Positions 1 to 64,000 of a DNA stretch of 64,000 nt are shown here, in pieces. How positions within the stretch are numbered: position 1 is the first letter of the stretch; each line of letters begins with the position of its first letter. The notes below the pieces were generated by a model. That model was given only the letters and a program-made list of their open reading frames with translations, was not told the origin of the DNA and did no database searches. The DNA is from Hyalangium gracile (GTDB taxonomy: Bacteria; Myxococcota; Myxococcia; Myxococcales; Myxococcaceae). The stretch is from NCBI RefSeq assembly GCF_020103725.1, contig NZ_JAHXBG010000026.1:1-64000 (forward strand), in the 5' to 3' direction. Position numbers and translations under genes: made by a program.

Positions 1-420
1 CTGCACGATGTGCAGGGCCTTGCCGGAGGCCGGCAGCTTCATCCCACGCAGGGACTGGCCGTGGGGCGACGCGGTGTCGATGGTGCCCGCGTTGAGGAGG
101 ATGTCGTTGAAGTCGTCGCGCGGCTCGGCACCCTCGGGCAGGGCGGCCATCGCGTTCTCATCGACCTGGACGATCTTGAACGCGCCGTAGTCCGCGATGA
201 CCTGGACGTTGGCGCCGCTCTTCTCGAGCAGCTTCGCCTGCTCCGCGGACAGCTGCACCTTGTGCGTCGCGAGAGCCGGACGAACCACCTCGCGCTGCTG
301 CTCGGCCTCGTTGCTCGAGCCCTCGCAACCCAGCATCGACAACATTCCGACCAGCCCGAGCACGCGGGTGCTCTTGGCTCGCAGCCCCATTCTGGGGAGT
401 CGGCTTACTCGTTGTGCCAT
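1..420 (-). CDS. Secreted protein, probable S8 peptidase propeptide region (partial)
   Basis: The gene is read leftwards from an ATG at 420 and leaves the window, so only 140 N-terminal residues are visible. A GGGG ribosome site lies about 9 bases upstream. The N-terminus is basic, followed by a hydrophobic segment ending in MLSMLGCEG, a weak signal peptide with a possible lipobox. The rest, with phrases such as ANVQVIADYGAFKIVQVD and LLNAGTIDTASPHGQ, resembles what I remember of the N-terminal regions of myxobacterial subtilisin-like (S8) secreted proteins. The catalytic part would lie beyond the left edge. Family assignment is from memory of the motif and not from visible catalytic residues. 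Confidence 0.6.
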   Translation of the reverse strand, partial: MAQRVSRLPRMGLRAKSTRVLGLVGMLSMLGCEGSSNEAEQQREVVRPALATHKVQLSAEQAKLLEKSGANVQVIADYGAFKIVQVDENAMAALPEGAEPRDDFNDILLNAGTIDTASPHGQSLRGMKLPASGKALHIVQ

Positions 421-779
421 TGTGTATTGCCCCGACATCCGAGCGCGCCGGTATTGCGAACCCTCACGCGCTCAATGCGGGTTCGAAGGAATCGAGCCTC
501 GCATCTGACGAGAACTGTCTTCCGGGAGCGGAAACAGGTATCACATCGACACACTGAGTTTCAAATCGCCAACAAATCTTCGGGGTCACCAGAAGAAAGG
601 GAAAACCAGATTCTTGACGGGCGCGTTTCACTGCCAGTGGAGCGCTCGGCGGGGACATGGTGGTAGTGACACCCAGTTGCATCTACGGGGCGACGGGGGC
701 GGAGGGTGTCTTTCTCCCCTGAGCAGCCGGGCGGCCTCGCCCCGGGGGACAGGGATCGACTCGACAGCCTGAAGCGCCT
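421..779. other. Intergenic region between divergent genes
   Basis: This stretch of 359 bases separates the leftward secreted protein from the rightward cytochrome gene and must hold both promoters. Bases 540-620 are clearly AT-richer than their surroundings, as expected for a promoter zone. A TTGACG hexamer at 614-619 could be a -35 element, but I see no convincing -10 partner. No open frame here looks coding. Confidence 0.4.
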
Positions 780-2648
780 ATGCATCGAGCCATGAAGTCG
801 GTGGGAGCGCGCCTCCGCAGCCCATATCTCGCCTGGGGGCTCGGGCTCGGGGTCCTGGCCTTCGTGGCCGGCCTCGCGCTCCGGGCCACCGCCGTCGAGG
901 TGCGCACGCCGGTGCAACTGAGCGCGGTGGAGTACTCGGGCGCCTCGTCGTGCCAGCCGTGCCACCCGGACCACTTCGAGAGCTGGCGGCGCACCTTCCA
1001 CCGGACGATGACGCAGGAGGCGTCACCGGGCGCGGTGCAGGGGGACTTCAGCGGGGTGAGCTTCACCTACGAGGGCGTCACCTCCCGCTTCCTGCGCGAC
1101 GGCGAGCGCTTCGTCATCGAGACGCTGGACGGACAGGGCCGCATGCGGCGCCAGGAGGTGGCGCGCACGGTGGGCTCGCGGCGCGTGCAGCAGTACCTGG
1201 TGCGCGAGGGGGACCGGTACATCCGGCTGCCTGTCGCGTGGGACATCGAGGGCCGGCGCTGGTTCCACCTGGCGGGCGGCTTCCTGGATCCGGACGGGAT
1301 GGACTTCAACACCCACCGCGCGCTGTGGGACGCCAACTGCATCTTCTGTCACAACGTGAAGGCGCAGCCCCGCTACGACTGGGAGCGGGGCAGGTTCGAC
1401 AGCCACGTGGCGGAGCTGGGCATCGCCTGCGAGGCCTGCCACGGGCCGGGCACGGAGCACGCGGCGCGCAACCGGATGCCGCTGCGCCGCTACTACCTGC
1501 ACTACTCCGAGGCGCCGGATCGCTCCATCGTCAACCCCACGCGGCTGGAGCCGCTGCGGCGGATCCAGGTCTGCGGCCACTGCCACGGCCAGCGCCTGCC
1601 CTCGCCCATCGATCGCATCCGCCAGTTCCTCTCCGAGGGAGATCCGTACACGGCGGGGGAGGACCTGTCCGCGTACACGCGGCCGCTGTATCGCGAGAGC
1701 CACCTGGAGGGGGTGGATGTGACGCTGCGCTTCTGGAAGGACGGGACGCCGCGCCTCAGCGCGTACGAGTACCAGGGGCTGCTGATGTCCCGGGACTTCC
1801 AGCGCGGCGGGCTGACGTGCCAGCACTGCCACTCGATGCACGGCGGGGACCCGAAGGGGATGATCACGCAGGAGAAGCGCGGGCCCGCGGCGTGCCAGGA
1901 GTGCCACGGAGACATCGTGGCGAAGGCCGCCGAGCACAGCCGGCACCGCGAGGGCTCCTCGGGCACGGACTGCTATGCCTGCCACATGCCGAAGATCGCG
2001 TACGGCATCATGCGGCTGCACCCCACGCACCGCATCCAGTCGCCGGATCCCTCGCGGGCCTGGCGCCACGAGATGCCGGAGGCGTGCACGCTGTGCCACA
2101 CGGACCGGAGCGCGCGGTGGGCGGCGGAGACGCTGCGCGGGCAGCAGGGCCAGCCGCCTCCGGAGGACCTGCCCTCGGAGCCGGCCTTCGCGGTGGCGGA
2201 GATGGTCCGGACGCTGCTGTCGGGGGACGTGGTGCAGCGCGCGGTGGCGGCGTCGGCGCTGGGAGATGCGCGGAGCTACACGGCGCAGCCATTGGCGCGG
2301 CTGTGGGCGGTGCCCTTCCTGCTCCAGGGGATGGAGGACAACTACTCCTCCATCCGACGGCTCTCGTGGCTGTCGCTCGAGGCGCTCGTGGCTCGGGCGG
2401 GGGAGGCGCGCCCGGCGCTGAAGGGCTCGGCGGGGCAGGTGCCGCGCTTCGAGCCCCAGGCCTCCGCCGAGGAGCGGGCTCGGGTGGTGCGCAGCTGGCG
2501 TCAGTGGTGGGCGGCCCTGGACAAGGGTGATATTCCCCGGCCCGACGCGTCGGTTCCGCTGGATGCCGCGATGGAGCCGATCCCCGCCGTGGTCGAGCAG
2601 CTCCTGGAGAGGCGCGCGGCGCAACCTCCCATCCAGATAGGGGAGTGA
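780..2648 (+). CDS. Octaheme c-type cytochrome with C-terminal helical (HEAT-like) region
   Basis: The protein has 622 residues. A membrane anchor or uncleaved signal spans about residues 18-36. Eight CXXCH heme sites follow (CQPCH, CIFCH, CEACH, CGHCH, CQHCH, CQECH, CYACH, CTLCH), the first at residue 58. It therefore belongs with multiheme cytochromes of the c554/NrfA-like world and should act in periplasmic electron transfer. The last 180 residues have no heme site and are rich in Ala/Leu/Arg helices like HEAT repeats, an addition I do not associate with plain cytochrome c554. An alternative ATG at 792 is possible. The next gene starts one base after the stop, so the two are cotranscribed. 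The redox partner and substrate cannot be read from sequence. Confidence 0.85.
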   Translation: MHRAMKSVGARLRSPYLAWGLGLGVLAFVAGLALRATAVEVRTPVQLSAVEYSGASSCQPCHPDHFESWRRTFHRTMTQEASPGAVQGDFSGVSFTYEGVTSRFLRDGERFVIETLDGQGRMRRQEVARTVGSRRVQQYLVREGDRYIRLPVAWDIEGRRWFHLAGGFLDPDGMDFNTHRALWDANCIFCHNVKAQPRYDWERGRFDSHVAELGIACEACHGPGTEHAARNRMPLRRYYLHYSEAPDRSIVNPTRLEPLRRIQVCGHCHGQRLPSPIDRIRQFLSEGDPYTAGEDLSAYTRPLYRESHLEGVDVTLRFWKDGTPRLSAYEYQGLLMSRDFQRGGLTCQHCHSMHGGDPKGMITQEKRGPAACQECHGDIVAKAAEHSRHREGSSGTDCYACHMPKIAYGIMRLHPTHRIQSPDPSRAWRHEMPEACTLCHTDRSARWAAETLRGQQGQPPPEDLPSEPAFAVAEMVRTLLSGDVVQRAVAASALGDARSYTAQPLARLWAVPFLLQGMEDNYSSIRRLSWLSLEALVARAGEARPALKGSAGQVPRFEPQASAEERARVVRSWRQWWAALDKGDIPRPDASVPLDAAMEPIPAVVEQLLERRAAQPPIQIGE

Positions 2649-2649
2649 C

Positions 2650-3102
2650 GTGACGAGCCAGAAGAAGACGGAGGCTTCCGCTGCCGAGGGCCGTGCCCGG
2701 GTGCACGCCCGGTTCGGCTGGACGCTGCTCTTCGTGTCGCTGGCGTTCGGCTCGGTGATGGAGGCGCTGGAGGGCTTCCGGTGGGTGTCGTTCGTGGCGG
2801 ACGCCTGGAAGCAGCGGCTCTGGTCGCTGGCGCACTTCCATGGCGCGGCGCTGGGGCTGCTGAACCTCATCTATGTGCAGTGGGCGGACACGCCGACGCT
2901 GAGCGTGGGGCGTCGCACGTCCGCCTCCCGGGTGCTGATGGTGGGCAGCGTGGGGATGCCGCTGGGCTTCCTGCTCGGAGGCATTGCGCACCCGGAGGGA
3001 GATCCCTCGCTGGGCATCATCCTGGCGCCGGTGGGAGCCCTGCTGGTGCTCTACACCGTGGCCGTGCAGACGCTGGCGGTGTGGCGCCGCTCCGGGGAGT
3101 GA
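2650..3102 (+). CDS. Small four-helix membrane protein, cytochrome partner
   Basis: The protein has 150 residues and starts at GTG, with its GGGGAG ribosome site lying inside the end of the cytochrome gene. Hydrophobic segments at roughly 23-40, 66-82, 97-113 and 121-141 predict four transmembrane helices. No cofactor motif is evident, although His 64 and His 68 near the second helix could be heme or quinone ligands. One base separates it from the octaheme cytochrome, which suggests it anchors or serves that protein in the inner membrane. I do not recognise the family. Confidence 0.7.
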   Translation: MTSQKKTEASAAEGRARVHARFGWTLLFVSLAFGSVMEALEGFRWVSFVADAWKQRLWSLAHFHGAALGLLNLIYVQWADTPTLSVGRRTSASRVLMVGSVGMPLGFLLGGIAHPEGDPSLGIILAPVGALLVLYTVAVQTLAVWRRSGE

Positions 3103-3108
3103 CGGGGC

Positions 3109-3903
3109 TCAGCCCTCACCGCCAGGGGAGACATGGAGCACCTTGCGCAGGAACTCGCGGGTGCGCGGCTGCGAGGGCTGGGTGAAGATGCGCGAGGGCG
3201 GGCCCTGCTCCAGGACGGTGCCCGCGTCCAGGACGACCACGCGGTGGGCCACCTCTCGGGCGAAGGCCATCTCGTGCGTGACGACGAGCATGGTCATGCC
3301 TTCGCGGGCCAGGCCCTGCATCACCTGGAGCACCTCGTCGGCCAGCTCGGGGTCGAGCGCGGAGGTGGCCTCGTCGAAGAGCATCACCTCCGGCTCCATG
3401 GCGAGGGCGCGGGCGATGGCCACCCGCTGCTGCTGACCGCCCGAGAGCCGGGCCGGGTACTCGTCCTTCCGGTCGAGCAGCCCCACGCGCTCCAGGAGCC
3501 GCAGGCCGATGGTCTCCGCCTGGACGCGCGGCAGGCCCTTCACCCGGAGGGGGGCCTCGATGACGTTGCCCAGGGCCGTCATGTGGGGGAAGAGGTTGAA
3601 GCGCTGGAAGACCATGCCGATGTGGGTGCGCTGCCGATCCACCTCGGCCTCGGGCCGCGGCACGAGCCGGCCTTCCTTCTCCTGCCGTCCCAGCAGCTCG
3701 CCGCGCAGCCAGATGCGCCCTTGAGTTGGGGTCTCCAGGTAGTTGAGGCAGCGCAGCAGCGTGGACTTGCCGCAGCCGCTCGGGCCGATGATGACGACGA
3801 CCTCGCCGGTGGCTACTTCCAGGTCGATGCCTCGGAGCACCTCGCGGTCACCGAAGGACTTGCGCAGTCCCTCCACGCGGATGATGGGGGCGCTCATGTT
3901 CAT
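3109..3903 (-). CDS. Polar amino acid ABC transporter, ATP-binding subunit
   Basis: This 264-residue ATPase of the GlnQ/HisP type energises import of a polar amino acid. The Walker A motif GPSGCGKST lies at 40-48, the Q-loop near 100, the signature LSGGQ at 153-157 and Walker B VMLFDE at 173-178. A typical switch His follows in VVTHEMAFA. Its ATG overlaps the TGA of the upstream fused permease gene in an ATGA, which fixes the start and indicates translational coupling. Together the two genes make a complete importer. Substrate specificity is inferred only from the family. Confidence 0.95.
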   Translation of the reverse strand: MNMSAPIIRVEGLRKSFGDREVLRGIDLEVATGEVVVIIGPSGCGKSTLLRCLNYLETPTQGRIWLRGELLGRQEKEGRLVPRPEAEVDRQRTHIGMVFQRFNLFPHMTALGNVIEAPLRVKGLPRVQAETIGLRLLERVGLLDRKDEYPARLSGGQQQRVAIARALAMEPEVMLFDEATSALDPELADEVLQVMQGLAREGMTMLVVTHEMAFAREVAHRVVVLDAGTVLEQGPPSRIFTQPSQPRTREFLRKVLHVSPGGEG

Positions 3904-5387
3904 GTGCCTCGCGCCTCCAGGCGGCGCTCCAGTCGCTGGGCGAGAGCGGACAGCGCCACGACGATGATCAGGTAGCCGACGGCGGCCCAGGCGTACACCT
4001 CCGGGCGCAGGTAGGTGCCCGCGAGCTGCTTCGTCTCGTAGAGCATCTCCGGCAGGGCGATGACCATGACCAGCGAGGTGTCCTTGGAGAGCGCCGCCAG
4101 CTCGTTGACGAGCGGAGGGATGAGGCGGCGGAACGTCTGGGGCAGGATGACGCGGCGCATGGCCAGCTCGTGGCTCATGCCCAGGGCGCGGGCTGCCTCC
4201 ATCTGTCCCTTGTCGATGGACTCGATGGCGGCCCGGAAGATCTCCGCGATGTAGGCCGCGGCGTTGAGCGAGAGCGCGACGAGCCCCGCGGCCATGGGGC
4301 CCAGGCGGACGCCCATCATCAAGGGCAGCGCGAAGAAGATGAAGAGGAGCTGGAGCAGGAGCGGAGTTCCGCGGAACAGGGTGATGTAGGCCGTGGCCAC
4401 GCCACGGAAGACAGAGCGGCGGGAGATGCGCGCCAGCGCCACGAGCAGCCCCAGCGCGATGCCACAGGCCCCGGAGCCGAGCGTGAGCTGCAGCGTGACT
4501 CCGAGCCCCTGGAGCACGCGGGGCAGGACCACCTCGAGGGAGAAGGTCCAGAAGCCCTGGGGCTTCACGGCCTGCCCCAGCTCTCCGCCGAACCAGCGCT
4601 CGGAGAGGCGCTTCAGCTCGCCGCTGGCGCGGATGTCCTCGAAGGCCTGGCGGATGGCGGCGGTCAGGTCCGCGTCCTGCTTGTTGATGGCGATGCCGAT
4701 GGGCTCGGGCTCGAGCGCCTGGCCGGTGATGACGAAGCTGTCATCCCGGCGGGAGAAGAAGCGGCCCACGGGCTCGTCGATGACGATGACGTCGGCCTGG
4801 CCGGACTTCACGGCGGCGAAGCACTCGGTGGCGCCAGGGAAGGGGCGGATCTCCTGGACGGCGACGCCACGTTGCTGGAGCTGCTCCACGAAGCGCTGCG
4901 AGGTGGTGTTCGTCTGCACGGCGACGCGGTGGCCGGCGAGCTCCTGCTCGGTGCGGATGGTGCGGCCCCGGGTGGTGACGAAGACCTGGGACATGCGCGC
5001 GTACTCGATGAAGTCGACCTGCTGCTGGCGCGCGGGGGTGATGTTCATCGACGACAGGATGATGTCGTAGCGCCCGGAGGTGAGCCCGGCGAGGATGCCG
5101 TCCCAGTCCATGACGACGAACTGCGCGGAGACACCGAGCCGGCGGGCAATCTCCCGAGCGAGATCGACGTCGAAGCCCACGGGCTGACCGCCCTCCAGGA
5201 ACTCCATGGGAGGGTAGGTGGCGTCGATGGCCACGCGCAGCACCCCCGCGGCCTGGACCCGAGCGAGGGCTCCGCCCTGAGCGGCAACGGGAGGAGCGGT
5301 GGTACTCCTCGGCTCATCGCCACGGGCGAGGCTCGGGAGGAGGACCGCCAGCAGGAGACACCCGATGGTGAGGCTCCAGCGCTTCAT
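3900..5387 (-). CDS. Fused amino acid-binding protein and ABC permease
   Basis: The 495-residue protein joins two normally separate parts of a polar amino acid importer. Residues 1-23 are a signal peptide. About 45-270 form a periplasmic binding domain (SBP family 3; note LRVAIDATYPPMEF and GFDVDLAREIARRLGV). About 285-490 form a HisM/GlnP-type permease, with the EAA loop around EAARALGMSHELAM that contacts the ATPase. Such fusions are known in some bacteria. They tether the receptor to the channel and remove the need for a free binding protein. The ATPase gene follows with an ATGA overlap. No regulator is adjacent. Confidence 0.93.
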   Translation of the reverse strand: MKRWSLTIGCLLLAVLLPSLARGDEPRSTTAPPVAAQGGALARVQAAGVLRVAIDATYPPMEFLEGGQPVGFDVDLAREIARRLGVSAQFVVMDWDGILAGLTSGRYDIILSSMNITPARQQQVDFIEYARMSQVFVTTRGRTIRTEQELAGHRVAVQTNTTSQRFVEQLQQRGVAVQEIRPFPGATECFAAVKSGQADVIVIDEPVGRFFSRRDDSFVITGQALEPEPIGIAINKQDADLTAAIRQAFEDIRASGELKRLSERWFGGELGQAVKPQGFWTFSLEVVLPRVLQGLGVTLQLTLGSGACGIALGLLVALARISRRSVFRGVATAYITLFRGTPLLLQLLFIFFALPLMMGVRLGPMAAGLVALSLNAAAYIAEIFRAAIESIDKGQMEAARALGMSHELAMRRVILPQTFRRLIPPLVNELAALSKDTSLVMVIALPEMLYETKQLAGTYLRPEVYAWAAVGYLIIVVALSALAQRLERRLEARGT

Positions 5388-5429
5388 GGGCCGAACGTAC
5401 CGTTCTTTCGGCCTCGCAGCGCGACGGGA

Positions 5430-5461
5430 CTGGGAGCTCGGTGCGTTTTTCGAGCTCCCAG
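5430..5461 (-). terminator. Terminator-like hairpin downstream of the C69 peptidase gene
   Basis: A perfect 11-bp inverted repeat (CTGGGAGCTCG / CGAGCTCCCAG) with a 10-base loop lies 24 bases beyond the stop of the leftward peptidase gene. It is placed where a transcript end is expected, between two leftward genes. The T run is in the loop and not after the stem, so it is not a textbook intrinsic terminator. It could instead protect a 3' end. Confidence 0.5.
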
Positions 5462-5484
5462 GAGCCGTGTTACTCCAACCCGCC

Positions 5485-7182
5485 TCAGGGAGGCGGCGCG
5501 ACCGTGGGCTTCTGCTCGGGCTTGGCCGCCGGGGCCGGAGTCGCGGCCGGGGCGGGCTTCTTCTCGGGCTCGGCGGGCATCTCCAGCCGCTTGCCCGTGT
5601 CCCGCGCGATGTGCCGGTACCACGCGTCCGGGTACTTGGGGTGGTTCACCTTGCCCTGCTCGTCCCGCACGTTGCCGTCGATGTACTTCACCAGCAGGTT
5701 CTCACCCAGCTTGCGCCAGCGCGTGTGGACCTTCTCGCCCTGCTGCATCGAGTACTGCGTCAGGTACTGGCGAGCCTCCTCGGGGTTGCGCTTGTACTGC
5801 TCCAGCGCCGTCTTCTCGATGTCCGCCTGATCCGCGACGAACTGGCCCTCCAGCGCGTCCTGCTCCTTCTGGACGTCCACCGAGATGTCGCTCCAGCGCG
5901 CGTACGTCTGGTTCGACACCCAGTTGAACACCCAGAACGCCGAGTCCCACGAGAACTTGCCGCGGCTGCCCACGCCCTGCGCGAAGTTCTTCGGAGCCTG
6001 CCGGATGCCCGCGTACATCGGCGTGTAGACCGTCAGCGCCGTGTCATCCACGCCGAACCAGAGCACGCCGCCCACGTGCGACGGCATCCAGTCGCGCATC
6101 TGCGCCACGAAGGAGAAGCCCGTCTGCTGCGTGGAGATGGCGCGCTCGTTCACGTACTTCTTCCCGTCCACCTCCCACGTCAGCGGGCGCCAGCGGTACG
6201 GCGCCGCATACGGCCCGGCCCCGATGTCCTTCGACATGTCCAGCGGCGTGCCCTGGAAGTGGTCTCGCATCAGCGCCATCGCGTCCTGCACGGACAGCTT
6301 CCGGTCCGGCTTCACCCACAGCGGCAGGCGCTTGCTCGGCGACGAGCCATCCGCGTACTCCACCCCCAGCTTCAGCGAGGGCGCCGCGCGCCGGAAGATG
6401 CTCCACACCCGGCCCTCGGCGAACCGCTGCCCCTCGAAGTCGAGCGGGTGGTACGTGTCCGCGAAGCTGAAGTCCTTGTCCGCGCCCTTGAACCAGCCCT
6501 TCTCCCGAGCGAAGGAGATGACGTCGGGCGAGTAGAGCGTGTCCGGATCGTTCAGCGGGAACTGGCGGATGCGCGCCTGGTTGGCATGCGCGGAGATGTA
6601 GCCCTCCGGCAGCTTGCGAGCCACCCACACCGCGCCCTTCTGCCCCGCGCCCTTGCCGATCATCTCCAGCAGCCACACCTCCTTCGGGTCGGCGATGGAG
6701 AACGACTCGCCGGTGGAGGCATAGCCGTGCTCGGCCACCAGGCGCGTCATGACCTGGATGGCCTCGCGAGCCGTCTTCGAGCGCTCCAGGGCGATGTAGA
6801 TGAGCGAGCCGTAGTCGATGATGCCGGTGGGGGCCTCCAGCTCCTTGCGGCCCGTGAAGGTGGACTCGCCGATGGAGAGCTGGTGCTCGTTCATGTTGCC
6901 CACCACCGTGTAGGTGACGGGCGCCTCGGGGATCCGCCCGAGGAACTTCCCCGTGTCCCAGTCGTGGATGTCGCGCATGGCGTTGGGGCCATGGCGCCGC
7001 GCGGGCGTGTAGTACAGCTCGCCGTAGAGCTCGTGCGAGTCCGCGCTGTAGGTGATGAAGGTGGCGCCGTCCGCCGTGGCCCCCTTGGACACCAGCATGC
7101 TGGTGCACGCGAGGGCAGGGGGAGCGATCAGGGCCGCCGTGACGGGGAGCGCCGTGAGGAGGGACGTCATGCGTCGGGTCAT
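5485..7182 (-). CDS. C69 family dipeptidase (PepD-like), exported
   Basis: The 565-residue protein begins with a signal peptide ending in ALA, immediately followed by Cys26 in CTSMLVSKGATADG. In family C69 (N-terminal nucleophile hydrolases) the catalytic Cys becomes residue 1 after processing, and here signal cleavage itself would expose it. Further family signatures are TYSADSHELYGELY and GNMNEHQLSIGEST. The expected role is hydrolysis of short peptides in the cell envelope. The tail from about residue 535 is rich in Pro, Ala and Lys and looks like a disordered linker. The gene stands alone between the amino acid importer and the divergent cation ATPase. It may supply amino acids to that importer, which is inference from position. 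Confidence 0.9.
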   Translation of the reverse strand: MTRRMTSLLTALPVTAALIAPPALACTSMLVSKGATADGATFITYSADSHELYGELYYTPARRHGPNAMRDIHDWDTGKFLGRIPEAPVTYTVVGNMNEHQLSIGESTFTGRKELEAPTGIIDYGSLIYIALERSKTAREAIQVMTRLVAEHGYASTGESFSIADPKEVWLLEMIGKGAGQKGAVWVARKLPEGYISAHANQARIRQFPLNDPDTLYSPDVISFAREKGWFKGADKDFSFADTYHPLDFEGQRFAEGRVWSIFRRAAPSLKLGVEYADGSSPSKRLPLWVKPDRKLSVQDAMALMRDHFQGTPLDMSKDIGAGPYAAPYRWRPLTWEVDGKKYVNERAISTQQTGFSFVAQMRDWMPSHVGGVLWFGVDDTALTVYTPMYAGIRQAPKNFAQGVGSRGKFSWDSAFWVFNWVSNQTYARWSDISVDVQKEQDALEGQFVADQADIEKTALEQYKRNPEEARQYLTQYSMQQGEKVHTRWRKLGENLLVKYIDGNVRDEQGKVNHPKYPDAWYRHIARDTGKRLEMPAEPEKKPAPAATPAPAAKPEQKPTVAPPP

Positions 7183-7366
7183 GGCGGCGGATGCTATCAG
7201 TCCTCTGCCCGATGGGAACCGCGGTGTCCCTCGGGTGGGCCTTCACCGTCACTGGGAGGGACCGCGAGACGCGCCGGAGGCTGCCGCGGTGCGGCCCTGC
7301 GGCCGAGCGGCGCAGCGCACGTCTCCTCCAGTGAGCCGGCGTGTGCACCTCCCGGGCTGAAGGCCG

Positions 7367-7408
7367 CGCAAACCCTGCACGTGCGCCCAGGAGGTCGCAG
7401 GGTTTGCG
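7367..7408 (+). promoter_or_regulatory. Perfect 12-bp inverted repeat upstream of the cation ATPase
   Basis: CGCAAACCCTGC at 7367-7378 is repeated in inverted orientation at 7397-7408 with an 18-base spacer, ending 48 bases before the ATPase start codon. This is the position expected of an operator or an upstream leader hairpin controlling the pump. The rest of the 274-base spacer (7183-7456) shows no gene. The function is inferred from symmetry and position only. Confidence 0.5.
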
Positions 7409-7456
7409 GGAGGCAGCCCACTCCGGCGAACCGTCGCGACTGGCTTGGGAGGTGCA

Positions 7457-10303
7457 ATGCGCTCCGTCGATCAGGGAAGCAGCCAGGAGACGCCCGTGGC
7501 GAATGACGCGCATGGCCAGGAGTCGAGCGGTGGAGGGGCGGCAGGCAGCGAGCCGCCCTGGCACGCGCTGCGGGTAGAGGAGGCGCTGAGACGCGCCGAG
7601 ACGGATGCCGGGCGGGGCCTGTCCACTCAGGAGGCCGCTCTCCGCCTCGCCCGCCTGGGGCCCAATGCCCTGCCGGAGGGGGTGCGAAAGTCCATCGCCA
7701 CCGTCTTCCTCCACCAGTTCAAGAGCCCTCTCATCTATCTGTTGATCGCCGCGGCTGGCATCGCCCTGGCGCTGGGGAAGGTAAGTGACTCCGCCGTCAT
7801 CCTGGTGGTCGTCCTCATCAACGCCCTCATCGGGACGCTTCAGGAAGGGCGGGCGGAGCGCTCGCTCGACGCGCTGCGGCGTCTGGCGAGCCCCAAGGCG
7901 CACGTGCTGCGGGACGGCCAGGAGCAACAGATCGACGCTCGCGAGCTCGTGCGGGGCGATCTGCTGCTGCTCGCGGCGGGAGACGCGGTGGCCGCGGATG
8001 CCCGGCTCGTGGAGGGCGCGGGCCTGCAGCTCTCGGAGGCCGCGCTCACCGGCGAGTCCGCTCCGGTGGCCAAGGAGCCCTCGCCCCTGGGGCCGGAGAC
8101 GGTCCTGGCCGACCGCAAGAACATGCTCTACGCGGGCACCTACGTCACCGCGGGCCGGGCCCGGGCGGTGGTCGTGGCCACCGGGCCCGGCTCGGAGATC
8201 GGCCGCATCGCCGCCCTCGCGGAGGCCGCCGAGGAGCCCAAGACGCCCCTGGAGCGGCGCATCGAGCAGTTCGGCCGCTACATCATGGGCGCCGCGCTGG
8301 TGCTGCTCATCACGGTGGTGACCATCGGGACCCTGCGGGGCGTGCCCTTCGGACAGATCGCCATGGTGGGCATCAGCCAGGTGGTCGGCATGGTCCCCGA
8401 GGGGCTCCCGGTCGCCATCACCATCGCGCTGGCCGTGGGTGTCCAGCGGATGGCGAAGCGGCGCTCGGTGGTCCGGAGGCTGGCCGCCGTCGAGACGTTG
8501 GGCTCAACCACGGTCATCTGCAGCGACAAGACGGGGACGCTGACGCGCAACGAGATGACCGTGACCACCGTCCATCTCCCCGGTGGCCGGGAGTTCTCGG
8601 TGTCTGGCGTGGGCTATGCGCCGGAGGGCGACTTCCTCGAGAAGGGTGGACAGGTGCGGCCCCTGGCCGAGGAGGACTTGAGGGGCCTGCTCGAGGCGGC
8701 GGTGCTCTGCAACGACGCGCAGCTCGTCGGTCCCGAGGCACAGGAGCCTCGCTGGAAGCCGATGGGTGATCCCACCGAGGTGGCCTTGGTGACGCTCGGG
8801 AAGAAGGCGGGCCTCGCGCTCGAGGAGGTGCGCAGCCACTTCCCCCGACAAGCGGAGATCCCGTTCGATGCGGCCACGAAGATGATGGCCACGCAGCACG
8901 CCGGGCCCGAGAGCACGTGGGTGGTGCTGAAGGGAGCGCCGGAGGTCCTGCTCGAGCTGTGTGGCGGCTCGAGGCAGGGCGGCGTCGTCATTCCCATGGA
9001 CGAGCGCGGGCGCCAGGAGGCGCACGCCGCCGCGGAGTCCATGGCGCACCGCGCGCTGCGGGTGCTCGCGATCGCCATCGTCCCGGGAGCGAGCATCGAT
9101 GACCGGGCGGACCCCTCCGCGTTCCGGGGGAAGGCGATCTGGCTGGGCCTGGTGGGGCAGATGGATCCGCCTCGCCCGGAGGTCGCCGACGCGGTGGCGC
9201 GGTGCAGGGCCGCTGGCATCCGCCCGGTCATCGTCACGGGGGACCACAAGGTGACGGGGCTGGCGGTGGCCCGCGCGCTCGGCATCGCGCGTGAGGGAGA
9301 CATCGCCGTGGATGGCCGCGAGCTGGAGCAGCTCTCGGACGAGGCCCTGGCCGAGCGCATCGATCGCATCTCTGTCTTCGCGCGCGTCCACCCCGCGCAG
9401 AAGCTCCGCATCGTCCGGGCCTACCAGCGACGGCACGAGGTGGTCGCGATGACGGGCGATGGCGTGAACGATGCGCCGGCGCTCGCGCAGGCGGACGTGG
9501 GCATCGCCATGGGAGTCACCGGGACCGAGGTCGCCAAGGAGGCCTCGAAGATGGTCATCGCGGACGACAACTTCTCGACCATCGTCGCCGCCGTCGAGGA
9601 GGGCCGCGTCGTCTACCGCAACCTGAAGAAGGTCATCCTCTATCTGTTCTCGACCTCGATGGCCGAGGTGGCGGTGCTGCTGGCCGCGCTGGTGATGGGG
9701 TATCCGCCTCCGCTGGCGGCCGTGCAGATCCTCTGGATCAACCTGGTGACGGAGGGCGTGGTCACCATCAACCTCATCCTGGATCCCGCCGAGGGGGATG
9801 AGATGCGGCGCAGGCCCATTCCCACGGATGAGCCGCTCCTGACGCGGACCCTGCTGTCGCGCATGGCGTTCATGACTCCCGCCATCGCGATCTCCACCCT
9901 GGGTTGGTTCATCTACCGGCTCTCGACGGGGGCGCCCTTCGCCCAGGTCCAGACCGAGACGTTCACGGTGCTGGCGGTCTGCCAGTGGTTCAACGTCCTC
10001 AACTGCCGCTCGGAGGGCAGGTCCGTCTTCCGGATGAACCTGCTGAAGAACCCCTGGCTCATCGGAGGCCTGGTCCTGGGCAACCTGCTCCAGGCGATGG
10101 TGGTCTTCCTGCCGTTCATGAACGAGATCTTCCACACGGTGCCCTTCAGCCTGAAGGAGGTGGTAGCCATCGGTGTGGTCGCCAGCTTCGTCCTCTGGGT
10201 CGAGGAGCTGCGCAAGCTCCTCGTCCGCCGCAGGGAGCGAGGCGAGAGCCTGCGAGCCCCGCCCGCGCGGACTCACGGCGCCGAGGAGCGCGCGCACGCA
10301 TGA
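7457..10303 (+). CDS. P2-type cation-transporting ATPase
   Basis: The pump has 948 residues. ATG 7457 is chosen over an upstream TTG because GGGAGGTG precedes it at the right distance. The actuator TGES motif, the membrane motif PEGLP, the phosphorylation site DKTGTLT (Asp357) and the hinge TGDGVNDAPALAQADVG are all present and in order. The PEGLP motif and C-terminal membrane domain place it with Ca2+/Na+-type (P2) pumps and not with heavy-metal P1B pumps. No N-terminal metal-binding domain is seen. The ion cannot be fixed from sequence. A perfect inverted repeat lies just upstream and a palindromic repeat lies 48 bases after its stop. Confidence 0.95.
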   Translation: MRSVDQGSSQETPVANDAHGQESSGGGAAGSEPPWHALRVEEALRRAETDAGRGLSTQEAALRLARLGPNALPEGVRKSIATVFLHQFKSPLIYLLIAAAGIALALGKVSDSAVILVVVLINALIGTLQEGRAERSLDALRRLASPKAHVLRDGQEQQIDARELVRGDLLLLAAGDAVAADARLVEGAGLQLSEAALTGESAPVAKEPSPLGPETVLADRKNMLYAGTYVTAGRARAVVVATGPGSEIGRIAALAEAAEEPKTPLERRIEQFGRYIMGAALVLLITVVTIGTLRGVPFGQIAMVGISQVVGMVPEGLPVAITIALAVGVQRMAKRRSVVRRLAAVETLGSTTVICSDKTGTLTRNEMTVTTVHLPGGREFSVSGVGYAPEGDFLEKGGQVRPLAEEDLRGLLEAAVLCNDAQLVGPEAQEPRWKPMGDPTEVALVTLGKKAGLALEEVRSHFPRQAEIPFDAATKMMATQHAGPESTWVVLKGAPEVLLELCGGSRQGGVVIPMDERGRQEAHAAAESMAHRALRVLAIAIVPGASIDDRADPSAFRGKAIWLGLVGQMDPPRPEVADAVARCRAAGIRPVIVTGDHKVTGLAVARALGIAREGDIAVDGRELEQLSDEALAERIDRISVFARVHPAQKLRIVRAYQRRHEVVAMTGDGVNDAPALAQADVGIAMGVTGTEVAKEASKMVIADDNFSTIVAAVEEGRVVYRNLKKVILYLFSTSMAEVAVLLAALVMGYPPPLAAVQILWINLVTEGVVTINLILDPAEGDEMRRRPIPTDEPLLTRTLLSRMAFMTPAIAISTLGWFIYRLSTGAPFAQVQTETFTVLAVCQWFNVLNCRSEGRSVFRMNLLKNPWLIGGLVLGNLLQAMVVFLPFMNEIFHTVPFSLKEVVAIGVVASFVLWVEELRKLLVRRRERGESLRAPPARTHGAEERAHA

Positions 10304-10351
10304 GGGGAGCGGCCCCAGGGCCGACAGCCTCTCGAGCACCTTCGCATCCCC

Positions 10352-10449
10352 ACCGCCTCCCGGGGAGGAGCCCGTGCCGGGCCGGAGCGCCACCGACTGG
10401 TATGCTTGTCATACCAGTTGGCGACAGGTCCGGCCGACAGGGGGGCCCC
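10352..10449 (+). repeat. Palindromic intergenic repeat, copy A
   Basis: This 98-bp element is about 80% identical, counted by eye over 90 aligned bases, to the inverse complement of 17919-18018. Its core at 10396-10418 is a perfect 9-bp palindrome, ACTGGTATG / CATACCAGT, with a 5-base loop. It starts 48 bases after the stop of the cation ATPase, so like copy B it sits at the 3' end of a coding domain. Substitutions between the copies fall in all codon positions, so the conservation is at the DNA level. Confidence 0.8.
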
Positions 10450-10528
10450 GGTCGAGGGAACTGTTCACTCGAGAAAGCCCGCTGCCTCGAAGAGGGGGGG
10501 GCGGGCTGCATCCCGGGAGGCCATCCCT

Positions 10529-11596
10529 ATGTTGGGGTGCGGTCCGAGTCCGGGGGCGTTGCGCCTGTCGCGGAATGCCCGGCATGCGGCCGCGGGGTGG
10601 GAGATGCGGCGGCAGCTTCAGAACAGTCTGGAGAATCTTCAGCGTGTGACGGATGTGGTCCGGGAGCTCGGCTGGCAGGCCCAGGCGCAGGCGCGGCGCA
10701 ACGTCCTCGCGCTGCGGACCCGAGGGACGGGACGCTGGGGCTCGGTCTCCGTGGCCTGGCCCCGCCAATACGACTGGGAGCTCGCTTCCAAGTGGGCGGA
10801 CCACTTCAAGTGGGGCCTGGCCGAGCGCGCTCAATTGGAGGTGGTGGACCTTCCCCAGCCCCACGAGCGCATCGTCCTCTTCGAGGTGGGATACGCGGGC
10901 GGGCGCCTGCGTGCGGCCCTCGACTATGCGGACTCGCCGGAGCTCAACTCCACGTGCCTGCGTGAGGTGGGGCTCTACTTCAAGATGCAGTACCGCCAGT
11001 CGGGCTACTCCTCTCGCCGTGTGCTTCCGGCGGGGTATGTGCCGGGCAGCCTGCATCTGTACGACTACCTCGCGCCGGTGCGGGCGCTGCGGGACGCGCG
11101 CCACTTCACCTATGACGTGCTGGGGCGCTGCTCCCCGGACACCGCCTCGGACGCGCAGCGACAGGCCTTCGAGCAGCTGCAGGCGCAGACGCGCTTCCGC
11201 TTCCACGGTGGGGCTCCCACGGTGCGCTACAGCCGCTTGCTGCGCGAGGTGGCCCAGGCGCGCGTGTGCGTGGATCTGCCCGGAGTCGGCGGCTTCGGCT
11301 TCCCGCTCATGGATTGCCTCGCCGTGGGCAGCTGCGTCGTGACGGCCCGGCACGACCAGCGCCTCCCCGGAGGACTGGTGGATGGCGAGCACGTCATCTT
11401 CGTGCGGCCCGACTTGAGCGATCTCGTCGACACCTGCGCGCGCTACGTGGAAGACGCGCCGGCGTGTGAGCGCATCGCTCGCAACGCGCGCCACTTCTTC
11501 GATGCGTACCTGCATCGGCGAGCCCTGGCGGACAGCTGCCTGCGCGCGTGTGTCCAGGTCCTGGAAGCCCCTTCGAGCGCCTCGCTCTTCGACTGA
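10529..11596 (+). CDS. Glycosyltransferase-like protein (GT-B C-terminal half)
   Basis: ATG 10529 is preceded by GGGAGG eight bases upstream. The frame is open further upstream, and ATG 10604 is an alternative start. The 355-residue product resembles glycosyltransferases most clearly in its C-terminal half. PGVGGFGFPLMDCLAVGS looks like the donor-binding turn, followed by a region typical of GT-B proteins that allocate status to a current target (GLVDGEHVIFVRPD). The N-terminal half, with YDWELASKWADHFKW, is not one I recognise. It opens a run of three rightward glycosyltransferase genes, so a role in surface polysaccharide or glycoconjugate assembly is likely. Donor and acceptor are unknown. 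Confidence 0.65.
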   Translation: MLGCGPSPGALRLSRNARHAAAGWEMRRQLQNSLENLQRVTDVVRELGWQAQAQARRNVLALRTRGTGRWGSVSVAWPRQYDWELASKWADHFKWGLAERAQLEVVDLPQPHERIVLFEVGYAGGRLRAALDYADSPELNSTCLREVGLYFKMQYRQSGYSSRRVLPAGYVPGSLHLYDYLAPVRALRDARHFTYDVLGRCSPDTASDAQRQAFEQLQAQTRFRFHGGAPTVRYSRLLREVAQARVCVDLPGVGGFGFPLMDCLAVGSCVVTARHDQRLPGGLVDGEHVIFVRPDLSDLVDTCARYVEDAPACERIARNARHFFDAYLHRRALADSCLRACVQVLEAPSSASLFD

Positions 11597-11624
11597 GTGC
11601 CGTGTTTTTCGGAGCTCCGTGTCC

Positions 11625-12791
11625 ATGTCACCCAAGACTTCGTCTTCCTCCGCTTCCTCGCGCTCCGCTCCCACCCGCCAGGCGCCCTTCGTCGGGCGCC
11701 GCCTGCGCGTCGTCCACCTGATGCATGGCCTCCAGCTGGGAGGGCTGGAGACGTTCGTCGTCCGGCTCGCGTCGGCCGGGCGCGAGCTGGGGCTGGAGCC
11801 GCTCGTGCTGGCACTGGGCGATGACGGGCCGGTGCGCGACCTGCTCTCGGAGCACGAGATTCCGTGCGTGTGGCTGGAGGGGCTGCCCGGGCTGTCTCCG
11901 GCTGCGCTCCGGCGCATCACCCAGGAGCTGCGTGCCTTCGAGGCGCACCTGGTCCATGGGCATGACATGGGGCCCTGGCTCAACGCGGCGGCGGCCTCGC
12001 TGCTCGCGGGCGGCGCGGCGCCCGTGGCCACCTTCCATCAGACGGCGCAGCCCGGCTCCAAGCTGCGGCCGCTGGCCTCGGTGGCCGCCAGCCTCTCCCC
12101 GGCGCTGATTGCCTGCGGCCGGGAGGTGGAGCGGGAGATCCGCGCCTGGGCGCCTCGCACCGCCAACGTCGTCACCATCGAGAATGGTGTTCCGCTGCCC
12201 GAGCCGGCTTCACCCCGGGAGCGCTCCGCCATCCGGGCCCGCCTCGGGTTGCCGGCGCGCGCCACCGTCTTCGGCTACCTGGGCCGGCTGCACCCGGAGA
12301 AGGGGGTGGAGACGCTGGTGGAGGCCTTCGCCCAGGCGTTCGCGCGCGATCCGCAGGCGCACCTGGTGCTCATCGGCACGGGGCCTCTGGAGAGCGCGCT
12401 GCGCGCGCGCAACGTGGAGCGCGTCCACTTCCTGGGCGAGGTGCCTCACGGGTCGCGGCTGCTCCCCGCCTTCGATGTCTACGTGCAGCCCTCCCTGCGC
12501 GAGGGGCGCTCGCTGGCGCTGCTCGAGGCGATGGCGGCGGGCCTGCCCACGGTCTCGTCGGACATCCCCGCCATCCGGGAGGTTCACGTAGGCGAGGAGA
12601 CGGCGCTGCTCGCGCCTCCGGGTGACGCGCGCGCCCTGGCGGGAGCCCTGCGCACCCTGGCCGGGGATGCGGACCGGCGCGCCGCCATGGGTCGCAGGGC
12701 GCGGGAACGCTCTCGGGAGCACTCGCTGGACACCATGGTCCAGCGCTACGCGGCCCTCTATCGGGATGTGGTGAGCCGGTGGGAAAGCTGA
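11625..12791 (+). CDS. GT4 family glycosyltransferase
   Basis: The protein has 388 residues, with ATG 11625 behind a GGAG. The N-terminal GT-B fold begins at VVHLMHGLQLGGLETFV, and the acceptor-side glycine loop is visible there. The C-terminal half has GYLGRLHPEKGVETLVEAF and the donor-site E-x7-E region around LREGRSLALLEAMAAGLP. These are standard retaining GT4 signatures, so it should move a sugar from an activated donor to a growing glycan at the cytoplasmic membrane face. It overlaps the next gene by 13 bases, showing an operon. Confidence 0.9.
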   Translation: MSPKTSSSSASSRSAPTRQAPFVGRRLRVVHLMHGLQLGGLETFVVRLASAGRELGLEPLVLALGDDGPVRDLLSEHEIPCVWLEGLPGLSPAALRRITQELRAFEAHLVHGHDMGPWLNAAAASLLAGGAAPVATFHQTAQPGSKLRPLASVAASLSPALIACGREVEREIRAWAPRTANVVTIENGVPLPEPASPRERSAIRARLGLPARATVFGYLGRLHPEKGVETLVEAFAQAFARDPQAHLVLIGTGPLESALRARNVERVHFLGEVPHGSRLLPAFDVYVQPSLREGRSLALLEAMAAGLPTVSSDIPAIREVHVGEETALLAPPGDARALAGALRTLAGDADRRAAMGRRARERSREHSLDTMVQRYAALYRDVVSRWES

Positions 12792-13912
12792 AGCCTGTCC
12801 TCCATGTTCGCAGCTCCGGCGGCCTGTATGGCGCCGAGCGCTCCCTGATGTCGCTGGCGGCCCACACGCCGCCGCCCTTTGCTCCGCTCCTGCTCAGCCT
12901 GGTGCCTCCGGGGCGCGCGGATGCCCTCGTGCCCGAGGCGCGGCGGCTGGGGCTGAAGGCCCTGAGCATCCCCGCGCGCTCGGGCTTCGACGCCGAGGCG
13001 GTGCGCTCGCTGGCCGCGGAGGCACGGCGGCTCTCGGCCTGTCTGTTCCACGCGCATGACTTCAAGTCCCTGGCCCTGGCGCTGCCGGCGGCGCGCTGGG
13101 CCGGGCTGCCGGTGGTGGCGACCTTTCATGGGGACACCGGCGAGAACCTCCTCGTCCAGGCGTACGAGGCGAGTGCCCGCCTCCTGGCCAACGCCGTGCA
13201 GGGCGTGGCGGTCGTGTCCCGCGAGCTGGAGGCGCGCGTGCGCCGCTGGGCGCCACTCGCCCGGGTGATGCACCTTCCCAACGCCCTGGCCCTCCCTGCG
13301 CCGCTCACCGCCAACGAAGCGCGGGCGGCCCGGCATGAGCTCGGGCTGTCCGATGCGGAGCCCACCCTGGCGGTGCTGGGACGCCTGTCGCCCGAGAAGG
13401 GGCACGCCGTGCTCTTCGAGGCGCTGAGGCGCCTGCCCCGCCCGCCGCTCCTGCTCATCGCGGGGGAGGGGCCCGAGCGCGCTCGGCTGGAGGTGCTCGC
13501 GCGTGGGCTGCCGGTGCGCTGGCTGGGCTTCACCGCGTCGCGCCCCGTGTATGCCGCCGCGGATGCCGTGGTGATGCCCTCGCTCACGGAGGGGATGCCC
13601 ATGGTGGCCCTGGAGACCATGGCCAGCGGGCGGCGCCTGGTGGCCAGCGCCGTGGGAGCGCTGCCGTACCTGCTCGCCCAGGGGCGCGGAGAGCTGGTTC
13701 CGCCCAGCCACCCGCACCTGCTGTCGCTCGCCCTGGCGCGCGTGCTGCGCGCGGTGGCCGACGAGGGCCGGGACTTCCTGGGGGCGCGGGCCCACGTCGA
13801 GCGGCGCTATGCGCCCGAGGCCGTGGGCCGGCGCTACGCCGACGAGCTCTACGCCGGAGCCGTGGAGCGGTACGCGCGCATCAGCTCCGCCCCCACCTCG
13901 CCCCAGGCGTAA
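12779..13912 (+). CDS. GT4 family glycosyltransferase
   Basis: The product has 377 residues and starts at GTG 12779, inside the end of the preceding glycosyltransferase gene. GGLYGAERSLMSLA is the N-terminal loop, LAVLGRLSPEKGHAVLFEAL opens the donor domain, and SLTEGMPMVALETMASG is the E-x7-E site. It is therefore a retaining GT4 enzyme, translationally coupled to its neighbour, and probably acts in the same glycan pathway. Its last 64 bases overlap the convergent glycosyltransferase gene on the other strand. Confidence 0.9.
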   Translation: MGKLKPVLHVRSSGGLYGAERSLMSLAAHTPPPFAPLLLSLVPPGRADALVPEARRLGLKALSIPARSGFDAEAVRSLAAEARRLSACLFHAHDFKSLALALPAARWAGLPVVATFHGDTGENLLVQAYEASARLLANAVQGVAVVSRELEARVRRWAPLARVMHLPNALALPAPLTANEARAARHELGLSDAEPTLAVLGRLSPEKGHAVLFEALRRLPRPPLLLIAGEGPERARLEVLARGLPVRWLGFTASRPVYAAADAVVMPSLTEGMPMVALETMASGRRLVASAVGALPYLLAQGRGELVPPSHPHLLSLALARVLRAVADEGRDFLGARAHVERRYAPEAVGRRYADELYAGAVERYARISSAPTSPQA

Positions 13913-15183
13913 CGCTGGGCGAGGGTGGCGGCGCGCTGGGCCATGGCGCTCGCCTCCTCGGGGTTGTTCTTGAGGTAGCGGAGCGCGCTGGCGAACTCCG
14001 CCTCCGTATTGGCCAGCAGCGCCTCGCGGCCGTTCTGGAAGGGCAGCCCTTCGGCGGCCAGCGGGCTGGCGACGATCGGCACGCCGGCGGCCGCGGCCTC
14101 GAGCAGCTTGAGCCGCGTGCCCGAGCCGAGGCGCAAGGGAACGACCGTGGCCCAGGCCCCCTCGAGGTAGGGCGCCACGCTGGGCACCGTCCCCGTCACC
14201 ACCAGGTTCTCGCGCTGGCAGGACTGCAGGCGCGAGGACGGATTGCGCCCGATGAGCATCAGCCGGCTGGGGGCGAGGTCCGCCTCCACGCGGGGCCACA
14301 GCTCCTTCGCCAGCCAGAGGGCGGCATCCCCGTTGGGCAGCCAGTCCATGGCTCCCACGAAGACGACATCCTTGCGGAGGGTCCTCGCGAGCGCCTGTCC
14401 CGGCGAGTTGTCGATGCGCACCCCGTTGGGGACGACATGGACGGCGCGGGCGCCCAGGCCTTCCAGCTGCTGGCCATCCACGGGCGAGCAGGCAAGCACC
14501 AGGTCCATCTGCTTCAGCAGGTGCGCCTCGAGCTGACGCACCTGGCGGTGCTGCCACCGCACCAGCGGCCTGAGCGGGAGCGGCGCGAGAGGTGCCAGCC
14601 GCTCGAAGAGGGCGGACTCGACGTTGTGCTCGTCGAGGACGAGCCGGGCCGTCGGGCAGAGGGAGCGCGCGAGGGGCGCCCACTGGGCGGTGTGCAGGTG
14701 ATCGAAGTGGACCACATCCACGGGCCGCTGCGAGAGCAGCTCGGTGAAGGCGGTGAGCGCCTCAGGAGCCAGGTAAGGCAGATAGGAGGGAGGCACGCCT
14801 CGGGCGAGGCTGGCGAGCACACCGCCCGGGCGCCAGGGCGAGCGGTTCGAGCGAGGAACCGTCCGCACCGTGACGTGTCGCCCCAGCTGCTCCCGGAAGC
14901 CGTCCGCGTCCTCGCCGGGTCCCTGGAACGCGAGCACCGTCAGCTCTACCTGGCCCGCCAGTGTCCGCATCAGCTCCAGCGTCCGCTGGGTGCCGCCGCT
15001 GAAGGCGGGGAAGGGGACACCCGGCAGGACACAGAGCACTCGCAGCGGCCGGGAGAAGCCCTCTTCCAGGGCTTTGGCCAGGGTATTCGACGGCCGCGGA
15101 CTCTGTTGAGGCTGGGCGCCCCCCTTGGAAGGATTCAGCTCCTGGTTCTTCCCCGACTGCGCCACCCTCGACCCCTGCAACAT
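13849..15183 (-). CDS. GT4 family glycosyltransferase
   Basis: The product has 444 residues. ATG 15183 is preferred because GGAGG lies eight bases upstream, while upstream extension has no such site. A polar, proline-rich stretch of about 45 residues precedes the GT-B fold, which starts at RVLCVLPGVPFPAFSGGTQR. The donor half contains VVFVGAMDWLPNGDAALWL and the final VPLRLGSGTRLKLLEAAAAG. This form resembles PEP-CTERM or exopolysaccharide-type GT4 enzymes. It converges on the previous gene with a 64-base overlap of coding ends, so the two transcripts would run into each other. Confidence 0.9.
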   Translation of the reverse strand: MLQGSRVAQSGKNQELNPSKGGAQPQQSPRPSNTLAKALEEGFSRPLRVLCVLPGVPFPAFSGGTQRTLELMRTLAGQVELTVLAFQGPGEDADGFREQLGRHVTVRTVPRSNRSPWRPGGVLASLARGVPPSYLPYLAPEALTAFTELLSQRPVDVVHFDHLHTAQWAPLARSLCPTARLVLDEHNVESALFERLAPLAPLPLRPLVRWQHRQVRQLEAHLLKQMDLVLACSPVDGQQLEGLGARAVHVVPNGVRIDNSPGQALARTLRKDVVFVGAMDWLPNGDAALWLAKELWPRVEADLAPSRLMLIGRNPSSRLQSCQRENLVVTGTVPSVAPYLEGAWATVVPLRLGSGTRLKLLEAAAAGVPIVASPLAAEGLPFQNGREALLANTEAEFASALRYLKNNPEEASAMAQRAATLAQRYAWGEVGAELMRAYRSTAPA

Positions 15184-15377
15184 GATCAGTGCCTCCGTCG
15201 ATTGCCTTACCCGTGAAATGCGCGGGCAGGGCAAAATGGACGAAGGATAATTTCGCGGCTCGAAACGGCTCGGCGGATGAGCGCCAGTGGACAGCACGCG
15301 AGCAGGGTGGCTGACGCAGTCCGGCAAGAGGTGTTCGCTACTGGAGAGCGGCGGACCTGGACTCGACGTATCGTCGG

Positions 15378-17375
15378 GTGGTGCACGCTCTGAATCACCG
15401 GCTCCTCTGGCTTCTCTCCGCAAGCCTTCTGGCTTGTGCACCGAAGATCATCACCGCGCAGCCCACGGACGGCGGGGCCGCGGCCATGCGAGAGGGGGAC
15501 TATGCCCACACCATCGACACCCCTGAGGTGTGGCATGCGCTCGCCGCGCGTCCAGGCTCCGAGTTCCAGGCCAATATAGAGGTGGTGAAGGTCGTCCTCG
15601 ACTCGATGGACGGCAACGTCTACTTCATGCAGAGCGAGCGCTGGCCGCTGCACCTGACCTTCGCGCGCAGGTTCCTCTTCACCTTCACCCACCCGGTTCC
15701 GCCGCCTTCCGTGTTCTACGAGAAGGAGTACCGCTCGAAGGAGCGCCGGTTCGTGCTGGGCACGCTGGCCCACTACGTGGACGCGGACGTGTGGGCCTTC
15801 GAGCTGAGCGCCAACGATACGTTGGACGTGGAGGCCACCGCGCGGGCGTTCTCCGAGGTGCGCAAGCGCGTCTTCTTCCGAGAGCAGCTGCGCTACCGGC
15901 CCGTTCCGCCCGCTCATGAGCGCGAGCTCGCACGTCTCCAGGCGCTGATGCCGGTGGTCACGGTGGATGCGATCGCGGGCAAGACGCGCTACCAGCCGCT
16001 GGAGATGGGCGAGGCCTACGGCTACCTGCGCGTCTTCCCCGTGGGCCGGAAGGTGGAGCCTCGGGAGCTGAGGCCGTACGACATCGTGGTGCTGGCGGAG
16101 CTGCCGGAGGAGCTGCCCGTGGTGGCCGGGGTGATGTCCGAGCAGCTCCAGGCGCCGCTGGGCCACATCAACGTGCTGTGCCACAACCGCCGCACGCCCA
16201 ACATGTCGGCGAGGGGCTTGCTGGCGCATCCCTCCGTGAAGCAGCTGGAGAACCAGCTGGTGCACCTGGTGGTGGAGCCACGGGGCTTTCGCCTGGAGCC
16301 GGCGACACTCCCTCGGGCCGAGAGCGCGTGGGAGGCGCATCGGCCCGCGCGCCCGTTCACTCCCGAGCGAGACGACCGCGACGTGGGCATGCCGCTGCTC
16401 ACCGAGATGGACCCGGACGATGTCTCTCTCTTCGGAGCGAAGGCCGCCCAGCTCGCGCGGGTGGCCCAGCTCTCCCCGAGCATCGAGGTGCCCAAGGGGT
16501 TCGGGTTGCCCTTCCACGCCTATGCACGCTTCCTCCGGGTCAACGGACTGGATGCGCGCATCGAGGCCATGCTCGCGGATCCGGAGTTCCAGCGCAGCCC
16601 GGACAAGCGCCAGCGGGACTTGCAGGCGTTGCGCGAGGCCATGGAGCGCGCGCCAGTGCCGCCGGACATCCTCCAGCCGCTGCTCGCTCGGATTCGAGCC
16701 GTGCTCCCGCCGGGAAAGGTGCGTCTGCGCTCGAGCACCAACGCCGAGGATCTCCCCGGCTTCAATGGGGCGGGGCTCTACCGCTCGCGCAGGGTGGACC
16801 CCACCAACGCCGAGCAGGTAGCGCAGGGGCTGCGAGAGGTCTGGTCCAGCGTCTGGCTGTGGAGCGCGTTCGAGGAGCGGTGGTACTACCGCATCGAGCC
16901 GCGCACGGTGGGCATGGCCATCCTGGTGCAGCAGTCGGTGGATGACACGGTGGCCAACGGAGTGGCCATCACGGCGAACCCGTTCCACCAGGGCCGGCCC
17001 GGCTTCCTCATCAATGCCCAGCTCTCGGGAGGCAGCGTCACGGGTGCGCGCGGCGACGAGCTCCCCGAGCAGATCCTCTATTACACCTTCGAGGAGGGCA
17101 GGGGCTTCGAGCGGCTCTCGCGCAGCTCGGGCTCGCCGGACGCCCCCATCCTCTCGGACGAGGATGTCGAGAAGCTGAGCACCGCGCTCGGCATCATCCA
17201 CAATGCCTTCACCCAGGATGGGCTCGGCGTGAGTGGACGGGCAGTGGACGTGGAGTTCCTCCTCGTGCGTGAACCGCGCCGGGTGGTCATCGTCCAGGCC
17301 CGACCGTACACCGTCACCTGGGAAGGGGATCGCGTCTGGAGGGATGAGACCGGAAGGCCCGTGCTCCCGCCGTGA
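15378..17375 (+). CDS. Lipoprotein with PEP synthase/PPDK-type ATP-binding domain
   Basis: The 665-residue protein starts at GTG. The first residues are basic then hydrophobic and end in SLLACA, a good lipobox, so export and lipidation are expected. The N-terminal half (to about residue 340) has no domain I recognise. The C-terminal half is a pyruvate phosphate dikinase N-terminal (ATP-grasp-like) domain: VSLFGAKAAQLARVAQL, PKGFGLPF, then RLRSSTNAEDLPGFNGAGLY, and a late VDVEFLLV. The His-swivel and PEP-binding domains of real PPDK/PEP synthase are absent. An ATP-using domain on a lipoprotein is odd, because little ATP is expected outside the membrane. Function unknown. Confidence 0.85.
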   Translation: MVHALNHRLLWLLSASLLACAPKIITAQPTDGGAAAMREGDYAHTIDTPEVWHALAARPGSEFQANIEVVKVVLDSMDGNVYFMQSERWPLHLTFARRFLFTFTHPVPPPSVFYEKEYRSKERRFVLGTLAHYVDADVWAFELSANDTLDVEATARAFSEVRKRVFFREQLRYRPVPPAHERELARLQALMPVVTVDAIAGKTRYQPLEMGEAYGYLRVFPVGRKVEPRELRPYDIVVLAELPEELPVVAGVMSEQLQAPLGHINVLCHNRRTPNMSARGLLAHPSVKQLENQLVHLVVEPRGFRLEPATLPRAESAWEAHRPARPFTPERDDRDVGMPLLTEMDPDDVSLFGAKAAQLARVAQLSPSIEVPKGFGLPFHAYARFLRVNGLDARIEAMLADPEFQRSPDKRQRDLQALREAMERAPVPPDILQPLLARIRAVLPPGKVRLRSSTNAEDLPGFNGAGLYRSRRVDPTNAEQVAQGLREVWSSVWLWSAFEERWYYRIEPRTVGMAILVQQSVDDTVANGVAITANPFHQGRPGFLINAQLSGGSVTGARGDELPEQILYYTFEEGRGFERLSRSSGSPDAPILSDEDVEKLSTALGIIHNAFTQDGLGVSGRAVDVEFLLVREPRRVVIVQARPYTVTWEGDRVWRDETGRPVLPP

Positions 17376-17401
17376 GCGTGATGGCAGCCGGTTACCCTTC
17401 T

Positions 17402-18751
17402 TCAGGGCAGTTGGGTGAGGGAGCAGGACGCGAAGCCAGGCGCCAGAGAAGACCTGAGCCAACACGCAGGCCGGTGGTGTTGTGGACCAGAGGGGGCCGT
17501 CTCCTCCAACCCGACGTGCCCACTTGTGTACTGGCGAGCGCTCACTCCTGCTGCTTCGCCCGGGCCCAGCGACGCAGGATTGCCCGCGTCCGCCGGCAGA
17601 GTGGCTTGTCGCTCGTTGGGGACGGGCTGCCTTACCACGGCCGTTGAAGCTTCCGGTGACGGAGCGGGTGGGCCTCCGGCGTCCACGGCCGAGACTGCCG
17701 AGAAGGAAGGAGGTGCCCAGGCAAGCATCAGGGTGGGCGCGGAACAGAAGCTGGCAGGAACACCGCCGGTGGTGGAGCGGAAGGCAGGTGGGGCCGCAAT
17801 GGATTCGGAGCCGCAGGAATCCTCCTGCCACTCGCCAACGGGGAGCGGAGCGGGTGGGGCCGAGGGAGCGTTCCGGCTCGAAGTGGCACACACATCGGCG
17901 CCCTTCTCCGCGTGGAGAGGGCCCCTGCCTGTCGGCTCGATTGGTTGCGAACTGGTATGACAGGCAGACCAGTTGCTGGCGTTCTCGCCCGACACGGGCA
18001 CCTCCCCGGAAGGCGGTAGGGGCACAGGCGCGGTGTGCGCATCACGCACCGGGGCCAGGCGGTCGAGCAGCGGCTCATCGGCGGCCTTCAGCAGCGCCGG
18101 CAGCTGTTGGCGAAGGGCCTGGGCGTCACGGTCGGCCAGGGAGTTGAACACGCACTGGGCCCACTGCTGGAGAGCCTCGGGTTGCAGTGCCGGCAGCAGC
18201 GCGTCCGCCAAGCCTCGGAAGGCCTTCTCCAACGACATCAGGAGCAGCAGGTGGCCGGGACGGTCCGCTGCTTGGGCCGCCAGCCGCAGCAGGTCGAACT
18301 CTCGCTCCACCCACCGGGTGCGCTTCTCCTGCCAGCGGGCCTCATCTCTCAGCGCGAAGCTGGCATTGAGCAGCAGTTCCACGTCCTGTTGGCTGGCGTG
18401 CTCGCAGCAGGCGGCCAGCAACTCCACCGTCACCTCGCGCTTGAGGGCGAAGAACCCTTCCAGCAGCGGCCGGCGGTCCATGTCTTTACGGCCCTCGGGC
18501 AGCAGCAGCTTCAGGTTCTCGAGCGACAGCGCTTCGCCCAGGGGCACCGTGCGGCTCTGTCTCCCGGGGTGTTGAACGATGAGTCCTCTGGCGGCCAGCC
18601 CCTGGAGGGCTCCTCGGATGGTGGTGCGCGACACGCCATAGCGCTGGGCCATCTGCCGCTCGGAAGGCAGCCTGCCTTTGGGCCACTGCCCCAGGGCAAT
18701 CGTTTGCTCCAACTGCTCCGCCACTCTCGACACCAGCCCCTTGTGTTCCAT
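17402..18751 (-). CDS. GntR/FadR-type transcriptional regulator with anomalous C-terminal tail
   Basis: ATG 18751 follows a GGAGG. Residues about 5-75 form a GntR winged helix (LPSERQMAQRYGVSRTTIRG) and residues about 85-235 an all-helical FCD-like effector domain, together the usual 235-250 residues of a FadR-subfamily repressor. The frame then continues for another 200 residues that are rich in Pro, Ala, Ser and Gly with no domain. This tail begins exactly where repeat copy B enters the gene (codons about 245-278). The natural stop was probably lost through insertion of the repeat or through frame decay. Whether the tail is translated is unknown. The palindrome in the repeat could be its operator, which is inference. 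Confidence 0.75.
   Translation of the reverse strand: MEHKGLVSRVAEQLEQTIALGQWPKGRLPSERQMAQRYGVSRTTIRGALQGLAARGLIVQHPGRQSRTVPLGEALSLENLKLLLPEGRKDMDRRPLLEGFFALKREVTVELLAACCEHASQQDVELLLNASFALRDEARWQEKRTRWVEREFDLLRLAAQAADRPGHLLLLMSLEKAFRGLADALLPALQPEALQQWAQCVFNSLADRDAQALRQQLPALLKAADEPLLDRLAPVRDAHTAPVPLPPSGEVPVSGENASNWSACHTSSQPIEPTGRGPLHAEKGADVCATSSRNAPSAPPAPLPVGEWQEDSCGSESIAAPPAFRSTTGGVPASFCSAPTLMLAWAPPSFSAVSAVDAGGPPAPSPEASTAVVRQPVPNERQATLPADAGNPASLGPGEAAGVSARQYTSGHVGLEETAPSGPQHHRPACWLRSSLAPGFASCSLTQLP
17919..18018 (-). repeat. Palindromic repeat, copy B, inside the 3' part of the GntR gene
   Basis: Inverted copy of the element at 10352-10449. Its core at 17950-17974 is a 10-bp imperfect palindrome (AACTGGTATG / CAGACCAGTT, one mismatch, 5-base loop). 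It lies where the conserved FCD domain of the GntR gene ends. The two copies face each other across 7.5 kb that holds the glycosyltransferases and the PPDK-like lipoprotein. Confidence 0.8.
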
Positions 18752-18877
18752 CCCCGCCACCCTCCTCGTTGCACGCCTCCTCCATCCAAGCAGAGGCCTC
18801 TGACAACGCATGCGGCAGCTCGAGGGAGGGGCTGCGCTCATTTCCGGGAGCAGCGACGATGGCCTGAAGACGGTGGG

Positions 18878-19627
18878 CTGCCTCTGAGATTCGTTCGCAC
18901 TGCTGGACTGCTGTCGGGCACGGCCCTCCTGCTGCTGACCGCTTGCCGTCCCAGGATCGAAGTGATGCTGGCCTCCCAGGAGGAGCGGCTACCAGCGCCT
19001 CGCTTCATGGTGGAGGATCCCGAGCATCCAGATCGTCCCCGCTACAGCACCATCCAGGTCTTCGACAGGCAAAGGCAGCTCTTGTGGCACCTGCGTGCCG
19101 AGCCGTTCGGTGAACAGCAGAGTGGTCGTCGGCTCTCGTATGGCGAGCGGGCCGAAGGCTTCGCGCTGGTGGAGGAACCTCGATCGCTCGAACCGGGCGG
19201 TCGCTACGTCCTCTTCGTCATCGGGGAGAACCGGGGCTCGCTCCACTTCGACGTGGACGAGGAGGGCTTCGTCCACGCCGTGCCCCCGTCGAGGCGGGCC
19301 TACTCGGGAGGAGCGGCCGGCCCAGGATGCTGCTTGCGCACCCGGATGCGCATCCGCGGGTTCCGTGGATCCTCATGCTCCTGCTGGCCCGCCTTCACGT
19401 GGCGCTTCACCTGGATCTGGTGCTTGCCCCCGACGCTCACGAGCGACTCGACCATCTTCTCCGCGTCCGGGAGCTCGCCGCTCGCCTCGGCGAGCCGGAC
19501 GATGACGCGCGTGCCCGGCTCCTGGGCGTCCGGCGGAGAGGCCTGCACGGAGAGAGAGAAGAAGCTGAGGACGACGAGGACACGGCTCCACATGTTCGCG
19601 CGCATGGTGCGCCTCCTTTGGCGTTGA
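18878..19627 (+). CDS. Small lipoprotein gene with unclear start and end
   Basis: The coding signal is clear in the middle. A signal segment GLLSGTALLLLTACRP has a lipobox, and about 105 residues follow that end naturally around RYVLFVIGENRGSLHFDVD and VHAVPPS. The frame lacks ATG, GTG or TTG between the lipobox and the divergent GntR start. The likely initiation codon is a CTG at 18878 or 18884, or a GTG far upstream at 18743. The frame also has no stop until 19627, so it runs 300 bases antisense through the opposite gene. Either an unusual start and a long tail are real, or a sequencing error or frameshift hides the true ends. Family unknown. Confidence 0.5.
   Translation: MPLRFVRTAGLLSGTALLLLTACRPRIEVMLASQEERLPAPRFMVEDPEHPDRPRYSTIQVFDRQRQLLWHLRAEPFGEQQSGRRLSYGERAEGFALVEEPRSLEPGGRYVLFVIGENRGSLHFDVDEEGFVHAVPPSRRAYSGGAAGPGCCLRTRMRIRGFRGSSCSCWPAFTWRFTWIWCLPPTLTSDSTIFSASGSSPLASASRTMTRVPGSWASGGEACTEREKKLRTTRTRLHMFARMVRLLWR
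19300..19605 (-). CDS. Small secreted protein, unknown function
   Basis: The protein has 101 residues. AAAGGAGG lies at the ideal distance before ATG 19605, which supports it over the opposite-strand frame. A signal peptide (about 1-22, ending VQA) is followed by a short domain with RVIVRLAEASGELPDAEKM and a basic tail ending in several Pro. No Cys occurs in the mature part. It is convergent with, and overlapped by, the lipoprotein frame on the plus strand. I do not recognise the family. Confidence 0.7.
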   Translation of the reverse strand: MRANMWSRVLVVLSFFSLSVQASPPDAQEPGTRVIVRLAEASGELPDAEKMVESLVSVGGKHQIQVKRHVKAGQQEHEDPRNPRMRIRVRKQHPGPAAPPE

Positions 19628-19693
19628 GTGCCGACAGGAGGTACGGACCCCGCGAAAAAGTGTGACAGCCCGTCTGCCTCGGGCGCCAGGCGC

Positions 19694-20728
19694 TCAGGCG
19701 AGCCCGCGCTCGAGCTGGCCGACCAGCATCAGGAGCCCCGCCCGCTCCGAGTCCCCGAGCCGGCCCGAGGCGTCGCACCGCTCCAGGAGCTGCTCGGCCG
19801 AGGCACGCCCCACCGCCGCCATGGGCGACAGCGTCTCGAGCTTCGCCAGCAGGTCGATCAGCGAGCGCAGCGTCGATGCGTCATCGCGAACCTCCGCCAG
19901 GAAGCGGACCCTCGGCTCGGGACGCGCGCAGGACTCGCGCACGAGCTGCTCCAGCCAGCGGGCGGTGGCCTCGATCTTGGGGTAGTCGAGCTTCTCCGGC
20001 GTGTCCTCCGGCGTGTGGTAGTGGCGCCAGCGTCCGTTGGTGAGGAAGAGGAAGGGCACGTTGCGGCGCCAGAAGCCCCAGTAGTCCGAGAGGGGAGGCA
20101 CCGTCTCCGCGTCGAAGCGCCGGATGACCACTCCCGGCTCCATCCGGGCCATCCGCTCCACCAGCGCCCCGGTTCCCTCGCTGCGCTCCGCCCCGAGCGC
20201 GAACACGGACCGGCGGACATCGTCCGGTGCTCCCTCGGGCCCGATCGCGTGTCCGACCAGATCCATGCAGACCATCAGATCGATGGTGTCCAGGGGGACG
20301 GTCGGGTGACGCGCGAAGTGCTCCGAGCCCATCGCCTCCGAGAGGAAGTAAGGCGGCTCCTCGCCGTCGAACGCGGCGAAGAGGACGCCTCGCCCCTTGG
20401 GAGGGTTGCGTCGCAGGGCCCGGGCGACCTCCACCATGATCGCCACCGCCGCCGCGTTGTCGTCCGCGCCGTGGAAGGTGTGGCTGCCCTCCCGGCCCAG
20501 GTGATCGTAGTGGGCCGCCACGAGGACCCACCGATCCTGCTCACCCCGCAGCGGCGCGAGGATGTTCGCTCCGTTGCAGCCCGGCACGGGCTGCTCCACG
20601 GGCTCGAGCCCCGCCTCCCGGAACGCCTCCACCACGAGGGCTCGCGCGGCTCGACCCCCGGCACTTCCGGGGGCACGGCCGGCGCACTGGCTGGAACAGA
20701 GACTCTCGACGAAGGTTCTCAGGGTCAT
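19694..20728 (-). CDS. M28 family zinc peptidase, cytoplasmic
   Basis: The protein has 344 residues and no signal peptide. The dizinc site of M28 is visible in order: AAHYDHLG (His), FHGADDNAAA (Asp), FDGEEPPYF (Glu-Glu), CMDLVGH (Asp) and HYHTPEDTPEKLD (His). It should remove N-terminal amino acids from peptides. About 80 C-terminal helical residues follow the catalytic domain and may dimerise or regulate it. The start lies 17 bases after the stop of the upstream phosphodiesterase-fold lipoprotein gene, so the two genes are likely cotranscribed, though one product is exported and the other apparently is not. Confidence 0.9.
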   Translation of the reverse strand: MTLRTFVESLCSSQCAGRAPGSAGGRAARALVVEAFREAGLEPVEQPVPGCNGANILAPLRGEQDRWVLVAAHYDHLGREGSHTFHGADDNAAAVAIMVEVARALRRNPPKGRGVLFAAFDGEEPPYFLSEAMGSEHFARHPTVPLDTIDLMVCMDLVGHAIGPEGAPDDVRRSVFALGAERSEGTGALVERMARMEPGVVIRRFDAETVPPLSDYWGFWRRNVPFLFLTNGRWRHYHTPEDTPEKLDYPKIEATARWLEQLVRESCARPEPRVRFLAEVRDDASTLRSLIDLLAKLETLSPMAAVGRASAEQLLERCDASGRLGDSERAGLLMLVGQLERGLA

Positions 20729-20745
20729 GGCGGCGTAGGGGAGCG

Positions 20746-21837
20746 TCAGCGCTCGATGCGGAAGGTGACCACGGTACCAGCATGGTCGGAAGGCCAGAGA
20801 CTGGACGCCGTGCGGTCTCCCAGCTCGTCCCCGACGACCTCGGCCGAGACCGGCTGGAGCCGGTCACCCTTGTAGAGCACCAGGTCGATGCGCTCGTCCA
20901 GGGCCGCGGTGCTGGTGTCGTTCACCCGATCACTGAAGCAGCAGGTGAAGCCGGGGCCCGAGCCCGCCACCGTCCAGGCGTCGGTGTAGCCCGCGTCGCG
21001 GAGGATGCCGTAGCCCGGCGTCGGGCTGCCGGGACCGCTGTTGAGGTCGCCCACCACGATGACGGGCTGGGAGTAGCCCCCGAGGGCCGCCACCAGCTCG
21101 CGAGACTGCTGCTCGTTGGCGGGCATGATGCCCTCCACGTGGGAGTTGACGAAGGTGAACCTCGCGCCGTCCACGGTGGCGTCCACCTTGGTGAAGCCGC
21201 GCGTGAAGGTGACGGAGCCGCCCCCCGTGGCCACCTGCGCGTTGTTCACGTAGTTCCGCTCCACCACCTCGGAGGTCCGCACGTCTCCGCGCGCGAGGAT
21301 CACGTCGTAGTCCGTCAGGCGGATGTCCGTGAGATCATTCGCGTTGCTGGAGAGCGCGGCCGGCAGCTCGGAGTCCGCGTTCCTCACCCGCGCCGCGATG
21401 CGGTAGTCGAGCCCCCGCTCCCGGAGCTGCTGCTGCAGGATGGCGACGAAGTCCGAGGCATCCACCAGCGCGTTCACCGCTCCGTTGGAGAAGAAGTCGC
21501 TGGGGTACTGCGTCCGGTAGAGGGACACCTCCTGGAGCCCCACCAGCGCCGGGTTCTTCTCGGCGATCTCGGCCGCGAGCGCCCCGGCGCGCTCCTGGAA
21601 GTTCGTCGCCTGCACCGTGGCGAACAGCTGCCCGGCGATGCCAGGAATCTCCTGCCGGGTCTTCGCCTGCGCGAGCAGGAAGATGTTGCCCCCCAGGTAG
21701 ATGTTGCGCGTCATCACGGTCACGTCGACCGGTCCGGTCGGCGTCTTGTCGTCCTCACCGCAGCCGGTGAGGGTCAGGGTGGAGCCAGCGAGCAGGGCGG
21801 TCAGCAGGCGAGGCCCGCGACGAGAGAGGAGGCGCAT
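20746..21837 (-). CDS. Endonuclease/exonuclease/phosphatase-fold lipoprotein
   Basis: The protein has 363 residues. Its signal peptide ends in LTLTGC, giving a lipid-modified Cys26. The EEP metal-dependent hydrolase fold is marked by MTRNIYLGGN, GLQEVS, FVNSHVEG, VVGDLNSGPG and the late SDHAGTV. These provide the metal Glu, the catalytic His/Asp pair and the terminal His. Likely substrates are extracellular DNA, phosphoesters or lipids, and the sequence does not decide between them. A pair CC in FTCCFSD may form a disulfide. It heads a two-gene unit with the M28 peptidase. Confidence 0.9.
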   Translation of the reverse strand: MRLLSRRGPRLLTALLAGSTLTLTGCGEDDKTPTGPVDVTVMTRNIYLGGNIFLLAQAKTRQEIPGIAGQLFATVQATNFQERAGALAAEIAEKNPALVGLQEVSLYRTQYPSDFFSNGAVNALVDASDFVAILQQQLRERGLDYRIAARVRNADSELPAALSSNANDLTDIRLTDYDVILARGDVRTSEVVERNYVNNAQVATGGGSVTFTRGFTKVDATVDGARFTFVNSHVEGIMPANEQQSRELVAALGGYSQPVIVVGDLNSGPGSPTPGYGILRDAGYTDAWTVAGSGPGFTCCFSDRVNDTSTAALDERIDLVLYKGDRLQPVSAEVVGDELGDRTASSLWPSDHAGTVVTFRIER

Positions 21838-22113
21838 GGATCTCGAGGTGGAAGGGGAGGCCCGCGAGGCGGGCGGGTGCGGAAGTGCACCCCGTTCGCG
21901 AATGTAACAGGAGCGTCACGAAGGGAGAATCGAGGCCCCGCTTCTCCAGGCCGAGGGGCTCCTGGCTTCTCGGGAGACGGGAAACTGGACCCGTGTCCAC
22001 CCGCATCCATCCGCTGGTGAGCACCCGCACGCAGCGTCTGTTAGCCAGCAAGACGATCACCCTCATGGGCGTGGCCGGCAGCTCGCTTCCTTCCTACCTC
22101 TGGGCGTGCCCCT
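21838..22113. other. Intergenic region between divergent lipoprotein and efflux operon
   Basis: The 276 bases hold the promoters of both the leftward EEP lipoprotein and the rightward TolC-adaptor-pump operon. I see no regulator gene, no clear palindrome and no coding frame here. Confidence 0.4.
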
Positions 22114-23592
22114 ATGAACGCCCTGCTGCTCGCTGCATCGTTGTTGCCTGTCGGACTTCTTCCCGAGGGGGTGACGGCCCAGGTTGGCCCGAAGCCTGCC
22201 CAGGCTCCCGCCGCTGGTAGCCCGGCCACACCCGCGGCTCCCGCGCCGCAACCGCCCGCGGCTGCCACGCCTCCTCAGCCCCAGGTCTCGGATCCGCTGC
22301 TCGCCCCGGTGCCATCGGCGGCGCGCGAGCTGTCCTCCTGGGGAGAGGCGCTCGGGTTGCTGCGGCGGCGCTCCACGGATCTCCAGGTGGCGCTGGCCCA
22401 GGTGGAGGCCGCCGCGGGGCAGTGGCGCATCGCGCTCGCCGCGCTGCTTCCGACCCTTCAGGGGACGATCAATGTCCAGTACAACGTCCTCAATCCGGAG
22501 GCGACGAGCTTCATCGGAGGCGGCGGTGTGGGCGGCGGCGTCGGCGGCGGTGTGGGGGGAGGAGGAGGAGACAGGACGCCCACCTCGCCCCTGGGCGTGG
22601 GGCTGCTGAGCGCCACGGTGCCGCTGGTGAACCTGAGCGCGTTCACCGCGCTGGGCTCGGCCCGCGAGTCGCGGCGCGCGGCCACCTTGTCCCTGGCCGA
22701 CATCCGCAGGCAGCTCACGGGGCGGCTCGCCAGCGCGCTCGTGTCGGTGGTGGCCTCGGAGCGGCTGTCCGAGGTGAACCGCGTCAACCTGCGCACCGCG
22801 CTGGAGCGGCTCGCCCTGGCCCAGCGCCGGCTGGAGCTGGGCGCCGGCACGCAGCTGGACGTGCTTCGCGTGCAGCAGGACGCGGAGAGCGCCCGCGACG
22901 CGGTGGTGACGGGCGACGAGTCCCTGCGGCAGGCACGTGAAACTCTCGGCCTGGCGCTCGGGGTGAAGGGGCCGGTGGGGCTGGCGTCCAACACGAACCT
23001 GGTGGCGCTGCTCTCCCAGGTCCGCCAGGACTGCCGGCCGCTCGACACGCTGGACAGCCGGCCGGACCTGGCCGCGGCGCGCGCCCGCCTCACCGTGGCC
23101 GAGCGCGCGGTGACGGAGGTGAAGACCGCCTACGCCCCGACGCTGGCGCTGCAGAGCACCACGGCGGCCCTCACGGTGGAGCCCGGCTTCGCGGAGGTGC
23201 CTGCCTGGAACATCGGCGCGGCGCTCGTGCTGCCCTTCTGGGATGGAGGCGTGCGAGAGGGCCGGCTGCGGCTGGCGCGGGCCCAGGCGGAGGTGGCTCG
23301 GCAGGAGGTGGCGGCGCGGGAGCTCTCCGTGACGGCGGAGGTGGCCCAGGCCCGGCGCGCGGTGGAGGTGGCCCAGGCGGCGCGAGACATCGCCTCCCGA
23401 GCCCGGCACCTGGCCGAGGAGAGTGATCGGCTCACCCGGCGCAGCTTCGAGGTGGGCACGGGGACGAGCCTGGAGCTCGTTCAGTCGGCGGGCGCGCTGC
23501 GGCAGGCGGAGCTGCAGCTGGTGCTGCGCGAGTTCCAGTTCCAGGACACCCAGGTGACGGCATTTCTCGCGGAGGCGGCATGCGACTGGTGA
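22114..23592 (+). CDS. TolC family outer membrane efflux protein
   Basis: The protein has 492 residues, with a signal peptide to about residue 22 followed by a Pro/Ala-rich linker to about 65. Two copies of the TolC helical repeat follow, the second half beginning near LDSRPDLAAARARL. A glycine run (about residues 135-152) is inserted in the first repeat at the place expected for an extracellular beta-hairpin loop. It forms the outer-membrane duct of a tripartite pump. The adaptor gene begins inside its last 13 bases, so translation is coupled. The ribosome site is weak. Confidence 0.92.
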   Translation: MNALLLAASLLPVGLLPEGVTAQVGPKPAQAPAAGSPATPAAPAPQPPAAATPPQPQVSDPLLAPVPSAARELSSWGEALGLLRRRSTDLQVALAQVEAAAGQWRIALAALLPTLQGTINVQYNVLNPEATSFIGGGGVGGGVGGGVGGGGGDRTPTSPLGVGLLSATVPLVNLSAFTALGSARESRRAATLSLADIRRQLTGRLASALVSVVASERLSEVNRVNLRTALERLALAQRRLELGAGTQLDVLRVQQDAESARDAVVTGDESLRQARETLGLALGVKGPVGLASNTNLVALLSQVRQDCRPLDTLDSRPDLAAARARLTVAERAVTEVKTAYAPTLALQSTTAALTVEPGFAEVPAWNIGAALVLPFWDGGVREGRLRLARAQAEVARQEVAARELSVTAEVAQARRAVEVAQAARDIASRARHLAEESDRLTRRSFEVGTGTSLELVQSAGALRQAELQLVLREFQFQDTQVTAFLAEAACDW

Positions 23593-24731
23593 GCGTGGGC
23601 GGAGTGGGGCTGGCGATCCTGCTCCTGGCCGGGTGCGGCAAGAACAAGGCCTCGGAGGGACCGCAGCAGGGCCCACAAGGCGCCAACGGCGCCCTCCCGG
23701 TGGAGGTGCTGGCGCTGAAGCCGGGCGAGGTGCGAGACGCCCAGGAGTACCTGGGGCAGGTGCTCTCCCGGACCAGCGTGGAGCTCCGTCCGCAGGTGGC
23801 GGGCTCCGTCCAGGCCATCCGCGTGAAGCCCGGCGAGCGGGTGAAGCAGGGGCAGGTCCTGCTGGTGGTGGATGCCCGGCAGCAGCGCGCGGATCTGCGC
23901 GCGGCGGAGGCGCAGCGGGCCTCGGCGCTGGCCAACCGCGAGTTCGCGCGGAGCACGAGCGAGCGCGCCGCCCAGCTCCTGAAGGAAGGGCTGATGAGCC
24001 GTCAGGACTATGACCAGGCCGTGGCGCAGGCCGCGTCGGCCGAGGCCAGCGCCCGGGCCGCCGAGGCGCAGAGCCAGGCCCAGCAGGTCCAGCTCGGCTA
24101 CCACGAGGTGAGCGCGCCCTTCGCGGGGGTGGTGGGCGACATCCCGGTGAACGTGGGCGACTACGTCACCCCGGAGATGGCGGTGACCAGCGTGGACCAG
24201 AGCCAGGCGCTGGAGGTGTCCGTGCAGGTGCCGGTGGAGAGCGCCGCGCGCATCGAGGTCGGGCGCACGGTGGTGGAGCTGCTGGACACGGAGGGAGAGC
24301 CGAACGTGAGCGCTCCCGTCTTCTTCGTGGCCCCCACGCCCACCGGCAACACCCAGCTGGTGGAGGTGAAGGCCGCCTTCGAGAACACGACGGGGCTTCG
24401 CTCCGGGCAGTTCGTGCGCGCGCGCGTGGTGTACCAGACGCGCCAGGCGCTGCTGCTGCCCACCTATGCGGTGTCGCGGCTCGGCAGCCAGGCGTTCGCC
24501 TTCACGGTGATTCCGGGGGATGGCGGCACCGTGGTGCAGCGCCAGCCGGTGACGCTGGGGCAGATCGAGGGCAACGCCTACGAGCTGGTGGGCGGGCTGG
24601 AGGAGGGCACCCGGGTGGCGGTCAGCGGCGTGCAGCTGCTCCGGGACGGGCAGCCGGTGCAGCCCAAGCCGGCGACACCCAGGGGCTCCCAGGAGACGGG
24701 CGTGGGCGGAGCCTCGGACGCGGGGCAGTGA
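23580..24731 (+). CDS. RND efflux periplasmic adaptor lipoprotein
   Basis: The protein has 383 residues. The signal peptide ends in LLLAGC, so Cys19 is lipidated as in AcrA. Biotinyl-lipoyl-like halves (RPQVAGSVQAIRVKPGERVKQGQVL and the later SAPFAGVVGDIPVNVGDYV) flank a long coiled-coil hairpin rich in Ala, Glu and Gln. Beta-barrel and membrane-proximal domains follow. It bridges the TolC homologue and the RND pump encoded on either side. The gap to the pump gene is only nine bases. A short Pro/Gly-rich tail ends the protein. Confidence 0.95.
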   Translation: MRLVSVGGVGLAILLLAGCGKNKASEGPQQGPQGANGALPVEVLALKPGEVRDAQEYLGQVLSRTSVELRPQVAGSVQAIRVKPGERVKQGQVLLVVDARQQRADLRAAEAQRASALANREFARSTSERAAQLLKEGLMSRQDYDQAVAQAASAEASARAAEAQSQAQQVQLGYHEVSAPFAGVVGDIPVNVGDYVTPEMAVTSVDQSQALEVSVQVPVESAARIEVGRTVVELLDTEGEPNVSAPVFFVAPTPTGNTQLVEVKAAFENTTGLRSGQFVRARVVYQTRQALLLPTYAVSRLGSQAFAFTVIPGDGGTVVQRQPVTLGQIEGNAYELVGGLEEGTRVAVSGVQLLRDGQPVQPKPATPRGSQETGVGGASDAGQ

Positions 24732-24740
24732 GGGGCGCGC

Positions 24741-27700
24741 ATGTTCACTGACTTCTTCATCCGCCGTCCCATCTTCGCGGCCGTCGTGTCTATCCTCATC
24801 ACCCTGGTGGGGGCCATCACCATCCCCTCGCTGGCGGTGGAGCAGTACCCGGATCTGGCGCTCCCGCAGGTGACGGTGAACTCCACGTACCTGGGCGCGT
24901 CCGCCGAGGTGGTAGAGAGCGCCGTCACCACGGTGCTGGAGCGCGCGCTCAACGGCCTCAAGGGCATGCGCTACATCTCCTCGACGAGCACCAACGAGGG
25001 GAGCAGCAGCATCACCATCAGCTTCGAGCCCGGCTACGACGTGGACATCGCCGCGGTGGACGTGCAGAACCGGGTGGCCACCACGTCCGCGCGCCTGCCG
25101 GCGGCGGTCAACGCGCTGGGCATCACCGTCAACAAGACGCAGTCGCAGCTGCTGATGTCCTTCGGGCTGTACGACACCGAGAACCGGTATGACCGGGGCT
25201 TCATCAGCAACTACGCGGACGTGTACCTCCGGGACGCGCTGCTGCGCGTCAGGGGCGTGGGCGACGTGCGCATCTTCGGCGAGCGGCGCTTCGCCATGCG
25301 GCTGTGGTTGGATCCCACGCAGCTGGCGAGCCGGGGCCTCACCCCGCAGGACGTGGTGGCGGCGCTGCGCTCGCAGAACCTGCAGGTGGGCGCCGGACAG
25401 GTGGGCCAGCAGCCCGCGCCGCAGGGGCAGACATACCAGTTCACCGTGCGCGCGCTGGGCCAGCTCACCACGGCCGAGGAGTTCAACGACATCGTCGTGC
25501 AGCGAGGCGAGGACGGCTCGCTGGTTCGGCTGAAGGACGTGGGCCGCGCGGAGCTGGGCGCGGAGAACTACGGGCAGCTGCTGCGCTTCAACGGCCGCGA
25601 GGCGGTGGGCCTGGGCATCTTCCAGCTCCCGGGCTCCAACGCGCTGGAGGTGCGCGACGGAGTGGTGGCGGAGCTGGAGCGGCTCAAGGCCACCTTCCCG
25701 CCGGGGCTCACCTACGAGCCGGCCTTCGACACCACGCGCGCGGTGTCGGCCTCCATCGAGGAGGTGCTGACGACGCTGGCCGAGGCCATCCTGCTGGTGG
25801 TGCTGGTCGTCTTCGTCTTCCTGCACGGCTGGCGCAGCGTGCTGGTGGTGGCGACGACGCTGCCGGTGTCCCTGATCGGCACCTTCGCCTTCGTCAGCGC
25901 GTTCGGCTTCTCCATCAACACGCTGACGCTGTTCGGCCTGACGCTGGCCACGGGCCTGGTGGTGGATGACGCCATCGTCGTCATCGAGAACGTCGAGCGC
26001 ATCATGGAGCAGGACAAGGTGAGCCCGCGCGAGGCCACGCACCGAGGCATGAAGCAGGTGGCCGGCGTGGTGGTGGCGGTGGCGCTGGTGCTGTCCGCGG
26101 TGTTCGTGCCGGTGTCCTTCTTCCCGGGCACCACGGGCGCCATCTATCAGCAGTTCGCGCTGACGCTCGCCTTCTCCATCGCCCTGTCGGCGCTGGTGGC
26201 GCTCACCCTGTCCCCGGCGCTGGCCGCGCGGCTGCTGCGCGGGCGCGAGGGGGAGAAGTGGCGGGCGGCCCGGTGGGTGGACCACACGCTGGACGCCTTC
26301 CGCAACGCCTACGGGCGGCTGCTGGGCAAGCTCCTGGGGCCTCTGCGGTGGGGGGTGGTGGCGGCCTTCGTGGCGTGCCTCATCGTGACGGCGCTGCTGT
26401 ACCGCGCGACGCCCACTGGCTTCATCCCGGCCGAGGACCAGGGCTACCTCATCGTCGCGGTGCAGGGGCCGGAGGGCACGTCCCTGGACTACACCCGGCA
26501 GGTGCTGATCCAGACGGAGGAGGTGCTGCGCAAGCAGCCGGAGGTGGCGGACATCTTCACCGTGGGCGGCTTCTCGCTGCTGGGCGCCGGCCCCAACACC
26601 GGCACGCTCTTCGTCAACCTGAAGCCGTGGGAGGAGCGCGAGGGGGACAACCAGGGCGTGGGAGCGCTGGTGGATCGGCTGCGCGGGCAGCTGCTCTCCG
26701 TGGGCGGCGCGCGCGTGCTGCCCTTCCAGCCGCCATCGATTCGAGGCGTGGGCAGCGTGGGTGGCTTCGAGTTCGTCCTCGAGGATCAGCTCGGCACCCA
26801 CACGCTGGAGGAGCTGGCGCAGGTGACGCAGCAGCTCGTCGCCCAGGCCAACCGCTCGCCCGGCTTGAGCGGGGTGTTCTCCTCCTTCACCACGAGCACG
26901 CCGCTCCTGGATGTGCAGGTGGACCGGCAGAAGGCGGAGGCGCTGGGCGTCTCGCTGGACTCGGTCTACTCCACGCTGTCGGTGTACCTGGGCAGCCAGT
27001 ACGTCAATGACTTCACCTTCGCCAGCCGCGTGTACCGGGTGTACGTGCAGGCGGCGGTGCCGTTCCGCAACGAGCCCCAGGACATCAGCTCCTTCTATGT
27101 GCGCTCGGCGCAGGGGGAGATGGTGCCCCTGGAGTCCCTGGTGACGGTGCGTCCCGTCACCAGCGCGGCGAGCATCCAGCACTACAACCTGTTCCGCTCC
27201 GCGACCATCAACGGCCAGCAGGCGCCCGGAGCCAGCACGGGCGATGCGCTGACGGCCATGGAGCAGGTGGCGCGGCAGGGCCTGCCCGCGGGGTTCGCCT
27301 TCGAGTGGACGGGACTGTCCCGCGAGCAGAAGGAGGCCGGCGGCAAGGTGCTGATCATCTTCGGGCTGGGCGTCGTCTTCGTGTTCCTGGTGCTCGCGGC
27401 GCAGTACGAGAGCTTCGCCCTGCCGATGGTGGTGATGCTGGGCGTGCCGGTGGCGATCCTGGGGGCGCTGGGGCTACAGAACCTAAGAGGCCTGGCCAAC
27501 GACGTCTTCTGTCAGGTGGGCCTGGTGATGCTGGTGGGCCTGTCGAGCAAGAACGCCATCCTCATCGTGGAGTTCGCCGAGCAGCTGCGCCAGGAGGGCA
27601 AGGGCGTGGTGGAGGCCGCCATCCAGTCGGCGCAGACACGCCTGCGCCCCATCCTGATGACGTCGTTCGCGTTCCTGCTGGGCGTGCTGCCGCTGGTGCT

Positions 27701-27896
27701 GGCCACTGGGGCGGGCGCCGCGTCGCGCAAGTCCCTGGGGACGGCGGTGTTCGGCGGCATGCTGCTGTCCACCTTCGTGAACCTCATCTTCATCCCGGTG
27801 CTGTACATGCTGGTGGAGTCGGCTCGCTCGCGGGTGCTCAAGCGCCGGGAGCACGGCCAGGGAGGCGGCGAGGGCGCGGCCCCGCGGGAGGCCTGA
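24741..27896 (+). CDS. RND inner-membrane efflux pump (AcrB/HAE1 type)
   Basis: At 1051 residues it has the usual length of AcrB-type pumps. The N-terminus MFTDFFIRRPIFAAVVSI is the family signature. The proton-relay Asp pair is present in TM4 (TGLVVDDAIVVIENVERIM), and the late segment GLSSKNAILIVEFAEQL is also typical. With the TolC and adaptor genes it completes a proton-driven exporter of hydrophobic compounds, drugs or self-made metabolites. No TetR/AcrR regulator is next to it, so control is not visible. The C-terminal tail is Arg/Gly-rich. Confidence 0.96.
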   Translation: MFTDFFIRRPIFAAVVSILITLVGAITIPSLAVEQYPDLALPQVTVNSTYLGASAEVVESAVTTVLERALNGLKGMRYISSTSTNEGSSSITISFEPGYDVDIAAVDVQNRVATTSARLPAAVNALGITVNKTQSQLLMSFGLYDTENRYDRGFISNYADVYLRDALLRVRGVGDVRIFGERRFAMRLWLDPTQLASRGLTPQDVVAALRSQNLQVGAGQVGQQPAPQGQTYQFTVRALGQLTTAEEFNDIVVQRGEDGSLVRLKDVGRAELGAENYGQLLRFNGREAVGLGIFQLPGSNALEVRDGVVAELERLKATFPPGLTYEPAFDTTRAVSASIEEVLTTLAEAILLVVLVVFVFLHGWRSVLVVATTLPVSLIGTFAFVSAFGFSINTLTLFGLTLATGLVVDDAIVVIENVERIMEQDKVSPREATHRGMKQVAGVVVAVALVLSAVFVPVSFFPGTTGAIYQQFALTLAFSIALSALVALTLSPALAARLLRGREGEKWRAARWVDHTLDAFRNAYGRLLGKLLGPLRWGVVAAFVACLIVTALLYRATPTGFIPAEDQGYLIVAVQGPEGTSLDYTRQVLIQTEEVLRKQPEVADIFTVGGFSLLGAGPNTGTLFVNLKPWEEREGDNQGVGALVDRLRGQLLSVGGARVLPFQPPSIRGVGSVGGFEFVLEDQLGTHTLEELAQVTQQLVAQANRSPGLSGVFSSFTTSTPLLDVQVDRQKAEALGVSLDSVYSTLSVYLGSQYVNDFTFASRVYRVYVQAAVPFRNEPQDISSFYVRSAQGEMVPLESLVTVRPVTSAASIQHYNLFRSATINGQQAPGASTGDALTAMEQVARQGLPAGFAFEWTGLSREQKEAGGKVLIIFGLGVVFVFLVLAAQYESFALPMVVMLGVPVAILGALGLQNLRGLANDVFCQVGLVMLVGLSSKNAILIVEFAEQLRQEGKGVVEAAIQSAQTRLRPILMTSFAFLLGVLPLVLATGAGAASRKSLGTAVFGGMLLSTFVNLIFIPVLYMLVESARSRVLKRREHGQGGGEGAAPREA

Positions 27897-27954
27897 GCGG
27901 CTTCCCCATGTCGATTGTCGAATCGAGTTTCGGGACCCTTCGCTCTGCCTTAAT

Positions 27955-27971
27955 CCTCCTGTTCGAGGAGG
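27955..27971 (+). promoter_or_regulatory. Hairpin enclosing the ribosome binding site of the citrate synthase gene
   Basis: CCTCCT at 27955-27960 pairs perfectly with AGGAGG at 27966-27971, leaving a 5-base loop. The second arm is the Shine-Dalgarno sequence of the following gene, six bases before its ATG. In RNA this 6-bp helix would hide the ribosome site, so initiation may depend on opening it. No aptamer-like structure is apparent in the short leader. Confidence 0.5.
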
Positions 27972-27977
27972 CCGAGC

Positions 27978-29078
27978 ATGGGCACGACGCAGTCAGCAGT
28001 GCAGGCGGGACTCGAAGGAGTGGTGGTCGCCGAGACCCGGCTGAGCGAGGTGGATGGCGAGCAGGGCCGGCTGGTCATTGCCGGCAGTGACGTGGAGTCG
28101 CTCGCTGGAGCTGTCTCCTTCGAGGAGGTGTGCGCGAGGCTCTGGGCGCCGTACGCCAAGGAGCCGCTGCCCGCCTCGCTCCAGGCTGCGCTGGGCGAGG
28201 CTCGGGTGCGCGCCTTCGAGTGGCTCGAGGGGCTGGGGAGCGCGCTCGGCGCGGAGGATGGAATGGACGCGCTCCGGGCCTCGGTGGCGCATGTCTCCGC
28301 CGGGGCGGGCCGCGAGCTGGAGACCTCCCTCCTGCTCACGGGAGCTGTCGCCGTGTTCACGGGGGCCTGGGCGCGACGCGGGCGCGGGTTGGCGCCGGTA
28401 CGGCCGGATCCGAAGCTGTCTCACGCCGCGGACCTGCTGCGCATGATGACGGGAGAGTCCCAGCCCGAGAGGGCGGCCGGGCTCGATGCCTATCTGGTCA
28501 CCGTGTCCGACCACGGGCTGAATGCCTCCACGTTCACCGCGCGGGTGATTGCCTCGACGGGCTCGGATGCCGTGTCGGCGGTGGTGGGAGCCATCGGCGC
28601 GCTGAAGGGGCCGCTCCACGGTGGCGCGCCGGGGCCGGTGCTGGACATGCTCGACGGCGTCGGTCGGCCTGAGAAGGCCAGGCCGTGGCTCGAGGCGGAG
28701 CTGGAGGCGGGCCGTCGCATCATGGGCATGGGACACCGCATCTACCGCGTGAGGGACCCGCGCGCGGCCGTGCTGGAGCGCGCCATCGAGCGGCTCGAGC
28801 GGGGAGGGCTGAGGACCGAGCGGCTGGCCCTGGCGAGGGCGGTGGAGCGTGCGGCCGAGGAGCTGCTGCGCCAGCGCTACCCGGACCGTCCGCTGCGCGC
28901 CAACGTGGAGTTCTACACGGCGGTGCTGCTCGACGCGGTGGGGCTCGACCGGACGATGTTCTCGCCCACCTTCGCCTGCGGTCGTGTCGCCGGGTGGCTG
29001 GGGCACATCGCCGAGCAGCGGGCGACGGGCAAGCTCATCCGGCCCGCCTCGCGCTACGTGGGGACGATGCCGGGCTGA
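27978..29078 (+). CDS. Citrate synthase / 2-methylcitrate synthase family protein
   Basis: The protein has 366 residues. It contains the citrate synthase landmarks SDHGLNASTFTARV, GPLHGGAPG (active His214), GMGHRIYRVRDPRA (His253) and the final active-site segment RANVEFYTAVLL. In citrate synthases the last segment normally carries the catalytic Asp (NVD). Here the aligned residue is Glu311, so the general base is replaced by a longer acid. The N-terminal part is shorter than in the classic enzyme. It should condense an acyl-CoA with oxaloacetate, but the substrate cannot be fixed, and it may be a secondary isozyme. It stands alone and its ribosome site is in a hairpin. Confidence 0.88.
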   Translation: MGTTQSAVQAGLEGVVVAETRLSEVDGEQGRLVIAGSDVESLAGAVSFEEVCARLWAPYAKEPLPASLQAALGEARVRAFEWLEGLGSALGAEDGMDALRASVAHVSAGAGRELETSLLLTGAVAVFTGAWARRGRGLAPVRPDPKLSHAADLLRMMTGESQPERAAGLDAYLVTVSDHGLNASTFTARVIASTGSDAVSAVVGAIGALKGPLHGGAPGPVLDMLDGVGRPEKARPWLEAELEAGRRIMGMGHRIYRVRDPRAAVLERAIERLERGGLRTERLALARAVERAAEELLRQRYPDRPLRANVEFYTAVLLDAVGLDRTMFSPTFACGRVAGWLGHIAEQRATGKLIRPASRYVGTMPG

Positions 29079-29149
29079 GGATGCGCCCACTGCCGTCACG
29101 GCAGCGCGTGGCGGCAGTGAGCGCGGGTGTGCCGGATGACGGCGGGAGA

Positions 29150-29410
29150 TCAGCAGTTGTTGCCGGAGGGGCACTTACAGGCGCCCGACTTCACCTGCTC
29201 CTTGCGCGTCTTCTCCGCGTCCAGGCGGTAGTCATGGTGGCCCTTGCAGTTGTCCGTGCCGCGCTGGTTCTTCATCGCCGCATGGTCGCGCGTGTCGATC
29301 TCACACTCGCCGTTGGACGTCTTGTAGACGTGGTACTTGTCGCCGGCCAGGGCAGGGGTCGCCAGCAGCAGCACCGCGCCCGCCAGGGCCATCGTCATCT
29401 TGCGCAGCAT
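29150..29410 (-). CDS. Small secreted cysteine-containing protein
   Basis: The product has 86 residues, with AAGGAGAG just before ATG 29410. A clear signal peptide (to ALA at 22) precedes a mature part of about 64 residues with five Cys (GECEIDTRD, DNCKGHHD and the end ACKCPSGNNC). The C-terminal CKC...C cluster suggests disulfides or metal binding. The whole is hydrophilic and basic. I do not recognise a family. Neighbours give no functional hint. Confidence 0.8.
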   Translation of the reverse strand: MLRKMTMALAGAVLLLATPALAGDKYHVYKTSNGECEIDTRDHAAMKNQRGTDNCKGHHDYRLDAEKTRKEQVKSGACKCPSGNNC

Positions 29411-29610
29411 CGTCTCTCCTTGTTGCTCGACTTGCCCGGACGACCGGATGCCGTCCGTGGCAGCCTGAGCTAAGACCAGGAGTGAAATGCGGGGAAGGAC
29501 GTGGGGGGGAGAGGGCAGGTGAGCCGGCCCCGCGCGTCGCCCGGCTCCGTGTCGCTCCGGGAGCACGCCGTGCTTGCTGTCAGTGGAGTCCTGCCCCGAG
29601 ACTGCCGCGA

Positions 29611-30726
29611 GTGAAGACCTGGCCCACGAAAGTCGCCTCTTTGGGGACTGCTCCCCCGAGCAGGCAGGTGGCGTTGGGGCTCACCGCGCTGATGCTGGCG
29701 CACCACTTCGCGCTCTGGGCGTGGACCGCGTTCCACCGGGGCTTCCCGCAGCTGGACGCCATCAATCGCTGGGACTCGCACCTCTATACCCGCATCATCA
29801 CCGAGGGGTACGGGGACCCGGCGCTCCGGGCGTTTCTCCCGCTCTACCCAGGGTTGGTGTGGCTCGTGCGCGCCGTCCTGGGAGGAGGGCTGCCGCCCGC
29901 GGTGATCGGCTGCGTGCTGTCCTCGCTCTGCCTGCTGGCGTTCGTCGCCTGGGGCTCCTCGCGAGGAGCGCGGGGGCAGGACGCTTCTCCGCTCGAGCCG
30001 AGAACGGCGTGGGGCTGGTTCTTCTTCCTCTACAGCCCGGGCAGCTTCGCCCTGCACTCGCACCACACGGAGGGCCTGTTCCTGCTCCTGTCCCTGGGCG
30101 CCCTCGCCTGCGCCTGGGATGGGCGCGTGTGGCAGGCCGCCGTCTTCGTCGCGCTCTGCGTGTGGACGCGCAACCAGGGCGTCTTCGTGGCCGTCACCGC
30201 GGCGCTCCTGGTGGCGCAGGCTCCAGGGCCGTGGCCGGGCCGGCTCGGGCGGTTCGCGACGGTGGGAGGGGTGGCGCTCGCGTCGTTCGCGGGCTTCCTC
30301 CTGTACCAATGGCGCTCCGCGGGAGACCCGCTCGCGCACATGCATGCCCAGCAGAACTGGCACCACGTGGACTCGCTGTGGGGAGCGCTGCGCGGGCTCT
30401 GGTTCGGCAACGAGTGGCACCGGCCCGGGTGGTGGCTGGGCCTGAGGAACCTCTTCGGGGCGGTGTGGCTCGCGGGGAGCGTGGCGCTGATCCGCAGGAG
30501 CTGGCCCCTGGGCCTGTATGGCCTGGTGTCACTCGCGGTCATGCTGCCCCAGGGAGACCTGGGGAACGCGTTCCGCTTCGGCGCGGTGCTGTTCCCCGTG
30601 CTGTTCCGGGTGGGAGACTGGGTCGCCGAGCGACCCGCCTGGCTGCGCTGGTCCGTGGCGCTCCTGGCCCTGTGGCTCAACCACAAGGTGGCACACGCCT
30701 TCTCCATCGGGGCGTGGGCTTACTGA
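29611..30726 (+). CDS. PIG-V-like membrane mannosyltransferase
   Basis: Taken from GTG 29611 the protein has 371 residues and about nine hydrophobic segments. An in-frame GTG at 29482 exists, but the extra residues look non-coding. The lumenal motif RWDSHLYTRIITEGYGDP followed by AFLPLYPGLV matches the WD...HY...GY / FFPLYP pattern of PIG-V/GPI mannosyltransferase 2 homologues. These use a polyprenyl-phosphate sugar outside the membrane. In bacteria this family probably glycosylates lipids or surface proteins. The exact sugar is inferred from the family only. Confidence 0.75.
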   Translation: MKTWPTKVASLGTAPPSRQVALGLTALMLAHHFALWAWTAFHRGFPQLDAINRWDSHLYTRIITEGYGDPALRAFLPLYPGLVWLVRAVLGGGLPPAVIGCVLSSLCLLAFVAWGSSRGARGQDASPLEPRTAWGWFFFLYSPGSFALHSHHTEGLFLLLSLGALACAWDGRVWQAAVFVALCVWTRNQGVFVAVTAALLVAQAPGPWPGRLGRFATVGGVALASFAGFLLYQWRSAGDPLAHMHAQQNWHHVDSLWGALRGLWFGNEWHRPGWWLGLRNLFGAVWLAGSVALIRRSWPLGLYGLVSLAVMLPQGDLGNAFRFGAVLFPVLFRVGDWVAERPAWLRWSVALLALWLNHKVAHAFSIGAWAY

Positions 30727-30755
30727 GCCCGGGCCTCGCCTGCTATATCTGAGCC

Positions 30756-32348
30756 ATGGCTCCCCCGGCCGCTGGCTCTGCTTCCCCACGCTCTTCCTCC
30801 ATGCCGTGGTTGGAGGAACTCGACATCCTCATCCGGGCTCGCTACCCGCTGCTCTACCTCGTCTCGTGGGAGGAGCACCGGGTGGACACCATCCTCGCCG
30901 AGCTCGCCCGCTCGCACGGCAAGGCGCTCTTCCACTGGTCCGTCATCCGTGGCCTGCGCAATGTGGGAGGAACGCGCACCACGACGCAGTCCGAGGAGAC
31001 GCGCAACCCCATCGAGGCGCTGGCCGCCATCGAGAAGCTGAACGAGCCGGCGCTCGTGGTGCTCAAGGACTTCCATCCGTACCTCGAGGAGAAGGGCGTG
31101 GTCCGGGCCCTCCGCGAGCTGGCGCACTTCCTCAAGAGCACCTTCACCACCGTCATCCTCCTCTCGCCGTCGCTCACCATCCCCGTCGAGCTGGAGAAGG
31201 AGGTCTCCGTCATCGACGTGCCGCTGCCCGGGTACAACGATCTCATGCAGCTCTTGAAGGAGATCGTCGCCGTGGTGCGCAAGGGCAACAAGGCGACCGT
31301 CGACCTGTCGCGCGAGCACGCCGATCAGCTCATCAAGGCGGCGCTCGGGCTCACGCTCGCGGAGGCGGAGAACGCCTTCGCCAAGGCCATTGCCCACGAC
31401 GGCAAGCTGGGCGTGGAGGACATCAAGCGCATCCAGGACGAGAAGCGCCAGGTGATCCGCAAGAACGGGCTGCTCGAGTACTACCCGCCCGACGAGACGC
31501 TGGGCAACGTGGGCGGCCTGCAGAACCTGAAGTCCTGGCTGAGCCAGCGCACCGCCGCCTTCGGGGAGCGAGCCCGCCAGTTCGGCCTGCCCGAGCCACG
31601 AGGCGTGCTGCTGCTGGGCGTGCAGGGCTGCGGCAAGAGCCTCACCGCCAAGGCCATCTCCGCGCACTGGAACCTGCCGCTGCTGCGGCTGGACATGGGG
31701 CGCATCTTCAGCGGGCTGATCGGCTCCTCGGAGGAGAACCTGCGCAAGGCCATCCGCGTGGCGGAGAGCGTGGCGCCCGTGGTGCTCTGGGTGGACGAGA
31801 TCGAGAAGGGGCTGTCCGGAGTGGCCTCCTCGAGCACTGGGGACAGCGGCGTGTCCGCCCGCGTCTTCGGCACGCTGCTCACCTGGCTGCAGGAGAAGAC
31901 GGCGCCGGTGTTCGTGGTGGCCACCGCCAACCGCATCGACGGCCTGCCTCCCGAGCTGCTGCGCAAGGGCCGCTTCGACGAGATCTTCTTCATCGATCTG
32001 CCCGAGCAGGCCGAGCGTCGGGAGATCCTCCGCATCCACCTGAACCGCCGGAAGCGGGAGCCCTCGCACTACGATCTGGAGGCGCTGGCCACCGCCACCG
32101 ACGGCTTCAGCGGCGCGGAGATCGAGCAGGCGGTGATCGCGGGGCTGTACGAGGCCTTCGGCGAGAACGTGGACCTGGGGCAGCAGCACCTGGTGAAGGC
32201 CATTCGAGAGACGTTCCCGCTGTCCGTCACCATGAGGGATGAGATCTCCCGGCTGCGGAACTGGGCCAGGGGGCGCACCCGCCCGGCGTCGCCCGGAGGC
32301 CCGCCGGAGGGCCTGCAAGGGGCGGTGGCTCCAGGGGGCCGGAAATGA
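30756..32348 (+). CDS. AAA ATPase of the Ycf46 type
   Basis: The protein has 530 residues. The N-terminal half (about 20-230) is the non-catalytic region typical of Ycf46-like proteins, with [15 protein letters not shown]. The AAA module has Walker [13 protein letters not shown], Walker [12 protein letters not shown], and sensor/arginine-finger region [20 protein letters not shown] lid follows. The role of bacterial Ycf46 homologues is not settled. It is coupled by a 4-base ATGA overlap to a zinc-ribbon membrane protein and lies just ahead of a GspF-like gene, which hints at a membrane-linked task. Confidence 0.92.
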
Positions 32349-33046
32349 GCCCCAAGTTCTCTCGCTTCCTCCACCTGGAGCGCTCGCGCGGAGAGGGCGC
32401 GAAGCCCGAGGCGGCCACCCGGCTGCAGAGCGGCAACCGCTTCGAGAACCCGGTGGAGCGGGAGGCGGCGCCCCAGGCGGGGAGCGTCCCCGACGCGCAC
32501 CTCGAGCGCTTCCGAGGCGAGGCGCCGCTGGCGCTGTCCGAGCCCCAGGCCGAGAAGGAGCGCTTTCCCCGCTGCGCCCGGTGCGAGTCCGACAACGGTC
32601 GCTTCGCCAGGGAGTGCACGGTGTGCGGCGCGGACCTGAACACGCCCCAGCAGCGCGCCTACAACGAGCAGCTCTGGGAGACCCGGAAGCAGGACCTGGC
32701 GCGGGAGCGTGAGGCGACCGAGGCGCTCGGGCAGCAGCGGCTCGCCGAGGAGAAGCAGAAGGACGATGCCCGCTACCGGCAGATGCTGGAGAAGCTGCGA
32801 GAGGAGGAGCAGCGCTCGAGCTTCAACTGGGACTTCTTCCTCGGTGACACGCCCATTGGCTGGCGGCTCCTGTCGCTCATCTCCAACCCGGTGACGCGCA
32901 CCGGTGTCCTGATCCTGAGCATCCTCGTGCCCGTCGGCCTCTGGCGCTACGGGACGGGGCAGGTGCGGGCCGCGGGGATCATCATCGGGCTCATCGTCCT
33001 CATGCTGCTGCTCCCTACGCATCGGCGGAGCCGATGGTGGCGCTGA
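32345..33046 (+). CDS. Zinc-ribbon membrane protein, unknown function
   Basis: The protein has 233 residues and starts with ATGA overlapping the AAA ATPase stop. Residues 1-75 are polar and likely disordered. A CARC...CTVC four-cysteine ribbon (about 78-99) should bind one zinc. It is followed by a charged helix rich in Glu, Arg and Gln (about 105-160), then two transmembrane segments near the C-terminus (VLILSILVPVGL and GIIIGLIVLMLLL). The coupling to the Ycf46-like ATPase suggests it is a membrane anchor or adaptor for it. I know no named family. Confidence 0.75.
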   Translation: MSPKFSRFLHLERSRGEGAKPEAATRLQSGNRFENPVEREAAPQAGSVPDAHLERFRGEAPLALSEPQAEKERFPRCARCESDNGRFARECTVCGADLNTPQQRAYNEQLWETRKQDLAREREATEALGQQRLAEEKQKDDARYRQMLEKLREEEQRSSFNWDFFLGDTPIGWRLLSLISNPVTRTGVLILSILVPVGLWRYGTGQVRAAGIIIGLIVLMLLLPTHRRSRWWR

Positions 33047-33068
33047 GCGCCGGGCGAGAGGGCCTGCC

Positions 33069-34286
33069 ATGAACGAGCGGCGATCATCGCGGGTGGCCCC
33101 TGCGGCCTCGCAGGAGTCGCCTCGGGAGAGGCCTCGGAGCAGCGCGGCGTCGCCGAGGCCCGTCCGCCCGGCGCAGCGCTCCGCGCCTCCCAGCGGCATG
33201 GGAGAGCGGGTGGCTCGGGCCTGGAGCCGTCATCCGCTCGTGTCGATGGCGCGTCACCGCCAGCGCCTCGGCTTCTACGTCGGGCTGCACACCATGCTTC
33301 GCTCCGGCGTGGCCCTGTCGCTGGCCCTCACGGAGCTGTCGCGCGGGGCGGACAAGGACGCCTTCCGCCGTGCCGTGGCCGATGTTGGCGCGGCCATCGC
33401 CAGCGGCTCCGGTCTGGCCGAGGCCCTGCGCCGCCAGCCTTCCTGGTTCGAGCCGCACGTGGTGGCCGCGCTGGAGGCCGGCGAGTTCTCCGGAACGCTC
33501 GAGGCGGCACTGGCGGGTGTCATCGCCCGCATGGAGGCCATCCAGAAGCTGCGCTGGCGCACGCTCGCGCTGTGCCTCTACCCCGTCTATCTGCTGGGCG
33601 CGTTCATCATCGGAGGCTCGTTCCTGGATGCGGCCACCGGGGCCATGAGCTCCAGCGGGACGGATGGCATCATCGGGGGCGCCATCCTCGCGATCGTCGG
33701 GCGGATGCTCTCGGCGGCTACGGTCGGCTTCGCGCTCTTCGTGGCGCCGCTGGGCCTGGCGGCGCTCGGGCTCGAGGCGGGCTGGGAGCGGCTCCGCCTG
33801 CGTCTCCCGCTGCTGGGGACGTTCCACCGGCGGTTCCAGGCCAGCCGCTTCTGCGAGGTGCTGGGGACGTCCCTGGGCGCCGGGCTGGACGCGCCCCGCA
33901 GCCTCCAGGCAGCCATCGAGTCCACGGGCAACGCGGAGCTACAGGCGCGCGCCGGTCAGGCGGTCCAGCGGCTCCGGGACGGCGCCACCTTCACGGACGT
34001 GGTGGAGTGGCTGGGCGTGCTGGACGCGGAGTCGCTGCGTCAGGTCGGAATCGGTGAGCGCTCCGGCCGCATCGAGCCGCTCCTGCAACAGCAAGCCCGG
34101 GAGAACACCGAGGCCGCGCTGCGGGGGCTGCGCAACCTGGTGTTCGCGCTCATCGTCATGCTGGTGGTCTATCTCTTCGCCACCAACATCATGCGCATCT
34201 TCGAGTTCCAGTCGGACTACTTCCGCCGCATCGAGGATCTGAGCCACACCGGCGTGTCCGCGCCCCGGCAGGGAGGGAGACCCTAG
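33069..34286 (+). CDS. Type II secretion/type IV pilus F-domain membrane protein (GspF/PilC-like)
   Basis: The protein has 405 residues. After a disordered basic N-terminus of about 55 residues come two T2SSF domains, recognisable by MLRSGVALSLALTELSRGA and by LGTSLGAGLDAPRSLQAAI. Each is followed by membrane helices, the last near FALIVMLVVYLFATNIM. GspF/PilC proteins form the inner-membrane platform on which pilin-like filaments assemble. No pilin, assembly ATPase or secretin gene is adjacent, so this is an orphan platform protein. Its stop overlaps the end of the convergent lipoprotein gene by four bases. Confidence 0.88.
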   Translation: MNERRSSRVAPAASQESPRERPRSSAASPRPVRPAQRSAPPSGMGERVARAWSRHPLVSMARHRQRLGFYVGLHTMLRSGVALSLALTELSRGADKDAFRRAVADVGAAIASGSGLAEALRRQPSWFEPHVVAALEAGEFSGTLEAALAGVIARMEAIQKLRWRTLALCLYPVYLLGAFIIGGSFLDAATGAMSSSGTDGIIGGAILAIVGRMLSAATVGFALFVAPLGLAALGLEAGWERLRLRLPLLGTFHRRFQASRFCEVLGTSLGAGLDAPRSLQAAIESTGNAELQARAGQAVQRLRDGATFTDVVEWLGVLDAESLRQVGIGERSGRIEPLLQQQARENTEAALRGLRNLVFALIVMLVVYLFATNIMRIFEFQSDYFRRIEDLSHTGVSAPRQGGRP

Positions 34287-35278
34287 TAGCCTCGCCGCGT
34301 CCGGACGACGATCACGTCGTCCACCATGACGGTGCCCTCGCTGCCCAGGGAGAGCACCGCGCCGACGCGCTCGTCGAACAGCGCCTCCTCGATGGCGATC
34401 TTCTTGGTGACGTGCTGCCACTCGGTGGTGGCGCTCACTGTCTCGCACGGTCCATCCCAGGGCTCGTCGTTCATCTGAAGGCACAGGTTCACCATCTCGC
34501 CTCCCTGGGTGCCACGGATACGGGCCTCGATGCGATACTCCTCCCGCTCGGCGACGGGATCCCGGAGGGGCTGCTTCACCGAGCTGATGGCGCCTTCGGC
34601 GCCTCGGGTCAGCACCATGCCCAGGAAGCCCGAGTGCCGCGCATCCGGTGACGTGGAGGCCGAGCCATCCGGCGAGTTCGTCCAGAAGTTCCACATCCCC
34701 AGGTCGCTCTCGAAGGAGCCGTTGCTCAGCAGGTTGTCCTCCTCCTCGTCGGCATCGCCCTTCTCCACGACGGCCTGGGCGATGGAGACCTCGTCCACAT
34801 AGACGGTGGCCTCGTTCGTGGTGACGCTGATGAGGGCGGTGGCGTTGCTGTTGGCCTCGGGCAGGAGCAGCATCCGGGACACCGTCCGCCACCGGTTCTC
34901 GGCCACCACCTCGAAGCCCTGTCCGTGGAAGCTGAAGGTGACGCGTTCGCCTCCCGCGGCACCCTTGAGGCGGGCGTTCACCTGGAAGGTCTGCCCGGCG
35001 CGGTGCGCCAGCGTCTCCTGGCCCGCCATGCAGCCCCAGCCCTCGGTGCCCTTCTTGAGCTTGAGCCCCGCGCTGCCGAAGTCCGCCGCCTCGGCGCTGA
35101 CGGAGGCCGTTCCCTCCTTCACGTTCGTCGTATGCCACCAGCCCTCGAGGCCAGCCTCGAACGAGCCGTTGACCACCAGGTTGGGCCCGATGAGCGGCGG
35201 CTGGGGCTCTCTACAGCCGGACCCCATGCCCAGGGCCAGCACGCCCAACCACCAGTGCTTTCGAAGTGCGAGGGTCAT
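34283..35278 (-). CDS. Lipoprotein with two tandem carbohydrate-binding-like domains
   Basis: The product has 331 residues, with GGAGA before ATG 35278. The signal peptide ends in LGMGSGC, so it is likely lipidated. Two similar beta-sandwich modules follow, each opening with the same motif: NLVVNGSFEAGLEGWW near residue 33 and NLLSNGSFESDLGMWNFW near 175. This N-G-S-F-E-x-G-x-x-W opening is typical of CBM4/9-like domains, which bind glycans, though some related modules only hold folds together. A short acidic linker (KGDADEEEDN) joins them. No catalytic domain is present, so the protein is a binding or scaffold component on the cell surface. Confidence 0.82.
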   Translation of the reverse strand: MTLALRKHWWLGVLALGMGSGCREPQPPLIGPNLVVNGSFEAGLEGWWHTTNVKEGTASVSAEAADFGSAGLKLKKGTEGWGCMAGQETLAHRAGQTFQVNARLKGAAGGERVTFSFHGQGFEVVAENRWRTVSRMLLLPEANSNATALISVTTNEATVYVDEVSIAQAVVEKGDADEEEDNLLSNGSFESDLGMWNFWTNSPDGSASTSPDARHSGFLGMVLTRGAEGAISSVKQPLRDPVAEREEYRIEARIRGTQGGEMVNLCLQMNDEPWDGPCETVSATTEWQHVTKKIAIEEALFDERVGAVLSLGSEGTVMVDDVIVVRTRRGY

Positions 35279-35348
35279 GGAGGTCTCCTTCCTGGGGCAG
35301 AGGTATGCCCTCGCATCGTAGTGCGTGGCGGAAGGAGAGGGCAGGTGG

Positions 35349-35924
35349 CTACGGCCGATCGCTCCCATGCCTGGCATCCCTCTCTCGGCTCGCGGGGCTG
35401 ACCGCTCTTGCACGATGTAACGCCTGGCGTAGGAATGCCTTGCCCACCGTGACGGGGTGGTTCAGCGCCGTGGCCAGCCTGCCCTTGAGGGTCAGCGGGT
35501 CGTGGGCGATGCCGAGCTGCCGCAGGATGGTGTTCGCGTCGAAGTAGATGCGCTCGCAGGTGATGAGCTCTCCCTCGAAGAGGAAGATGGCGCTCATCCG
35601 CGCCTTGAAGGCTCGGCCCGTGGGGGGCAGTCCGCGGTAGTTGCCCAGGTGCGTCCCGTACAGCTCGAACTCGGTGATGATGGCGTCGTCCGCGTGGTGC
35701 ATCGTCAGCAGGCGGTTGCGCTGATCCGGGAACGCGGTGCGTGACTCCTTGTAGTAGCGCCTCACCGCCTCGGCTCCTTCGTACACGTCGCCGGTGGCCA
35801 TGAGCTCGTAGCGCGGGTGGCGGAACGTCGTCATCGTCGCCTCGAAGTCGTGGCGGTTCTCCGAGTCGAAGTGCTCACGGAGGATGGCTTCGCGGCGGGC
35901 TCTCAGGTCATCGGGAAGGGGCAT
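35349..35924 (-). CDS. SnoaL/NTF2-like protein
   Basis: ATG 35924 is chosen because it suits the fold. A TTG 18 bases upstream is also in frame. The 191-residue protein has a cone-shaped NTF2/SnoaL pattern: FDSENRHDFEATMTTF, YEGAEAVRRYYKESRTAFPD, and a core ending with FLFEGELITCERIYFD. Such proteins include polyketide cyclases, hydratases and many of unknown use. The start overlaps the kinase gene end by 17 bases, so it is the third gene of the regulator-kinase unit. A basic, poorly conserved tail ends it. The substrate is unknown. Confidence 0.8.
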   Translation of the reverse strand: MPLPDDLRARREAILREHFDSENRHDFEATMTTFRHPRYELMATGDVYEGAEAVRRYYKESRTAFPDQRNRLLTMHHADDAIITEFELYGTHLGNYRGLPPTGRAFKARMSAIFLFEGELITCERIYFDANTILRQLGIAHDPLTLKGRLATALNHPVTVGKAFLRQALHRARAVSPASRERDARHGSDRP

Positions 35925-37989
35925 GGGCCGATGTTGCCTCAACCGGAGGCTCCAGGGGCAGGGTGATGGAGAAGGTGGCGCCGCCCTCGCCGCTCACCAG
36001 GCGCAGCTCCCCGCCGTGACGGCTGACGATCTCGTGCGAGATGGACAGCCCCAGGCCCGTGCCCTCGCTGGGCGCGCGGGTGGTGAAGAACGGATCGAAG
36101 ATGGCCTCGCGGTGCTCCGGGGCGATGCCCGGCCCCGTGTCCCGGAAGACGAGCTCCACCCGCCCATCGACGCGGCGGCCGGTGATGAAGATGTCTCCGC
36201 CGTCCGGCATGGCCTGGGCGCTGTTGAGCAGCAGGTTGGTGAAGACCTGGTTCAGCTCACCGGAGCGGCACGGCACCTTCGGCAGGGGCTGCAGGTCCCG
36301 GTGCACCCGGATGCCGCGCTCGTCCAGGCGCTTGCCCACCAGGGTGAGCGTCGCCTCCAGGTCCGCCGCCAGATCCGTGAGCTCCGGGGCGACGCTGCGC
36401 GCCGTCACGTAGTTGCGCAGGTTCTCCACGATGCGGTGGATGCGCTCGTTCCCCGTCTGCACCAGCTTCAGCGCCCGCTTCGCCCCCTCGAGCGCCTTGC
36501 GTGCCGCCGACAGCTCGGGCTGCCCCGCCTCCTGACTTCCCAGCACGCCCTCCAGCAGCTCCAGCCGGCGCCGCAGATCCTGGGCGCCTCCGCGCGTGAA
36601 GTTGAGCGGGTTGCCCACCTCGTGAGCCACCCCGGCCACCAGGTGGCCCAGCGAGGCGAGCCGGGCCTGCTGCACCATGCGCGCCTGGGCGGCCTTGAGC
36701 TGCTCCAGCGCCTGCATCAACTCGCGGGTGCGCTCCTCCACGCGCACCTCCAGCACGTGCGCCTGGGCGGTGCGCTCCTCCAGCAGCTCATCCTGCGCGC
36801 GCTTGTGCTCGCGCCGCAGGGCGCGGATGCGCTGGGCGAGGCCGAAGGAGAGCAGCGCCGCCTCCACCAGCGAGCCGACGCGCGGCAGGTAGGAGGCAGT
36901 CGTCGGGGGCACCAGGTAGCCGGTGGCCGCGAAGCCCGAGGCGAACGTCCCGCACAGCAGGGCCACCCAGCCCCCCAGGAAGAGCTGCGCGTGTGGGCTC
37001 CCCCGACGCCAGGCCACCACGCCCGCCAGGAGGATCAACGCGGCGCAGAACACCACCAGGACCATGCCTCCCTGCTGCACGAAGTGGTGGCTCGTCCAGA
37101 GGGCCACCACCCCGAGCACTCCGGCCAGCCCCATGACGATGGAGAGCAGCCGGTCTATCCAGGGGGCCACCCTGGCGAGCTCCAGGAAGTCGCGGGTGAA
37201 GCCCAGGGAGCCGAACAGCAGGATCGACGCGAAGAGGATCTCGCTGCGGGCGGCCCAGCTCGGGGACTCGGGCCACAGGTATCGGAAGGTCGTCTGATCC
37301 AGCGCCGCCTGCGTCAGCACCATGCCCAGCTGGAAGAACGAGTAGTAGAAGTAGGTGCGGTCCCGGGTGGACAGGAAGAGGAAGAGGTTGAACAGCAACA
37401 TCGCCAGCAGCACGCCGAAGTAGAGGCCGTCCACCAGGTTCGCCCGGGAGGAGTCCGTGGCGAAGTCGTCGTCCGACCAGAGCGTGGGGGTGAGATCCAG
37501 CGTGTCCTCTCCCGCCATGCGCAGCCAGTAGAGCTGCGACTCGCCCGGATCCAGGGACACATTCAGGAGGAGCCGCTCGCCGCGCACCTCGCGCTGGGAC
37601 ATGGGCAGCATCTTCCCGGAGCGCCGGCCCACGAAGTGCCCGTCCTTGCCCCGGGTGTACAGCGTCGCCTCGTCGACCGGGCGCGGCAGCTCCAGCAGCC
37701 AGTGTCCCGGCTCCCGGCCCGCGTTCAGCAGCCGGAAGCGCAGCCAGAAGGCGCTGCGCTGATAGCCCACGTTGAGCTGCTCCAGATCGATCCGGGGCAG
37801 CTCCTGCTCGGCGCGCAGCTCCACCTGCTCCACCGTCAGCGCGCCGGACGTGTCCTCGAAGACCTCCAGCACGGGGATGAGGGTGGACGGCGACTGTCGG
37901 GGCGTCAGCGCCAGCACGGGCGCCGCCGAGGCGCTCAGGCTCCCGAGCAGCAGCAGGACGACTCCCAGGCGTGCCCGCGGGCCTCTCAT
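35908..37989 (-). CDS. 7TMR-DISM sensor histidine kinase
   Basis: The 693-residue kinase has a signal peptide, a periplasmic 7TMR-DISM ligand domain (about 30-180), seven transmembrane helices (about 187-385) and a coiled coil (about 390-445). A HisKA domain with phospho-acceptor His456 in LGHLVAGVAHEVGNPL follows, then a GHKL ATPase with N box NQVFTNLLLNSAQAM, DTGPGIAPE and GTGLGLSIS. The DISM fold often binds carbohydrate or nucleotides. The gene begins directly after the TGA of the sigma-54 response regulator gene, so the pair is almost certainly a cognate two-component system. Confidence 0.95.
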   Translation of the reverse strand: MRGPRARLGVVLLLLGSLSASAAPVLALTPRQSPSTLIPVLEVFEDTSGALTVEQVELRAEQELPRIDLEQLNVGYQRSAFWLRFRLLNAGREPGHWLLELPRPVDEATLYTRGKDGHFVGRRSGKMLPMSQREVRGERLLLNVSLDPGESQLYWLRMAGEDTLDLTPTLWSDDDFATDSSRANLVDGLYFGVLLAMLLFNLFLFLSTRDRTYFYYSFFQLGMVLTQAALDQTTFRYLWPESPSWAARSEILFASILLFGSLGFTRDFLELARVAPWIDRLLSIVMGLAGVLGVVALWTSHHFVQQGGMVLVVFCAALILLAGVVAWRRGSPHAQLFLGGWVALLCGTFASGFAATGYLVPPTTASYLPRVGSLVEAALLSFGLAQRIRALRREHKRAQDELLEERTAQAHVLEVRVEERTRELMQALEQLKAAQARMVQQARLASLGHLVAGVAHEVGNPLNFTRGGAQDLRRRLELLEGVLGSQEAGQPELSAARKALEGAKRALKLVQTGNERIHRIVENLRNYVTARSVAPELTDLAADLEATLTLVGKRLDERGIRVHRDLQPLPKVPCRSGELNQVFTNLLLNSAQAMPDGGDIFITGRRVDGRVELVFRDTGPGIAPEHREAIFDPFFTTRAPSEGTGLGLSISHEIVSRHGGELRLVSGEGGATFSITLPLEPPVEATSAHAPSR

Positions 37990-39414
<1,425 letters not shown>

Positions 39415-39469
39415 ACTGTAGTCTCCCCCGAGTGCCAGGAGTGCGGCAACGCGGGTTCCTCCTCCGCGC

Positions 39470-40843
39470 TCAGCCTCCCTGGCGCCGCGAGCCCTGGGGC
39501 TGCAGGTCGTCGAACTTCCCCTCGGCCTCCAGCCGGTTCAGATCTTCACCTGTAACGAACTGCTGCTCGAGCAACTGCTGGGCGCGCTTGATCTTGGCGA
39601 TGAGGAGCGGGTCGGTCACCGGGTTGTGCTTCTCCCGGGTGGGAGGATCCGGCGGGCGCATCACCGAGAACGAGCCCCGGGCCGTGTGGCCGTCCTCGCT
39701 GGTGCCCTCCAGCTCGTAGGTGATCATCGCGACGTCGGGCTCGGCCTTCGTGTTCAGCGTGACCTGGAGCTCCACGCCCTTGCCCGGGGGGACCACGTGC
39801 ACCGCCAGTTCATTTGTCTCGTGGGCCTCCTCGCGCGGCGGCTCGGACTGGCGGTCTGGAGCCCCCATCCCATAGCGCACCGCGGTGACCCGGGTGATGC
39901 GCACCGGCCCCTTGGCGTAGTGGAAGAGGCGGAAGGTCTGCCGCACCACGCCATCGGCGCCCAGCATGGGGAAGCGCGGGGTGCCCTCGCCCATCACGGT
40001 GACGATGTTGCGGTAGACGAAGTTCTCGTAGGCGCTATTGAGGACCTGCAGGCCCTGGCGGCCCTTGACGCGCTCGCCGTCGGCGGCCACCGCCTCCACG
40101 GACACCAGGTACTGGAAGTACATCTTGTCCATCTCCTGGCCCGCGAAGCGGTGGGTGGCCACGGGCAGCTCCGTGGTCTCCGTGGCGCCGTCACCCCAGT
40201 CCCACACGTAGCGCACCGCCTTGAAGGGCTTCGCGTCCGCCAGCTTCCTGGCGGCCACGTCCACCACGCGCACCTGGAACTCGTACTCGCCGATGGTGTT
40301 GATCATCATCCGCGAGGTGACGAGCGCGTTGCGCATCGGCTCGCAGTCCTTCACCTTGTACGCCGGCAGGGGCACCTGGGTGGCGACGTTGTCGCGGCCG
40401 AACACGCTCACCGTGGGCACCTGGTAGGTGCCGTCCGAGTTCTTCCAGATGCGCACCGGCAGGCGCTGGCCGCCCTCGCTGCCCACCACGTAGTGGAGGT
40501 GATCATCCGTGCCGTCCACGGTGTGGGCGCGGATGGAGACGAGGTTCTCCTCGCCCGAGCACACCTCTGGCTTCTCCACGGTGATCTCGTCGATCACCGG
40601 GGCCGGGCGGGAGTCGGCCACCGGCGCGGCGACGGCCTGGGGAGCCGCCTTGGCGGGCGGCGGGGGCGTCGCCGTGGCGGTGGTGGCGGTGGCGGTGGGT
40701 GCGGCGGTGGGCCGTGGCTCCGAGAGGTCGGCGGCGGCTCCGGAAGGCAGGAGCCACCAGAGCAGCGCGACGGTGGCAAGGCCTGCTCCGGCCAGCAGGG
40801 GCTTCGTCGGGAAGCGGCGGGAGGCGGACGTGTGGGGGCTCAT
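39470..40843 (-). CDS. Membrane-anchored PKD-like protein, unknown function
   Basis: The protein has 457 residues. One N-terminal transmembrane segment (about 16-31) is followed by a Pro/Thr/Ala-rich stalk (about 42-85) and a large extracytoplasmic region. The phrase VWDWGDGATET matches the core of PKD beta-sandwich domains. Further beta-rich segments follow, and the acidic C-terminus ends with a short helical region. It lies 26 bases downstream of the secreted protein gene on the same strand, so the two are probably coexpressed and may interact. No enzymatic motif is seen. Confidence 0.75.
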   Translation of the reverse strand: MSPHTSASRRFPTKPLLAGAGLATVALLWWLLPSGAAADLSEPRPTAAPTATATTATATPPPPAKAAPQAVAAPVADSRPAPVIDEITVEKPEVCSGEENLVSIRAHTVDGTDDHLHYVVGSEGGQRLPVRIWKNSDGTYQVPTVSVFGRDNVATQVPLPAYKVKDCEPMRNALVTSRMMINTIGEYEFQVRVVDVAARKLADAKPFKAVRYVWDWGDGATETTELPVATHRFAGQEMDKMYFQYLVSVEAVAADGERVKGRQGLQVLNSAYENFVYRNIVTVMGEGTPRFPMLGADGVVRQTFRLFHYAKGPVRITRVTAVRYGMGAPDRQSEPPREEAHETNELAVHVVPPGKGVELQVTLNTKAEPDVAMITYELEGTSEDGHTARGSFSVMRPPDPPTREKHNPVTDPLLIAKIKRAQQLLEQQFVTGEDLNRLEAEGKFDDLQPQGSRRQGG

Positions 40844-40869
40844 GGTGGGCTCCTTTCTTCCTTCCGCGC

Positions 40870-41898
40870 TCAGTGCCAGCAGCCGTAGACGGCGCCGCCC
40901 GAGTTGAACTGCAGGTTGTGGTTGTAGTCAGGGGCCCAGACGTTGTTCAGGTCACGCGTGCCCCAGTGCACGCCCCAGCCGCCAATGCGATCCGGGCTGA
41001 TCGAGCGGGCCACGGAGACGGGGTCATTGCGCACGCCCTGCCAGATGTGGGGCTCGCTGCGGTCGCAGCTGTTGGTGGCCATGCAGTTGGCGACCTGGTG
41101 GGCCGCGTTGGCGCACACGTCAAAGAAGGGGCAGATGAAGGTGAGCGCCGCGCCACCCCAGAAGCCCTGCTCGTTGCGGCAGTCGTTGTTCACGTTGTTG
41201 AAGAGCGAGTCCGCCGCCGCGGCCAGCTGGCCGTGGGAGTAGGTGTAGGCGCTGATCTGGCCCTGGCCTCCGTAGGCGTGCGCGTGCGCCAGGTAGGTGG
41301 AGCACACCATGCCGTTGTTGGTGGACCAGGGCGCGGCCAGGTTCGCGCCCTGCAGATCGCGGAACTGGAAGAGCGAGTAGGGCACGCGACCGCCGTTGAG
41401 CACCGGGAAGTCGACGGGCGCGTTGGGGTCGGTGTCCGAGTGGCCGAAGATGACGGCGTGGTTCCACCACTGGGCGTTGGCGATGCCATCCGCGGCCGCC
41501 GCGTTGTAGCGCTGGTACCCCAGGAAGGTGCTCCCCTTGAGGTAGGTGTAGATGCCTCCGACGCCAACCTGCGACAGGCCGGGGTACCCGTAGCGGAGCT
41601 GATCGGCGTTGAGGGGCAGGCCGCACAGCAGGGGCCAGGCGTTCTCCGTCGGCATCTTCATGGTGGCGTGGGTGACGCCCGTGAGGCCGTGGGACAGCAT
41701 GGAGTGCGAGCGGTACTCGCCCACCGCGGTGAGCACGGCGTCCACGGGGCCAGGGCCCTTGTTGAAGACGGCGGCGCCGTTGGGGGCGTTCCATCCCGCG
41801 GGAGCCCAGCCACAGGTCTCCGCGTGAGCGGTGGAGGACAGGGTCAGCGCCGCGGCGCCGAGGAGCATCGAGACAGAGGCTGCTGCTTTGGTCATCAT
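40870..41898 (-). CDS. Secreted protein, possible permuted papain-like hydrolase
   Basis: The protein has 342 residues, with a signal peptide to about residue 26 and many Cys and Trp in the mature part. Two features recall permuted NlpC/P60 (YiiX-type) enzymes, in which the His precedes the Cys. A His-rich strand at 64-79 (YRSHSML and TGVTHATM) comes first, and a Cys199 in GMVCSTYLAHAHAYG comes later. The order and spacing fit, but I cannot align it further, so a catalytic role is inference. Three TGTCGAA repeats lie about 105-160 bases upstream. The PKD-like gene follows after 26 bases. Confidence 0.65.
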   Translation of the reverse strand: MMTKAAASVSMLLGAAALTLSSTAHAETCGWAPAGWNAPNGAAVFNKGPGPVDAVLTAVGEYRSHSMLSHGLTGVTHATMKMPTENAWPLLCGLPLNADQLRYGYPGLSQVGVGGIYTYLKGSTFLGYQRYNAAAADGIANAQWWNHAVIFGHSDTDPNAPVDFPVLNGGRVPYSLFQFRDLQGANLAAPWSTNNGMVCSTYLAHAHAYGGQGQISAYTYSHGQLAAAADSLFNNVNNDCRNEQGFWGGAALTFICPFFDVCANAAHQVANCMATNSCDRSEPHIWQGVRNDPVSVARSISPDRIGGWGVHWGTRDLNNVWAPDYNHNLQFNSGGAVYGCWH

Positions 41899-42003
41899 CG
41901 AGAGGACTCCGGAAAGAGACGGAGCCCTCCCTTCGCAATGGCCGTGCCTGGAGGCCGACTACACCGTACTTCTGGAAAATCGAGGGGTTGCTGTAAGGCG
42001 AGG

Positions 42004-42058
42004 TGTCGAAGTGACGAGCGCTGACGACACCTGTCGAAAGGTGACGAAGCCTGTCGAA
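42004..42058. repeat. Three direct TGTCGAA repeats in the upstream region of the secreted protein gene
   Basis: TGTCGAA occurs at 42004-42010, 42032-42038 and 42052-42058, each followed by GTGACGA- or GTGTCGA-like bases, a longer imperfect repeat unit. The array lies in the 173-base gap between the leftward AMMECR1 gene end and the leftward secreted protein start, 106-160 bases upstream of the latter. It may be a multi-site activator region. Function is inferred from position. Confidence 0.45.
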
Positions 42059-42071
42059 GTGTCGACGCCGC

Positions 42072-42620
42072 TCAGTTGCGCAGCTCGGGCTCGGACCAGT
42101 CCTCGGCGGTGAAGCGCCACAGCCGGGTGCCCGACAGCCACTCCCGGGACGGCAGCCCCGCCTTGCGCTGGAGGAAGGTGAGGAACTCCGCCGGAGCCGG
42201 CAGCTGCCTCCACATCTTCGGGATGAAGACGCCGCGGTGTGGGCCCCACTGCAGCAGCACGCCATCCACCCCGGGCCGCAGCTTCTCGAGCGCCTCCTGT
42301 CGAGAGTGCACCTCGAGCGGCTCCATCGGCGTCAGCAGGCTCACCTCGAAGCGGACGGCGTCCAGCTCGTTGCGCCGGAGCGGCGAGAAGCGGGGATCGC
42401 GGTGGGCGGCGCTCCGAGCGTTCTGGATGAGATCCTCGGACAGGGGGCGGTGGGCCTCGAGGCTGCCGATGCAGCCGCGCAGATCGCCATCCTTGCGCAG
42501 GGTGACGAAGCAGGCGCCGGGCGCGGCCAGCCAGGGCTCGTCGGGCACCTGGACGCGCGGGCCGTCCAGGGACTCCTCCACCGCCGCGCGGGCGAGGGCC
42601 AGCAGGGTGAGGCCGCGCAT
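42072..42620 (-). CDS. AMMECR1-domain protein (AmmeMemoRadiSam system protein A)
   Basis: The 182-residue protein is essentially one AMMECR1 domain. The hallmark LRGCIGSLEAHRPL is present, followed by FEVSLLTPMEPLEV and the C-terminal GVFIPKMWRQLPAP. The gene overlaps the Memo gene by one base. In many bacteria these two genes occur with a radical SAM enzyme as a three-part system of unknown detail. Here the radical SAM member is not next to them in the window. A cytoplasmic location is expected, and substrate or target is unknown. Confidence 0.92.
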   Translation of the reverse strand: MRGLTLLALARAAVEESLDGPRVQVPDEPWLAAPGACFVTLRKDGDLRGCIGSLEAHRPLSEDLIQNARSAAHRDPRFSPLRRNELDAVRFEVSLLTPMEPLEVHSRQEALEKLRPGVDGVLLQWGPHRGVFIPKMWRQLPAPAEFLTFLQRKAGLPSREWLSGTRLWRFTAEDWSEPELRN

Positions 42621-43426
42621 CAGAGGACCACCTGGGGAGAGGTGAAGGCAAACGCGCCGTAGCCCACCACCCGCGAGTGGTCCCCGGCGGTGTCGCCCGA
42701 GTTGCGCAGATCGAGCTCCTGGACGCGCAGGCCTCGGCGCCGGGCCGCGAGCAGCAGGCCCGTCAGGGGAATGGCACCACAGGCCTGCTCGGTGTCGAGG
42801 TGCTCCGCGTCGAGCGCGAGGATGCGGTCGGCCGTCTCGCGGTCCGCCGCGCGCGCCTTCTCATAGGGCAGGTAGTGCGAGAGATCCGAGCTGATGAGGA
42901 TGAGCGTCTCGTCGCCGTCCCAGAGCTGCTCCAGCACCTCGGCGACCTGCTCGGCGCTGGCGGAGCCCACCACGAGCGGCACCACGGGCACTCCGGGCAG
43001 CACGCGCTGGAGGAAGGGAAGCTGCACCTCCAGGGAGTGCTCGTGCGCGTGGGCGCGGGCGGAGGAGGAGACCTGCGGGAGCCGGGCCGCGGCGGCGACT
43101 CCCTCCGCGCTCACCGGGAGGACGCCGAGCGGCGTCTCCAGCCCCTCCGCGTCGGGCAGCGCCAGGCCACGGAACGGGACACGGTGGGCGGGCCCCAGCA
43201 GCACCACGCGGCGGAAGTGGGGGGGCGTGCCGAGCAGCCGCGAATAGGCGGTGGCGGCGATGGGGCCCGAGTACACGTAGCCCGCGTGGGGCACGACGAG
43301 CGCCTTGGGGACCTGCCCGGGGCGGGAAGGAACCTCGGAGAGCAGGCGATCGACCGTCGCGGCGAGCTGCTCCCTGCTTTCAGGATAGAAGGCTCCGGCC
43401 ACGGCTGCGGGGCGTACGTGAGGCAT
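42620..43426 (-). CDS. Memo family protein (AmmeMemoRadiSam system protein B)
   Basis: ATG 43426 begins the conserved region (RPAAVAGAFYP) and has AGGAGG upstream. The 268-residue protein shows the Memo family sequence landmarks: VVPHAGYVYSGPIAATAY, LLGPAHRVPFRGLAL, HEHSLEVQLPFLQ and LISSDLSHYLPY. The His and Asp residues in these match the LigB-like metal site. It belongs to a dioxygenase-like fold whose bacterial activity is not well defined. It is coupled to the AMMECR1 gene, supporting a joint role. Confidence 0.93.
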   Translation of the reverse strand: MPHVRPAAVAGAFYPESREQLAATVDRLLSEVPSRPGQVPKALVVPHAGYVYSGPIAATAYSRLLGTPPHFRRVVLLGPAHRVPFRGLALPDAEGLETPLGVLPVSAEGVAAAARLPQVSSSARAHAHEHSLEVQLPFLQRVLPGVPVVPLVVGSASAEQVAEVLEQLWDGDETLILISSDLSHYLPYEKARAADRETADRILALDAEHLDTEQACGAIPLTGLLLAARRRGLRVQELDLRNSGDTAGDHSRVVGYGAFAFTSPQVVL

Positions 43427-43559
43427 ACGGCTTCCAACCTCCTGCGGGCTCGCATTCTTTCTCCCCAAGCATACCTACACGAGGCGAGGCGGAGGACCGT
43501 GAGACGTACCGCGGGGCAGAAGTCCGGAGGCCCCTCGAAAGGTCTATTGTCGAGCGACC

Positions 43560-44474
43560 ATGCCCTGCTCCCCCCGTCTCCTCCTGTGCGCTGCCCTGCT
43601 GCTGGGGATGTGCTCGTGCACCACCTCCTCCTCGGCTCGGCGGGAACTGCCCGCCAACGCGGTGACCCTGCGCTTCGCCTGGCCCGAGGGGTTCTCCGGC
43701 CGCGTCGAACAGCACACCATCATCCAGATGTCCGGGCAGGGAGGAGCCATGGAGTCCCGTCGCTCCTACTGGCTGAGAGAGGAGCCGGGGGCGCGGGAGG
43801 ACCAGCGGCGGCTGGTGGCGGTCAGCGACGGGGAGCCCTCCTCGGTGTTCGGGTCCTTCATGGACCCCGAGGTCACCATCATCTTCGATCGCGAGGGCAA
43901 CTTCCTCGGGGCGGAGAATCCCCAGCAAGAGGCGGTGCGGGAGTTGCTGGAAGCCCTGCCGCTGCCCGCCGAGGAGAAGGAGCAGGCGCAGCAGGGGGCC
44001 GTGGCGGCCCTGGCGGGGGTGGCTCGGGACCGGTGGGAGCAGCGGGTGGGCGCCTGGCGCGGAGTGACGCTGGTGCCAGGGGAACCCATCCGCCGCAAGA
44101 CGAAGCTGTGGCTGGGGCAGAGCTTCCTCGAGCGGGAGGAGGTGGAGGCCGAGGAGCGCATCTCCATCGAGCCCGCTGTGCCCTGCACGCCCGATGAGCA
44201 GGAGCGGCGCTGCGTGAAGTTGATCGTCGAGGTGGAGCCGCTGCGGGCCTACCACGAGTCCGAGCCGTGCGAGCGCGCGGAGGGCTTCTGGCACTTCATC
44301 CTCGTGACCGATCCCCAGAGGCTCCTGCCGTACTCCGTGCTGAAGGTGCGGCAGGATGAGATGAATGGCTGCCGCGAGGACGGGAGCCGCTACACCCGGC
44401 AGTCCCTGCAGGCGGAGGAGCTCACCTTCACCTATGGCGTAGCGCCGCCTGCTCCCGGCTCACGCACCCTGTGA
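43560..44474 (+). CDS. Lipoprotein of unknown function
   Basis: The product has 304 residues. The signal peptide has two candidate lipoboxes, LLGMC and MCSCT, so it is likely lipidated and outer-membrane or periplasmic. The mature part is acidic and Glu-rich, with alternating strands and few Cys (CTPDEQERRC and CERAEGF may pair). VTLRFAWPEGFSGRVEQHT opens the domain. I do not recognise it. It is divergent from the Memo gene, with a 133-base shared promoter region. Confidence 0.75.
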   Translation: MPCSPRLLLCAALLLGMCSCTTSSSARRELPANAVTLRFAWPEGFSGRVEQHTIIQMSGQGGAMESRRSYWLREEPGAREDQRRLVAVSDGEPSSVFGSFMDPEVTIIFDREGNFLGAENPQQEAVRELLEALPLPAEEKEQAQQGAVAALAGVARDRWEQRVGAWRGVTLVPGEPIRRKTKLWLGQSFLEREEVEAEERISIEPAVPCTPDEQERRCVKLIVEVEPLRAYHESEPCERAEGFWHFILVTDPQRLLPYSVLKVRQDEMNGCREDGSRYTRQSLQAEELTFTYGVAPPAPGSRTL

Positions 44475-44613
44475 GCAGAGGCGATACCGATAGCGAGGAC
44501 GCGCTGCGCCATCCGGTTCGTACCCGGGGGGGAATCTCCGGCCGGGCGGCCGTGGGTTGACGTGTGCCGGGGCGCGCTGTCAGAACGGTGCCGACGCATT
44601 GACAGGAGAATCA

Positions 44614-47214
44614 ATGTCCAACGAGCTTCGCTTCGACGGAAGGGTCGCCATCGTCACGGGTGCCGGCCAGGGGCTGGGTCGCGCGCATGCGCTGCTGCTG
44701 GCCAGCCGTGGCGCCAGGGTGGTCGTCAACGATCTGGGCGGCACCGCCACGGGGGGAGGGAAGAGCTCGGAGGCCGCTGACAGGGTGGTGGCCGAGATCA
44801 AGGCCGCCGGCGGCGAGGCGGTGGCCAACTACGACTCGGTGGAGGACGGGGCGAGGATCGTCCAGTCGGCGCTCGATCACTTCAAGCGGCTGGACATCGT
44901 CATCAACAACGCCGGCATCCTGCGCGACACCACTTTCCACAAGATGAGCGAGCAGGACTGGGAGCTCATCTACCGGGTGCACCTGCTCGGCGCCTTCCGC
45001 GTCACGCACGCCGCGTGGCCGCACCTGCGCGAGGCCGGCTACGGCCGCATCCTCTTCACCTCGTCCGCCGCGGGCATCTACGGCAACTTCGGCCAGGCCA
45101 ACTACGGCATGGCCAAGCTGGGGCTGGTGGGCCTGGCCCGCACGCTGGCGCTCGAGGGCGCCAAGAAGAACATCCTCGTCAACGTGATCGCGCCCATCGC
45201 CGGCTCGCGCCTCACCGAGACGATCCTCCCCAAGGAAGTGACGGACGCGCTCAAGCCGGAGTACGTGAGCCCGCTGGTGGCCGTGCTGTGCCACGAGAGC
45301 TGCGAGGAGAACGGCGGCCTGTTCGAGGTGGGCGGCGGCTTCATGGCGAAGCTGCGCTGGCAGCGCACCGAGGGGACGCGCTTCAAGCTGGGGCGCAACC
45401 TCACCCCCGAGCTCGTCCAGGGCCAGTGGGCGGCCATCACCGACTTCGAGAAGGCCACCTTCCCTTCGGACGTCGCCTCCTCCATGCAGCCGGTGATGGA
45501 GAACCTGGAGAGCAAGAGCCGGGGGGGCAACGAGTTCATCGATGTGGACGCGGCGCTCGGCTACGAGTTCCCCGCCGTCTCGACGTCGTATGACGAGCGA
45601 GACCTCTCCCTGTACGCCCTGGGCGTGGGCGCGGCGCGCGATCCGCTGAACCCGAAGGAGCTGCGGTTCGTCTACGAGAACCACGGGGACGGCTTCCAGC
45701 CCCTGCCCAGCTACGCCGTCGTCCCGGCGGTGAACGCCGTGCTGAAGCTGGTGGCCGAGGGCAAGCAGGCCCCCGGGCTGAACTACGGGCTGGACCGGGT
45801 GCTGCACGGCGAGCAGTACACGGAGCTGCTCCGGCCGCTGCCTCCGCACGCGAAGCTGCGCCACCAGGGGCGCATCAAGGACATCTTCGACAAGGGCAAG
45901 AACGCGCTGGTCGTCACGGACATCCGCACCTTCGATGCGGCGACGGGCGAGGAGCTGGTCCGCAACGAGATGACCATCTTCGTGCGCGGCGCGGGCGGCT
46001 GGGGCGGGGACCGCGGGCCCTCGAGCGACGTCAACGTGCCGCCGGAGCGCGCGCCGGACGCCGTGGTCACCGAGAAGACGAGCGACAACCAGGCGCTGCT
46101 CTACCGGCTCTCCGGAGACTGGAACCCGCTGCACGCGGACCCCGAGTTCGCCAACGCGTTCGGCTTCCCCAAGCCCATCCTCCACGGCCTGTGCACCTTC
46201 GGCCACGTGGCGCGGCACGTGCTGGCGACGTACCGGGACAGTGACGCGCGCTACTTCAAGAGCATCAAGGTCCGCTTCGCCGATTCCGTGTTCCCCGGCG
46301 AGACGCTGCAGACCGAGATGTGGAAGGAGTCCGACTCGCGCATCGTCCTGCGCTGCAAGGTGGTCGAGCGGAACAAGGTGGTGATCAGCAACGCCGCCAT
46401 CGAGCTGCACACGGAGCTGCCCAAGGCCAGCGCGGCGCCCAAGGCCGAGGCTCAGGCTCCCAAGGCCGCTCCAGCCGCGAGCCAGGGCAGCGCGAGCGCG
46501 GAGGTGTTTGGCGTCATCGGCCGCTACGTGGAGAAGCACCCGGAGCTGGTGGCCAAGGTGGGCAACGTCTACCTGTTCAAGCTCACCAGCCCCGAGAGCG
46601 CCTGGACGCTGGATCTCAAGAACGGGCAGGGCGGCGTGACGCAGGGCGCGGTGGGCAAGGCCGACTGCACCCTGGAGCTGACGGACGCCGACTTCATGGA
46701 GATGACGTCGGGCAAGGCCGACCCGCAGAAGCTCTACTTCGGCGGCAAGCTGAAGATCTCCGGCAACGTGATGGCGTCACAGAAGCTGAACTTCCTCACG
46801 AAGATCGATCCTCGCGAGGTGGGCGCAGCCTCCGGAGCCGCCGCGAAGGCCGAGGCTCCGAAGGCGGACGCCGCGAAGAGCAGCGGCCCGGCCTGCGCTC
46901 CGGCTGTCTTCAAGGCCCTTCAAGAGCGCCTGACGAAGAGCCCCGAGCTGGCTGCGGAAGTGGCCGCCCTGGTCCAGTTCAAGCTCACCGCGCCCGAGGG
47001 AGCATGGGTGGTGGACCTGCGCTCCTCGCCGGGCAGCGTGTCCGAGGGGACGCAGGCGGGCGCCACCGCGACGCTGACGCTGGCGGACGAGGATCTGCAG
47101 GCCCTGGCCAGGGGCACGGTGACGGCTCGGGAGCTGTTCCAGCGGAGCCGGCTGCGGGTGGATGGGGACGTCCGGGTCGCCCACCGGCTGGGGTTCCTCA
47201 AGAATCTGGTCTGA
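44614..47214 (+). CDS. Bacterial MFE-2: dehydrogenase-hydratase with two SCP2 domains
   Basis: ATG 44614 follows AGGAGA. The 866-residue protein begins with a short-chain dehydrogenase (about 1-300, [11 protein letters not shown] for NAD and Y-x3-K in ANYGMAK). A linker and a MaoC-like (2E)-enoyl-CoA hydratase follow (about 320-610, with [11 protein letters not shown]). Two sterol carrier protein 2 domains end it at about 628-733 and 762-866, joined by Ala/Lys/Pro-rich linkers. It matches the order of peroxisomal MFE-2 (HSD17B4) but carries a duplicated lipid carrier. It should hydrate and oxidise enoyl-CoA in (R)-specific beta-oxidation. The SCP-x thiolase gene follows 26 bases later. Confidence 0.95.
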
Positions 47215-47240
47215 CGCGCATCACGAAGGAGAGACGAGTC

Positions 47241-48419
47241 ATGGGTCGTCGAGTCAATGTCGCCGGTGTCGGCATGATCAAGTTCGCCAAGCCGGGGGCG
47301 AGCGAGGAGTACGACGTGATGGCGTCCAAGGCCGCGACCGCGGCGCTGCGGGACGCCGGGGTGCGCTACGACGAGATCGAGCAGGCCTTTGTCGGGTACG
47401 TCTTCGGAGACAGCACCTGCGGCCAGCGCGCCGTGTACGGGCTGGGGCTGACGGGCATCCCGGTCATCAACGTGAACAACAACTGCTCCACGGGCTCCAC
47501 GGCGCTGTACCTGGCGCGGCAGGCCATCGAGGGCGGGCTGGCCGAGTGCGTCCTGGCGCTCGGGTTCGAGAAGATGGAGAAGGGAGCGCTGGGGGCCAAG
47601 TACGACGACCGGGTGAATCCGGTGGAGCGGCACGTGGACGTGCTGAACCGGACGCAGGGCTTCGCCGGCGGGCCGCTGACGGCGCAGATGTTCGGCGGGG
47701 CGGGCCGCGAGTACCGGTGGAAGTACGGGACGAAGCGCGAGACGTTCGCGAAGATCTCGGAGAAGGCGCGCAAGCACGCCGCGAAGAACCCCTACGCGCT
47801 CTTCAGCCAGCCGCTCACCGTGGAGGAGATCCTCGCCTCCGAAGAGGTGTTCGATCCGCTGACGCGTTACCAGTGCTGCCCGCCGACCTGCGGCGCGGCG
47901 GCGGCGGTGCTGTGCTCGGATGAGTTCGCGCGCAAGCACAACCTCTCGCGGCCGGTGTACATCGCGGCGCAGTCGATGACGACGGATCTGCCCTCGAGCT
48001 TCGAGGACAGCATGATCAAGATGGTCGGCTACGACATGGCGGCGAAGGCCGCGAAGCAGCTCTACGAGCGCGCCGGCATCGGCCCCGAGGACGTGGACGT
48101 GGTGGAGCTGCACGACTGCTTCACGGCCAACGAGCTGCTCACCTACGAGGCCATCGGCCTGTGCAAGGAGGGCGAGGCCGAGAAGTTCATCTGGGACGGG
48201 GACAACACCTACGGGGGGAAGTTCGTCACCAACCCGTCCGGAGGGCTGCTCTCCAAGGGCCATCCGCTGGGCGCGACGGGCCTGGCGCAGTGCACCGAGC
48301 TGGTGTGGCACCTGCGCGGCCAGGCCGAGCAGCGCCAGGTGGAGGACGCGCGCGTCGCGCTCCAGCACAACCTGGGGCTGGGCGGCGCCTGCGTGATGAC
48401 GCTCTACCGCCGCGACTGA
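47241..48419 (+). CDS. SCP-x type thiolase
   Basis: ATG 47241 has AAGGAGA upstream. The 392-residue enzyme has the catalytic Cys82 in NNNCSTGS, the His in [14 protein letters not shown] and the C-terminal [14 protein letters not shown], all as in SCP-x/lipid-transfer thiolases. The residues [16 protein letters not shown] are also characteristic. It should cleave 3-ketoacyl-CoA with CoA to release acetyl- or propionyl-CoA and so finish the cycle begun by the upstream MFE-2. It has no SCP2 domain of its own, which the doubled SCP2 of its neighbour may offset. Confidence 0.95.
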
Positions 48420-48449
48420 GCGGCCGTCTCCGGCACCTCCGACGCGTGC

Positions 48450-50639
48450 TCAGTCGCAGGCCGCGTCGGAGTCCTTGCTCGTCAGCCCGCGGACACCGGT
48501 GGGGGTGGCCTCGAACACCTGGAAGCCATCACACCCCTCGTAGCAGGTGTTGTCCGCGAGGATGAAGAGGCGCTCGTCCCTCGTGAACACGAGGAAGGGT
48601 GGTGAGCCACCGCCGATGTCCTTCTCGTCGGTGTCGCAGTGGTGCGTCGTGGTGAGAGCGCGCGGTCCGGCGCCGCTGTCCACGGTCCAGACCTCGGAGA
48701 CGCAGGTCCCCATGCACGCAGGGGCACCTTCCTCCGTCATGACGGCGTAGGTCCGGAACTTCCGGGTGTAGCAGAGCCGGCCGAAGCCGGGCTGCGCGGC
48801 CGTGCAGTTCTGGAGATTGCCTCCAGGGCTGGGAACCATGTCGGGACGTTCCTTCAGGGCCGCCACGAGCTCGGCGGTGCACTGCGACGCGTTCTTCTGC
48901 TGGAACTCCTTCCGAGCCCTCTGGAACACCTCGGCGTCCTGGTCCTCCAGGAGGCGCTGGAGAGCCTTCACCTGCGCGGGCGTCGCCGGCTCGAAGGGAG
49001 ACAGGGTGATGTCCTGCGAGAACGCCAGCCGCGCGTCGGGGGCCTTCAGTGGCGCGCTCATCGGGAAGCCCCAGCCCTTGTTGCCGCAGTCGCTCGCGAA
49101 CTCCACGGGCTTCGTCTTCGTCGGCAGGGCGCCGACACGCTTGATGCGCTTCGTCTCCCAGGAGCGCTCCAGGCCGTACCACTGCTTGGGCCCGGCCATG
49201 AACCGGGAGAGCGCCTGCTTCCACTGACCCTGGTGAAACTGCAGGAGGGGCTCGATGATTGCCCGCCCCTCCTCGGTTCCCACCGGTGTCCCGCCGGTGA
49301 CGACGGCGATGACCAGCTGCTCGCTCGCATTCTCGGGAGGGAACTTCGCCAGCAGCTCCGCATAGCTGCGCTGGAGCTCCAGATCGGGCCGGCAGTGCAT
49401 ATAGCCCTCACTCAGGGCCCGCCGCGTCTTGTCCCCGCGATCCCCGGCCAGGGCGGTGACGGCCGCGGCCGCCTGGCGGACGTCCTCGGAGGGGTGCTCC
49501 AAGGCCCGCCGGGCCGCCTCGAGCGCCGCGGGCTCCTTCGCCGCCCGCTGGAGCCAGGCGCTCCGGGTGGCCACATGCTCGCAGGACACCAGACTGGCGG
49601 CAGTGGACGCGACCCGCTCCTCCTTCGCGTGCAGCAGCGGCAGGAGCCGCACGTAGCGCTCCTCTCGCGGCTCGATCAGATCGAACAGCTCCACGGCGAC
49701 ATGGCGATCCGCCGCGGGAGCCGCCAGGAGCGCGGGAGCCACCCCGGGCCCCATCGCCAGCAGTGCGCGTCGCTTCTGCAGGACGACATCCGAGTCCACG
49801 TCGTGAAAGCTCTCGATGAGGAGCGGCGCGAGCGGGAGCGCCTGGGGGCCCAGGACGCGCAGGGCTCGGGCCGTCGCCCCCCGCACCAGATCCGGCGAGG
49901 CGTACGCCGTCCGTGGCGTGCGCAGGTAGCGCTCGAAGACGGGGAGCGTCTGCTTCGGGTCGAGCTGCTTCACGGCCCCCGCGAGCGCCAGCACGGCGTC
50001 GAACTGGCGCCGCGCATCCTGCGACTCGTAGTCCTGGAGGACCACGAGCGGCGCGGGCTGAGAGCCCTTCAGCAGGGCCGCGAGCTGGGGAGGCAGCGGG
50101 CTCGGGGCAGGGGAGAAGGCAATCTCCTCCAGGAAGCCATCCTGGAAGGCAACGGACACCTTCCCCGGCCGGCCCTGGAAGGCCTGGCGCTCGGCTCCAT
50201 CGGCGGAGACGTAGAGGGCGAGCTCCAGCCCCTTCGAGGGTGGCGCTTCCCTGCCGCCCGCCAGGGGCACGGAGTCCTGCAGGAACCGCTCGCGCGGCAA
50301 CAGCCGCTCCGGTTCCTGCTGAGAGGCGATGAGGAGGTTCCAGGTCTCATTGTAGGAGGCGGACGTGTCCCACAGGAGCTTGCCGTCAGCGGAGGACACC
50401 TCCACGGACTTCAAGGGGCCTCCACGGCACGTGCGGACGGCGAGCACCAGATCGGGCACGCCATCTCCCCCCACGAGCTCCGAGGAGTCGGCGACGTCTC
50501 GCGTGCCGGTGCCGAGGACCAGCGCCTCGGATCTGCACGCTCCAGACGTCGCGGGCGCTCCACTCTTGGGTGGCTGTCCGAGGCTCGGGAGCGGGCTCAT
50601 CACGCAGAGCAGCAGCGACAGAAGACGCGGCAAGGACAT
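48450..50639 (-). CDS. Exported HEAT-like repeat protein
   Basis: The 729-residue protein has a signal peptide to about residue 21 and a beta-rich N-terminal region (VPDLVLAVRTCRGGP). A helical solenoid of HEAT-like repeats runs from about residue 190 to 500 (ARALRVLGPQALPLAPLLIESF, then EHPSEDVRQAAAAVTALAGD). The C-terminal part is Cys-containing and beta-rich, ending around FLVFTRDERLFILADN. No enzymatic motif is apparent. It may bind other envelope proteins, but no partner is indicated. The gene is convergent with the thiolase. Confidence 0.7.
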   Translation of the reverse strand: MSLPRLLSLLLCVMSPLPSLGQPPKSGAPATSGACRSEALVLGTGTRDVADSSELVGGDGVPDLVLAVRTCRGGPLKSVEVSSADGKLLWDTSASYNETWNLLIASQQEPERLLPRERFLQDSVPLAGGREAPPSKGLELALYVSADGAERQAFQGRPGKVSVAFQDGFLEEIAFSPAPSPLPPQLAALLKGSQPAPLVVLQDYESQDARRQFDAVLALAGAVKQLDPKQTLPVFERYLRTPRTAYASPDLVRGATARALRVLGPQALPLAPLLIESFHDVDSDVVLQKRRALLAMGPGVAPALLAAPAADRHVAVELFDLIEPREERYVRLLPLLHAKEERVASTAASLVSCEHVATRSAWLQRAAKEPAALEAARRALEHPSEDVRQAAAAVTALAGDRGDKTRRALSEGYMHCRPDLELQRSYAELLAKFPPENASEQLVIAVVTGGTPVGTEEGRAIIEPLLQFHQGQWKQALSRFMAGPKQWYGLERSWETKRIKRVGALPTKTKPVEFASDCGNKGWGFPMSAPLKAPDARLAFSQDITLSPFEPATPAQVKALQRLLEDQDAEVFQRARKEFQQKNASQCTAELVAALKERPDMVPSPGGNLQNCTAAQPGFGRLCYTRKFRTYAVMTEEGAPACMGTCVSEVWTVDSGAGPRALTTTHHCDTDEKDIGGGSPPFLVFTRDERLFILADNTCYEGCDGFQVFEATPTGVRGLTSKDSDAACD

Positions 50640-50763
50640 ACCCCCAGTGTAGCCGCGCGGCGGAGGCCCCGGCAGTGGCCCCGATTTCGAGCGGCTCTTG
50701 TCCTATGCTCGCGGGCTCCATCGCTCTTGCTCGACGGGCCCTCGAGCCCGGGAGGTGTCGCAC

Positions 50764-51642
50764 ATGCTTCGCTCTGGAACCGGGGGAGGCCCGCGCTCGT
50801 GGATGGGCAGCCTGTCCCTGGCCCTCGTCCTGCTGGCCACGCGCGGAGCCGCGCAGGAGGCCTCCTCGAAGGCGGAGGGCTTCTTCGGCAAGGAGGAGCT
50901 CTCCCGCCAGGTGCAGCTCCACGACAAGGGCTGCAAGAAGGGCGACGCGGGCGAGTGCTTCAACCTGGCCCTGGCCTACCAGCAGGCCCTCGGGGGCCTG
51001 ACGAAGGACGACGCTCGCGCCGCGTCCCTGTTCCAGAAGGCCTGTGACAAGGGACACCTGGAGGCGTGCAACAACCTGGGCATCGCCCATGCGGAGGGGC
51101 AGGGCGTCAAGCGCGACCCCAAGCAGGCCGTGGCCCTCTTCGAGAAGACCTGCAAGGCCAACGACGCGAAGGGGTGCTTCAACCTGGGCCTGGCCCACAG
51201 CACGGGCCTCGACGCGGCGCAGGACCCGGAGCGCGCCGCCACCTACTACGCGAAGGCCTGCGACAAGGGGCACGCGGATGGCTGCTTCAGCCTCGGGCTC
51301 GCGCACGCGCGAGGCAACGGCGTGGAGAAGAACGCCGAGCGCGCCGCCACCTACTTCGACAAGGCCTGCGAGAAGGGGAACATGTCCGGCTGCAGCAGCC
51401 TGGGAGTGGCCTTCATGACGGGCAACGGCGTGAAGGCGGATCCCAAGCGCGCCGTCTCCCTCTTCGAGAAGTCCTGCAATGCGGCCATGCCGGGAGGCTG
51501 TCTCAACCTCGGCTTCGCCCACCTGCAGGGCAACGGCACGGAGAAGAACGTGGAGCGCGCGAAGTCCCTCTTCCAGCGGGGCTGCGAGCTCGGGCTCCGC
51601 CCCGCCTGTGACGCGTACCGGCGCGCCTCGAAGGCGCCGTGA
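50764..51642 (+). CDS. Secreted Sel1-repeat protein with paired cysteines
   Basis: ATG 50764 is chosen for GGGAGGTG upstream. The 292-residue protein has a signal peptide ending near AAQ, then six to seven Sel1-like TPR repeats of 36 residues. Each repeat carries two Cys in the positions ALFEKTCKANDAKGCFNLG, as in Helicobacter cysteine-rich proteins, where they form a disulfide inside each repeat. Such proteins bind partners in the periplasm. One repeat differs from the next mainly on surface positions. It stands alone. Confidence 0.85.
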   Translation: MLRSGTGGGPRSWMGSLSLALVLLATRGAAQEASSKAEGFFGKEELSRQVQLHDKGCKKGDAGECFNLALAYQQALGGLTKDDARAASLFQKACDKGHLEACNNLGIAHAEGQGVKRDPKQAVALFEKTCKANDAKGCFNLGLAHSTGLDAAQDPERAATYYAKACDKGHADGCFSLGLAHARGNGVEKNAERAATYFDKACEKGNMSGCSSLGVAFMTGNGVKADPKRAVSLFEKSCNAAMPGGCLNLGFAHLQGNGTEKNVERAKSLFQRGCELGLRPACDAYRRASKAP

Positions 51643-51652
51643 GCCGGCTCGG

Positions 51653-52669
51653 CTACGGCCGCAGCCAGACGCGCTTCACGCGGAAGGGAAGGTCCGGCGG
51701 GCTCGGATCGATGCCGAAGTAGTGGTCGAACTGGGACTCGACGATGAAGGCGTCCCCATCATGCAGGGCGAGCGTGGTGGGGTTGTCGAAGCCGCTGGCC
51801 AGGAGCGAGACATGGCCCGTGTCGCCGGACAGCTCCACGCGCAGGAACCGGCCGTTGTCGTTGTCCAGCACCAGGAGCACGCCCGGCGACTGCACGAGGA
51901 TGCCGTCGGGGTAGCCGATGGGCGCGTCCGTGGTGATACGCGTGTGCGTACCGGCGGAGCCGTCGGCCTGGATGGGGATGCGGAACAGGTCCCCGCTGTC
52001 GTACTTCACGACGGCGATCGAGCCGCTGTCCCAGGCGATGCCGTTGAGGCCCGGGTAGCCCGGAGGCGCCATGAAGCTGGGGTCCGTAGCCCACGTCTCG
52101 AGCTGCGGGGCGCCCCTGCGCAGGCGGCGGATGGCTCCCAGGTACGCGTCCGTCGCGTAGACGTTGCCCCGCGGATCGAGCGTCAGATCGTTGCACCCTC
52201 CTCCGGGAGGAAACGGCCAGGAGCCTCGGGGCGCCCCCGTCCTCGCGTCATAGGCCCTCAGGGCGCTCGGAGAGGCCTGCGCGAGATCCACCTCGCACAG
52301 CCACAAGGTCCCGCTGGCGTCGTGCACCTTCATTCCCACGACGCCTCGCCCGCTCGTGCTCGCGGGCAGGAAGGGCTCCATGAAGAAGCGGCCCGGGCGC
52401 TGGCGTAGCACTCTGCCGGTGCTGTAGCTGCCCACGTAGAAGGTGCCGTCCGCCGCGTGAGCGATGCCCTCGGGGAAGAAGTCCGGGATGGGCATGTAGA
52501 GCTTGTCCGGATGGCGCGGAGCCTGGAGGGCCTGGGCGGACTGCTTGGGCGCGAAGGAACTCCCGGGCCCGGAGGTCTGCACGGGCCCCGCGGAGGAGCC
52601 TCCGTCGTTACAGCCGAGCAGCGAGCACACCACGACCAGTACAGCCTTGCTCCAGAAAGGCCGGTTCAT
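51653..52669 (-). CDS. SMP-30/NHL-type beta-propeller lipoprotein
   Basis: The product has 338 residues. The signal peptide ends in CSLLGC (lipobox LLGC). Repeated blades with FPEGIAHAADGTFYVGSY, NDLTLDPRGNVYATDAY, PGLNGIAWDSGSIAVVKY and YPDGILVQSPGVLLVLDNDN match six-bladed SMP-30/gluconolactonase-like propellers. Acidic metal-site residues typical of lactonases appear in some blades, but I cannot confirm a full site. It could be a lactonase or a structural binding protein at the cell surface. Confidence 0.82.
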   Translation of the reverse strand: MNRPFWSKAVLVVVCSLLGCNDGGSSAGPVQTSGPGSSFAPKQSAQALQAPRHPDKLYMPIPDFFPEGIAHAADGTFYVGSYSTGRVLRQRPGRFFMEPFLPASTSGRGVVGMKVHDASGTLWLCEVDLAQASPSALRAYDARTGAPRGSWPFPPGGGCNDLTLDPRGNVYATDAYLGAIRRLRRGAPQLETWATDPSFMAPPGYPGLNGIAWDSGSIAVVKYDSGDLFRIPIQADGSAGTHTRITTDAPIGYPDGILVQSPGVLLVLDNDNGRFLRVELSGDTGHVSLLASGFDNPTTLALHDGDAFIVESQFDHYFGIDPSPPDLPFRVKRVWLRP

Positions 52670-52825
52670 GACGAGTCCTCAATCGTTTCGTGTGGGTGGG
52701 TTGCGCGCAGGAAACGCTCACCCCGAACGGGCATATCGGCGGTGATGGTTTCCCGGACCGGACGAGAACGACGCGAGGTGTCATCCATGAGTGAGACGAC
52801 ACAGAGGCGAGCCCAGGGGCGCGCT

Positions 52826-52849
52826 CGGGACGGGACTGAGCCCGTCCCG
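52826..52849 (-). terminator. Terminator-like hairpin downstream of msrA
   Basis: A perfect 9-bp stem (CGGGACGGG / CCCGTCCCG) with a 6-base loop lies 20 bases beyond the msrA stop, in the 200-base gap before the next leftward gene. The lack of a U-tract means it may be a GC-type or 3'-protecting hairpin. The rest of the gap, 52670-52825, shows no gene. Confidence 0.55.
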
Positions 52850-52869
52850 CTCGGCGCCCGCCTCCGTGC

Positions 52870-53562
52870 TCAGCGGCGGCGGTGCGCCAGGGCGGCCTGC
52901 ACGAGCCCGCGCAGCCGTTGCCGGTCCGTCTCCCCCAGGCCGAGCCGCTCGAACTCCTCCTCCAGGGCTTCGCGCTTCAGCTGTCCGTCCACGCAGGCGT
53001 TGAGCCACATCGCGACGGTGGAGTCCGCGAACTCCCGCCCGTTGTAGGCGCTGAACTCGCGCATCACCTCCGCGTACCTGCGCAGGTAGTACTTCTGGTG
53101 GTAGTCCTCGGCCCGGTAGAAGGTGGCCAGGGGGAGGATGGGGGTGAGCATGGGGCCGCTCCTGCCCGCCATCGCCTGTCGAGCCGTCTCCAGCGCCAGC
53201 CGCTTCTGCTCCGCGCTCTCGTAGAACACCGCGGACATGTACTGGCGGCTGTAGGGGCGCTCGGTGGGATCGGCCTCCTTCCAGAAGTGCCTCAGCAGCG
53301 CCTCGTAGGAGATGCGCGTCGGCTCGTAGTCGATCTGGAATGACTCCGTGTGGTCGCCGAGCTGGCGGTACGTTGGATCCGGCTGACTTCCGCCGGTGTA
53401 GCCCACGCGCGTCCGGATGACTCCAGGTAGACGCCCGAACCGGGCGTCAGGGCCCCAGAATCAACCCAGCGCGAAGGTGGCCGTCTCCACGCGGGTGGGG
53501 GCCAGTGCGTCCACCGGCAGCAGCCGGGCGGAAGGAGCTTCGACGGTCGTGGCGGGCTTCAT
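52870..53562 (-). CDS. msrA: Peptide methionine (S)-sulfoxide reductase, probable selenoprotein
   Basis: The frame runs from ATG 53562 (GGAGG seven bases upstream) to 52870, with one in-frame TGA at 53463-53461, codon 34. Reading this TGA as selenocysteine gives TFALG-U-FWGPDARFG, with U in place of the catalytic Cys of the MsrA motif GCFWG. The frame continues intact on both sides: LPGVIRTRVGYTGG, then DHTESFQIDYEP, FYESAEQKRLA, and FYRAEDYHQKYYLRRY. Total length is 230 residues. Cys190 in WLNACVDG is the only other Cys and could resolve the selenenic acid. A hairpin of SECIS type follows the TGA. It repairs oxidised methionine in the cytoplasm. An annotation that starts at 53406 would miss the active site. 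A mutant pseudogene is the alternative. Confidence 0.85.
53430..53448 (-). promoter_or_regulatory. Candidate bacterial SECIS element within msrA
   Basis: On the coding (minus) strand an 8-bp perfect stem, GACGCCCG / CGGGCGTC, encloses the loop GTT. Counted from the TGA, the stem begins after 12 bases and the loop G comes about 20 bases downstream. This meets the usual bacterial SECIS rules of a small apical loop with G in its first two positions, 16-37 bases after UGA. The stem is GC-rich like the whole gene, so some such hairpins could arise by chance. Confidence 0.7.
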
Positions 53563-53729
53563 GGCGGTTCCTCCATCTCCCTCTACGGGAGAACCCATTT
53601 CCAGGTTACGTCTCTTCCCTGCGGGCCGGGACTGCTCGACACTCCCTGCGGCAAGTGGCCTCCCGGCCGATATGGCAAGTGTCACGAAGTGGCAGAGTGC
53701 GGAACTCCCCCCCCACCCCGAGGAAGTGA

Positions 53730-55445
53730 ATGGCTCGAACGCACCTGATGAACGTCGTTGTACGCGCTCTGCGCACCGCTCGGCGGGCTGCCGCCGCGGG
53801 CCTGCCTGTCACCGAGTATGCCGCGCGGCAGCGCGGGCGCGCGATGCTCGGACGGCGTGCGCTCCTCCAGTTCACGGCGGGTGCGGCGGGTGCGGCGGTG
53901 CTCTCGGCCTGTGGGGGAGAGGAGGACTCGCAGAGCGTGGCCATCGTCGGGGGTGGCATGGCCGGGTTGCACTGCGCGTATCGGCTGAAGCAACTCGGTG
54001 TCACGGCGCGCGTCTACGAGGCCGCGACTCGCACCGGTGGAAGGATGTTCACGGAGCGCAGCCTCTTCCCCGAGGGCCAGAACTGCGAGCTCGGCGGCGA
54101 GTTCATCGACACCGGTCACCTGACGATGCACGACCTGGCGCGGGAGCTGGGCATCGAGCTGCTCGACTACACCCAGGATGATCAGAGCCTGTCCCGGCTG
54201 CGGGTCTCCTTGGACGGGCGGGTGCTCACCGAGGAGGAGATCCTCCGGGGCTTCGCGCCCATCGCGGAGCAGATCGACGTGGCGCTCCAGGCGCTGGAGG
54301 ATCCCGAGGAGTACATCACCTACCAGACGCCCAATGGGGCCCAGGCGCTGGATCAGCTCTCGCTCTCGGCCTGGATGGATCAGGCAGGCATCGCGGCGAG
54401 CGACCCGGTGCGTCGGCTCATCGAGCTGGCCTACGTGGGCGAGTTCGGGCTCGAGGCGAACGAGTGCAACTGCCTCAACCTGCTGACCTTCATCTCCACG
54501 GACACCACGCGGCTCGAGCTGTTCGGCGAGTCCGACGAGCGCTTCCACGCCAAGGGTGGAAATGATCTCTTCACGCAGCGGCTGGCCGAGCGCCTGGAGC
54601 CGGGACAGATCCAGCTCGAGCACCGGCTGCTGAAGCTGGACGAGCTGTCCGACCAGCGCTACCGGCTGACGTTCGACACGCCGGAGGGCACCCGGGAGGT
54701 GAAGGCGGACCACGTGGTGCTGGCCCTGCCGTTCACCCTGCTGAGGCAGATCCCCATCGGGGTGTCGCTGCCCGAGGTGAAGCGCAAGGCCATCCAGGAG
54801 CTGGGGTACGGCACCAACGCGAAGCTGATGGTGGGCTTCTCCTCGCGGCCGTGGCGCGCCGAGCCGTACCGCTCGGATGGGAGCACGTACTCGGACGTGG
54901 GCTACCAGCAGACGTGGGAGACCAGTCGCCTGCAGCCAGGCACCGCGGGCATCCTCACGCAGTACGTCGGTGGGCAGAAGGGCCTGGCCATCGGCCAGGG
55001 CACGCCCGAGCAGCAGGCCGCCCTCTTCCTCGACGCCTTCGATCGCGTCATCCCCGGCGCGAAGGCCGCGGCCAACGGGCGGGTGGCGCGCATGCACTGG
55101 CCGAGCTACCCGCTGACCCTGGGCAGCTACTCCGCGTACAAGGTGGGGCAGTTCACGACGATCGCGGGCGCGGAGATCGAGCGGGTGGGCAACCTGCACT
55201 TCTGCGGCGAGCACACCAGCCTGGACGCGCAGGGCTTCATGGAAGGCGCCGCCCTCACCGGCGCCATGGCGGCGGACGAGGTGGCGGGGGATCTCGGCCT
55301 CGTTCAGGAGGAGCGGCTGGGACCGGGCGCGCGGATCCTGGCGCGGGCCCGCGCGGCCCGAGTCCATGGCCGCTGGGTGGACGCTCTGCGAGGGGCGCGG
55401 CGCGGGAGAGGGGCGGTTGTCGGAGCAGGGGGGCGCGTGCGATAG
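53730..55445 (+). CDS. Tat-exported flavin amine oxidase
   Basis: The 571-residue protein starts after GAGGAAG. A 38-residue lead precedes the twin-arginine motif GRRALLQF and a hydrophobic stretch ending in LSACGG, so it is probably a Tat-exported lipoprotein, folded with FAD before export. The FAD-binding GGGMAGLHCAYRLKQLG and the following EAATRTGGRMFTER match monoamine oxidase/polyamine oxidase enzymes, as does the C-terminal GNLHFCGEHTSLDAQGFMEGA. It should oxidise an amine with hydrogen peroxide release. The substrate is unknown. The P450 gene follows 63 bases later. A basic disordered tail of about 40 residues ends the protein. Confidence 0.9.
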   Translation: MARTHLMNVVVRALRTARRAAAAGLPVTEYAARQRGRAMLGRRALLQFTAGAAGAAVLSACGGEEDSQSVAIVGGGMAGLHCAYRLKQLGVTARVYEAATRTGGRMFTERSLFPEGQNCELGGEFIDTGHLTMHDLARELGIELLDYTQDDQSLSRLRVSLDGRVLTEEEILRGFAPIAEQIDVALQALEDPEEYITYQTPNGAQALDQLSLSAWMDQAGIAASDPVRRLIELAYVGEFGLEANECNCLNLLTFISTDTTRLELFGESDERFHAKGGNDLFTQRLAERLEPGQIQLEHRLLKLDELSDQRYRLTFDTPEGTREVKADHVVLALPFTLLRQIPIGVSLPEVKRKAIQELGYGTNAKLMVGFSSRPWRAEPYRSDGSTYSDVGYQQTWETSRLQPGTAGILTQYVGGQKGLAIGQGTPEQQAALFLDAFDRVIPGAKAAANGRVARMHWPSYPLTLGSYSAYKVGQFTTIAGAEIERVGNLHFCGEHTSLDAQGFMEGAALTGAMAADEVAGDLGLVQEERLGPGARILARARAARVHGRWVDALRGARRGRGAVVGAGGRVR

Positions 55446-55508
55446 TGCGGCGAGCCATGGCGGCGAAGTGCCTCGCGCTGCAGACATGGACTCCATGGAG
55501 GTCTCAAC

Positions 55509-56846
55509 ATGTCCTTGACGCTCCGGGGGCCGCGGTTGCCCCTGCTGCCGACGTTGCGCGTCATCGTGAATCCCATCGGCGTGTACCAGGAGTGGTCGGC
55601 TCGCTATGGCGATCCGTTCCTCGCGAAGCTGCCGTCAGGGCTGCTCGCCATCACTGGGAACCCGGAGGGCATCAAGGAGTTCTTCACCGCCGACCCCAAC
55701 ATCTTCGTCCCCAACACCCATACGTTGATCGAGCCCCTGCTGGGGACCTACTCGCTGCTGCTACTCGCCGGGGAGCGTCACAAGCGTGAGCGCCAGCTGC
55801 TCATCCCCACCTTCCACGGTGAGCGGATGCGCTCCTACGGCAAGCTGATGCAGGAGATCACCCACCGGGCCATGGAGGGCGTGCGGCCCGGGGACCAGGT
55901 GCTGGGGCTGCACCTCACGCAGAACATCTCCATGGAGATCATCATCCGTGCGGTGTTCGGCGTCGAGGAGGCGGAGCGGGTGCGGAGCTTCGTCGTGGCG
56001 ATCTCGGACCTGACGACCTCCTATGGCCCCGTGCTGGCCATGTGGAAGTCGACGCGGCGGTCCTTTGCCGGTCTCGGGCCCTGGGATCGCTTCCAGGAGC
56101 GGCTGGCGAGCTTCAACGTCATGTTGATGGATCAGATTCAGCGTCGGCGCGCCTCCAACGCGCCGGGAGAGGACATCCTCTCGCTGCTGCTCTCCGTCCG
56201 GGACGAGGACGGCCAGCCCATGACGGACGAGCAGATCAAGGACGAGCTGCGCACCTTCCTGCTCGCCGGGCACGAGACCTCGGCCATCACCATGGCGTGG
56301 GTGCTGCAGTGGCTCCACCTCTACCCCGAGGTCCGGGAGAAGCTGGCGCAGGAGCTGGCGCCGCTCGGCTCCCAGCCTGAGGCGGAGAAGCTGGCCAGGC
56401 TGCCCTACCTGTCCGCGGTGGTGGACGAGACGCTGCGGATGTGTCCGGTGTTCCCGCTGACGCCGCGCAGGCTCATCGCGCCCTTCACCCTGCTGGGCCA
56501 CCAGCTGCCCCCGGGAATGGGGGTGGCGGCCGCCATCACCCTGGTGCACAACAACCCGACGCTCTATCCCGAGCCCCAGCGCTTCCGGCCGGAGCGCTTC
56601 CTGGAGCGCAAGTACTCGCCCTTCGAGTTCATCCCCTTCGGAGGCGGGGCGCGGCGCTGCATCGGCATGGCCTTCGCGAACTACGAGATCAAGATCGTGG
56701 TGGGCACGCTGATGGCGGCCTATCGCTTCTCGCTGGAGAACCCGCGGCCGGCGAAGGTCGTCCGTCGCAACCTGACGCTGGGGCCGAACACTCCCATCCC
56801 GATGCGTTACGAGGGAGAGGCGCGCAACGTCGCGGCCGCCGCCTGA
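55509..56846 (+). CDS. Cytochrome P450
   Basis: The product has 445 residues, with GGAGG before ATG 55509. The I-helix motif LLAGHETSAITMAW, the K-helix ETLRMCP and the heme loop FGGGARRCIGMAF with ligand Cys384 are all present. There is no N-terminal membrane anchor, so it is a soluble class I-type P450 needing a ferredoxin partner, which is not encoded nearby. Similar myxobacterial enzymes hydroxylate fatty acids, sterols or secondary metabolites. The substrate is not deducible. Confidence 0.95.
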   Translation: MSLTLRGPRLPLLPTLRVIVNPIGVYQEWSARYGDPFLAKLPSGLLAITGNPEGIKEFFTADPNIFVPNTHTLIEPLLGTYSLLLLAGERHKRERQLLIPTFHGERMRSYGKLMQEITHRAMEGVRPGDQVLGLHLTQNISMEIIIRAVFGVEEAERVRSFVVAISDLTTSYGPVLAMWKSTRRSFAGLGPWDRFQERLASFNVMLMDQIQRRRASNAPGEDILSLLLSVRDEDGQPMTDEQIKDELRTFLLAGHETSAITMAWVLQWLHLYPEVREKLAQELAPLGSQPEAEKLARLPYLSAVVDETLRMCPVFPLTPRRLIAPFTLLGHQLPPGMGVAAAITLVHNNPTLYPEPQRFRPERFLERKYSPFEFIPFGGGARRCIGMAFANYEIKIVVGTLMAAYRFSLENPRPAKVVRRNLTLGPNTPIPMRYEGEARNVAAAA

Positions 56847-56855
56847 GTCTCCGGC

Positions 56856-58235
56856 TCAGGGCTCCGAGGGGCCGGAGCGGGAGGCGCTGGGAACACCCGG
56901 CGCCTCCAGCCGGCCCTTCCGCTCGCGCAGGGCCTGCACCACCAGCCCCGACAGGCCGAGGATGCCGATCATGTTGGGGAAGATCTGCAGGCCGTTCATG
57001 AGGTCACCCCAGGCCCACACCGTCTCGGGCTTGCCCACGGCGCCGAAGTAGATGAGGCCGCAGTAGACCCAGCGGTAGGGCTTCGCGACCTTCCTGCCGA
57101 CGATGTACTCGAGGAACTGCTCGCCGTAGTAGGCCCAGCCGATGAGCGTGGTGTAGCCGAAGAGGAAGGAGCAGAAGGCCACCACCCAGCCTCCCACGGG
57201 GATGGCGGTGTCGAAGGCCGCCGCGACCAGGGCCGTGCTCGTCTTCCCGGACTGCCACACGCCGCTCACCAGGATGGTGAGGGCGCTGATGGAGGAGGTG
57301 ACGAAGGAGACGATGAAGACCTCCATCACGGCGTTGAGTCCCTGCTGGAGCGGCTGCTCGCTGCGCGCGCTGCCGTAGGCGACCGCCGCGGTGCCGTAGC
57401 CGGCCTCGTTGGCGTAGATGCCACGGGCCAGGCCATAGCGCATGGCCACCATCATGCCGATGCCCGCGCCGCCGCCCGCGACGGACTGCAGGGAGAAGGC
57501 CTCGCGGAAGATGAGCGCGAAGACCTCCGGCACGCGCCCGGCGTGGAAGAGGATGACCCAGAGGCCGCCGGCCAGATAGAGGCCCACCTTGAGCGGCGCG
57601 AGCTTCTCGGCCACGCTCCCGATGGAGCGGACGCCGCCGATGATGACGAGCCAGGCCAGCACGGCGATGCCCACGCCGGAGGCCCAGGTGGGGATGTGGA
57701 ACTGGCTCTCCAGCACCACGGCCATGGAGTTGGGCTGGGTGAAGGGGGTGGTGGTGAGGGCGGCGATGCCCGCCACCAGCGCGTAGAGCCACCCCAGCGC
57801 CGGCGAGCGGAGCCCCTCGCGCAGGTAGTGCATGGGCCCGGCGGAGACGTGGCCGTCGCGGATGGAGCGGTAGCGGATGCCCAGCACCGCCTCGGTGAGC
57901 TTGATGACGGTGGCGAAGAAGCCGTAGCACCAGATCCAGAAGACGGCGCCGGGGCCACCGGAGACGACGGCGGTGGCCACGCCGGCGATGTTGCCCGTGC
58001 CGATGGAGGCGCCGAGCGCCGTCATGAAGGCCTGGAAGGGCGAGAGCGCGCCGCGGGCTCCCTCCTGCGGGGCTGGCACCAGGGTGCGCGCCGCCTCCGG
58101 GAAGAGCCTCACCTGGGCGAAGCGGTAGCGGAAGGTCAGGAAGAGGCCTGCTCCGAGGAGCAGGGCCAGCGTCCACGGGCCCCAGACGAAGTCACTGGCC
58201 CAGAAGATGGCGCGGCGGAGAGGCTCGGGCAGCAT
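56856..58235 (-). CDS. Sodium:alanine symporter family (AGCS) transporter
   Basis: ATG 58235 is chosen because the longer upstream reading has a disordered, non-family start. The ribosome site is weak. The 459-residue protein has about 11 hydrophobic helices, and the AGCS signatures GALSPFQAFMTALGASIGTGNIAGVATA, here split over residues 60-87, and GLARGIYANEAGYGTAA are clear. It imports alanine or glycine with Na+. It is divergent from the P1 peptidase gene, with only 41 bases between the starts, so promoters must overlap. Confidence 0.93.
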   Translation of the reverse strand: MLPEPLRRAIFWASDFVWGPWTLALLLGAGLFLTFRYRFAQVRLFPEAARTLVPAPQEGARGALSPFQAFMTALGASIGTGNIAGVATAVVSGGPGAVFWIWCYGFFATVIKLTEAVLGIRYRSIRDGHVSAGPMHYLREGLRSPALGWLYALVAGIAALTTTPFTQPNSMAVVLESQFHIPTWASGVGIAVLAWLVIIGGVRSIGSVAEKLAPLKVGLYLAGGLWVILFHAGRVPEVFALIFREAFSLQSVAGGGAGIGMMVAMRYGLARGIYANEAGYGTAAVAYGSARSEQPLQQGLNAVMEVFIVSFVTSSISALTILVSGVWQSGKTSTALVAAAFDTAIPVGGWVVAFCSFLFGYTTLIGWAYYGEQFLEYIVGRKVAKPYRWVYCGLIYFGAVGKPETVWAWGDLMNGLQIFPNMIGILGLSGLVVQALRERKGRLEAPGVPSASRSGPSEP

Positions 58236-58276
58236 GCGTGGCGCGCACGCTACCACCGCTGATAGGAGGGGCGACC

Positions 58277-59536
58277 ATGAGTCCTCGATCTCTTGCTTCC
58301 GTTCTGCCCGTTGCGTGCTGCCTGCTGCTGCTTCCCGGGGAGGTGGCGGCACAGCCGGCTCCGGCGAAGGGCACGCCGGCACTAGGCAAGGCCCGCTCCC
58401 GTGACCTGGGAATCCCCTTTGGGGGACAGCCTGGGACGCTCGACGCCATCACGGACGTGCCGGGCATCGAGGTCGGCCACACCACGTTGATCTCGGGACA
58501 GGGGAAGCTGGTGACGGGCAAGGGGCCGGTGCGTACGGGCGTCACCGCCGTGTGGCCTCGCGGGAAGGTGGGGACGGCGCCTGTCTTCGCGGCCACGTAC
58601 TCGCTGAATGGCAACGGGGAGATGACGGGCACGCACTGGCTCGACGAGTCGGGCTTTCTCTACGGCCCCGTGCTGCTCACCAACACCTTCAGCGTGGGGG
58701 CGGTGCACGAGGCGATGGTGGCGTGGGCCGTGCCGCGGGGGCGGAGCTGGGAGCTCGGTCTGCCGGTGGTGGCGGAGACCTACGACGGCATCCTGAACGA
58801 CGTCGAAGGCTTCCACGTGAAGCAGCAGCACGTGTTCAACGCGCTCAACAGCGCGACGGGAGGGCCCGTGGCGGAGGGCTCGGTGGGAGGCGGGACGGGG
58901 ATGCTCTGCAATGGCTTCAAGGGAGGGATCGGCACGGCCTCGCGCAAGCTCTCGGAGGCGAACGGGGGCTATACGGTGGGCGTGCTCGTGCAGTGCAACT
59001 ACGGCAGGCGGCCGCTGCTCACCGTGGCGGGGGTGCCGGTGGGAGAGGAGATTCCGGACCTCCGCCCGTGCAAGACGGGAGACTGGAAGCCGTCGAACCC
59101 GCTCATCAAGGACATGCCCACCTGCACGAAGCAGGGAGCCTCGCGGCCGTCCTTTCCGGAGGGACTGGGCTCCATCATCGTGGTCGTGGCGACGGACGCG
59201 CCGCTGCTGCCGCATCAGCTCGGACGGATTGCCCGGCGAGTGCCGCTCGGTATCGCGAGGATGGGGGGACTGGCGGAGGACTTCTCCGGGGAGCTGTTCC
59301 TGGCCTTCTCCACGCAGCCGACGCTCCCCACCGCGCCGGGCCCGGTGGCCACGGTCTCCGTGCTCGACAACGAGCGCATGAACCCGCTCTTCGAAGCCAC
59401 GGTGCAGGCCACGCAGGAGGCCATCCTCAACTCGATGCTGGCCGCCGACACCATGACGGGCGCGGACGGGATCCGCGTGTTCGCCCTGCCGCACGATCGG
59501 CTGATGGAGGTGATGAAGAAGTACGGGCGGAATTGA
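58277..59536 (+). CDS. P1/S58 family peptidase (DmpA/BapA type), exported
   Basis: ATG 58277 follows AGGAGGGG. The 419-residue protein has a signal peptide to about residue 25. The P1 (S58) pattern is clear: LDAITDVPGIEVGHTT opens the fold, and GGGTGMLCNGFKGG then IGTASRKL form the autoprocessing region, where the chain is cut to expose a Ser/Thr nucleophile. ATDAPLLPHQLGRIARR and the final AADTMTGADGIRV follow. Family members release D-amino acids, beta-amino acids or prolyl residues from peptides. The symporter divergently encoded beside it might take up such products, which is inference. Confidence 0.92.
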   Translation: MSPRSLASVLPVACCLLLLPGEVAAQPAPAKGTPALGKARSRDLGIPFGGQPGTLDAITDVPGIEVGHTTLISGQGKLVTGKGPVRTGVTAVWPRGKVGTAPVFAATYSLNGNGEMTGTHWLDESGFLYGPVLLTNTFSVGAVHEAMVAWAVPRGRSWELGLPVVAETYDGILNDVEGFHVKQQHVFNALNSATGGPVAEGSVGGGTGMLCNGFKGGIGTASRKLSEANGGYTVGVLVQCNYGRRPLLTVAGVPVGEEIPDLRPCKTGDWKPSNPLIKDMPTCTKQGASRPSFPEGLGSIIVVVATDAPLLPHQLGRIARRVPLGIARMGGLAEDFSGELFLAFSTQPTLPTAPGPVATVSVLDNERMNPLFEATVQATQEAILNSMLAADTMTGADGIRVFALPHDRLMEVMKKYGRN

Positions 59537-59618
59537 GGACTACCCTGGCGTGTGCTTGCATGCTTCGTGCAGGTGCCAGGAAAGACGACCCACGCGCTAC
59601 GGGCACACGGACTTGTGC

Positions 59619-60257
59619 ATGCGAGCCACCACGATCTCAGCAAGAGTCGTTGCCACACTGCTCAGTGTGCTGCTGGCTTCATGCAGTTCCATCAGCCATG
59701 TCGCTCCCGACAGCCCGGGAGCGCTCAATCGCAGTGTGCTCTTCATCAGGGAACTACCTGATGGCACCGCCGCTCATTCCTGGCGTCCAGTCGAGGAACT
59801 GGGCCCTTCGCACCACGCATTCCCGTCGCGCTCGCGAAGCGTGGCGCGACACATCGTGCTCTCGATGGACCGGAAGCGCGATTGTGATGAGGAGAACCGC
59901 GAGTGTATCCGCGAGTGCATGAGTCGCCCCCTGCCTCGAGGCTTTGGACACATCACATCAGGAAGGCGGGGGAATGGAGGGAAGGAAGAGTATTGTAATC
60001 AAAAATGCATGCAGCCATACCTCGACTGCACAGAGCTTCAGGAGTTGCAGCCTCGAGAGTTCACTGCGGTGGACACCGCCGTGGACTGGGTGCATCGCAA
60101 CCGCAAGTCGCTCTTGATAGGAAGTGTCGTCGTCGTCGCAGGTGTTGCGTTCGTCGTGATCTCTGCTGGCGCGGGGGTGATCGTCCTCGCTCCGGCGGTA
60201 TTCCTGGCCTCACCCGAGATCGAGCCTGAGTCCTATATGGCAGAGGTGTCTCCATGA
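59619..60257 (+). CDS. Myxobacterial lipoprotein, first gene of a two-gene unit
   Basis: The product has 212 residues. The signal peptide ends in LLASCSS (lipobox). The middle carries a Cys-rich segment with paired CXXXC-like spacing (RDCDEENRECIRECMS, then EYCNQKCMQPYLDC) and ends in a hydrophobic hairpin (LLIGSVVVVAGVAFVVISAG). I recall such lipoproteins from myxobacteria with a small cytoplasmic gene after them, as here. GC content is about 50% in parts of this gene, far below its neighbours, suggesting recent gain. A toxin or surface role is guesswork. It overlaps the next gene by four bases. Confidence 0.75.
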   Translation: MRATTISARVVATLLSVLLASCSSISHVAPDSPGALNRSVLFIRELPDGTAAHSWRPVEELGPSHHAFPSRSRSVARHIVLSMDRKRDCDEENRECIRECMSRPLPRGFGHITSGRRGNGGKEEYCNQKCMQPYLDCTELQELQPREFTAVDTAVDWVHRNRKSLLIGSVVVVAGVAFVVISAGAGVIVLAPAVFLASPEIEPESYMAEVSP

Positions 60258-60838
60258 AGATTGGAGAGCTCTCCCTGGAAGCGCAGGAACTCCTTGGGAG
60301 ACTTCGAGAAGAGGCTCGACCCGAGGAGGAGAAGCAGCGACTGCTCGTGGCCATGGACGCGCTCCGGTTCATCGCGGCCACTGGCCAATCCCATGACTTC
60401 GACGAGTATCGCAAGAGCCTGGATGCTAAGGCTCCTCCGCTGGTGATCGCATCCTTCAGGACGCGAGAGGAGGCAGACACGTGGCTGAATGCGCACCCAA
60501 ATCCTCCGCATCACTCCTATGTCCTGGTGGGTGGTGAGTACCACGTCGTCATGTATGTCCCGGAGCGCAATCACCGCAGGCTGATCGCTCATCCTGTGCT
60601 CGAGTTCTACCTCGAGGACATGGTTCGTCAGGGGCTGCCTGCCCCGGTTGCGACATTCAGCACGGCCGAGGAGGCAAGAGACTGGCTCGACAGCCAGCCT
60701 GAACCGCCACGTCAGGTCTTCATCCAGATTGCGGGCGAGTACCACCTCGTTGTGTACCATCACAGGGTGGGGCTGCGCGCCATCCATCCCATCTCCCTGG
60801 CTGCGAAGTCCGAGCCGAAAGAGCCGATGGGAGACTGA
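60254..60838 (+). CDS. Two-repeat cytoplasmic protein paired with the lipoprotein
   Basis: The protein has 194 residues and starts within the stop of the lipoprotein gene (ATGA). A helical N-terminus (MKIGELSLEAQELLGRLREE) is followed by two copies of one fold. VIASFRTREEADTWLNAHPN continues into YVLVGGEYHVVMY, and VATFSTAEEARDWLDSQPEP continues into VFIQIAGEYHLVVY. No signal peptide is present. From memory, proteins with this opening are abundant and paralogous in myxobacterial genomes and are sometimes labelled head protein, a name I would not trust. A partner or immunity role for the lipoprotein is possible but unproven. Confidence 0.75.
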   Translation: MKIGELSLEAQELLGRLREEARPEEEKQRLLVAMDALRFIAATGQSHDFDEYRKSLDAKAPPLVIASFRTREEADTWLNAHPNPPHHSYVLVGGEYHVVMYVPERNHRRLIAHPVLEFYLEDMVRQGLPAPVATFSTAEEARDWLDSQPEPPRQVFIQIAGEYHLVVYHHRVGLRAIHPISLAAKSEPKEPMGD

Positions 60839-60855
60839 CACTCTCCGTTGTGCGC

Positions 60856-61560
60856 TCACCGCTCCATGAAGTGCCGGCGACGCGGCGGCGGCAGCTTCTC
60901 GATGGCATAGCGCAGCATGGTGCGCGGCATCTCCGCGGCGTGGCGCTCGAGGAAGGCCTCCAGGCACGGGCGGTCCCGATCGCCCACCTCGCGTAGCATC
61001 CACCCCACCGCCTTGTGCAGCAGATCGTGCGGATCTCGGAGCAGGCGCTCCGCGAGCGCCAGGGTGTCCTTGAAGTCGCCGCGCCGGATGAACGTCTGCG
61101 TGGAGATGATGGCGATGCGCCGCTTCCACACCGAGGCGTCGCCCGCGAACGTGTACAGCAGCTTCCGCAGCTCCGGATGCGTGATGAGGTGCTCGCCGAA
61201 GATCTTCGGCGCCATCGTGTCCACGATGTCCCAGTTGTTCACCTGCGCCACGTGCTTGCGGCAGAACGCGAAGAGCTTCTCCCGCGTGGCCTCGTCCGCC
61301 TTGCGGAACTGCTCCGTGAGGATGATGAACCCCGTGAGGCGGTGCTCGTGGATGGGGCTGCCCACCAGCTTCTCCACCTCCGCCAGCGGCAGCTCCCGGT
61401 GGCTCCGGGCGATGCGCCGCTGGTGCGGCACCGTCACTCCCAGGAACCGATCTCCCTCCGCGTACTCTCCCGGGCCCGTCTTGAAGAACCGCGGGAAGAA
61501 GGCGGCCTTCTCCGGGCTGGCGACCTGGGCCAGCTCCTTCATGACGATCTGGGCGGACAT
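60856..61560 (-). CDS. DNA alkylation repair protein (AlkD-like)
   Basis: The product has 234 residues. The whole length is a helical HEAT-like fold of the AlkD DNA glycosylase family, with the characteristic FFKTGPGEYAEGDRFLGV near the start, HEHRLTGFIILTEQ, the active region VNNWDIVDTMAPKI (catalytic Asp), WKRRIAIISTQTFIR and a late HKAVGWMLREVG. It should excise bulky cationic alkyl bases without base flipping. It lies alone, convergent with the lipoprotein partner gene. Confidence 0.92.
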   Translation of the reverse strand: MSAQIVMKELAQVASPEKAAFFPRFFKTGPGEYAEGDRFLGVTVPHQRRIARSHRELPLAEVEKLVGSPIHEHRLTGFIILTEQFRKADEATREKLFAFCRKHVAQVNNWDIVDTMAPKIFGEHLITHPELRKLLYTFAGDASVWKRRIAIISTQTFIRRGDFKDTLALAERLLRDPHDLLHKAVGWMLREVGDRDRPCLEAFLERHAAEMPRTMLRYAIEKLPPPRRRHFMER

Positions 61561-61691
61561 TCGCTTCGTGGCTCCCGAGCAGCGGCTCCATTCCGGGTGG
61601 GGCGCGGAGTGTATCCAGGAGCCTCGACGGAAGGAGGGCCAGCAAGGAGCCTCATCTGGCCTTCGCCGTCCCTCTTCGCTAGACACCCTTC

Positions 61692-62063
61692 ATGGGAAGC
61701 GAACCGGGAATCATCTCCTTCGTGAAGCTGCTCGTGTCGGACGGCGAGCGCTCGACACGGTTCTACGAGGGGCTCGGCTTCGAGCGGGTACAGTCGGAGC
61801 CTCCCTTCATCCACCTGCGCTGGGGCCAGAGCGCGGACGTCTACCTGGTAGCCACTCCAGCGGGCTCGGCCCTGCAGGGACGGCGTGGCCTGGGAGTGCT
61901 GGTGGGCTTTCGCGCCGGCTCCGAGGGCATCGAAGCGGTCGCCGCGCGAGCGCTGAAGCTCGGGGTGGAGGCGGAGGGGCCCACCCTCCAGCCGTGGCAC
62001 ACCCGGGAGATCCTCATCACCGATCCGGACGGGTACCGGCTCAACTTCATCGAGCCGGCCTGA
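61692..62063 (+). CDS. VOC (glyoxalase/bleomycin-resistance fold) protein
   Basis: The 123-residue protein is a single vicinal-oxygen-chelate module: SFVKLLVSDGERSTRFYEGLG at the start (a betaalpha-beta unit) and EILITDPDGYRLNFIEPA at the end. It would dimerise to make a metal or ligand site. Family members include lyases, dioxygenases and binding proteins. No particular reaction is indicated. It is a lone gene between the AlkD-like and esterase genes. Confidence 0.85.
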   Translation: MGSEPGIISFVKLLVSDGERSTRFYEGLGFERVQSEPPFIHLRWGQSADVYLVATPAGSALQGRRGLGVLVGFRAGSEGIEAVAARALKLGVEAEGPTLQPWHTREILITDPDGYRLNFIEPA

Positions 62064-62087
62064 GGCGACTCCGGAGCAGGCCCGGAG

Positions 62088-63314
62088 TCAGCGCCCCTGG
62101 GCGGGGTAGAGGTACTTGAGGACGTCGTCGATGCGGTCCGCCCAGGCCGTCTCGGTGTGGACGGCGCCAGGGATCTCCAGGTACCGGAGGTCCTTGCCCT
62201 CCACCCAGCCCTCGGCCAGCAGCGCCTCGCGCAGCAGCCGCGTGTCGTCCACCGTCTCCTGGCTGCCCTTGGACTCCTCGGTGCCGATGTCCACCCAGAG
62301 CTTCAGGGGCGGCTTCTTCTTCAGCGCCTTCACGCGGGCGACGATGTCCTTGTTGCCCCAGAACACGGACGGGGACACCACCCCCAGGCGCCGGAAGATG
62401 TTCGGGTACTTGATGCCCAGGTGCAGGGTGACGAGCCCGCCCAGCGAGGAGCCCGCGAGCCCCGTGTCCTGAGCCCCCGTCTTCGTGCGGAACGTCCGAT
62501 CGATCATCGGCTTGAGCTCCTCCACCAGGAAGCGCCCGTACGCGTCCGCGTTGCCGCCGCCCAGGTGGGCGAACTCGCCGGTGTCCTTCACCTGGGTGTA
62601 CTCGGCGAAGCGATCCTCGGTGTTGTACACGCCGACGATGATGAGCGGCTCCACCTGCTGATCCGTCACCAACTGCTGGGCCGCCTCGTCCACCCGCCAC
62701 TCCGCCCCCGTGTACGAGGTGGCGGCGTCCATGAGGTTCTGCCCGTCGTGCATGTAGAGCACGGGGTAGCGCCGCTTCGGCTTGTCCTCATAGTCGGGCG
62801 GCAGCCAGACGATGATGTCGCGCTTGCGGGGCAGGAAGGTGGAGGCCACCCCGCGCAGGTAGCGGATGTTGCCGGTGAGCGTGCGCTGCGCCGGGGCGTT
62901 CTTCTGATCCGCCCAGCGCGCCACCGAGACGGAGACATGCTGGGGCTCGCTGCCCACCTTCAGGCCGCGGTTGCGCAGCTCCTGCCCGGAGGCCTCCTTC
63001 TCCACCGTCTCCCACGAGCCACGCGTCACCTTGAACTCGAGCTTCGTGCGCGCGGGCAGGGAGATGCTGCCGGTGTAGTGCCCGTCCGGAGCCCGGGTCA
63101 GCTTCAAGCCCTTGCCATTCCAGTCGCCCAGCGAGGGGTGGTTGCCGGAGATCCAGATCTCCGCCTCCGCCGCCGTCTCCACGGGGACCGTCACATCGAA
63201 GGTGAGCTGGGTGTCACTGCCCTGCGCGGGCGGGGTTGGCCCCGCCGCACAGACTCCCAGCCCCACGGTGAGCCAGAGGAGGAAGACCAGGGGAGATGCA
63301 TGTCGCTGCGTCAT
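62088..63314 (-). CDS. Exported esterase with N-terminal starch-binding-like (CBM20) domain
   Basis: The protein has 408 residues, with a signal peptide to about residue 23. Residues about 35-130 resemble a CBM20 beta-sandwich (ISGNHPSLGDWNGKGLKL at 56-73). The rest is an alpha/beta-hydrolase of the enterochelin esterase/esterase D type, with nucleophile Ser290 in AGSSLGG and a late His in PGAVHTETAW. The combination suggests an esterase directed to a glycan, or use of the CBM fold for other binding. Its substrate is unknown. The convergent VOC gene ends 24 bases away. Confidence 0.9.
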   Translation of the reverse strand: MTQRHASPLVFLLWLTVGLGVCAAGPTPPAQGSDTQLTFDVTVPVETAAEAEIWISGNHPSLGDWNGKGLKLTRAPDGHYTGSISLPARTKLEFKVTRGSWETVEKEASGQELRNRGLKVGSEPQHVSVSVARWADQKNAPAQRTLTGNIRYLRGVASTFLPRKRDIIVWLPPDYEDKPKRRYPVLYMHDGQNLMDAATSYTGAEWRVDEAAQQLVTDQQVEPLIIVGVYNTEDRFAEYTQVKDTGEFAHLGGGNADAYGRFLVEELKPMIDRTFRTKTGAQDTGLAGSSLGGLVTLHLGIKYPNIFRRLGVVSPSVFWGNKDIVARVKALKKKPPLKLWVDIGTEESKGSQETVDDTRLLREALLAEGWVEGKDLRYLEIPGAVHTETAWADRIDDVLKYLYPAQGR

Positions 63315-63370
63315 GCCCGGGAGGATAGCGCAGCCCCCTCCCGATCTCCTGGCCGAAGCCCCCGCCTCTG

Positions 63371-64000
63371 TTACTTCTTGTTCGAGGCGGACTTTTCACT
63401 GCCAGTCGTGAGGTCCCTCTCGCCCAGGTTCACCGCGCCGATCCAGCGGCGGCGATCGAAGCGGTTGAGGTTCTTGTTGGCCACCACCTGGAAGCAGGTA
63501 GAGCTGCCCTGCGCGGCGATCTCCACCGACCAGCCGAGGAACACCTGCCACAGGCGGAACCACCACTCGCCATACGTCTTCACCACCTCGGCCCGGTTCT
63601 GCATCCAGTTGTCGTACCAGCGCGAGATGGTGAGCGAGTAGTGGATGCCGATGTTCTCCACGGAGTGGATCTCGAAGCCCGCCTTCTCCAGGTTCTCCAC
63701 CACGAAGCTCAGCGGCATGGAGGCGTCCGCGCCGGGGAAGATGTACTTGTTCATGAAGAGGCCCCACACCAGGTCCTCCAGGTTGAAGCCCAGCAGGCCC
63801 GCGCGCGCGCGCAGGCCGGCGATCTGGAGGAAGAAGATGCCGTCATCCTCGAGCAGCCCGTACACCTGCTCCAGGAAGGCCCCGAAGCGGCGCACGCCCA
63901 CGTGCTCGGCCATCTCCAGGCAGGAGATCTTGTTGAAGCGCTCCTTCGGAATGTCGCGGTAGTCCATCACCAGCGCGCGCGCGGAGCCGGAGACGCCCTC
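63371..64000 (-). CDS. Cyclopropane-fatty-acyl-phospholipid synthase-like methyltransferase (partial)
   Basis: Only the last 209 codons are in the window. The gene enters from the right edge. LVMDYRDIPKERFNKI and then EMAEHVGVRRFGAFLEQVYGL match the SAM-binding and active-site portion of CFA-synthase family enzymes, followed by ADASMPLSFVVENLEKAGFE and GIHYSLTISRWYDNWM. It should transfer a methyl or methylene group to membrane lipid acyl chains. The C-terminal tail after VANKNLNRFDRRR is polar. The N-terminus and any operon partners are outside. Confidence 0.85.
   Translation of the reverse strand, partial: EGVSGSARALVMDYRDIPKERFNKISCLEMAEHVGVRRFGAFLEQVYGLLEDDGIFFLQIAGLRARAGLLGFNLEDLVWGLFMNKYIFPGADASMPLSFVVENLEKAGFEIHSVENIGIHYSLTISRWYDNWMQNRAEVVKTYGEWWFRLWQVFLGWSVEIAAQGSSTCFQVVANKNLNRFDRRRWIGAVNLGERDLTTGSEKSASNKK

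Follow-up and report, generated by a model that had tools for sequence, protein, structure and literature searches.

The minus-strand locus at 52870..53562 of the window, meaning the whole 64,000-nucleotide stretch of Hyalangium gracile DNA that was analysed, is almost certainly a selenoprotein gene of the MsrA family (methionine sulfoxide reductase A, which repairs proteins), in which UGA would be decoded as selenocysteine 34 (Sec34) to yield an enzyme resembling the MsrA of Clostridium (Alkaliphilus) oremlandii (CoMsrA). The reading frame, the Sec machinery of the genome, a SECIS element with covariation, conservation of the TGA, purifying selection and homology were all observed. Judged from sequence, the TGA at codon 34 is a selenocysteine codon and not a lesion, and the Sec insertion predicted in an earlier note on this DNA is supported by the Sec machinery, the TGA in relatives and the covarying SECIS. 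The features of the locus are as follows, with the evidence for each in brackets.

52870..53562, minus strand: msrA selenoprotein gene (read-through translation, PF01625, CoMsrA match, dN/dS)
53463-53461, minus strand: in-frame TGA, codon 34 (Sec), in place of the catalytic Cys of GCFWG (read-through translation)
53568..53578, minus strand: Shine-Dalgarno-like sequence, GGAGG in gatGGAGGaaccgccATG (position upstream of the ATG)
53430..53448, minus strand: apical SECIS hairpin, GACGCCC-GGUUC-GGGCGUC (fold, covariation, bSECIS constraints)
53418..53463, minus strand: whole predicted SECIS region, with a lower stem UGAUUCUGGG / CCUGGAGUCA starting at the UGA itself (minimum free energy, MFE)
52873..53076, minus strand: C-terminal helical domain, residues ~163-230 (hmmsearch, AlphaFold helices, Foldseek)

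The frame runs from an ATG at 53562 to 52870 and comprises 230 codons, corresponding to 230 residues when Sec34 is counted. Its sole internal stop is the TGA at codon 34, found in the context FALG-TGA-FWGPDARFG and thus exactly at the catalytic Cys of GCFWG, as the earlier note had seen. The good start signal described there was likewise found, with GGAGG upstream of the ATG, and the element bearing it is kept at this place in close orthologues. PF01625 matched the read-through protein over residues 27-162 (136.3 bits against a cut-off of 23.7, E = 1.3e-39). The catalytic motifs are G-U34-FWG and H71-T-E73, the latter with the catalytic Glu, and U/C34, F35, W36, H71 and E73 were invariant across 32 aligned sequences. 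The longest table-11 ORF at the locus, 52870..53406, encodes 178 aa from a GTG start and is devoid of the active site, including neither the catalytic residue nor the first strand; standard gene calling therefore loses the active site because the call starts at GTG 53406, the truncation that had been anticipated. Among the four closest genes, dN/dS was 0.29-0.34 after the TGA in 6/6 comparisons and 0.2-0.8 in the 33 codons before it, with a median of about 0.3. By this measure, both sides of the TGA are under purifying selection. A flavin amine oxidase gene (window 53730-56846, plus strand), followed by a cytochrome P450 gene, lies divergent from msrA, and a flavin amine oxidase gene adjoins msrA in three loci (L022, L023 and L026).

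The apical hairpin has an upper stem of 7 bp and a loop, GGUUC, that starts 19 nt after the UGA. The 46-nt fold from the UGA has an MFE of -27.3 kcal/mol (z = -4.1), with 0/200 shuffles as stable. Published bSECIS constraints comprise a loop of 3-9 nt, an upper stem of 4-16 bp, a spacing of 16-37 nt, an MFE <= -7.5 kcal/mol, G in the first two loop positions, and the loop pattern N1-G-[G/U]-N-N2, with N1 pairing with N2 (PMC13188914); the msrA hairpin agrees with all of them, loop pattern included. Across the family, the 26-nt hairpin had an MFE <= -7.5 in 82/85 TGA-bearing sequences. In 84 distinct sequences, 92.4% of the cells of the five-pair core stem (18-22/28-32) were paired, and 55 cells were changed on both sides of the stem versus 26 in shuffles, a control that ignores relatedness; sliding the partners by one column, a control that retains relatedness, still gave far lower pairing, at 52-58%. 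The compensatory pairs G-C/U-A and C-G/U-A were both seen in this set, with pair 19-31 being G-C in 33 and U-A in 32 sequences, and pair 23-27 G-C in 53 and A-U in 15. Sequences that break pair 19-31 still yield a shifted or bulged hairpin.

The third base of Asp39, a synonymous position, tracks its RNA partner (39 C-G, 17 T-A, 9 T-G and 1 C-A; Fisher p = 2e-8, kinship not corrected for). Gly43 is GGG in 83/85 sequences and the codon of residue 40 is nearly always GCC or TCC, both as needed by the SECIS stem. Four or five of the five core pairs were formed in 77/85 Sec forms, compared with an average of 1.5 in ordinary Cys MsrAs and with 1 and 2 in the two family members that carry TGT; across the Cys MsrAs and these two Cys revertants, the range was 0-2 of 5. 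By this comparison, the SECIS is absent from the ordinary Cys MsrAs and from both revertants. We consider it fairly probable that residues 40 and 44 (Ala with Arg, Gln or Leu, or Ser with Ser) are set mainly by SECIS pairing rather than by the protein, and that Sec-to-Cys reversion lifts this constraint; the two residues may also be coupled at the protein level. The lower stem, though strong in the msrA sequence, showed no covariation in the family and was dropped as a conserved part of the SECIS, so that only the apical part counts as comparative evidence. Depletion of synonymous changes over the SECIS codons among four close orthologues had the expected direction and was non-significant (10/13 versus 68/115 codons, Fisher p = 0.25). 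An Rfam scan of the window gave no matches above the gathering score, which has no bearing either way on the SECIS.

Relatives were collected from 84,980 species genomes with a query without the TGA codon, and the best 80 of a larger set of relatives, which are not a census, were analysed along with the Myxococcota sequences. Codon 34 is TGA in 7/7 full-length Myxococcota sequences, namely the window gene and six others with identities to it of 77-83% (the three closest), 67%, 48% and 47%. Among the best 80 of the larger set, it is TGA in 78 and TGT in 2, both from Atribacteria; the combined family set, to which these 80 belong, thus has TGA in 85/87 and TGT in 2/87. Because the TGA recurs in 7/7 Myxococcota and in 78/80 of the relatives listed, its position at codon 34 is not chance. 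TGC/TGT in relatives, named in the earlier note as something that would refute Sec insertion, did not appear, TGA being found instead, apart from the TGT of the two Atribacteria sequences, which have lost the SECIS. The best 80 relatives belong to Nitrospirota, Desulfobacterota, Bacillota, Chloroflexota, Planctomycetota, Actinomycetota, Acidobacteriota and other phyla. Within the class, a full-length relative at E <= 1e-40 was found in 6/147 genomes, meaning that members of the group can do without it.

In the phylogeny, the Sec family and the ordinary myxobacterial Cys MsrAs form separate clades (support 100/99), and the window gene clusters with five other Myxococcaceae-type sequences (98/86). 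The copy from genome G014 (L027) groups with a planctomycete sequence (L103, Planctomycetota; 98/90) and not with the other Myxococcaceae, and its placement in the tree makes a separate acquisition possible. The two TGT forms, on Atribacteria contigs L077 and L088, are nested within the Sec family, on a branch that has support; because of this nesting, they are best read as probable Sec-to-Cys reversions in which the SECIS pairing was lost. Taken with the tree, the patchy presence suggests gains and losses of Sec-MsrA, possibly by transfer. Viral contigs gave only short and distant MsrA matches.

The genome of H. gracile (G000; 11.7 Mb, reported 100% complete) contains selA, selB, selC and selD, the machinery that the earlier note had proposed as a check. 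The selC gene scored 71.6 bits and was called by ARAGORN as tRNA-SeC(tca), selA matched with 577 bits and selD with 377 bits, and selB carries SelB-wing_2 and SelB-wing_3 domains. SelB wing domains bind SECIS elements in other bacteria. The Sec trait is common among the relatives as well, most of which have a tRNA-Sec (65-83 bits). In the selD gene (L017:1474-2430; G000 C7:46327-47256), the N-terminal segment likewise contains a TGA in frame (HCAG-U-AAKL), making the selD product a candidate selenoprotein. A hairpin of 6 bp with the loop GGUCU, suggestive at most, is found ~30 nt downstream of that TGA, and the 59-nt and 49-nt selD folds were not better, or weakly better, than shuffles. No FdhA selenoprotein formate dehydrogenase, looked for as a second marker, was found above the cut-off in the same genome, the weaker matches being without internal TGA. 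The three glutaredoxin matches of the genome are of the Cys type and have no internal stop; a Sec-glutaredoxin as in C. oremlandii was not found among them.

If the TGA were a sequencing error or a nonsense mutation, the gene would be a decaying Cys-MsrA pseudogene, the loss of which would be tolerated given the two other, ordinary Cys MsrA genes in the genome. This is extremely improbable in view of the same TGA in the independently sequenced Myxococcota and relatives, the dN/dS of about 0.3 downstream of it and the covarying SECIS. A table-11 ORF from GTG 53406 does exist, and the product might be this 178-aa form, or the UGA might be a stop with a regulatory role that another tRNA rarely reads through. 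We give these proposals hardly any credence, as codons 1-33 are conserved in frame, together with the ribosome-binding site, the short form would start too late to include the first strand or the catalytic residue, and the SECIS and the Sec machinery supply a specific mechanism. Reassignment of UGA in an alternative code was ruled out, since msrA itself also terminates with TGA (52872-52870) and UGA is therefore not generally reassigned in the genome.

The closest known system to the selenoprotein MsrA proposed here is CoMsrA (PDB 4lwj/4lwk/4lwl/4lwm/4u66), one of the known Sec-MsrAs that bear out the earlier statement that Sec can replace the catalytic Cys in this family. The two proteins are about 41% identical and have in common the catalytic Sec in GUFWGPDA, the shortened loop xYxxLGDHxE, the catalytic Glu and a helical C-terminal domain that is missing in ordinary MsrAs. 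Dimer-hole residues Y47, E55, R88 and Q89 of CoMsrA correspond to Y65, E73, R106 and Q107. A six-orthologue profile was aligned by hmmsearch with CoMsrA; the match begins at strand 1 and takes in the complete helical domain, up to profile position 222 (E = 1e-62). The AlphaFold model (pLDDT 89.7) contains helices over residues 164-229; its best PDB matches were all CoMsrA (TMt 0.90-0.92, compared with 0.4-0.8 for other MsrAs), with a Foldseek TM of 0.91 to 4lwj over 202 columns. Unlike CoMsrA, the H. gracile protein has ~18 more N-terminal residues, a myxobacterial host, glutaredoxins without Sec in its genome and a single Cys, Cys190, with no counterpart in CoMsrA. The two ordinary Cys MsrAs of the genome (C2 and C10) share the PF01625 fold and the catalytic residues, with 42-48% identity over residues ~16-162, but differ in having an active-site Cys, no matching SECIS pairing and no helical-domain match.

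The C. oremlandii enzyme has 20-fold higher activity in its Sec form than in its Cys form and is reduced by glutaredoxin but not by thioredoxin; it passes through a transient dimer linked via the catalytic residue, and it needs the helical domain to form its active site (PMC4479559). Since the fold and the dimer-hole residues are kept, we infer the same chemistry, and by analogy the reductant and the dimerisation, for H. gracile MsrA. SelB, loaded with Sec-tRNA(Sec), would bind the SECIS hairpin that closely follows the UGA, and the UGA would be decoded as Sec34 to produce the 230-residue enzyme. Sec34 would then attack methionine-S-sulfoxide, methionine would leave, and the resulting selenenic acid would, as for CoMsrA, be reduced either by glutaredoxin/glutathione or by way of a Sec-Sec dimer. 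These routes of reduction are the most likely in view of the lack of a conserved resolving cysteine: no Cys is conserved family-wide and 44/87 members are without any, yet H. gracile MsrA has Cys190. On the CoMsrA model, the most likely mode of action is that of a 1-Sec MsrA, with regeneration through glutaredoxin or the resolution of a dimer.

Cys190 is the only Cys of the protein besides the catalytic position and is kept in four/four members of the closest subclade. In the profile alignment, its counterpart in CoMsrA lies at about residue 174, a distance of three residues from Gly177, in whose region the helical domains are near the backside of the active-site hole. In this subclade, Sec34 might thus be resolved intramolecularly by Cys190 in a two-residue Sec/Cys enzyme instead of by glutaredoxin or a dimer. 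We regard this as rather unlikely, given that position 190 is Cys in 5/87 family members and Tyr or Phe in most, the next orthologue (L026) having Tyr. In about 16/87 family members, a short insertion near the C-terminal end contributes an additional Cys (found in 16/18 of those with a residue at that position), possibly a resolving cysteine of another subclade.

Sec-MsrA was already known in the Deltaproteobacteria, in Syntrophobacter (PMC1794560), and in marine metagenomes of the GOS set (PMC2398784), and it is also catalogued in a table (PMC13188914); these catalogued proteins and that of H. gracile alike have a GUFWG/H motif, a bSECIS and a Sec-decoding host. No report of Sec-MsrA in Myxococcaceae or other myxobacteria was found in the open-access literature searched, which is not proof of novelty. 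Myxococcaceae are aerobic soil predators. The present locus adds Sec-MsrA, an enzyme kind already known, to this family through a gene that is invisible to standard gene calling. The 85 TGA-bearing sequences from many phyla make a strong comparative case for the SECIS, with both synonymous and amino-acid-changing compensatory substitutions, and document Cys reversion with loss of the SECIS within the Sec-MsrA family. Specialists will find here not a surprise but a useful addition to a selenoprotein family that is already known.
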